Shown here one piece after another: positions 1 through 25,547 of a stretch of 25,547 nucleotides of DNA. A program made the translations under genes and the position numbers. Position 1 is the first letter of the stretch. Each line of letters starts with the position of its first letter. The stretch is taken from positions 1 to 25,547 of the IMG/VR virus record IMGVR_UViG_3300044825_003465. One strand, 5' to 3'. Source of the DNA: a virus. The notes beneath the pieces were generated by a model, which saw only the letters and a program-made list of their open reading frames with translations, was not told where the DNA came from and made no database searches.

Positions 1-1
1 A

Positions 2-79
2 TCGATCTTCGCGAGGATCGATGCGGTGGAGCCGGAGGTAGGGACGTTCGATTCGTCCCGGCTGTGCCATCACGCGTGA
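2..79 (+). CDS. 3' end of an upstream gene (partial, unidentified)
   Basis: The frame starting at base 2 is open from the window edge to a TGA at 77-79 and would encode the last 25 residues of a protein ending in SSRLCHHA. It is chosen because the following ATG at 80 touches its stop, the type of junction seen elsewhere in this gene string. Frame 1 is also open here and frame 3 closes at 41, so the choice of frame is not secure. In Mu-like phages the endolysin often lies at this place, but nothing in these residues identifies one. Confidence 0.3.
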   Translation, partial: SIFARIDAVEPEVGTFDSSRLCHHA

Positions 80-169
80 ATGATCCGGGACGTAAGAAGT
101 GCTTGCCTGGCACGCGTGACCAATTCCACCAGGGATTTCCCTGGCAACCACAGTCCCGACGTCGGGACG
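41..169. promoter_or_regulatory. Cluster of GGGACG/CGTCCC inverted repeats
   Basis: Five copies of one half-site lie within 130 bp: GGGACG at 41-46, CGTCCCG at 54-60, CGGGACG at 86-92, GTCCCG at 153-158 and CGGGACG at 163-169. 41-46 pairs with 54-59 (7-nt loop), 54-60 can instead pair with 86-92, and 153-168 is a perfect 16-bp palindrome. A separate hairpin, CCAGGG-ATTT-CCCTGG, lies at 129-144, so 129-168 holds two tandem hairpins with 6-bp stems and 4-nt loops. No T-run follows, so these are not ordinary terminators. Operator half-sites for a late regulator, or an RNA switch with alternative pairings, are both possible. GGGACG also occurs singly elsewhere in the window. Confidence 0.45.
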
Positions 170-178
170 AACGCCTCG

Positions 179-361
179 ATGGCACTCGCAATCACATTGC
201 TCCTGTTGCTCGTCGCGGCGTGCTTCTACCCGCCCGATCCATTCCACCGCGGGCAGGGCGCGTCGATCTGGCAGCTCGGGCGCATCCCCTTTGGGCGCGG
301 TGGCGGCAAAACGCGCGCTGCGGTGAGGCGATCGCGACAGCTTCGGGGCGAGCGGAAGTGA
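179..361 (+). CDS. Small predicted lipoprotein, possible outer spanin
   Basis: This is a 60-residue product. Its N-terminus is a hydrophobic leucine-rich segment ending in V-A-A-C (cysteine 15), a good lipobox, followed by Pro-rich FYPPDP and a basic Gly/Arg-rich tail. A short lipoprotein just upstream of the terminase block of a Mu-like phage fits the Rz1-like outer spanin position, but no partner inner spanin is visible in the window, so that role is a weak inference. An in-frame ATG at 80, touching the previous stop, would extend it to 93 residues. I prefer 179 because the lipobox is then N-terminal and the inverted repeats stay outside the gene. Its stop overlaps the next GTG (GTGA). Confidence 0.5.
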   Translation: MALAITLLLLLVAACFYPPDPFHRGQGASIWQLGRIPFGRGGGKTRAAVRRSRQLRGERK

Positions 362-558
362 GAGAGATCGCGTACGAGCCGAATCTCGAACTAATGCGCC
401 ACAGCGCAATCGAGGAAGCTCGCGCGATTCTCGAGCGCGTCGGTCTATCGCTCGTCGTGAAAGGCGAGCAGGCGCAAGCGATCAATTCGAGCGCGCGTCT
501 CCCTCGCAATCGATCAGAAGCACGTCAAGCGCGGCGCACGCCGAAGAGTAAGCGATGA
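358..558 (+). CDS. Hypothetical protein, 66 aa
   Basis: The GTG start overlaps the previous stop (GTGA, 358-361) and the stop overlaps the next ATG (ATGA, 555-558), so the gene sits in an unbroken translationally coupled string. The N-terminal two thirds look helical and mixed-charge; the C-terminus from about residue 45 is very basic (Arg/Lys with Asn, Ser and Gln). There is no membrane segment and no motif I recognise. The basic tail could bind nucleic acid, but that is a guess. The frame is open to the window start, so a longer product cannot be excluded; the overlap is the reason for choosing 358. Confidence 0.5.
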   Translation: MREIAYEPNLELMRHSAIEEARAILERVGLSLVVKGEQAQAINSSARLPRNRSEARQARRTPKSKR

Positions 559-890
559 TGAGTGAAATCAAAGCGGTGGTCGTCTTCGCAGACAGACTGA
601 CCCACGAAGTGTGCGAGATTCAGCTCGGATACACCTTCGATGGCGAGACGCCGAAAGAGTGCCTGGTCACGGTGTGTCGCTGTCGTTCGAAGACCACGAT
701 CGTTTCCGGCACAGGAGACTCCCACGAGCAAGCACTGCGCAACTGTGCAACAGCGTTACTGGGACTGATCCGGGCCGAAGAGACCAAGCGCGGAGAAGAT
801 GCCGCTGCTGCGCAGGCTGTCCATCGGGCGGCGATCGCGTTTGTTGGAGAGGCAGAAGCAGGGCTGCTCTCCGCGCTAGCTCTCACGTGA
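555..890 (+). CDS. Hypothetical protein, 111 aa
   Basis: The start is the first of two adjacent ATGs (555, 558), coupled to the previous stop. Residues 1-60 read as alternating beta strands (KAVVVFADRLTHEV, IQLGYTF, ECLVTVCRC) and residues 60-111 as an Ala-rich helix pair. It contains four cysteines (residues 19, 36, 41 and 63) without a CxxC pair. The position, just ahead of a zinc-ribbon protein and the small terminase, is one where Mu-like phages keep small late genes of unknown role. I do not recognise the family. The stop overlaps a GTG at 887. Confidence 0.7.
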   Translation: MMSEIKAVVVFADRLTHEVCEIQLGYTFDGETPKECLVTVCRCRSKTTIVSGTGDSHEQALRNCATALLGLIRAEETKRGEDAAAAQAVHRAAIAFVGEAEAGLLSALALT

Positions 891-955
891 CTCGCTGCTC
901 TCGCTGTCACCGTCTCTACTCCGACTGCTACTGCGGATTCCCACGATGTCCCTCG
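887..955 (+). other. Possible extra Cys-rich start in another frame
   Basis: A GTG at 887 overlaps the preceding stop (GTGA, 887-890), the coupling used by most neighbours. It opens a frame rich in cysteines: Cys4 and Cys7 as CxxC, then Cys14, Cys16 and Cys21. Third positions are mostly C in this short stretch. The frame loses coding character after about 950 and stops at 1096, while the next frame over, starting at ATG 946, is clearly coding. This is either a short overlapping gene or the N-terminal part of the zinc-ribbon protein, separated from it by a frameshift or sequence error. Confidence 0.3.
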
Positions 956-1206
956 CTGCCGTTCCCAGTCTGTGCGCCTGGTGCAACGGCGCGCGTGCGA
1001 TCGTGCACGACGAGCAGGGCGATCCCGTCTGCCCTCGCTGCCGCGAGCTACCGGGCCCGGCGCAGGAATCTGCGCGTGAGGCAGCGGCGAGGCTAGGCGT
1101 CTCGACCTTCCTGCTTCTGCGTGCGGCGCGCGAGGAGCGCGAACGCTCGATCGGATCGCGTCTCTACGCGCACGTTTGGACGCGCCTCGCGCGAGAGATC
1201 AAATGA
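946..1206 (+). CDS. Small zinc-ribbon protein
   Basis: This 86-residue protein has a four-cysteine zinc site, C10-x2-C13 and C29-x2-C32, flanking a short beta turn, followed by a long amphipathic, Arg/Glu-rich helical part. Zinc-ribbon proteins next to the terminase are common in Mu-like phages; a DNA or partner-protein adaptor role is a reasonable but untested inference. The ATG at 946 has no strong ribosome-binding site, whereas the frame to its left is better coupled (see 887-955), so the true N-terminus is uncertain. The stop overlaps the next start (ATGA, 1203-1206). Confidence 0.75.
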   Translation: MSLAAVPSLCAWCNGARAIVHDEQGDPVCPRCRELPGPAQESAREAAARLGVSTFLLLRAAREERERSIGSRLYAHVWTRLAREIK

Positions 1207-1784
1207 CCGAAGACCCTGCCGAACTCACACGCGAGCAACGCGAGCAACGAGCGAAGAAAAGCAAGCACGGCACAGGCAGACTCATCGATCCAAAACGCGT
1301 CGAGGCTGCGATCGATCTGCTCGCGCAGGGACACAGTGCTGCGCTGATCTCTCGCAAGCTCGCGCGGCAGTTCGGTTGTTCGTATCGATCCGGTCGACGC
1401 TACGTCCAGGTAGCTCGCGATCGGCTCGGTCGCAACGAGCTGCCTCCTGAAGAGCGTGAGAGCGCGCGCGAAGAGGTTCTTCGCAAGCTGGAAGCGGCGT
1501 TCGAGATCGCTGCGGAAAAGCGCGACGCGAAGAGCATGATCGCTGCAACGGCTCGCATCGCGGAAGTGCAAGGGTTGATCGGTACGCGCAAGGTCGAACT
1601 GAGTGGCGGACTCAATCTCAACGTCGACACAGCAAGCCTCGCGCAACGCATCGCGGCTCTCTCCGCTGCAGGCGTTGAGGCGGCTCTCTCCGACGCAGCT
1701 CCAGCGGGTGCTCAAGCAGCTCTCGCCAGCGGAGCTGCGGGCGATCGAAGCGGAGACGGCGCGGGCGGAGCGAGCGCAGCGTGA
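1203..1784 (+). CDS. Terminase small subunit (Mu gp27-like)
   Basis: This 193-residue protein sits immediately before the large terminase. Small subunits recognise phage DNA and load the packaging motor at the portal. Residues 33-72 form a helix-turn-helix (RVEAAIDLLAQGHS, ALISRKLARQFG, then an Arg-rich recognition helix). A long helical section at about 82-150 would be the oligomerisation core. The last 50 residues are low-complexity Ala/Gly/Ser, probably because this DNA also encodes the N-terminus of the next gene. The ATG at 1203 is chosen because it overlaps the zinc-ribbon stop; an upstream in-frame ATG at 1176 would need a long overlap. Identification rests on position plus the HTH; the exact family is not certain. 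Confidence 0.8.
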   Translation: MTEDPAELTREQREQRAKKSKHGTGRLIDPKRVEAAIDLLAQGHSAALISRKLARQFGCSYRSGRRYVQVARDRLGRNELPPEERESAREEVLRKLEAAFEIAAEKRDAKSMIAATARIAEVQGLIGTRKVELSGGLNLNVDTASLAQRIAALSAAGVEAALSDAAPAGAQAALASGAAGDRSGDGAGGASAA

Positions 1785-3186
1785 ACTCTTTCGCGCGAGC
1801 GCTCACGATCCCGTGCTCTACGCGCGGAACGTGCTCGGGCTTCGCGTTTGGTCGCGGCAGCAGGAACTGCTCGAGGCGGTGCGCGATCACGACCGCGTGT
1901 CCGTGCGCTCTGGGCACAAGGTGTCCAAGAGCACCTCTGCCGCTGCGGTTGCCTGGTGGTGGTGCAGCGATCCCGAAGCGCGCCCCGGGGCGCGGTGCAT
2001 CCTTACTTCGTCAGGCAATCGGCAGGTCAAATCGATCCTCTGGCGCGAGATCAAAAAGCTTTGGCGCGAGGCGATTGTGACGCCAGGTCCAACGCCCGCA
2101 GAGGCTCCCGACACCGGCGTGCAGTGGGGCGATGGCCGCGAGATCCTCGGATTCACCACCAAAGAGCCCGAGAAAATGGCTGGATTCAGTGGTGCGCATC
2201 TGCTCTTCATTCTCGACGAAGCATCGGGTATTCCCGAAGCGATCTTCGAAGCGATCGAAGGAAACCGTGCTGGTGGAGCAAAGATTCTTCTGCTCTCGAA
2301 TCCCACACAGACCAGCGGAGAGTTCTACGAGAGCCACACCAAGAAACGCTCGTTCTACCACTGCCTTCGCATCTCTTCCGAAGAGAGTCCCAACGTTACC
2401 GGGGAAGCAAACGTTCCCGGTCTTGCCACAAAGGCATGGATCGACGAGAAGGTTCGCGAATGGGGACGCGATTCTCCCCTCTTCGCAGTACGAATTGGCG
2501 GTGAGTTTCCCACGCAATCAACAAATGCTGTGGTCGGTCTCGGACTTGTTCTGAGTGCTGTTGCAAGATGGGAAGAGACCGAAGCAGAGGGAGAACTCGA
2601 GTTCGGTCTCGACGTTGCGCGTTCTGGTGAAGACGAATCGGTTCTTTACCCACGACGAGGGAACAAAGCGCTTGCTCCCTACGCGTGGCGAGGACTCGAT
2701 GGAATCGAGCTGGCGAACGAAGTGCTGAAAGTTGTGCGCGAGTTGCGTCTCTCTCCTCGGGAGATTCCTCGCGTGAAAGTCGATGCAAACGGCGTGGGTG
2801 CAAGTCCCTACGATGCACTCTCGCGTAGCAGCGAAGCCGAAACGATTGCCGTGATGACGGCAGAAGCATCGAGCGATGCAGAAACGTATTCGAACCTCCG
2901 CGCACAGATCGCGTTCGGTCTCGCAGCATGGATCAAAGAAGGCGGAGCGATTCCCGATCACGCTCAAACACAGGCGGATCTCGTGGCTCCGAAGTATGCG
3001 TTTGATGTTCGCAATCGACTGAAGATCGAGTCCAAAGAAGAACTGAAGAAGCGGCTCGGTCGCAGCCCCGACTACGGTGATGCACTTGCACTCGCGGTGT
3101 ACTCACCACCACGACTGCCCGACGCTGTGCCTCCACCGACTGTTGATAGCGAAGAGCGCTGGGACAACGACGCTCGCGGTTTCTGA
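1603..3186 (+). CDS. Terminase large subunit (packaging ATPase/nuclease)
   Basis: This 527-residue protein is the DNA-packaging motor, coupling ATP hydrolysis to translocation through the portal and cutting the DNA. The Walker A region is SGHKVSKST at 103-111, with Ser where the usual loop has its second Gly. Walker B is LLFILDE at 200-206 (Asp205, Glu206). The RuvC-like nuclease shows three acidic residues in the usual order: Asp337 (GLDVARSG), Asp394 (KVDANGVG) and Asp493 (YGDALAL). The start is uncertain: GTG at 1603 overlaps the small subunit by 182 nt; in-frame TTG at 1675 and GTG at 1708 are alternatives. The repeated LSP motifs at residues 19-21, 28-30 and 40-42 make the longer form plausible. 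Confidence 0.95.
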   Translation: MADSISTSTQQASRNASRLSPLQALRRLSPTQLQRVLKQLSPAELRAIEAETARAERAQRELFRASAHDPVLYARNVLGLRVWSRQQELLEAVRDHDRVSVRSGHKVSKSTSAAAVAWWWCSDPEARPGARCILTSSGNRQVKSILWREIKKLWREAIVTPGPTPAEAPDTGVQWGDGREILGFTTKEPEKMAGFSGAHLLFILDEASGIPEAIFEAIEGNRAGGAKILLLSNPTQTSGEFYESHTKKRSFYHCLRISSEESPNVTGEANVPGLATKAWIDEKVREWGRDSPLFAVRIGGEFPTQSTNAVVGLGLVLSAVARWEETEAEGELEFGLDVARSGEDESVLYPRRGNKALAPYAWRGLDGIELANEVLKVVRELRLSPREIPRVKVDANGVGASPYDALSRSSEAETIAVMTAEASSDAETYSNLRAQIAFGLAAWIKEGGAIPDHAQTQADLVAPKYAFDVRNRLKIESKEELKKRLGRSPDYGDALALAVYSPPRLPDAVPPPTVDSEERWDNDARGF

Positions 3187-3194
3187 CGAACGAA

Positions 3195-4643
3195 ATGGGC
3201 CTGTACGAACGCATCACAGACGCAGCGCGTGGCGTTGCGAGCGCACTCGCGAGTGTTGCTCGGCCAGCTCCCGCACAACTGCGAGAAGAGATCGCGACGC
3301 CGAATCCGTGGCATGATCGCGATGCGGCGATGCTGGGCAACCAGCTCACGCCGCGATTGCTGACGAGCATTCTGCACCAGCGGAACCAGGGCGATTTGCG
3401 CTTATGGAACGACCTGGCGGATGAACAACGCGAGAAAAACCCGCACTTGCATTCGCAGCTCGCGATTCGCGAACTCTCTGTTGTCGAGACGAACTTCGAG
3501 ATCACCGCTGGCCTCGGAAGCAATCAACGCGGTGCGATTCGTGCTGCAGACGCAGCAAAAGAACTCGTCGAAGCGTGGAACGGTCGCGAGCACAGCAACA
3601 CCTATCGATGGCTCGCGGAGTTCGTCAGTGCTCACTACTACACCGCAGGAGTGCACGAAGTTCTGTGGGAGCGCACTGGTGGCGAAACCGTTCCAGTGGA
3701 ACTCGCGTGGATCGAGCCTCGACGCATCTCGTACGCGTGCGACCTGAGCGCCATCGATCCGTGGGAAATGCGCATCTGGGATCAGTACGGCGGTGGTCCG
3801 TTCGACCGATGGAATGGCGTTCCTCTCTCGAACTTCCACCCCGACAAGTTTCTGCAGCACCGGCCCCGCGTTCGAGGATCGCAACCAACGCGCGAAGGGC
3901 TGTTCGCCATCATCGTGTGGTGGACGCTCTTCTACGTGTGGGATTGGCGCGACTTGATGGCAGCGATCGAGCTGCTCGGTCGGCCTCCCGTCGTTGCGTA
4001 CTACGCAGCGGGTGGAGCGAAGGCTGACGGTACAGTTTCGAAGCTCAACGGCGATCGCAACGCAACGAAAGAAGAGGTCGCTGCTGCGAAGCGCGCTGTT
4101 GACGCCGTGAGTGGTTCGCTTCGAGCCGTGCTCGCGGACACAACGCGCCTCGAAGGACTGACGCTCCCGCTCGCTGGAACGAATCCGATCCAGTTGCAGG
4201 CGGCGGAAGCGATCGAGCGATTGATCTCGAAAGCGATCAACGGTGTTGATTCGGTCTCGGATCTGAAGCCCGGTGCGCGTGCTGCGGTCGAAGTGCAGGA
4301 GCGCACGAGCCTCACGTTCTGGCGCGCGGATTGTCGGTACGCGGCATCAGCACTGCAACGGCTGATCGCTCGGTACATTCGCGCGAATCCGGGGCGCTTC
4401 GGTGACTGCCCACTCCCGCAAGTGAAAGCGAAGACCGACGAGCCCGATTACTTGGCGATGCTCGATCGCGTCGCGAAGGCGCGCGCTGCAGGCATGAAGG
4501 TGCCCGAGAAGTGGGCGCACGAACAGTCAGGAATCCCGCAGCCTGCAATGCGCAAAGACGGAACGACGGAACCGGTGCTCAGCGCTCCCTCGATCTCTGC
4601 TCCTCCAACGTCACAAACGGATCCCTCGCAAAAGCAACCATGA
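3195..4643 (+). CDS. Portal protein (DUF935, Mu gp29-like)
   Basis: This 482-residue protein has the DUF935 pattern. An N-terminal TPRLLTSILHQRNQGDL segment is followed by the DEQREKNPHLHSQLAIRELSV region, a central beta/alpha portal core with FHPDKFLQHRPR and the WWTLFYVWDWRDLMAAIE helix, and a C-terminal helical part with LDRVAKARAAG. Portals form the dodecameric ring at the capsid vertex through which DNA enters and leaves. It lies 8 nt after the large terminase and ends inside the start of the protease gene (ATGA at 4640-4643). The C-terminus is a Pro/Ser/Thr-rich tail. The family call is firm; the MuF gene expected next is missing. Confidence 0.93.
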   Translation: MGLYERITDAARGVASALASVARPAPAQLREEIATPNPWHDRDAAMLGNQLTPRLLTSILHQRNQGDLRLWNDLADEQREKNPHLHSQLAIRELSVVETNFEITAGLGSNQRGAIRAADAAKELVEAWNGREHSNTYRWLAEFVSAHYYTAGVHEVLWERTGGETVPVELAWIEPRRISYACDLSAIDPWEMRIWDQYGGGPFDRWNGVPLSNFHPDKFLQHRPRVRGSQPTREGLFAIIVWWTLFYVWDWRDLMAAIELLGRPPVVAYYAAGGAKADGTVSKLNGDRNATKEEVAAAKRAVDAVSGSLRAVLADTTRLEGLTLPLAGTNPIQLQAAEAIERLISKAINGVDSVSDLKPGARAAVEVQERTSLTFWRADCRYAASALQRLIARYIRANPGRFGDCPLPQVKAKTDEPDYLAMLDRVAKARAAGMKVPEKWAHEQSGIPQPAMRKDGTTEPVLSAPSISAPPTSQTDPSQKQP

Positions 4644-6244
4644 ACACTGGCGTCATCGCATGCCTATGTCCGCCTGCCGCGTTGGCAGAGCGCCTCGCAG
4701 CGCTTGTGCCTGGCGGAATGCCAGCGGAGCAGTTGCATCTCACTCTCGCGTACTTCGGCGAGGCAGGGACGCTTGATTCCGCTTTGCTCGAACGCATTCG
4801 CGCGGTGTTGATGAACGCTGCGAAGGAGCAGACTGCGATCGTTGGATCCATCAACGGTGTGTGCAGACTCGCAACGCCAGACGGTGATGCACTCGTTGCC
4901 GTCGTTGATCTACCGCTGCTTCCTTCGTTCCGCGAGGAACTGGTCGAACAGTTTGAAAGCGTGGGTGCTTCCGTTTCGAAGCAACACGGATTCTTGCCGC
5001 ACATCACGCTCGCGTTCCTCGAACCCTCTGCACCATCACCACTGGTCCGTCTCGATCCGATCCCTGTGACGTTCGGAGCGATCGAACTGTGGACAGCCGA
5101 CACGCACGAGTGGTTTCCGCTACGCACCACCTATTCGAAACCCAAGGGCGAACGCACGTTTGGTGCGCAGGTCGAACTTGGTGCGGAAGTCGCTGCCGAT
5201 GGTGGCGTGTGGAACGTGCTCGCGTACGAGGTCGAACTCAAATCGCGTAAGGCATCGCTCACGCGCTCGATGTTCGAGCAATGCGTCAGCAATTTCGCTC
5301 GCTATCCGAAGGTGCCAGTCTGTCTCGAGCACGCGGACACGGATCCATCGATGCCCTCCGAATGGGCTGAGCCTCGCGGCTGGATCACGCAACTACGCGT
5401 CGGCTCAATGCAGCGCAACGGGCGCACCGTAGCAACGCTCGAAGGGCGCATGGCGCTCGATGAGCGCACACGCAACGAAGTGAACACCGTGCCGCCGAAG
5501 TGGCCCTTCGGTTCGGTCACGATCATTCCTGAAGCGGTGGATGAGGAGACTGGCAGCGCGATTGGCGCGTTGCTGTGGAGCTTCAGCCTCACCGCACACC
5601 CAGCTCTCGCGGACGTGCCGCGCCTCGCGGCGTCTCGCTCTCTCGAAATGGAGAACACCCCCATGAAGACGTTTTTGACCCTCGCGGCGCTGATCGGTAT
5701 CGCCGCAACGAGCGAGGACGACGCGCACGATAAGCTCGCGTCTCGCGCGGCAGAAGGCACCGACGTTCGCAAGGCACTGAACCTCAGCGCGAACGCTCCC
5801 CTCACCGAAGTGCACGCGAAGCTCGCAGCACTCAACACCGAAGCAGCAAAGGTTCCCTCGCTTACGAAGGAACTGGAACTGCACCGCAAGGCCGCGGTCG
5901 AGCGCGAAGACGCAGAACGCAAAGCTTGGATCGATGACGTGATCGCAGCGCAGCCCGAGCTGACGCCTGCGCGTGCGTCGCTCGAACTGCACGCGAAGCA
6001 CGACTTCGCAGGCTTCAAGCAAGCGCACCCGCGCCCCTCGTTCGAGGAGCTTTCGCAGCGTGCGCAGGATCCACAACGCTTCGCGCGCGTGGCAGGCAAC
6101 GGCGCTGCACCCGCACCGAACACCGGCACGTTGCCCGCAGCCGATGTGCTCGCGGCAGCACGAGCGATCCAGGAAGAAGCACGCGCTCAGGGCTACCAGA
6201 TGCCCTTCAGCGAAGCGATCGCACGACTCGAAGGCAAGGAGTAA
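4640..6244 (+). CDS. 2H phosphoesterase fused to Mu gpI-like protease/scaffold
   Basis: This is a 534-residue polyprotein. Residues 1 to about 165 form a 2H phosphoesterase (LigT-like) domain with both catalytic motifs, H33-L-T35 in QLHLTLAYFG and H121-I-T123 in LPHITLAFLE, spaced as in that family. Residues about 180-340 resemble the Mu gpI capsid maturation protease: VPVCLEHADTD, the GWITQLRVGS strand and the LWSFSLTAHPAL segment like the ALTNxPAL of that family. Residues 342-534 are a charged, Ala-rich helical scaffold like Mu gpZ, with LxKELELHRKAAVE coiled coil. Mu makes protease and scaffold from one frame in the same way, but without the 2H part. 2H enzymes cleave 2'-5' or cyclic nucleotide bonds; the substrate here is unknown. 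ATG 4640 overlaps the portal stop. Confidence 0.88.
   Translation: MNTGVIACLCPPAALAERLAALVPGGMPAEQLHLTLAYFGEAGTLDSALLERIRAVLMNAAKEQTAIVGSINGVCRLATPDGDALVAVVDLPLLPSFREELVEQFESVGASVSKQHGFLPHITLAFLEPSAPSPLVRLDPIPVTFGAIELWTADTHEWFPLRTTYSKPKGERTFGAQVELGAEVAADGGVWNVLAYEVELKSRKASLTRSMFEQCVSNFARYPKVPVCLEHADTDPSMPSEWAEPRGWITQLRVGSMQRNGRTVATLEGRMALDERTRNEVNTVPPKWPFGSVTIIPEAVDEETGSAIGALLWSFSLTAHPALADVPRLAASRSLEMENTPMKTFLTLAALIGIAATSEDDAHDKLASRAAEGTDVRKALNLSANAPLTEVHAKLAALNTEAAKVPSLTKELELHRKAAVEREDAERKAWIDDVIAAQPELTPARASLELHAKHDFAGFKQAHPRPSFEELSQRAQDPQRFARVAGNGAAPAPNTGTLPAADVLAAARAIQEEARAQGYQMPFSEAIARLEGKE
5650..5653 (+). promoter_or_regulatory. Internal ribosome-binding site for free scaffold
   Basis: GGAG at 5650-5653 lies 9 nt before an ATG at 5663 that is in frame with the protease polyprotein. 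A second in-frame ATG at 5648 overlaps it. The site falls exactly at the protease/scaffold boundary. Confidence 0.5.
5663..6244 (+). CDS. Internal-start capsid scaffold (gpZ-like)
   Basis: Starting at the internal ATG 5663, the same frame gives a 193-residue protein containing only the scaffold part: an Ala/Leu-rich N-terminus, a charged coiled coil around residues 70-105, and a C-terminal helix ending in EAIARLEGKE. In Mu, gene Z is expressed from an in-frame start inside gene I so that scaffold outnumbers protease; the GGAG box here suggests the same. The first 17 residues are hydrophobic, which is unusual for a scaffold start. Whether this start is used can only be judged from translation data. 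Confidence 0.5.
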   Translation: MKTFLTLAALIGIAATSEDDAHDKLASRAAEGTDVRKALNLSANAPLTEVHAKLAALNTEAAKVPSLTKELELHRKAAVEREDAERKAWIDDVIAAQPELTPARASLELHAKHDFAGFKQAHPRPSFEELSQRAQDPQRFARVAGNGAAPAPNTGTLPAADVLAAARAIQEEARAQGYQMPFSEAIARLEGKE

Positions 6245-6276
6245 GCGCGGTTCTGCTGCGCTGAAGGAGCACGAAC

Positions 6277-6714
6277 ATGGGTTACAACTACCAACAAGAC
6301 GCGCTCGCGGTAGGGCGCACGAACGGCGAAGCTTCGTCGACGATTCCAAAGCGTCGCGTGGTCGCAGCCGTGGGAACCAGCACCACCGACGATCTTGTCG
6401 GACTGCTCGTCTCGGGCAACGTCGCGAAGATGTACGGTGTCTCTGGCGACAGCGACATCGCGGCTGGCAAGGTCGGCGATGTGTACATCGAGGGCATTGT
6501 CCCGGTGGAGAGTGACGGATCCGCCGTCATCAATCCCGGCGAAAAACTCACCGCGAGCACCACCGCGGACGCGACGCAGGGGCGTGTGAAGACCGCTGCA
6601 CCAGCAGCCGGTGTGAACTCCGAAATCATCGGCATCGCAGAGTCGTACGCACCAGCAACGGCGGGCTACGTCGTGATGGTGCGCATTCAACGTTCGACGA
6701 TGCAGGGCGCGTAA
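6277..6714 (+). CDS. Capsid decoration protein (DUF2190-like)
   Basis: This is a 145-residue, all-beta, Gly/Ala/Thr-rich protein between scaffold and major capsid, where Mu-like and lambda-like phages encode a capsid-stabilising decoration protein. The pattern of small residues, the DVYIEGIVPVESDG and GEKLTASTTADATQGRVKTA segments, and the final PATAGYVVMVRIQ strand match the DUF2190/head-decoration type, whose C-terminus typically ends in a GxxVxVRI strand. It has one of the best ribosome-binding sites in the window, AAGGAG at 6264-6269, 7 nt before the ATG, consistent with a protein needed in hundreds of copies. Confidence 0.8.
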   Translation: MGYNYQQDALAVGRTNGEASSTIPKRRVVAAVGTSTTDDLVGLLVSGNVAKMYGVSGDSDIAAGKVGDVYIEGIVPVESDGSAVINPGEKLTASTTADATQGRVKTAAPAAGVNSEIIGIAESYAPATAGYVVMVRIQRSTMQGA

Positions 6715-6746
6715 TCGCGGTTCCTCACAAGAAAGACGCAACACAC

Positions 6747-7883
6747 ATGCTCATCAAAGACACCGCGCAGCGCGTACGCGCTCTCGCGCCGAACAAGTAC
6801 GGCCTTTCGCCTGTGGTCGCAGAGCGACTGCAATCGCTGGGCATCGATCCTGAAGCGCACGCGCTCTCGATCCGCGCTGGCTACGCAACACGCGAACGCC
6901 AGGCGAAGCAGGGCCCCATCGCGCTCTCGCGTCCCTCTGGAACGCTCGCGCTCACGCTCGATCCGGGCGACGTCACGACCACCACCGTTCTCAACGAGAC
7001 GGCGATGCTCTGGCGCAACGGAGAACTCGTCGCCGACGAAGTGTGTCCTGCACAGCTCGTCGACGATCGTTCCTCGCGCTACAACCTCTGGGGACGCGAG
7101 GAAATGCGCCTGCCCGTCGATGACGTGATGGGACCGCACTCGGAAGCGAAGGTGGTCGAGCCCTCGCTGTCGAACGACAACTACTCCGTGGTTGATCGTG
7201 CTCTCGTGGGAGCAATGAGCCGCACCACGCAGAACGCGAATCCTACGCTCGGAGCACGTGCTCGCAGCGTCGAAAACGTGATGGAGCGCCTCATGCTCGG
7301 TCGCGAAATTCGCGTGGCGGACAAGCTGCTCACCTCGGGCAACTACGGTGGAAGCAACTCCGTTTCGCTCGGTGCAACCCGTAAGTGGAACGGCGGCTCG
7401 ACCGCAACTCCCCTCACCGACATGCACACGGCAATGGAAGCGATTCCTGCGCAGATCACACACGCTGTGATGAGCGACCAAGTGTGGCATGCCGCAGTCG
7501 AGAACGCGGACATCAAAGCTATCGTTGCGAGCCAGCTCAATAACAAGGGACTGCTCACGCCGATGGACTTCGCGCTCTACTTCGGCATTGCGAACGTGCT
7601 CATCTCGAAAGCGTACAAGCAGAGCAAAGCGGGCACCGTCTCGCGCGTGTGGGGATCGAGCGCCATCGTGCTATTGCACGTGAATCCCGCGCCCAACATG
7701 CTCACCTTTGCGCGCACGTTCCGCTGGAATCCGGTGGGAAGCGCACGCGGATTCACCACGATGTCGTGGTTCGAGCCGAAGAAGGGACCGCAAGGCTCCG
7801 ACATGCACCAGGTCTCGTACGCAGACGATGAAAAGATCGTGGCGAACGATTTCGGTTACCTCATGGCTGGCGTCAAGCAGTAG
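6747..7883 (+). CDS. Major capsid protein
   Basis: This 378-residue protein follows the decoration protein at the place of Mu gpT and has the length and layout of an HK97-fold capsid protein. It has an extended N-arm, a stretch with ALTLDPGDVTTTTVLNETAML, the long helix region RARSVENVMERLMLGREIRVADKLLTSGNY, an A-domain-like part with KAIVASQLNNKGLLTPMDFALYFGIANVLISKAYK, and a C-terminal beta section with NPAPNMLTFARTFRW and VANDFGYLMAGV. It forms the icosahedral shell. No N-terminal delta domain is obvious, as expected when a separate scaffold exists. The ribosome-binding site is a loose AAGAAAG. Confidence 0.88.
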   Translation: MLIKDTAQRVRALAPNKYGLSPVVAERLQSLGIDPEAHALSIRAGYATRERQAKQGPIALSRPSGTLALTLDPGDVTTTTVLNETAMLWRNGELVADEVCPAQLVDDRSSRYNLWGREEMRLPVDDVMGPHSEAKVVEPSLSNDNYSVVDRALVGAMSRTTQNANPTLGARARSVENVMERLMLGREIRVADKLLTSGNYGGSNSVSLGATRKWNGGSTATPLTDMHTAMEAIPAQITHAVMSDQVWHAAVENADIKAIVASQLNNKGLLTPMDFALYFGIANVLISKAYKQSKAGTVSRVWGSSAIVLLHVNPAPNMLTFARTFRWNPVGSARGFTTMSWFEPKKGPQGSDMHQVSYADDEKIVANDFGYLMAGVKQ

Positions 7884-7885
7884 CC

Positions 7886-8260
7886 ATGGGCGACGAAAAC
7901 ACCCAAACGCTCGAACAACTCCGCGCGGAGAACGAAAAGCTCAAAGCGCAGGTGCTCGAGTACGAACAGACGCTCGACTCCACCATGAAGGAGAACGAAC
8001 TGCTCAAGGTGGACGTTCAACGCTTTGCGCGCGAGAACGACGACCTTCGTGCTGCGTGCAAAGCACTCGAAAAGGGCGCATCGATGGAAGCCAGCGCGAA
8101 AGCAGAAGCTCCCTCGATGCTGCAGCCGGAAACGCGTCGATACCGTGCGCGGTTTCGTCTCGGACTCTCACGCGGCGATATGATGCCGGGCGAAGAGTTC
8201 GAAGCGAGCGAAGAAGAGATCGAAGGACTTCGCATCGGTACTGATCTCGAAGTGGTGTGA
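7886..8260 (+). CDS. Coiled-coil protein with gp35-like C-terminus
   Basis: This 124-residue protein starts two bases after the capsid stop. Residues 8-65 are a heptad-rich coiled coil (LEQLRAENEKLKAQVLEYEQ and ENDDLRAACKALEK). The last 40 residues, RYRARFRLGLSRGDMMPGEEFEASEEEIEGL onward, resemble the small C-terminal domain of Mu gp35/HI1506-type proteins, which usually reads as a strand, PGE, then a short EEE helix. Mu gp35 lies at the same place, between capsid and gp36. Its function is not established; a head or neck accessory role fits the position. The stop overlaps the next GTG (GTGA). Confidence 0.75.
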   Translation: MGDENTQTLEQLRAENEKLKAQVLEYEQTLDSTMKENELLKVDVQRFARENDDLRAACKALEKGASMEASAKAEAPSMLQPETRRYRARFRLGLSRGDMMPGEEFEASEEEIEGLRIGTDLEVV

Positions 8261-8739
8261 GCGTGCCGATCATCGATCAAGCGTTCATGTCTGCACGCAT
8301 GGGAACGGAAGCGTTTCTGCGCGTGTTCGACAAAGACAAGGATGGCGTTGCAGATACTGCGGTCTTCGATGCTGCCGTCCTGAGTGCTGAATCGATCATT
8401 CGCGCGAAGCTCGCAGCTTCTCACGGCGATCCGTTGAGTGGTGAAGTTCCGCAGTACCTCAAGGACATCTGCGCGATGCTGGTTCCCTTCGAAGGAACGA
8501 AGTGGGCACCAGGACCAGCGAGCACACCGCAAACAGCGAGTCCTTACAAAGCGCTCTGGGACCAGGGAATCTCCTGCTTGAACGATCTTGCGAAGGATCG
8601 CACAGCGCGACTTCCAGCAGGTCCCGGCGAGCCTACCGCAAGCGTCGAAGCGTACGTCAACGCGCCGACGCCACTGTTTTCGCAAGCATCCATCAGCAGC
8701 GAGAGCGACGAAACGAACGGCGGATACTCGGGCTTCTAA
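8257..8739 (+). CDS. Head completion/connector protein (DUF1320, Mu gp36-like)
   Basis: This is a 160-residue protein with a GTG start inside the previous stop. The pattern of an early Asp-rich turn followed by the helix VFDAAVLSAESIIRAKLAAS and later PQYLKDICAMLV is that of DUF1320 proteins (Mu gp36), which sit at the head-tail joint. Residues 25-33, DKDKDGVAD, form a full DxDxDGxxD calcium-loop pattern (Asp25, Asp27, Asp29 and Asp33), which I do not regard as typical of the family. The C-terminal third is Ser/Pro/Thr-rich and probably flexible. The stop overlaps the next start (TAATG, 8737-8741). Confidence 0.82.
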   Translation: MSVPIIDQAFMSARMGTEAFLRVFDKDKDGVADTAVFDAAVLSAESIIRAKLAASHGDPLSGEVPQYLKDICAMLVPFEGTKWAPGPASTPQTASPYKALWDQGISCLNDLAKDRTARLPAGPGEPTASVEAYVNAPTPLFSQASISSESDETNGGYSGF

Positions 8740-9107
8740 TGTTTCGCGTGAGTTTCGACATTTCGGGCATCGAGCAGAAATGCGCTCGACTGCTTGAAGC
8801 AACGGATGCTGAGATGGAAGCGTTTGTTGCGCGTTCTGGCGAGAAGATCGCAGAGAGCGCGAAGCAAACGCATCCGTTTCAGAACCACACCAACACCCTC
8901 GAAGATTCCATCGATGCGATCGAACCGACGGGACGTTCACGCGATGGATCTCTTCTCGGCGGAGCACACGCAACAGCTCCGTACGCGTCCTTCGTCAACA
9001 ACAGACCTGAGTTCGAGTTCATGAAACTCGGGTATCGATTCGTCGTTGGACAACTTCGCTCGGACTTCGCTTCGGTCGCACCACGAGCTGGTGCTCGCAC
9101 TCGATGA
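8739..9107 (+). CDS. Neck/tail completion protein (HK97 gp10-like)
   Basis: This 122-residue protein begins MFRVSFDISG and has an N-terminal helix containing ARSGEKIAESAKQTHPFQNHTNTLEDSI, followed by GGAHATAPYASFVNNRPEF and a C-terminal helix. The sequence 'helix, xHPFxNxTxxLxxSI, GxxxxAPYAxFVN, P-F' is the usual signature of HK97 gp10-like tail completion proteins, here in the role of Mu gpG. They cap the neck side of the tail and help join it to the filled head. ATG 8739 overlaps the gp36-like stop and its own stop overlaps the next ATG at 9104, so the three neck genes are tightly coupled. Confidence 0.82.
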   Translation: MFRVSFDISGIEQKCARLLEATDAEMEAFVARSGEKIAESAKQTHPFQNHTNTLEDSIDAIEPTGRSRDGSLLGGAHATAPYASFVNNRPEFEFMKLGYRFVVGQLRSDFASVAPRAGARTR

Positions 9108-10018
9108 GCGCCTCCACCACACAGCTCGGTCTCGGGCTTCTCGCAGCGCTCCAAACGCTGGTGCCCGGATCACTGAAGTACGTCGGGCAAACACGCGCTC
9201 CCATTGGTCCGAAGAATCCACCCGATCTCGAAGCCCTCGGTGCACCGACCGCAGCGCTCGTCTTCTTCGAAGGAGAAGAGCGCGTGGAACCAGCAACGGT
9301 TCGAACACTCTCGCGCGGTGTTACTCAACGCATCGGTCGCAGTTCTTGGATTGTGTCCATTGCGGTGGAAGACTCGCGCGACGCTGCTGCAGAAACGCAA
9401 GGTGCTCCTTCCACGCCTGGTCTGTGGTCGTTGATCAATGCCGTTGAAGAAGTTCTGAATGGTCTGCAAGTCGCTGCACCACCAGCGACGCTGCAACTGC
9501 GAGTCACGGGAACACCGAACGCAACGGCGATCTTTGGTGCATCGGTTCTGCAGTACGGTCCACTCTCCTACAAACCCAACGGCACCAACATTGTGCTCAA
9601 TGGTGCTGGAGAGGGAACGATCACGGCAACGCTTACCACGCTCGATGCACTCGGGAATGTTCCCAACGGAGCACCACTCTCGTGGTCATCGACGCCAGCG
9701 AACCTCGATGCAACAGCCACGGTCACAGCGACGCAAACGCAGGGAGAACGCGGTCATTATCGCGTGAGTTCCTTTGAGCTTGTTTCCAAGCGACACAACT
9801 TTTCGTTTCCTGGTGTGATGGCTGTGTACGATCTTCGACTCACCGCAGATCGAGCACTCACCGCTCGAAGCGTTGTGCAAGAGTCTGCGACGTTCGAAAC
9901 CCTCGCTGCGGATCTGAACGACGAAGGCGATAGCGAGAACGCAGAGACCACACCTGATCCCACGAATCCGCGACAAAACCCGCGCGATTCCATCACCACT
10001 CCGATTCCAACTTCCTGA
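9104..10018 (+). CDS. Tail terminator-like protein (DUF1834/Mu gp37) with inserted J-type domain
   Basis: This is a 304-residue protein. Residues 1-127 and about 215-272 look like DUF1834 (Mu gp37): an N-terminal helix, VGQTRAPIGP, a beta part with SSWIVSIAVEDSRD, the helix LWSLINAVEEVLNGLQV, and the final strands SFELVSKRHNFSFPGVMAVYDLRLTA. Between them, residues 128-210 form a beta domain starting QLRVTGTPNATAIFGASVLQ and ending PLSWSSTPANLDATATV. That is clearly related to residues 91-175 of this phage's own baseplate J protein (20701-22203). The C-terminus from 273 is disordered and Pro/Asn/Thr-rich. Mu gp37 is about half this length. Position before gp38 and sheath supports a terminator or sheath-initiation role. 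Confidence 0.8.
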   Translation: MSASTTQLGLGLLAALQTLVPGSLKYVGQTRAPIGPKNPPDLEALGAPTAALVFFEGEERVEPATVRTLSRGVTQRIGRSSWIVSIAVEDSRDAAAETQGAPSTPGLWSLINAVEEVLNGLQVAAPPATLQLRVTGTPNATAIFGASVLQYGPLSYKPNGTNIVLNGAGEGTITATLTTLDALGNVPNGAPLSWSSTPANLDATATVTATQTQGERGHYRVSSFELVSKRHNFSFPGVMAVYDLRLTADRALTARSVVQESATFETLAADLNDEGDSENAETTPDPTNPRQNPRDSITTPIPTS

Positions 10019-10029
10019 AAGAACAACCG

Positions 10030-10242
10030 ATGAAGATTCGTGTTCGTCCCACAGCGGAGCATCCGCGAGTGCCGTACGTCGATGAGAACGACCGCGTTTG
10101 GATGGGAAGATTCGTTGGCGTCAACGCTGATGGATCACTCATGCCACAAGGCGAAGAGGTCGAGCACTCGGCCTACTACCAGCGCAAGCTCGATAGCGGC
10201 GCTCTCGAACTCGTTGCACCCACAACGGAGAAGCAGGAGTAA
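10030..10242 (+). CDS. DUF2635 protein (Mu gp38-like)
   Basis: This 70-residue protein begins MKIRVRPT and contains RVPYVDENDRVWMGRFVGVNADG and SAYYQRKLDSGALEL. This is the DUF2635 layout: a basic strand, a D-x-x-x-x-x-L/W turn, then YYxRRLxxGxV near the end. Mu gp38 lies at the same place between gp37 and the sheath. The role of the family is not known to me beyond being a conserved tail gene. The ribosome-binding site is a modest AAAGAAC. Confidence 0.85.
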   Translation: MKIRVRPTAEHPRVPYVDENDRVWMGRFVGVNADGSLMPQGEEVEHSAYYQRKLDSGALELVAPTTEKQE

Positions 10243-10245
10243 GCC

Positions 10246-11862
10246 ATGGGAATCAACGTCCTCGGACTTTCGAGTTCTCGCAAAACTCCAGGCGCTTACC
10301 TCAGCCTGATCTTTGGTGGACCGGGAACGAGTGCGGGAAGTGCGCAGCAACGCGTTCTTCTGCTCGGAAACATGATCCCTGCAGACATCACAGGTGCATC
10401 GCCTTCCTTCACGCTCCCGAAGGGAACGGCAGCACTCGCAACGCCACTGCAACTCTTCAGCGAACGCGATGCGATCAACTACTTCGGTCGTGGAAGTGAA
10501 CTGCACTTGATGGCGAAAGCTGCCTTCGATCAAGCACCCGATCTCACGTTGTGGGCGTGTGCTGTCGGCACTGCAGGAGGAGCTGCACAGGCAGCCCAAA
10601 CGCTCGCACTCACCGGAACTGCACCCACGGCGGATCTCACCGTCACGCTCTATTGCGACGGAAAGAAGATCGAGCTGGTGATCGCGAAGAGCACCACAAC
10701 GACCGCTGCAGCTGCGGCCATTGCTGCGGCGATCAACGACGTTCCCGACCTACCGATCACCGCGCAGAACAGCACGGGAACGGTGACCTTCACGGCGAAG
10801 ACTCCGGGCGCTCGTGGCAACGCGATTCGTGTTCGCGTTGACATCCTGAATGGCACCACGCTTTCGAAACTGCGCACAGGATCACTCGCCGCAACGGTTG
10901 CAGGAACGATCTTCACCCTCGGAGCACAGAACCTCGCTGCTGGTTCCGGAACGGAAACCACGACGTTCGCGACCGCACTCGCAGCGATTGCAGCACAACG
11001 TTGGCACCGCATCGCATGCTCGGTGGTGGATGCAACGAACATCGCTGCAGCGATTGCCCTGCTCACCACGAAGGCCGGTCCCACGCAGATGTTGTGGGAA
11101 CAGATCGTCTTTGGAAACACCGAAGACTTCACGACTGCAACGGTCGGACCCCAAGCGCTCGCTGCTGGTGCGAACTTCCTTCGTGCGCAGATTCTCTGGC
11201 ACCGCCAGAGCGATCGCGTTGCAGGCATCATTGCAGCACAGGCCGCTGCTGGGCGTTTGATGGGTGATGCTTCCGTTGGTGGAACCACTGACGGAGAAAG
11301 CAGCGATCCCTCGACAAACCTCGATGGACTGCAGCTCGCAACGATTCCGGTGCAAGAACTGGTGTCCGATCAACCGCTCCCGACGGAGATCGAAACGGCG
11401 CTCAACTACGGTGTGACTCCGCTCGTTCCGAGCGCTTCGCGACCGGGCTACGTCGAGATCGCTCGATCGATCACCACACGCTTCAAGGACGATTCGGGTG
11501 CAACGAACTACGCAGTGCTCGACACGAGCGAAGTCACGATCATCGATGCGTGCGCAGATGAGATTCGCACCGATGCGCAAATTGCCTTCAAGAAGACCAA
11601 ACTGGTGGACGATGATCCAACAGGGAAACCATCGGAGATTCCACGCTCGGTGAGTCCATCGAGTATTCGAAGCTGGATCTCCGCGAAGCTCGAAGTGTTC
11701 GCATCGCGTGGGTGGATCATCAACACTGCGCTGCACGCATCGAAGCTCGCAGTAGAGCGCGACACGCTCTCACGAGGGAGAGCGAACGCAGACATTCCCC
11801 TCGAACCAGCACCGGGCTTTCACATCTTCGGCGCGAACGTGCGTCAACAACAGGCCGCGTAA
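10246..11862 (+). CDS. Contractile tail sheath protein (Mu gpL-like)
   Basis: This 538-residue protein forms the outer sheath that contracts to drive the tube into the host. The N-terminal part has KTPGAYLSLIFGGPGTSAGSAQQRVLLLGN and the motif LFSERDAINYFGRGSELHLMAKAAF. Residues about 120-205 form an inserted beta domain (ADLTVTLYCDGKKIELVI, AAAIAAAINDVPDLPITA, TFTAKTPGARGNAIRVRV), typical of Mu-type sheaths. The C-terminal part has VARSIT-like EIARSITTRFKDD, ELVSDQPLPTEIETALNYGVTPLVPS and a final helix plus beta section. It has a strong ribosome-binding site, AGGAG at 10235-10239, 6 nt before the ATG, fitting a high-copy protein. Confidence 0.93.
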   Translation: MGINVLGLSSSRKTPGAYLSLIFGGPGTSAGSAQQRVLLLGNMIPADITGASPSFTLPKGTAALATPLQLFSERDAINYFGRGSELHLMAKAAFDQAPDLTLWACAVGTAGGAAQAAQTLALTGTAPTADLTVTLYCDGKKIELVIAKSTTTTAAAAAIAAAINDVPDLPITAQNSTGTVTFTAKTPGARGNAIRVRVDILNGTTLSKLRTGSLAATVAGTIFTLGAQNLAAGSGTETTTFATALAAIAAQRWHRIACSVVDATNIAAAIALLTTKAGPTQMLWEQIVFGNTEDFTTATVGPQALAAGANFLRAQILWHRQSDRVAGIIAAQAAAGRLMGDASVGGTTDGESSDPSTNLDGLQLATIPVQELVSDQPLPTEIETALNYGVTPLVPSASRPGYVEIARSITTRFKDDSGATNYAVLDTSEVTIIDACADEIRTDAQIAFKKTKLVDDDPTGKPSEIPRSVSPSSIRSWISAKLEVFASRGWIINTALHASKLAVERDTLSRGRANADIPLEPAPGFHIFGANVRQQQAA

Positions 11863-11886
11863 CGCGAGCAGAAAGGAAAGAGTCCC

Positions 11887-12270
11887 ATGGCAACTGCTCC
11901 CGAATACAGCGGACCGGGAACGATCTACTTCAACGGTCGCCTTCTCGCTGAGGCTTCGCAGATCACTGTCAAAACCACGTCCAACGACAAAGACGTCAAG
12001 ACCCTCGCGAAAGGACTCTCCGGCTTCAGCAATGGAGCACAGGAAACGAGCGTTGACTTCGACAACGCTGTGCCGATCGAAGGCATGGAAGAAGAGTTCG
12101 ACGAGATCTGTCATTCCCACCAAACCGTGCAGATCGGTGTTCGCTTCGGAAAAGTGCAGATCGAAGTGGTTGGAAGATTCATGGACATCTCGCAAACCAC
12201 CGACGTCGACAACCCCAACAAAGTTGCGGTGCAATTCAAGGGACGCCGCATCTCGCGCGTGAAGGTCTAA
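11887..12270 (+). CDS. Tail tube protein (Mu gpM-like)
   Basis: This 127-residue, mostly beta protein follows the sheath, as in Mu. It has IYFNGRLLAEASQITVKTTSNDKDVKTLAKGLSGFS, then ETSVDFDNAVPIEGMEEEFDEICHSHQTVQIGV, then the strands KVQIEVVGRFMDISQTTDVDNPNKVAVQFKGRRI. The pattern 'G-x-I-Y-x-N-G ... T-L-x-x-G-x-x-G-F-S ... V-x-x-x-F-x-G' is that of gpM-type tube proteins. Hexamer rings stack inside the sheath to form the DNA channel. AAAGGAAAGAG at 11872-11882 is a strong ribosome-binding site. The next gene starts one base after the stop. Confidence 0.88.
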   Translation: MATAPEYSGPGTIYFNGRLLAEASQITVKTTSNDKDVKTLAKGLSGFSNGAQETSVDFDNAVPIEGMEEEFDEICHSHQTVQIGVRFGKVQIEVVGRFMDISQTTDVDNPNKVAVQFKGRRISRVKV

Positions 12271-12271
12271 C

Positions 12272-12921
12272 GTGAGCGACGAGAAAAACGAGGGAGGGCT
12301 CTCACTGCTCTCTTCTCTGCTCAACGGCGCAGAGACCACGGCTCGCAAGATCGATCTTCCTCCACGACTAAAAGCACTCGCAGTCGAGCGTTCGCCAGAG
12401 GATCCGAACGCGGGACGTGTTGCACTCGTAGCGCTCACCGACGAACAGATCCAGGAAGCTCACTTCGAGGCGTTCGAGCACCTTCGCAAGAAGAAGAACG
12501 CACCGCCAGAGTGGTACTGGGAAACAGAAGACGGACGCGCACAGAAGCACAACGAGCTGCAGGTTCAGGTACTTCATCGCGCTCTTCGACATCCAACAGT
12601 GACGCTTCGGCACTTTGCAACGAGCGTTGGTCAGCTTCGCGGAGCACTGTTTCCCGACGAACGCGAGTACCTGATGCAAGAGTACTTGCGTTTTGCGATT
12701 GATCGTCGCCCGTACGAAACACTCACACCAGCCGCGCTGGACAAGCTGGTCGATGACGCGGGAAAAGGCTGTCTCGAAGCGACATCGTTGAGCTGTTACG
12801 ATGCCGCTTCGCTCTGCTCCATCACGCTCGAACTGGCGAGTCAGCTCTCTGCGCTACAGAGCAGACTCTCGTTGGTTACTACGTTGCAGAACGACTCTAC
12901 ACCCGACTCTTCCCTGCATAA
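12272..12921 (+). CDS. Predicted -1 frameshift form of the tail chaperone
   Basis: Slipping one base back at GGGAAAA keeps residues 1-165 and then reads AGG from 12766. The -1 frame stays open for 51 codons to a TAA at 12919-12921, giving 216 residues. The new C-terminus contains SDIVELLRCRFALLHHA and ends GYYVAERLYTRLFPA; its last third uses codons favoured in this window (GTT, GCA, GAA, CGA, CTC, TAC). Lambda G/GT and P2 E/E' use the same logic to make a minor chaperone form. Unlike those, the shifted and unshifted proteins here are nearly equal in length, so the ratio may matter more than size. Confidence 0.5.
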
Positions 12922-12928
12922 TTCCTGA
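12272..12928 (+). CDS. Tail assembly chaperone (zero-frame product)
   Basis: This is a 218-residue product from GTG 12272, located between the tube and the tape measure, the invariant place for tail assembly chaperones, which wrap the tape measure and recruit tube protein. Residues 35-165 are mainly helical and charged (LTDEQIQEAHFEAFEHLRKK, EWYWETEDGRAQKHNEL, TLRHFATSVGQLRGALFPDEREYLMQEYLRFAID). After residue 165 the zero-frame C-terminus is Ser/Leu/Thr-rich. A -1 frameshift signal lies at codons 164-165 (see 12760-12811). I do not recognise a named family; position and the frameshift signal carry the call. Confidence 0.75.
   Translation: MSDEKNEGGLSLLSSLLNGAETTARKIDLPPRLKALAVERSPEDPNAGRVALVALTDEQIQEAHFEAFEHLRKKKNAPPEWYWETEDGRAQKHNELQVQVLHRALRHPTVTLRHFATSVGQLRGALFPDEREYLMQEYLRFAIDRRPYETLTPAALDKLVDDAGKGCLEATSLSCYDAASLCSITLELASQLSALQSRLSLVTTLQNDSTPDSSLHNS
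12760..12811 (+). promoter_or_regulatory. Programmed -1 frameshift signal: slippery site, spacer, hairpin
   Basis: GGGAAAA at 12760-12766 is in the required X-XXY-YYZ phase: zero-frame codons are GGA (12761) and AAA (12764), and both re-pair after a -1 slip. An 8-nt spacer (12767-12774) leads to a hairpin. Its 5' arm is 12775-12788 and its 3' arm 12798-12811: 7 bp (CGAAGCG/CGCTTCG), one A-C mismatch, 6 bp (CATCGT/ACGATG) and a 9-nt loop. Heptamer, spacer length and stem all match known -1 frameshift signals. I checked the pairing base by base. Confidence 0.72.
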
Positions 12929-12934
12929 TCGTTC

Positions 12935-15142
12935 GTGGCAGACGCACTCTTCACACTCGGCGGTGACTCCTCCGAGTTCCGTTCGGTTCTTGGCCTGGTG
13001 CTTCGCGACAGTCGCAGAACTGCAGCCGCAGTGCTTGGCGATTGGAAGCGCATTGCCACGGAAGTGAACCGCTCACAGCGTGAGATCTCAGCAAGCGCGA
13101 CTCGATCGGCTGCAGCGGTGCGCACAGCAAGTGAACGCACTGCGTTAGTTGCACAGGTGAGCCAACGCGCACAAACGAACGCAACCAAGGCTGGTGTTGA
13201 TGAGCGCGTCCGTGTGACCGAAGCAGGCGTCAATCGCCAGATTCGGAGCATCGATCGCATTCGCGCTGTGTGGGCGAGTGTTGAGCGCGCGAACACAGCA
13301 GCAACGCTTCGCGAAGAGCAAGCACGCAACCGAGTTCGAGAGCGAAGTGTTGCGCGTGGTCGATCAACGGGAACGAGTGTCGTGCAAGGTGCTGCGGGTG
13401 CTGTTTCGCAATTCGCCAGTGGCGCACACGGACAGATTCAGGACGCACGGCAACGTCGCGCGGGAACTGAACACACGCTCAACAGCGCATTCTACCAGGC
13501 AGGAATCACTGGGAACGAAGCGAACGGAATGCGTGCGCAGATCCTTCGCGAAGTCACTACGGGACGATTGCGGGGCCTTGAATCGAACGACGTAGCAAGC
13601 GCCATTTCAGCAGCACAAACGCAGTTCTCAGTGCTTTCGCAAACTGACGAACAACGCCGCAGTGGAATGACAGCGGAATCGTCGCGGCAAGAAAACCTGA
13701 ACAACGCTCTCTCTGCAATCGAGTTCGCGCGTAACACCTACCAAGATCCGGGCGAGGTGCTGCGTGTTGTAGGCATGCTCAATCAGCAGGGCGTTCGAGG
13801 AGATCAACAGCGCGAGGTGCTTCGATCGCTCACGGGTATCGCACAAGCAGGTTCGATCGAACTCCGCGACGTGATCGGACAGGCACTCGGACCGCTAATG
13901 CAAAACATCTCAGTTGCAACGGGACGTTTGGGTTCAAATGCAACCGAGGCAGACCGTTCTCGTGCTGTTCGAGAAGCCGCTGCTCGAACCCTTGCCGTAG
14001 GTGAAGTAGCCGCGGCGGCAGGTCCCACTGCCCGCGACGCGCTCAACGGATACGCAAAGCTCCAGCGCAGTTTTAGTTCCGATCGAGTGACGCAGAATCT
14101 CTACGAAACGCTGCACGAACGTGGAGCATCAGGCAGAGCTGTAGCTAGCGAGCTGTTTGAATCGACCATCAATGACCGCGGTCAGCAAGTGCATCGACTG
14201 CGCAACAACGATCCTCTGCAAGTGATGTCTCGGCTGATGCAGTGGGCAGGCGGAGACACCACACGCGTGCTGAACATGCTTCAGGGGGGCGGTCGAGGAG
14301 ATCCACAGATCGTTGACTCGCAAGTGCGGCGATTTGTCAGTGCTCTGCAATCTCAATCCGGCTCAGGAACAATGGCAGATCGTGTGCAGTCACTCGTGCA
14401 ACAGGGCTCGTCGTTCACTGCAGCGGATGAAGCGCGTGGTGCTTCAATGCGGAATGCCGAGCAATTGACCGCGCTCACAACAAACAACGAAGTGCGTGAC
14501 ACCGCAGTGACCGAGAACACAACATGGCTCGCGCGTCTCTCGAACCAGTTTGCAGACTTCACCGCAAACAACCCGTTCACCGTGCTTGCTGCGGCTGCCT
14601 TCGGAAGACCACTCGCGAGTTGGGGGCTTGGAAAGCTCGGTGGAGCCGTCGGTGGACGCATGGCTGGATTGCTCGGTGGTGGAGGAGCTGCTGGTGGAGG
14701 AGCCGCGGGTGGTAGTGCCGTTGCCGGAGCGGGTGGAGGGATGGCAGCGCGCGTGCTCTCGTATCTTGGACTTGGTGGGACTGCCGTTGGACTCACTGGA
14801 GCTGCGTTCGCGGACCTGAACACCGAGGCCAACAACCGCACGGGTACAACTTTCGGGCAACGTGCGCGTGCGTTCTTCGGTGACGGCGAAGAAGAACTCG
14901 GGGCCTCTGTTGAGGCTCGGCGGACAGCCGAAGAGCGCAGACAAGAGAACCAGCGCTGGAATCCTGCGATGGCGGGACTCGCTGCTACGCCAGGCACGCC
15001 CCTTCACGTTCGCGTCGATGCCCAATCCCTCGCCGGTTTCGCGCAAGCGCTTCGAGCCAGCCCGATGATGATTCGTGTGGACCCTCACGATGCTGCGCAC
15101 CAAAACGCGATGGCTGCTGGTAGTCGTGCGAGGGAACAATGA
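12935..15142 (+). CDS. Tail tape measure protein
   Basis: This 735-residue protein follows the chaperone, with a GTG start at 12935, 6 nt after the chaperone's zero-frame stop. Residues 1-170 are long helices rich in Arg, Ala, Thr and Gln. Residues 170-540 are helical with the segment NQQGVRGDQQREVLRSLTGIAQAG typical of tape-measure cores. Residues about 560-650 contain two Gly/Ala-rich hydrophobic stretches, the probable membrane-active part. The end, LHVRVDAQSLAGFAQALRASPMMIRVDP, is beta-like. At about 0.15 nm per residue (the established ruler relation) it would set a tail near 110 nm. No peptidase or lysozyme domain is seen. The stop overlaps the next ATG (15139). Confidence 0.92.
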   Translation: MADALFTLGGDSSEFRSVLGLVLRDSRRTAAAVLGDWKRIATEVNRSQREISASATRSAAAVRTASERTALVAQVSQRAQTNATKAGVDERVRVTEAGVNRQIRSIDRIRAVWASVERANTAATLREEQARNRVRERSVARGRSTGTSVVQGAAGAVSQFASGAHGQIQDARQRRAGTEHTLNSAFYQAGITGNEANGMRAQILREVTTGRLRGLESNDVASAISAAQTQFSVLSQTDEQRRSGMTAESSRQENLNNALSAIEFARNTYQDPGEVLRVVGMLNQQGVRGDQQREVLRSLTGIAQAGSIELRDVIGQALGPLMQNISVATGRLGSNATEADRSRAVREAAARTLAVGEVAAAAGPTARDALNGYAKLQRSFSSDRVTQNLYETLHERGASGRAVASELFESTINDRGQQVHRLRNNDPLQVMSRLMQWAGGDTTRVLNMLQGGGRGDPQIVDSQVRRFVSALQSQSGSGTMADRVQSLVQQGSSFTAADEARGASMRNAEQLTALTTNNEVRDTAVTENTTWLARLSNQFADFTANNPFTVLAAAAFGRPLASWGLGKLGGAVGGRMAGLLGGGGAAGGGAAGGSAVAGAGGGMAARVLSYLGLGGTAVGLTGAAFADLNTEANNRTGTTFGQRARAFFGDGEEELGASVEARRTAEERRQENQRWNPAMAGLAATPGTPLHVRVDAQSLAGFAQALRASPMMIRVDPHDAAHQNAMAAGSRAREQ

Positions 15143-15669
15143 CCGTCCCCACGGATCGATTCGGACGCATTCTTCTCGATGCGTTCTACGAAGGCGTGGG
15201 ACCGCTGCCCGTCACTGAGTGTGAAACCAGCGAACCACAAGACTTCGCCGAGCACAAAGCGCGAGCAGTGTCCGGCGCGGACATGGAACACACGGGCGCA
15301 GACGCACTACGCGGCTCGATGACCATTATCTTTGATGCGGACCTCGCGGACTTCGGCGGCGAAGCACTCTTTCCTGAGCGCTGGAACGCGTTTCGAAGCG
15401 CGATCAAACGCAAGCCGATTGGTCAGCTCACGCACCCAACGCATGGACTCATCACTGCCGCGATCAAAGTCATCAGCACACGAGCACACGCAGACAATCG
15501 CGGTGGAGTGGAATGTCGCGTCGAATGGGTAGAGCACAACGCTTCCGCTGCGGATCTCACGTTGTTCTCGACGCGTGCGCAATCGGTGGATAGCGCGGAC
15601 GCTGCCGTTGCGAAAGCAACGGAAACCGATGCTGCCGTAGAAGCAGCGCTCGCTTCGGTGGGTGGATGA
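15139..15669 (+). CDS. Baseplate protein, DNA-circularisation N-terminal type (Mu gpN N-part)
   Basis: This is a 176-residue protein. It has LPVTECETSEPQDFAEHKAR, then the helix-strand GADALRGSMTIIFDADLADFGGEALFPERWNAFRSAIKRKPIGQLTHPTHGLITAAI, then VECRVEWVEHN. Pairing of 'xHxAL..Fxxxx..W..F..Al....iGxLxHPxxG' with a later 'G..ecxvExvEh' strand is the DNA_circ_N pattern of Mu gpN-type baseplate proteins. Gene N of Mu is far longer, so only the N-terminal domain is encoded here, the rest Ala/Asp-rich. The old name refers to a supposed DNA role; the accepted role is baseplate assembly at the tape-measure end. Coupled to the tape measure by ATGA. Confidence 0.78.
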   Translation: MTVPTDRFGRILLDAFYEGVGPLPVTECETSEPQDFAEHKARAVSGADMEHTGADALRGSMTIIFDADLADFGGEALFPERWNAFRSAIKRKPIGQLTHPTHGLITAAIKVISTRAHADNRGGVECRVEWVEHNASAADLTLFSTRAQSVDSADAAVAKATETDAAVEAALASVGG

Positions 15670-16067
15670 TGTCTCCTCCAAAACTCGCACCGCTGCTTGC
15701 AGAAGCGCTCACCTACTGCGAAGAAACCGATCGCCTTCCTGCAGAAGTGATCGAAGCGTTTCGTCCTGTCATCGAAGCGCTTGCATTGAACTTCGCAGCG
15801 ATCGAACCGCTGGGAGCGATGGCGCACGATGCGCTCGTGTCGCTCGAATCGCTACGCGCGACAGTCTACGGACTGCGAGAGCGGTACATGCCCGAAGCAT
15901 CGAGGCAGAGCATCTTCGTGGTTCCTTCGACCATGGCGCTCTGGGAGATCGCTCGTCTCGTTTACAAAGACGCACGGAAAGTGAACCTTCTCTATCGCGC
16001 CAATGTGATCGTGGATGCCGTTGAAATTCCGGCGGGAACTCGTCTCGTAGTGCTTCCGGCAGAGTGA
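15666..16067 (+). CDS. LysM-like baseplate protein (gpN C-part or gpX-like)
   Basis: This is a 133-residue protein. Residues 1-75 are helical. Residues 82-133 (VVPSTMALWEIARLVYKDARKVNLLYRANVIVDAVEIPAGTRLVVLPAE) have the LysM-like order: V-P-x-x-M-x-L-W-x-I-A, Y-x-D, then N, then I-P-A-G-x-x-L-V-V-L. The same motif closes Mu gpN proteins and forms small gpX-type tail proteins in P2-like phages, where it links hub and tape measure. Together with the preceding gene, the two add up to about 309 residues, so this looks like gpN divided into two coupled genes (overlap at 15666-15669). Confidence 0.75.
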   Translation: MMSPPKLAPLLAEALTYCEETDRLPAEVIEAFRPVIEALALNFAAIEPLGAMAHDALVSLESLRATVYGLRERYMPEASRQSIFVVPSTMALWEIARLVYKDARKVNLLYRANVIVDAVEIPAGTRLVVLPAE

Positions 16068-16070
16068 TCA

Positions 16071-17477
16071 ATGGCGAACGCAATCGCACACGATGTACAG
16101 CTCTTGCTCAAGAGCACGGGACGAGTGCTCACGAACTGGGATCGCTACACCGTCTCGCTCGATATGTTCAACGTAGGGCAACCCTGGACGTTCTCTCTCT
16201 GGTATTCCGAGCGAGAACAAAGCGCGTGGCAAACACTGCAAGACGAAGTGAAGCTCGGCGGAACAATCGTGCTCTCCATCGATGGAGCGCCACAGCTCAC
16301 CGGCATCATCGAAGAGCTGAGCACTCCAGAATCACGCAATGGATTCTCGATGGTGATTTCGGGACGCGACATTGCAGCCTCTGCTCTCGATTGGGACGCA
16401 GATCCGCGAACGGTGGTTTCCAATCGTCCGTTGGGCGATGTGCTCGAACTGCTTTTCTCGCAACTAGGAATCGCCGTCGATGTGGTGGAGTCGAGCGCTG
16501 CTCGCGAAGTGCAATCACGCGCACGTCGAGGAGCACGCGCAACGGAGCGATCGACGAGAAGACGAGCACACCGCGTTGATTCCTCGCATCCTCGTCCTGA
16601 TGAGACGGTGTGGCAAGTAGTGCAATCTCTGCTCGATCGCTTGGGATTGATGGCGTGGGTGGCTCCGAGTGCGCAAGGCGGACTCGCCATCGTCGTCGAT
16701 GTTCCGGCGTATGACTCACCACCGCTGTATCAGCTCGAACGATCTGCGCGACTCACTGAAACCGACCGACGGCTAGTCGAGACGGATCTGAAATGCTCGA
16801 TTCGCGGTATTCCAACGGTGGTCTACGCATCGGGACGTGCGAAGCGCGGCGATGCACCACCCGCACGTCATCGCGTGCAATACGACGTGCCAAGCATGGC
16901 GAATGTGCCGCCCGGAGTGATTCGTGCGCCAACATCAGGAGTCGCAAACCTCTCGATCGATGTGCTTGGAGCTTCCATCGGACCTTCGTTGACTTCCGCA
17001 GGCAACCCCATCGCATTCAATCAAGAACCGACCATCGTTCGTCCTGGAGTCCGCATCATCTCGGAGCGCCACGAAGCTCCTCCTGCGCAAGCAACCAGGC
17101 GCGCGTACACGAACGATCAACTCGCTGCGTGGTCGTTCGTGCAGAATCCACTCCCTCCACAACCGAAGTACTTGCACTCTTCGCGAGCGAAGAATCCGTC
17201 GCAAGGTGAACGCGAAGCGCGAAGGTTCATGGCGAAGAAGATGCGGAACTTTCGCATCTATATGGGCACGCTGCACGGGCACGGGCAAGAAGTGAACGGA
17301 GCACGGAGACTCTTCGCCCTCAACACGATGGCTCATCTTCGCGACACGTTCCGAAACATCGACGAAGACATGCTCATCACGGGATGCGAGTTCTCGGGTT
17401 CTCGTGCCGATGGACAGCGAACGCGTTTGACCTTGGGAACCAAGGGCGCAATCAACCTCGAACCGGATCCACAATGA
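16071..17477 (+). CDS. Baseplate hub protein (Mu gpP/gp44-like)
   Basis: This is a 468-residue protein. The first 130 residues have GQPWTFSLWYSEREQSAWQTLQDEVKLGGTIVLSIDGAPQLTGIIEEL, then VISGRDIAASALDW and GDVLELLFSQLGI, which is the hub pattern of gpP/gpD proteins (beta tube mimic, then GRD). PDETVWQVVQSLLDRLGLMAWVAPSAQGGLAIVVD continues the family layout; the end has RRLFALNTMAHLRD, DEDMLITGCEFS and a final strand TRLTLG. Residues about 143-172 are a very Arg-rich stretch between two canonical parts, which looks like a local insertion. The protein forms the trimer that carries the spike. It follows the LysM-like gene by 3 nt and its stop overlaps the spike start. Confidence 0.88.
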   Translation: MANAIAHDVQLLLKSTGRVLTNWDRYTVSLDMFNVGQPWTFSLWYSEREQSAWQTLQDEVKLGGTIVLSIDGAPQLTGIIEELSTPESRNGFSMVISGRDIAASALDWDADPRTVVSNRPLGDVLELLFSQLGIAVDVVESSAAREVQSRARRGARATERSTRRRAHRVDSSHPRPDETVWQVVQSLLDRLGLMAWVAPSAQGGLAIVVDVPAYDSPPLYQLERSARLTETDRRLVETDLKCSIRGIPTVVYASGRAKRGDAPPARHRVQYDVPSMANVPPGVIRAPTSGVANLSIDVLGASIGPSLTSAGNPIAFNQEPTIVRPGVRIISERHEAPPAQATRRAYTNDQLAAWSFVQNPLPPQPKYLHSSRAKNPSQGEREARRFMAKKMRNFRIYMGTLHGHGQEVNGARRLFALNTMAHLRDTFRNIDEDMLITGCEFSGSRADGQRTRLTLGTKGAINLEPDPQ

Positions 17478-18091
17478 ACGTCGAACAGGCTTTTGATTTC
17501 TTCAAGGTGCGCGCAACGCGGCTCGGCACACGCGTGCGTGTTGTGACCGCGAGCCTCTTCGGTGTTGGTCAGGACGGAGACACAGACGAGCAGCAAGAAC
17601 CAATCGAAGAGGCAGAATGCTTGTCGCCGATCGGCTTCAAATCGCGCCCCAAGGTATCGGCCACCACCGAAGCGTTTGGTGTGAGGCTCGGTGATGAAGT
17701 CGTCGTGTTGTGCGTTGTCGACAAGGGAGCATCGATGCTTGCCGATGCGGACCTGGCTGAAGGCGAAGCGCTCATGTACGGGCCTGCAGAACCGACAGCG
17801 ACGGTGAGAATCACGAAAGACGGTGACGTTGTTGTCACGGCGAAGAGCGATCGGAAGATCGTCCTGAACGTGTCAGGAACCGGGAAAGTGTTTCTCGGTG
17901 GAGAAACAGGCACGGAACCAGTTGCACTCGCAGACACGCTCACGACGTTCTTGGGAAGCGTGAAAACGTGGCTTGAAGCTCACATCCACTCTGGTGGCAC
18001 GATTATGGGAAACACAGGCGCCCCACTTCCTGCGGTACCACCGCCTTCTGTGCCTGACTTCAAGTCTGGAACAACGAACGCGAAGAAATAG
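17474..18091 (+). CDS. Baseplate spike protein (Mu gp45-like)
   Basis: This is a 205-residue protein. Residues 25-100 read as an OB-fold (AECLSPIGFKSRPKVSATTEAFGVRLGDEVVVLCVVDK). Residues 105-150 are short regular strands (PTATVRITKDGDVVVTAKSDRKIVLNVSGTGKVFLG), as in the triple beta-helix of gpV/gp45 spikes. The tail holds H170-I-H172 in AHIHSGG, a HxH like that used to bind metal at spike tips, and then a Pro-rich NTGAPLPAVPPPSVP end. It is the membrane-piercing tip of the tube. ATG 17474 overlaps the hub stop. A 169-nt gap follows, the first sizeable break in the tail genes. Confidence 0.88.
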   Translation: MNVEQAFDFFKVRATRLGTRVRVVTASLFGVGQDGDTDEQQEPIEEAECLSPIGFKSRPKVSATTEAFGVRLGDEVVVLCVVDKGASMLADADLAEGEALMYGPAEPTATVRITKDGDVVVTAKSDRKIVLNVSGTGKVFLGGETGTEPVALADTLTTFLGSVKTWLEAHIHSGGTIMGNTGAPLPAVPPPSVPDFKSGTTNAKK

Positions 18092-18094
18092 CCA

Positions 18095-18123
18095 CTGAAC
18101 GAATCACCGAGCCCATCGTTCAG
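18095..18123 (+). repeat. 8-bp inverted repeat after the spike gene
   Basis: CTGAACGA (18095-18102) and TCGTTCAG (18116-18123) form a perfect 8-bp stem with a 13-nt loop, 3 nt after the spike stop. There is no T-run, so it is not a standard terminator; it may be an mRNA end-stabilising hairpin. The rest of 18092-18260 shows no gene or promoter I can support. Confidence 0.4.
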
Positions 18124-18260
18124 CACAAGCACCAGCCCGATAACGCTGACCTGTTTGCGTCCAGCGAATGCGGCACCCATTTGCGGTAGAATTACATGCG
18201 AATCGGCTACCTGGCTGCTCAAAGCACCAGAGAGTTTGTGTCGGAGCGCAGGAAGTGATC

Positions 18261-18701
18261 GTGAGCCGATCAATACCGGGCGGTTGCTCGGATTGCCCCG
18301 CAGCTTCTTGGCGCTGCATTTCTGCACAACGGATCGCGTTGGTCGTACAACTAACGGTGTCGTTTTCTGGATCGTTTGGACTTTGGGGAGAGCTCATCGA
18401 GGTGTGCATGTCGACGGGCAACGCACAGCTCGCGTGTTGCATCCTCACTGCGCTACAGGCAACCGACGGAGAGAGCGAGAGTGAGGTCAGCATCGGTGCG
18501 GAAGCTCTCGCTGAAGTGTTGCAAATCCTCCTCAAATACCAATTGGACGAGATTGAAGTCGTGCTCAACGACAGCAGCACTGGCATCAAACTCCGGAATC
18601 TCAGGAACGTGTGTGCGTATATCGACGAAGGATCGCGCCTTGTGCGACTCGTAGGAAAAGAGATCGATTCCCGCATCGGCACCACGCCCAAAACACAGTG
18701 A
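18261..18701 (+). CDS. Hypothetical accessory protein (likely moron)
   Basis: From GTG 18261, preceded by AGGAAG at 18250-18255, this is a 146-residue product. An ATG at 18408 with GAGG at 18399-18402 would give the conservative 97-residue form. The N-terminal part is Cys-rich (GGCSDCPAASWRC); the core has ALVVQLTVSFSGSFGLWGELIEVC and a helical QLACCILTALQATD; the end has EALAEVLQILLKYQLDEIEVVLND and RNVCAYIDEGSRLVRLVG. I recognise no family. It interrupts the baseplate genes, has gaps on both sides where neighbours overlap, and its codon use looks less biased, so it may be an acquired extra gene. Function unknown. Confidence 0.5.
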   Translation: MSRSIPGGCSDCPAASWRCISAQRIALVVQLTVSFSGSFGLWGELIEVCMSTGNAQLACCILTALQATDGESESEVSIGAEALAEVLQILLKYQLDEIEVVLNDSSTGIKLRNLRNVCAYIDEGSRLVRLVGKEIDSRIGTTPKTQ

Positions 18702-18770
18702 CTACTCCTCGCTAGTTTCTCTCTTGCTCGTCTCAGTACCGCACAAGTCAGCACACCCTAAACACCAACA

Positions 18771-18785
18771 GCGCCGCTTCGGCGC
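18771..18785 (+). repeat. GC hairpin upstream of gene at 18797
   Basis: GCGCCG-CTT-CGGCGC is a perfect 6-bp stem with a 3-nt loop, 11 nt before the ATG at 18797 and 2 nt before its TGAGG ribosome-binding site. No T-run follows. It could slow translation of the next gene or mark the end of the moron transcript. Confidence 0.4.
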
Positions 18786-18796
18786 GCTGAGGCTAC

Positions 18797-19804
18797 ATGG
18801 CACTTCTTCTCAACAAGAACGTCGCAGTCAACACAGCAGCAATCACAGCTCCCTCGTACGGTGATGGAGCAACAGGATTGCTCTACGGCGATGCTGCGTA
18901 TCTGTACTGGATCATTCAGATCATCAAAGCGATCGGCGGCACCGTCACTGCGTCCAGCACGCGAACGAGCGGAACCGGAAGCCAGGCGAACAGCGCATCG
19001 AACTCCGATCAGTGGAACGACGTGCAACGCGTTTGCTACGGACTGGCATGGATCGCTGTTCGAATGCCAACCGTTCGAGGCATCACGAGACGTTTGGTGT
19101 TTCAGCGCGGAGACACAAGTGTTGGACAAACGCTGCGCGCGAAGATGAATTGGTCCAGTGATTACACAGGCGGAACCGCAACGCAGGTTCCCACCGTTGC
19201 AGGAGAAGCAGTCATCATTGGTGGCGGAACAGATGCAGCACCGACGTTCGACGTAATGAGTCCAAACACGGATGCCTACATTCTGCAGGCCATCGGATAC
19301 AACGACTCTCCCCAATGCTGGGCCGCGGCGATGTACCCCGTTGCTGGCAGCGCTGTTGGTGGTGCGGGAATGTTCATGGCACTCGATGCGCTCGTGGATG
19401 GTTCCTTCATCTCCGGGTGCGATGATGCCGTGTTCCTTCGATCACGCGCGGCAACACCTTCGATTGCAGGTCTCACTTCAGAAAATCCAGCGACAGCTCA
19501 ATGCTTCGCTCGTGTTCGCGTTGGACTCACAGGTCCCGGTCCCTCGTGGGAGGCCATCAAAATGTTGGCGGTCGGATCGATTCCTGGCGCTGCTGCGGCG
19601 GAACCACGAGGCAACAAAAAGCCAACAGCGCGCTGCAAGTACCAACGCGACGGAGCACCAGGAGACTCGTTTGGTCTCTCTCGACTCTTCCGATGGTTCG
19701 GTCCCGCTGGTTCTGTTCCTCGCACTGCAAACCTGGTTTCGGCGAAAGACCTGTTCGTGCTCGGACAACTCTGTTGGCCGTGGGACAGCACGGAGCCCGC
19801 ATAA
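18797..19804 (+). CDS. Tail-associated structural protein, family unnamed
   Basis: This is a 335-residue, Gly/Ala/Ser/Thr-rich protein between spike and gp46, a place where Mu itself has no gene. The first 75 residues have low-complexity Ser/Thr/Gly stretches. Then comes WNDVQRVCYGLAWIAVRMPTVRGITRRLVFQRGDTS, RAKMNWSSDY, and VAGEAVIIGGGTDAAPTFD, followed by IGYNDSPQCWAAAMYP and GMFMALDALVDGSF. The W-x-R-x-P ... RxLVFQRG ... GGGTDAAP order is one I associate with uncharacterised phage tail proteins encoded near the baseplate; I cannot name the family or its role. No membrane segment and no catalytic motif is evident. A baseplate-attached surface protein is the likeliest reading. It is coupled to the next gene (TAA then ATG at 19805). 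Confidence 0.75.
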   Translation: MALLLNKNVAVNTAAITAPSYGDGATGLLYGDAAYLYWIIQIIKAIGGTVTASSTRTSGTGSQANSASNSDQWNDVQRVCYGLAWIAVRMPTVRGITRRLVFQRGDTSVGQTLRAKMNWSSDYTGGTATQVPTVAGEAVIIGGGTDAAPTFDVMSPNTDAYILQAIGYNDSPQCWAAAMYPVAGSAVGGAGMFMALDALVDGSFISGCDDAVFLRSRAATPSIAGLTSENPATAQCFARVRVGLTGPGPSWEAIKMLAVGSIPGAAAAEPRGNKKPTARCKYQRDGAPGDSFGLSRLFRWFGPAGSVPRTANLVSAKDLFVLGQLCWPWDSTEPA

Positions 19805-20236
19805 ATGGCATGGCCGAATGATGATGCGTACGACGTGGGCGAACTCGAGTTTGCCTATGTCATGCCTGATGGCGTCGATGTGTTCGGCTACGGAGAGTTG
19901 CCCGATGCGAGTACCAACAGCGCTCCGGTCATCACGATCGAAAGCCCGACACCGAACACGCAGATCGATCCAACGGAAGAACTTGTGTTCACGATCACCG
20001 ATCCCGATGGCAATCCGATCGTGCTTCAGCAGATCAACGTGCAGACTGGAACACTTGCAGATCCGTGGTTCGTTGCATGGCGCGACGGAGCACAAGCACC
20101 AGGGTTCACTGTGACTCGCACAACCATCACCAATGGCTACCGCTTTCGTGTGCGTCGTTCTGCAGGATGGATTCCAGGACCAGAGCTGAATCTTGAACCG
20201 GTGTTCGCTGATGGCTTCGGCGGGTTTGCGAGCTGA
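19805..20236 (+). CDS. Ig-like domain protein
   Basis: This 143-residue protein begins directly after the previous stop. Residues 40-140 look like one Ig-like beta sandwich: PVITIESPTPNTQIDPTEELVFTITDPDGNPIV resembles the start of bacterial Ig or cadherin-like repeats (P-V-I-T-I-x-S-P-x-P-G/N ... F-x-I-T-D-P-D-G), and TNGYRFRVRRSAGWIPGPELNLEPVF supplies later strands. Such domains decorate phage tails and bind weakly to surface sugars. The pairing with the preceding structural protein and the break from Mu gene order suggest the two work together as an exposed baseplate decoration. This is an inference from fold-like pattern and position only. Confidence 0.7.
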   Translation: MAWPNDDAYDVGELEFAYVMPDGVDVFGYGELPDASTNSAPVITIESPTPNTQIDPTEELVFTITDPDGNPIVLQQINVQTGTLADPWFVAWRDGAQAPGFTVTRTTITNGYRFRVRRSAGWIPGPELNLEPVFADGFGGFAS

Positions 20237-20239
20237 GAG

Positions 20240-20704
20240 ATGACAGTCTTTCACTGGTCGGTTCTTGGTCCATCGGTGAGCGGTGGTGCTGCGAGCGCGA
20301 GTGCTCTCACGATGGGAGCCCTTCGGTCGAACGCCGTCGGTGGGCTTTACACGCGCAAGTTCGATCCCGGCACACGCGACGTTGTGATGCAGGGAGCAAC
20401 GTGGGCGGGTGACTCGCCGTCTCTCGCGCTCGTGCTGCGAACGCTCTCGATCTTCGAAGGAGAGTGTCCACTGCAGCCCGATCTTGGTCTTCGTCGCGAT
20501 GCGTTTCGTTCTGTGTACGCTGGCGCTGAGTCACGCATCGAGGCAGAGATTCTCCGCGCACTACGTTCACTCGAACAACGCCAGATCATCGACGGAATCA
20601 GCGTTCGTGCTGAAGCGCAGCGAGGAAAGGCGCTTGCCGAACTCTCGTTTGTTGACGTTCGTTCGCAGCGGCGTTCGCGTCTCTCTGGAGTGTTGACGAC
20701 ATGA
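20240..20704 (+). CDS. Baseplate wedge protein (Mu gp46/gp25-like)
   Basis: This is a 154-residue protein. The core QGATWAGDSPSLALVLRTLSIFEGECPLQPDLGLRRDAF and the later EAEILRALRSLEQRQIIDGISVRAEAQRGKALAELSFVDVRSQ follow the gp25/gpW pattern: an early D-x-x-L-x-Q strand, a helix, a PLxPxLG turn, a helix with L-x-x-L and closing beta strands. Mu gp46 is its counterpart. It joins the wedge to the sheath and hub. The N-terminal 40 residues are Ser/Ala/Gly-rich. It returns to the Mu gene order after the accessory interval. The stop overlaps the next ATG (20701-20704). Confidence 0.85.
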   Translation: MTVFHWSVLGPSVSGGAASASALTMGALRSNAVGGLYTRKFDPGTRDVVMQGATWAGDSPSLALVLRTLSIFEGECPLQPDLGLRRDAFRSVYAGAESRIEAEILRALRSLEQRQIIDGISVRAEAQRGKALAELSFVDVRSQRRSRLSGVLTT

Positions 20705-22203
20705 CCTTCTCCCCTCGTTCACGCGCAACGATCCGCGATGCACTGCTCGCGAACCTGCAAGCTCGTTACCGCGCAATCGGCATCGATCTGCTCATCGAGC
20801 CCGAGAGCGACGCGTACATGCTTGCTGATGCGTATGCGCTCGAACTCGAAGCACTCGAACAGTTCGCAGCACAACTGCGCAACGAGATCCTTCCCGACAA
20901 AGCAAGCACCGCGTTCTTGAATCGCCACGGTTACGTCGATGGAGTGGATCGAGAGCCCGCAACGAAGGGTTCGTACTCGATTCGCGTGACGGGTGTTGCG
21001 AGTGCAACGGTGACGTTCGGAAGCAGTGTGCTGCAGAGTCCATCGGGCTACTCGTACGTTCCTTCCGTTGCATCGACCGTGCTCAATGGCAGCGGGTATG
21101 CGGATGTGACGTTCAACGCGGCAGTTGCAGGAACGGCAGCAAATCTCCCCGCAGGAGCAGTACTCTCGTGGTCATCGACACCGACGAACGCGAACCCATC
21201 GGCAACCGTGCAGTTGGTGACTTCGCTCGGTGAAGATCAAGAGACGGATGCAAGCTACGCCAAACGCATCATTGCGCGCAGGCAGGAACGACCTGGCTCG
21301 GGAAACCGCGCCGATTGGGCTGCGTGGGTTGATGCGGTTTCGGGCGTCGATGCGGTCTATGTGTACGAGCGACTGAATGCAGACACACTCGCGCTGACGC
21401 TCGGATGCGTGACGGTTATTCCACTCGCACCAGGCGCAGGTGACGCTCCGACGTACCCAACGAATCCACGGATTCCGAGCGGTGGACTGTTGCTCAACAT
21501 TGGTCGCTACATCGAGGGAACACACGATGCTGACGGCAACGCGGTTTCGAACGGAGTGCAGCTTCGTCCTGTGACGATGGCTCCGGGCGACTACTTCATC
21601 GAGGCTCCAACAGGCACCGACACTGATGTGACGATGCGTGTTGCGAATGCAGCGGCGTATCCCTTCCCGTTCAGCACACCACTCGCCGGAACAAGTTTCA
21701 CTGCAACAACCGTTGTCGTAGCAGGTGACTATTCGAGTTACGCGAACAAGCCGATGGCAGTGTACGTGGGCACTTCGTACAAGCGTGGTGGATATGTGCT
21801 CGCGACACCATCGAGTGCTGTCTTCGCAGCAGGAAACACAACGTTCACCTTCGCTGGTGGAGCACTTCCGAACACTCCATTGAATGATGCTGACGGAAAG
21901 TGTTTGTACGGAGCACCTGCGAACTGGCAAGCAATCCGCGAGGCAGTCTTCGCGTTCATCGACGCGATGGGACCTGGAAGCGGAAGTTTCAATCGCTACC
22001 CGAGCGAAGAGTTTCAGGGGCGAGCTGCTCTGTATCGAAGCGCTCTCGCAGCAGCGGTGATCCCCAGTTACGACGAACGCGGATCGTTGGTTGCAGGTGT
22101 TCCTGGTGTGCTCGGAGTGACCTTTGATGCTCCCGTGGCAGACGTAGCCCCCACCGCGTTGCAACTGGTGACACTTCGACGCCTCACGATTCTCCCCGCG
22201 TAA
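20701..22203 (+). CDS. Baseplate J-like protein (Mu gp47)
   Basis: This is a 500-residue protein. Residues 10-80 are the helical start (LANLQARYRAIGIDL ... YALELEALEQFAAQLRNEILPDKAS). Residues 91-175 are the central beta domain, which the gp37-like protein also carries. Then comes the diagnostic LGEDQETDASYAKRIIARRQERPGSGNRADWAAWVDAVSGVDAVYVYE. The C-terminal half, about residues 255-400, is an extra beta/loop section with GDYFIEAPTGTDTD and repeated small residues that makes it longer than Mu gp47 (about 360 residues). It is the main wedge protein, connecting hub and fibres. The 5' end overlaps gp46; gp48-like follows after 4 nt. Confidence 0.9.
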   Translation: MTFSPRSRATIRDALLANLQARYRAIGIDLLIEPESDAYMLADAYALELEALEQFAAQLRNEILPDKASTAFLNRHGYVDGVDREPATKGSYSIRVTGVASATVTFGSSVLQSPSGYSYVPSVASTVLNGSGYADVTFNAAVAGTAANLPAGAVLSWSSTPTNANPSATVQLVTSLGEDQETDASYAKRIIARRQERPGSGNRADWAAWVDAVSGVDAVYVYERLNADTLALTLGCVTVIPLAPGAGDAPTYPTNPRIPSGGLLLNIGRYIEGTHDADGNAVSNGVQLRPVTMAPGDYFIEAPTGTDTDVTMRVANAAAYPFPFSTPLAGTSFTATTVVVAGDYSSYANKPMAVYVGTSYKRGGYVLATPSSAVFAAGNTTFTFAGGALPNTPLNDADGKCLYGAPANWQAIREAVFAFIDAMGPGSGSFNRYPSEEFQGRAALYRSALAAAVIPSYDERGSLVAGVPGVLGVTFDAPVADVAPTALQLVTLRRLTILPA

Positions 22204-22207
22204 TTCC

Positions 22208-22810
22208 ATGCAGAACCGACAAGCACTCCCGACCGAGGCAGGAGCCGCTGGCGACACCGCACGCCGTCTCGCACGCGCGATTGGTCCCGTGGTGCAACCT
22301 GCGAACGGAACGCGCATCGCTGCCGATTTGCTCGCGCTCGGAGGATCCATTGCGGACGGTCGAAGCACACTCCGAACAGTCATCGCGCAAGCGTTTGCAG
22401 ATTCAGCGAACGATCTGCTCGGTGAACTCGAACGAGTGTACGGACTCGCACTTGAGCGCACGGATCTTTCGGTCGCAGCAAGACAGACACGACTGCTCGC
22501 GAAGATTCGCGCCACGCGCGGTGGTTCACCGCAAGCGATGTTGCTCGCTGTTCGCGCGATCGATCCCACGGCAACAATCACGGAGTTCAAAGCGGGCGAC
22601 AACACATCGTATCCGCGCGGTGTTTTTCACTGGGTGCTCAAACTCGATCCGGTGGTGTTTGCGAACGATGAGCAACGCGCGCAGATCGAGCAGCTCGTTG
22701 CGCAGATGAAGCCAGCACACACCGGCGTTTCGGTTGTGCCGAGCGATGCATTCCTGACCGATGATCCCAACTCGCTCACGGATACGCCGAGCGACACGTT
22801 GAGAGTGTAA
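22208..22810 (+). CDS. Tail protein DUF2313 (Mu gp48/P2 gpI-like)
   Basis: This 200-residue protein has an Arg/Ala-rich N-terminus. GELERVYGLALERTDLSVAARQTRLLAKIRATRGGSPQAMLLAV is the DUF2313 signature (a helix with LxRxP-like spacing, then xxRRxxVLAKLxxxGGxS). A central strand region, YPRGVFHWVLKLDP, is followed by EQLVAQMKPAHTGVSVV, a usual ending (L...KPAHT.V...Y). In P2 and Mu this protein joins fibres to the baseplate. It lies directly between J and the first fibre-like gene, as expected. Confidence 0.87.
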   Translation: MQNRQALPTEAGAAGDTARRLARAIGPVVQPANGTRIAADLLALGGSIADGRSTLRTVIAQAFADSANDLLGELERVYGLALERTDLSVAARQTRLLAKIRATRGGSPQAMLLAVRAIDPTATITEFKAGDNTSYPRGVFHWVLKLDPVVFANDEQRAQIEQLVAQMKPAHTGVSVVPSDAFLTDDPNSLTDTPSDTLRV

Positions 22811-22813
22811 ACG

Positions 22814-23632
22814 ATGGATCGAATTCACAACTATGCAGCAGGCGAAGAAGTCGCGAGCGCTGATCTGAACAACATCCAAGATGCAGCGTTTGGAATCGAT
22901 CAAGCGAAGTATCTGTGGATCAAGCGTCCTGTGATCGCGTGCGCAGGAGGAATCACCGGAACCGCAGTGGTCAGCGTGGGAGGAACACGCGGCTTGGTGA
23001 TGGGATCGGAAGTGGTTCTTCCCTCTGCAGCAGGAGCCAATCTCGACACCACAGGACTCGTTCCTGGTTGGCACTACATCTACGCGTTCAACAACAGCGG
23101 AGTCATCGGATACGAAGTCTCGGCAACGGTTCCTGATGCAACACGCACGTACAAGAGCACCGACACATCGCGCAGATACGTGGGGTGTTTCCCTGTCTAC
23201 AACGACGGGTCAAACAACCTGGTTGCAGCCTTCGCGAGCGTAAATGGTCGCTTCATCTACCGCACGAGCGCAATGGCGTTCGCCTTCCTACGAGTGGTGA
23301 ACACCGGCACGGCAACGGGAGCAGGAGCAACGGTGTCGCTCGCAGGGCCAGTTCCTCCGCACGCAAGCCTTGCGATTCTCCGAGCGCGCTTGTGGAAAGA
23401 CGCTGCTGTTGGCGGAACGAACTACTCGTGTTCGCTCACGACCTACGGTGACACCGCAGCGCCTTCGTTTGCACTCGAAGCCAGTGGTCCCGCAAGTACA
23501 GAAACAATCGCGACTTGGCAACACATCGAGATTCAGCCCGCACCGAACGCAGGCGCTCCCTCGATCACATACGCGAACGATGCAGCAACAACGACGCTGC
23601 GATTGTGGGTGGTGGGGTTTGTGGAGGAGTGA
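22814..23632 (+). CDS. Tail fibre-like protein
   Basis: This 272-residue protein begins MDRIHNYAAGEEVASADLNNIQDAAFG, an N-terminal pattern I know from fibre proteins that attach to the baseplate. The rest is beta-rich and Gly/Ala/Thr-rich, with WHYIYAFNNSGVIGYEVSATVPDATRTYKSTDTSRRYVGCFPVYNDG and a final WQHIEIQPAPNAGAPSITYANDAATTTLRLWVVGF segment. The first part probably anchors to gp48, the last is a candidate receptor-binding head. It is short for a fibre, so a further subunit may complete it. No chaperone gene is seen next to it; the following gene is on the other strand. Confidence 0.72.
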   Translation: MDRIHNYAAGEEVASADLNNIQDAAFGIDQAKYLWIKRPVIACAGGITGTAVVSVGGTRGLVMGSEVVLPSAAGANLDTTGLVPGWHYIYAFNNSGVIGYEVSATVPDATRTYKSTDTSRRYVGCFPVYNDGSNNLVAAFASVNGRFIYRTSAMAFAFLRVVNTGTATGAGATVSLAGPVPPHASLAILRARLWKDAAVGGTNYSCSLTTYGDTAAPSFALEASGPASTETIATWQHIEIQPAPNAGAPSITYANDAATTTLRLWVVGFVEE

Positions 23633-23648
23633 GAGTTGAACGGTTCTT

Positions 23649-23954
23649 TCAGTGCTTTGCGCGTCGAAGAGTAACTTCCGCGCCCCAAATATCTCCCTCT
23701 CCCCGAGCACGACGAATGTCTATGACTTCCCAACGATCAGCTCCGAGGCGTTGCAGTCCCTGGAGAGTTTGTGCATCTGGGAAGAACTCGATTCGATATT
23801 CCCAAGCCGGTGGCGCAAGACGATCTGCCGTTCTTCCAGCAAACGCTGCTGCACCGACTGTCGCTATGACATTCAGCATCAGTAGAAAGACCATCACCTT
23901 GCCGAGTTGAACGAGCTGTTTCAGTTCTGCGGAGTAATCAGTAGTCAGGCTCAT
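23649..23954 (-). CDS. Membrane-anchored DUF4177-like protein (minus-strand moron)
   Basis: This is the only minus-strand gene I can support. From ATG 23954 it has 101 residues: a short N-terminal helix, one membrane segment at about 19-38 (VMVFLLMLNVIATVGAAAFA), then a soluble domain at 48-101. That domain has WEYRIEFFPDAQTLQGLQRLGADRWEVIDIRRARGE, the DUF4177 pattern (W-E-Y strand, then LxxLGAxGWEVI). The soluble part would sit on the outer side of the inner membrane or in the periplasm. A GTG at 23960 is an alternative start. Strand and placement between fibre genes suggest a moron expressed apart from the late operon. Function unknown; a prophage-encoded change of host envelope is a guess. 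Confidence 0.7.
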   Translation of the reverse strand: MSLTTDYSAELKQLVQLGKVMVFLLMLNVIATVGAAAFAGRTADRLAPPAWEYRIEFFPDAQTLQGLQRLGADRWEVIDIRRARGEGDIWGAEVTLRRAKH

Positions 23955-24074
23955 CGGCACAATTTACAGCGTTTGGCCTGACAATCAGCGGATCTCCTCC
24001 TGCTCCCAAACTTTCACTTTACTCATCCCAACCCAACGAATTCCACTTTCTCCACACTTCACACAGGACACACC

Positions 24075-25316
24075 ATGCGCGGAGCACTCGCGTCACACAT
24101 GAACCTGCGTCGCATGCAGCGACAGTGGCAGCCGCTTTTCGACTGGGATTTCACCCAGCAATCCGCAGGCGCGCTCGTGCTCCCGACGGGGCTGTCGTTC
24201 GCACGCGCGTCGAGTGGTCACTCGGTGCAAACGGGAACGAATGCGTTGCTGGTCGGCGGTGCGATCGCATCGAACGATGTTGCACGCATTGGTCGATTGC
24301 TCGATGCGCACAGCTACGGAATCCTGATTGAGCCCGCGCGAACGAATCTACTGCTCAATAACCGCGACCAAAGCGCTGCCGGGTGGGCTGCGGGTTTTCA
24401 AAATACGCAGACGTACAACGCTGCTGCGGGCCCGGATGGCTCTGTGGTCGCCACGCGAAACGCGACGCTCTCTGGTGGGTACAGTCGCTATCAAGTGCTC
24501 TCGCTGACGGTCGGACAAACGTACGCCGCGAGTGCTTGGATTCGTGCGGAGAGCGGCACGAGTGAGTACCGAGTCGGACTGATAAAAGACTCGGGTTCAT
24601 GGACCTATGCGGGCGGACCGGGACAGACAGTTGACACGAGCTGGGCGCGTAAATCCCTTGTGCGCGTCATTCCGACAGGGGGAGCAACGAACGTGTTTTT
24701 CTCGTTCGACGGCGTGGCGCGCGTCACTCCCTCGTCGGTCGCAGCGCAGGCAGCAGACCTCTATTCCGACATGGGACAGGTCGAGCTAGGCAAGTACCCC
24801 ACGAGTGCGATCATCACTACCGGTAGCACTGCCACCCGTGCCGCAGAGCGTCTCACGATCGACAGCACGCGGGCGACACAAGCAACGGTCAACGGTCGCC
24901 TGGGATTTTACGTGCGCTTCCGCGCCATCGCCGCGCTCACAGAGATGGATGGCTCGACAGAGGGGGAGATCCTCTTCGGTGTCGGCTCGACCTGCTACGT
25001 GTGGATCTCGCCAACCTCGCGGTACATTTTGCTGGGAGATGGCGGCTCGAAATACTCGCAGACCGCGAACTCGGTCATCTCGTGGGCGCGTGGCGATCTC
25101 GTCGAGATGGCGATGGAACTCGGCAACGGTGTCTCCGCGTTCCGCTGGCGCATCAACGGCAGCGTGAATACAGCATCATTCACCGCACGAAACGATTCTC
25201 TCGACCCCATCGTGCCTAGCAGCGGAATCGACGTGCTGTGCGCGGGTACGAACTGGCACACGCCCGCGGTGCTCGAACAGGCAACGCTTTTCGTCCCCGG
25301 ACGAGCGCCGTTCTGA
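24075..25316 (+). CDS. Adhesin or tail fibre with carbohydrate-binding-like module
   Basis: This is a 413-residue protein with a good ribosome-binding site, AGGA at 24065-24068, 6 nt before the ATG. Residues 40-105 have LSFARASSGHSVQTGTN, then ARIGRLLDAHSYGILIEPARTNLLLNNRD, a block shared by many phage fibre and head-binding proteins. Residues 110-260 look like a CBM4/9-type beta sandwich (YQVLSLTVGQTYAASAWIRAESGTSEYRVGL, LYSDMGQVELGKYPTSAIITTGSTATRAAE). Residues 265-413 form a second lectin-like sandwich (GRLGFYVRFRAIA, GDLVEMAMELGNGVSAFRWRINGS). Codon use and base composition differ visibly from the tail genes (GC-richer), suggesting a separate origin. Sugar binding is inferred from fold-like pattern. 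Confidence 0.78.
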   Translation: MRGALASHMNLRRMQRQWQPLFDWDFTQQSAGALVLPTGLSFARASSGHSVQTGTNALLVGGAIASNDVARIGRLLDAHSYGILIEPARTNLLLNNRDQSAAGWAAGFQNTQTYNAAAGPDGSVVATRNATLSGGYSRYQVLSLTVGQTYAASAWIRAESGTSEYRVGLIKDSGSWTYAGGPGQTVDTSWARKSLVRVIPTGGATNVFFSFDGVARVTPSSVAAQAADLYSDMGQVELGKYPTSAIITTGSTATRAAERLTIDSTRATQATVNGRLGFYVRFRAIAALTEMDGSTEGEILFGVGSTCYVWISPTSRYILLGDGGSKYSQTANSVISWARGDLVEMAMELGNGVSAFRWRINGSVNTASFTARNDSLDPIVPSSGIDVLCAGTNWHTPAVLEQATLFVPGRAPF

Positions 25317-25330
25317 CGAAGGAATCGCCA

Positions 25331-25547
25331 GTGAAAATCCTGCTCACTCTCACGCTGCTCCTTGCAGCGTGTCGCACTCCTGCGCCCTCTGCTCCGCGCC
25401 CCGAGCGTGTCGTGCGTGTGGCGATCGAAGACGGTGTTGATCTCACGGGCTGGCTCGCGTGGCAGCGCAAAGCGTTGCTCAAGCTGTGGCCACGTCTCGA
25501 CGGCACCGGCTATCGATTCGTGATCGACGAGCGAAATCCCGACGTTC
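25331..25547 (+). CDS. Lipoprotein, truncated at window end
   Basis: A GTG start at 25331 is preceded by AAGGAA at 25319-25324 (6-nt spacing). The first 14 residues, VKILLTLTLLLAAC, form a compact lipoprotein signal with a LAAC lipobox; mature residues begin at Cys14 and pass through a Pro-rich linker. Then comes VRVAIEDGVDLTGWLAWQRKALLKLWPRLDGTGYRFVIDERNPDV, mixed helix/strand, cut by the window edge. The spacing of an early amphipathic helix and a later ...FVIDE...PDV... strand could suit a secreted metallopeptidase or substrate-binding domain, but no catalytic motif is in view. It could be a phage lysis or host gene. Confidence 0.6.
   Translation, partial: MKILLTLTLLLAACRTPAPSAPRPERVVRVAIEDGVDLTGWLAWQRKALLKLWPRLDGTGYRFVIDERNPDV

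Follow-up and report, generated by a model that had tools for sequence, protein, structure and literature searches.

The tail assembly chaperones G and GT of phage lambda arise by -1 frameshifting on a GGGAAAG heptamer; the domain common to both binds the tape measure protein, and the domain encoded in the -1 frame recruits tail tube subunits (PMC5009743). Phage Mu, in its gp41 region, instead shifts by -2, which brings its ribosomes into the +1 frame (PMC5009743). We analysed a 25.5-kb virus record (the window, that is, the whole stretch of 25,547 nucleotides), which encodes the head and the contractile tail of a Mu-like phage. One of its genes, located between those for the tail tube and the tape measure, very probably gives rise to two tail assembly chaperones from a single start by a -1 frameshift of the lambda G/GT type. 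This sequence-based reading, in which we have high confidence, draws on the frameshift signal, its phase, the conservation of the -1 frame, the predicted chaperone fold and the position of the gene. The features concerned are the following (window coordinates).

10246-11862, tail sheath (phrog_165, 8.5e-71).
11887-12270, tail tube (weak phrog_185 match, 0.021; the tube of the relative L168 matches at 7e-13).
12272-12928, + strand, putative zero-frame tail assembly chaperone, G-like, 218 aa, with a GTG start (translation, synteny, AF2 fold, family alignment).
12754-12756, + strand, TGA stop in the -1 frame, 3 nt before the heptamer, bounding the shift interval (sequence).
12760-12766, + strand, slippery heptamer G_GGA_AAA, in phase for -1 slippage (sequence; counterparts in relatives).
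12760-12921, + strand, -1 frame tail, a T-like domain extending 51 codons past the heptamer (translation, HMM, AF2, start-codon check).
12767-12774, + strand, spacer of 8 nt (sequence).
12767-12928, + strand, zero-frame continuation of 53 codons, overlapping the -1 tail and ending at TGA 12926-12928 (translation).
12775-12811, + strand, hairpin of 7 + 6 bp with one A-C mismatch and a 9-nt loop, a candidate stimulator (MFE fold).
12935-15142, + strand, tape measure (tblastn to the tape measures of the relatives L165 and L166, E 2e-44 and 5e-30; phrog_17727, E 0.0023).

The Mu-like character of the phage, a distant relation of Mu itself, is evident from its portal (Portal_Mu match, 2.8e-43); the window further contains a major head protein (phrog_1005 match), a DNA-circularisation-type protein and baseplate genes. 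A Mu gp37-like neck protein (9104-10018) shows a weak match to a bacterial Ig-like domain (Big_1) in its C-terminal part. The chaperone ORF lies between tube and tape measure, and the sheath precedes the tube. The zero frame of the chaperone is also that of the tape measure; only the stop and two further codons, TGA TCG TTC, stand before the GTG start of the tape measure (12926-12937), and readthrough of this single stop would fuse the two proteins. The sole close relative, the near-identical contig IMGVR_UViG_3300047557_004539 (L001), is identical to the window across the chaperone gene. Over 10,654 aligned bases the two differ at 14 positions, all within 62 bases (16175-16236) of ORF 16071-17477 and 12 of them at third codon positions; the pattern suggests that a short patch was acquired by recombination with a diverged allele, or that an assembly is chimeric.

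Searches of Pfam and PHROG with the window protein and ten relatives returned no chaperone match. Tail chaperones diverge fast, however, and the lack of a family match therefore does not exclude such a role. An AF2 model of the window protein based on 12 aligned family members (mean pLDDT 79) found its best solved match in the HK97 tail assembly chaperone gp13 (2ob9; Z 9.3 over 101 residues, rmsd 3.4, model residues 12-143), followed by the prophage protein YqbN (3klu; Z 7.5), with other chains at 4.4 and below. Foldseek also ranks 2ob9 first, but weakly (E 0.12). The likeness is one of predicted fold: sequence identity to gp13 and YqbN is ~10%, and the window protein is longer, with an extra C-terminal helix region. 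Between the end of the fold-matched part and the slip site (codons 164-165) lie ~20 residues. Synteny and predicted fold together support the identification of the gene product as a tail assembly chaperone, the name it had received in a first-pass annotation.

That annotation had described a textbook -1 frameshift signal, namely GGGAAAA in the correct phase, then a spacer of 8 nt, then a hairpin of 13 bp with one A-C mismatch and a 9-nt loop, and all of these elements were recovered at their coordinates. The heptamer is in phase within ORF 12272-12928, its zero-frame codons being GGA (12761-12763) and AAA (12764-12766) and the corresponding -1 codons GGG and AAA. Translation likewise bore out the two reading frames: the -1 frame stays open for 51 codons and closes at TAA 12919-12921, just before the GTG of the tape measure at 12935, and the zero frame continues for 53 codons, giving predicted products of 216 aa (-1 frame) and 218 aa (zero frame) with different C-termini. 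The part of the textbook description that did not extend to relatives is the hairpin. Its arms (12775-12788 paired with 12798-12811) form a 14-position stem with at most one mismatch that is unique on the + strand of the window (mono-shuffles gave 2, 0 and 0), and among random window positions 1% have a hairpin of at least this stability at a spacing of 5-9 nt. Plain folding is less striking, with z -1.63 for 64 nt and 9% of 50-mers as stable. No counterpart was found in the sequences of 15 relatives, Rfam gave no match, and a promoter and terminator scan revealed nothing relevant on the + strand. The hairpin may stimulate slippage in the window phage; judged from these comparisons it is not a family feature but a candidate stimulator only.

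Relatives were reached through sheath alignments, which yielded 20 of them, mainly Myxococcota prophages and uncultured viruses, and thus 21 loci with the window. Scans of viral contigs with single proteins (chaperone, sheath, tube) found only L001, and tblastn of the chaperone against phages gave no match. The relatives share the order sheath-tube-chaperone-tape measure; one further locus, L178, is cut off by a contig end and was excluded from the counts. Counting the window, 16 of the 21 loci carry an in-phase X_XXY_YYZ heptamer within the last 100 codons, against an expectation of ~1.9. Within the same stretch of the 21 homologous genes, 17 heptamers are in phase versus 4 and 2 in the other phases. 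At the homologous place the relatives carry AAATTTT, CCCTTTA, CCCTTTC, TTTTTTA or TTTTTTG, and their -1 frame mostly ends near the start of the tape measure. The identical scan applied to lambda recovered its GGGAAAG site. The first-pass annotation had held that a heptamer or -1 frame without conservation in related phages would speak against frameshifting; both proved to be conserved.

The five loci without a canonical heptamer are L166, L170, L177, L260 and L261. In all five the -1 frame runs past the zero-frame stop, and candidate shift sites include, for example, GATTTTC or GCAAAAAGC. Elsewhere in the family, the T-like domain of L263, L265, L266 and L268 is followed by another ORF, of ~200 aa, that looks like a second chaperone-type protein, and in the first three of these loci this ORF ends directly at the start of the tape measure. 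Homing-endonuclease-like genes (HNH- and GIY-YIG-like by eye) lie between chaperone and tape measure in L179 (9368-10039) and L188 (3478-4143).

As to which C-terminus is conserved, a profile HMM of the -1 tail built from L165, L166, L170, L260 and L261, with the window left out, picked window segment 12757-12918 first among 589 six-frame segments (E 2.2e-11; the next at 0.12). The matching test with an HMM of the zero-frame tail also ranked the zero-frame ORF first, but with E 0.014. It is the model of the five nearest relatives that recognises the -1 tail of the window, whereas a broad T-domain HMM from 15 diverse relatives scores it weakly (E 0.39, 49,024 segments). The zero frames of L165, L166 and L260 stop early enough to leave much of the conserved -1 tail outside the overlap, and the conservation of this tail is therefore not a by-product of constraint on the zero frame. 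AF2 folds the -1 tail of the window as two helices (pLDDT 80). By this comparison of sequences, the -1 frame is the conserved frame.

The first-pass annotation had singled out as odd the long run of the zero frame, with its pair of nearly equal products. The layout is real, yet not exceptional: zero-frame tails in the chaperone family measure 39-90 codons from the heptamer, and the zero frame ends after the -1 frame in 8 of the 16 heptamer loci, or 7 of 15 when the window is set aside. We found no description of an equal-length layout for tail chaperones in the mostly open-access literature searched. One explanation would be a separate function for the C-terminal 53 residues of the 218-aa product, which would then be a second, specialised isoform, with both chaperones functional. 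When the 16 loci are pooled, the zero frame is indeed more open than in synonymous shuffles that keep the -1 protein (769 versus 538 +/- 76 codons, P 0.0005), a value that is indicative only, as the shuffles treat loci as independent and use rough codon tables. In addition, a hydrophobic helix pattern recurs after the slip site in the zero frame of relatives, and the AF2 model has a helix there (residues 178-207). For the window alone, however, the open zero frame is expected from the shuffles (P 0.73), the similarity of the zero-frame tails is weak (the E 0.014 given above), and the last part of the tail is of low complexity and variable length among relatives. We consider a specialised isoform unlikely. 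We take some constraint to act on the first 25-40 codons of the zero-frame tail, and regard the low-complexity sequence after them as a run-on of variable length. The tail as a whole is probably a by-product of overlapping coding, its run-on end having no special function in the window phage.

A related proposal for this phage group is that both frames are genuinely coding downstream of the slip site. Slippage would then exchange one working C-terminus for another instead of lengthening a short protein, and the zero-frame chaperone would have a conserved C-terminal helix and tail of its own, over the whole of which the T-like domain is also encoded; we regard this as conceivable but rather doubtful. 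Codon usage in the overlap does not decide between the frames: the scores of 0.012 and 0.040 in the two frames, against a mean of 0.23 per codon in ordinary genes, are expected of dual coding but also of weak coding.

Far less probable is that heptamer and hairpin are coincidental, that only the zero-frame protein is made and that the -1 opening reflects codon usage. As a bare word GGGAAAA is unremarkable, with one occurrence on both strands of the window versus 1.57 expected, and -1 openings of such length are found at 35% of codon positions in the window's genes; given the zero-frame protein, an open -1 frame has P 0.17. In-phase XXXYYYZ heptamers with Y = A or T are nonetheless rare, with three in the ~6,000 codons of the window's genes. 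The case against chance rests on comparative evidence: the -1 tail is homologous to that of relatives, and 16 of 21 loci have a heptamer in the same position and phase, both of which contradict coincidence.

Phages often have genes that overlap, one starting inside another, and the T-like domain could in this way be a separate protein made without frameshifting. Yet the -1 segment contains no ATG, GTG or TTG between the upstream TGA (12754-12756) and the TAA at its end, and slippery sites recur in relatives where the -1 frame opens, which makes an internal start highly improbable. Since the -1 frame opens only after that TGA and is devoid of start codons, slippage is the only plausible entry. 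Ribosomes must enter the -1 frame within about 12757-12790, and GGGAAAA is the sole canonical slippery site there. Just as improbable is an assembly error, an indel that divided a single long gene between two frames. The window's version of the gene is known from two contigs only, possibly from one sample, but relatives from other genomes show the matching -1 arrangement, both frames are open for more than 50 codons, and L001 carries no indel. Use of the +1 frame, suggested by the Mu-like nature of the phage and by the -2 shift of Mu in this region (PMC5009743), is excluded by the sequence to the point of being virtually inconceivable, as TGA 12789-12791 closes the +1/-2 frame 23 nt after the heptamer.

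Under the favoured reading, a -1 frameshift producing two chaperones, most ribosomes would stay in frame and make the 218-aa G-like protein, and a minority would slip by -1 on G_GGA_AAA to make a 216-aa G-T fusion. Slippage would involve tRNA-Gly and tRNA-Lys re-pairing from GGA_AAA to GGG_AAA, perhaps aided by the hairpin 8 nt downstream. The last 51 residues of the fusion would form the T-like domain, which is predicted to have two helices and is conserved in relatives. On the lambda model, the N-terminal domain common to both products may bind the tape measure and the T-like domain may recruit tail tube subunits.

Compared with the described systems, the locus resembles lambda G/GT in lying just before the tape measure, in its in-phase XXXYYYZ heptamer of the GGGAAA type and in a -1 frame that ends near the tape measure start, the chaperone role being assigned here by position and predicted fold. 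It departs from lambda in proportions. Counted from the start of the heptamer, the lambda zero frame has 7 codons and the -1 tail 146, and the window has 55 and 53, with products of equal length; the zero frame ending 55 codons from the heptamer departs from the short/long layout, which is typical of the lambda arrangement but does not define it. With overlapping tails, the effect of a 'different C-terminus' can be told apart from that of a 'longer' product, which makes the locus a natural test of the purpose of the frameshift: if equal-length products work, it is the T-like domain that counts, not the extra length. The nearest counterparts are the chaperones of Mu-like Myxococcota prophages and uncultured viruses (L165, L166, L167, L168, L189, L190, L193, L198 and others), which are encoded by a homologous gene and share the place and phase of the heptamer where one is present, a related -1 tail and an overlapping zero-frame tail; they differ in having CCCTTTA, TTTTTTA/G or AAATTTT instead, and in the absence of a conserved hairpin. 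The class of frameshifting tail chaperones is known and the mechanism widespread among phages; the window adds a new member, from a family absent from the libraries searched and unrecognised by Pfam and PHROGs, with an overlapping layout that relatives share. With Mu the window shares the order of genes (portal, head, sheath, tube, chaperone, tape measure, DNA circularisation protein, baseplate), but Mu uses the +1 frame, which is closed in the window, where the -1 frame is open. The locus would thereby extend -1 frameshifting of tail chaperones to a Mu-like contractile-tailed lineage whose prototype, Mu itself, shifts by -2.
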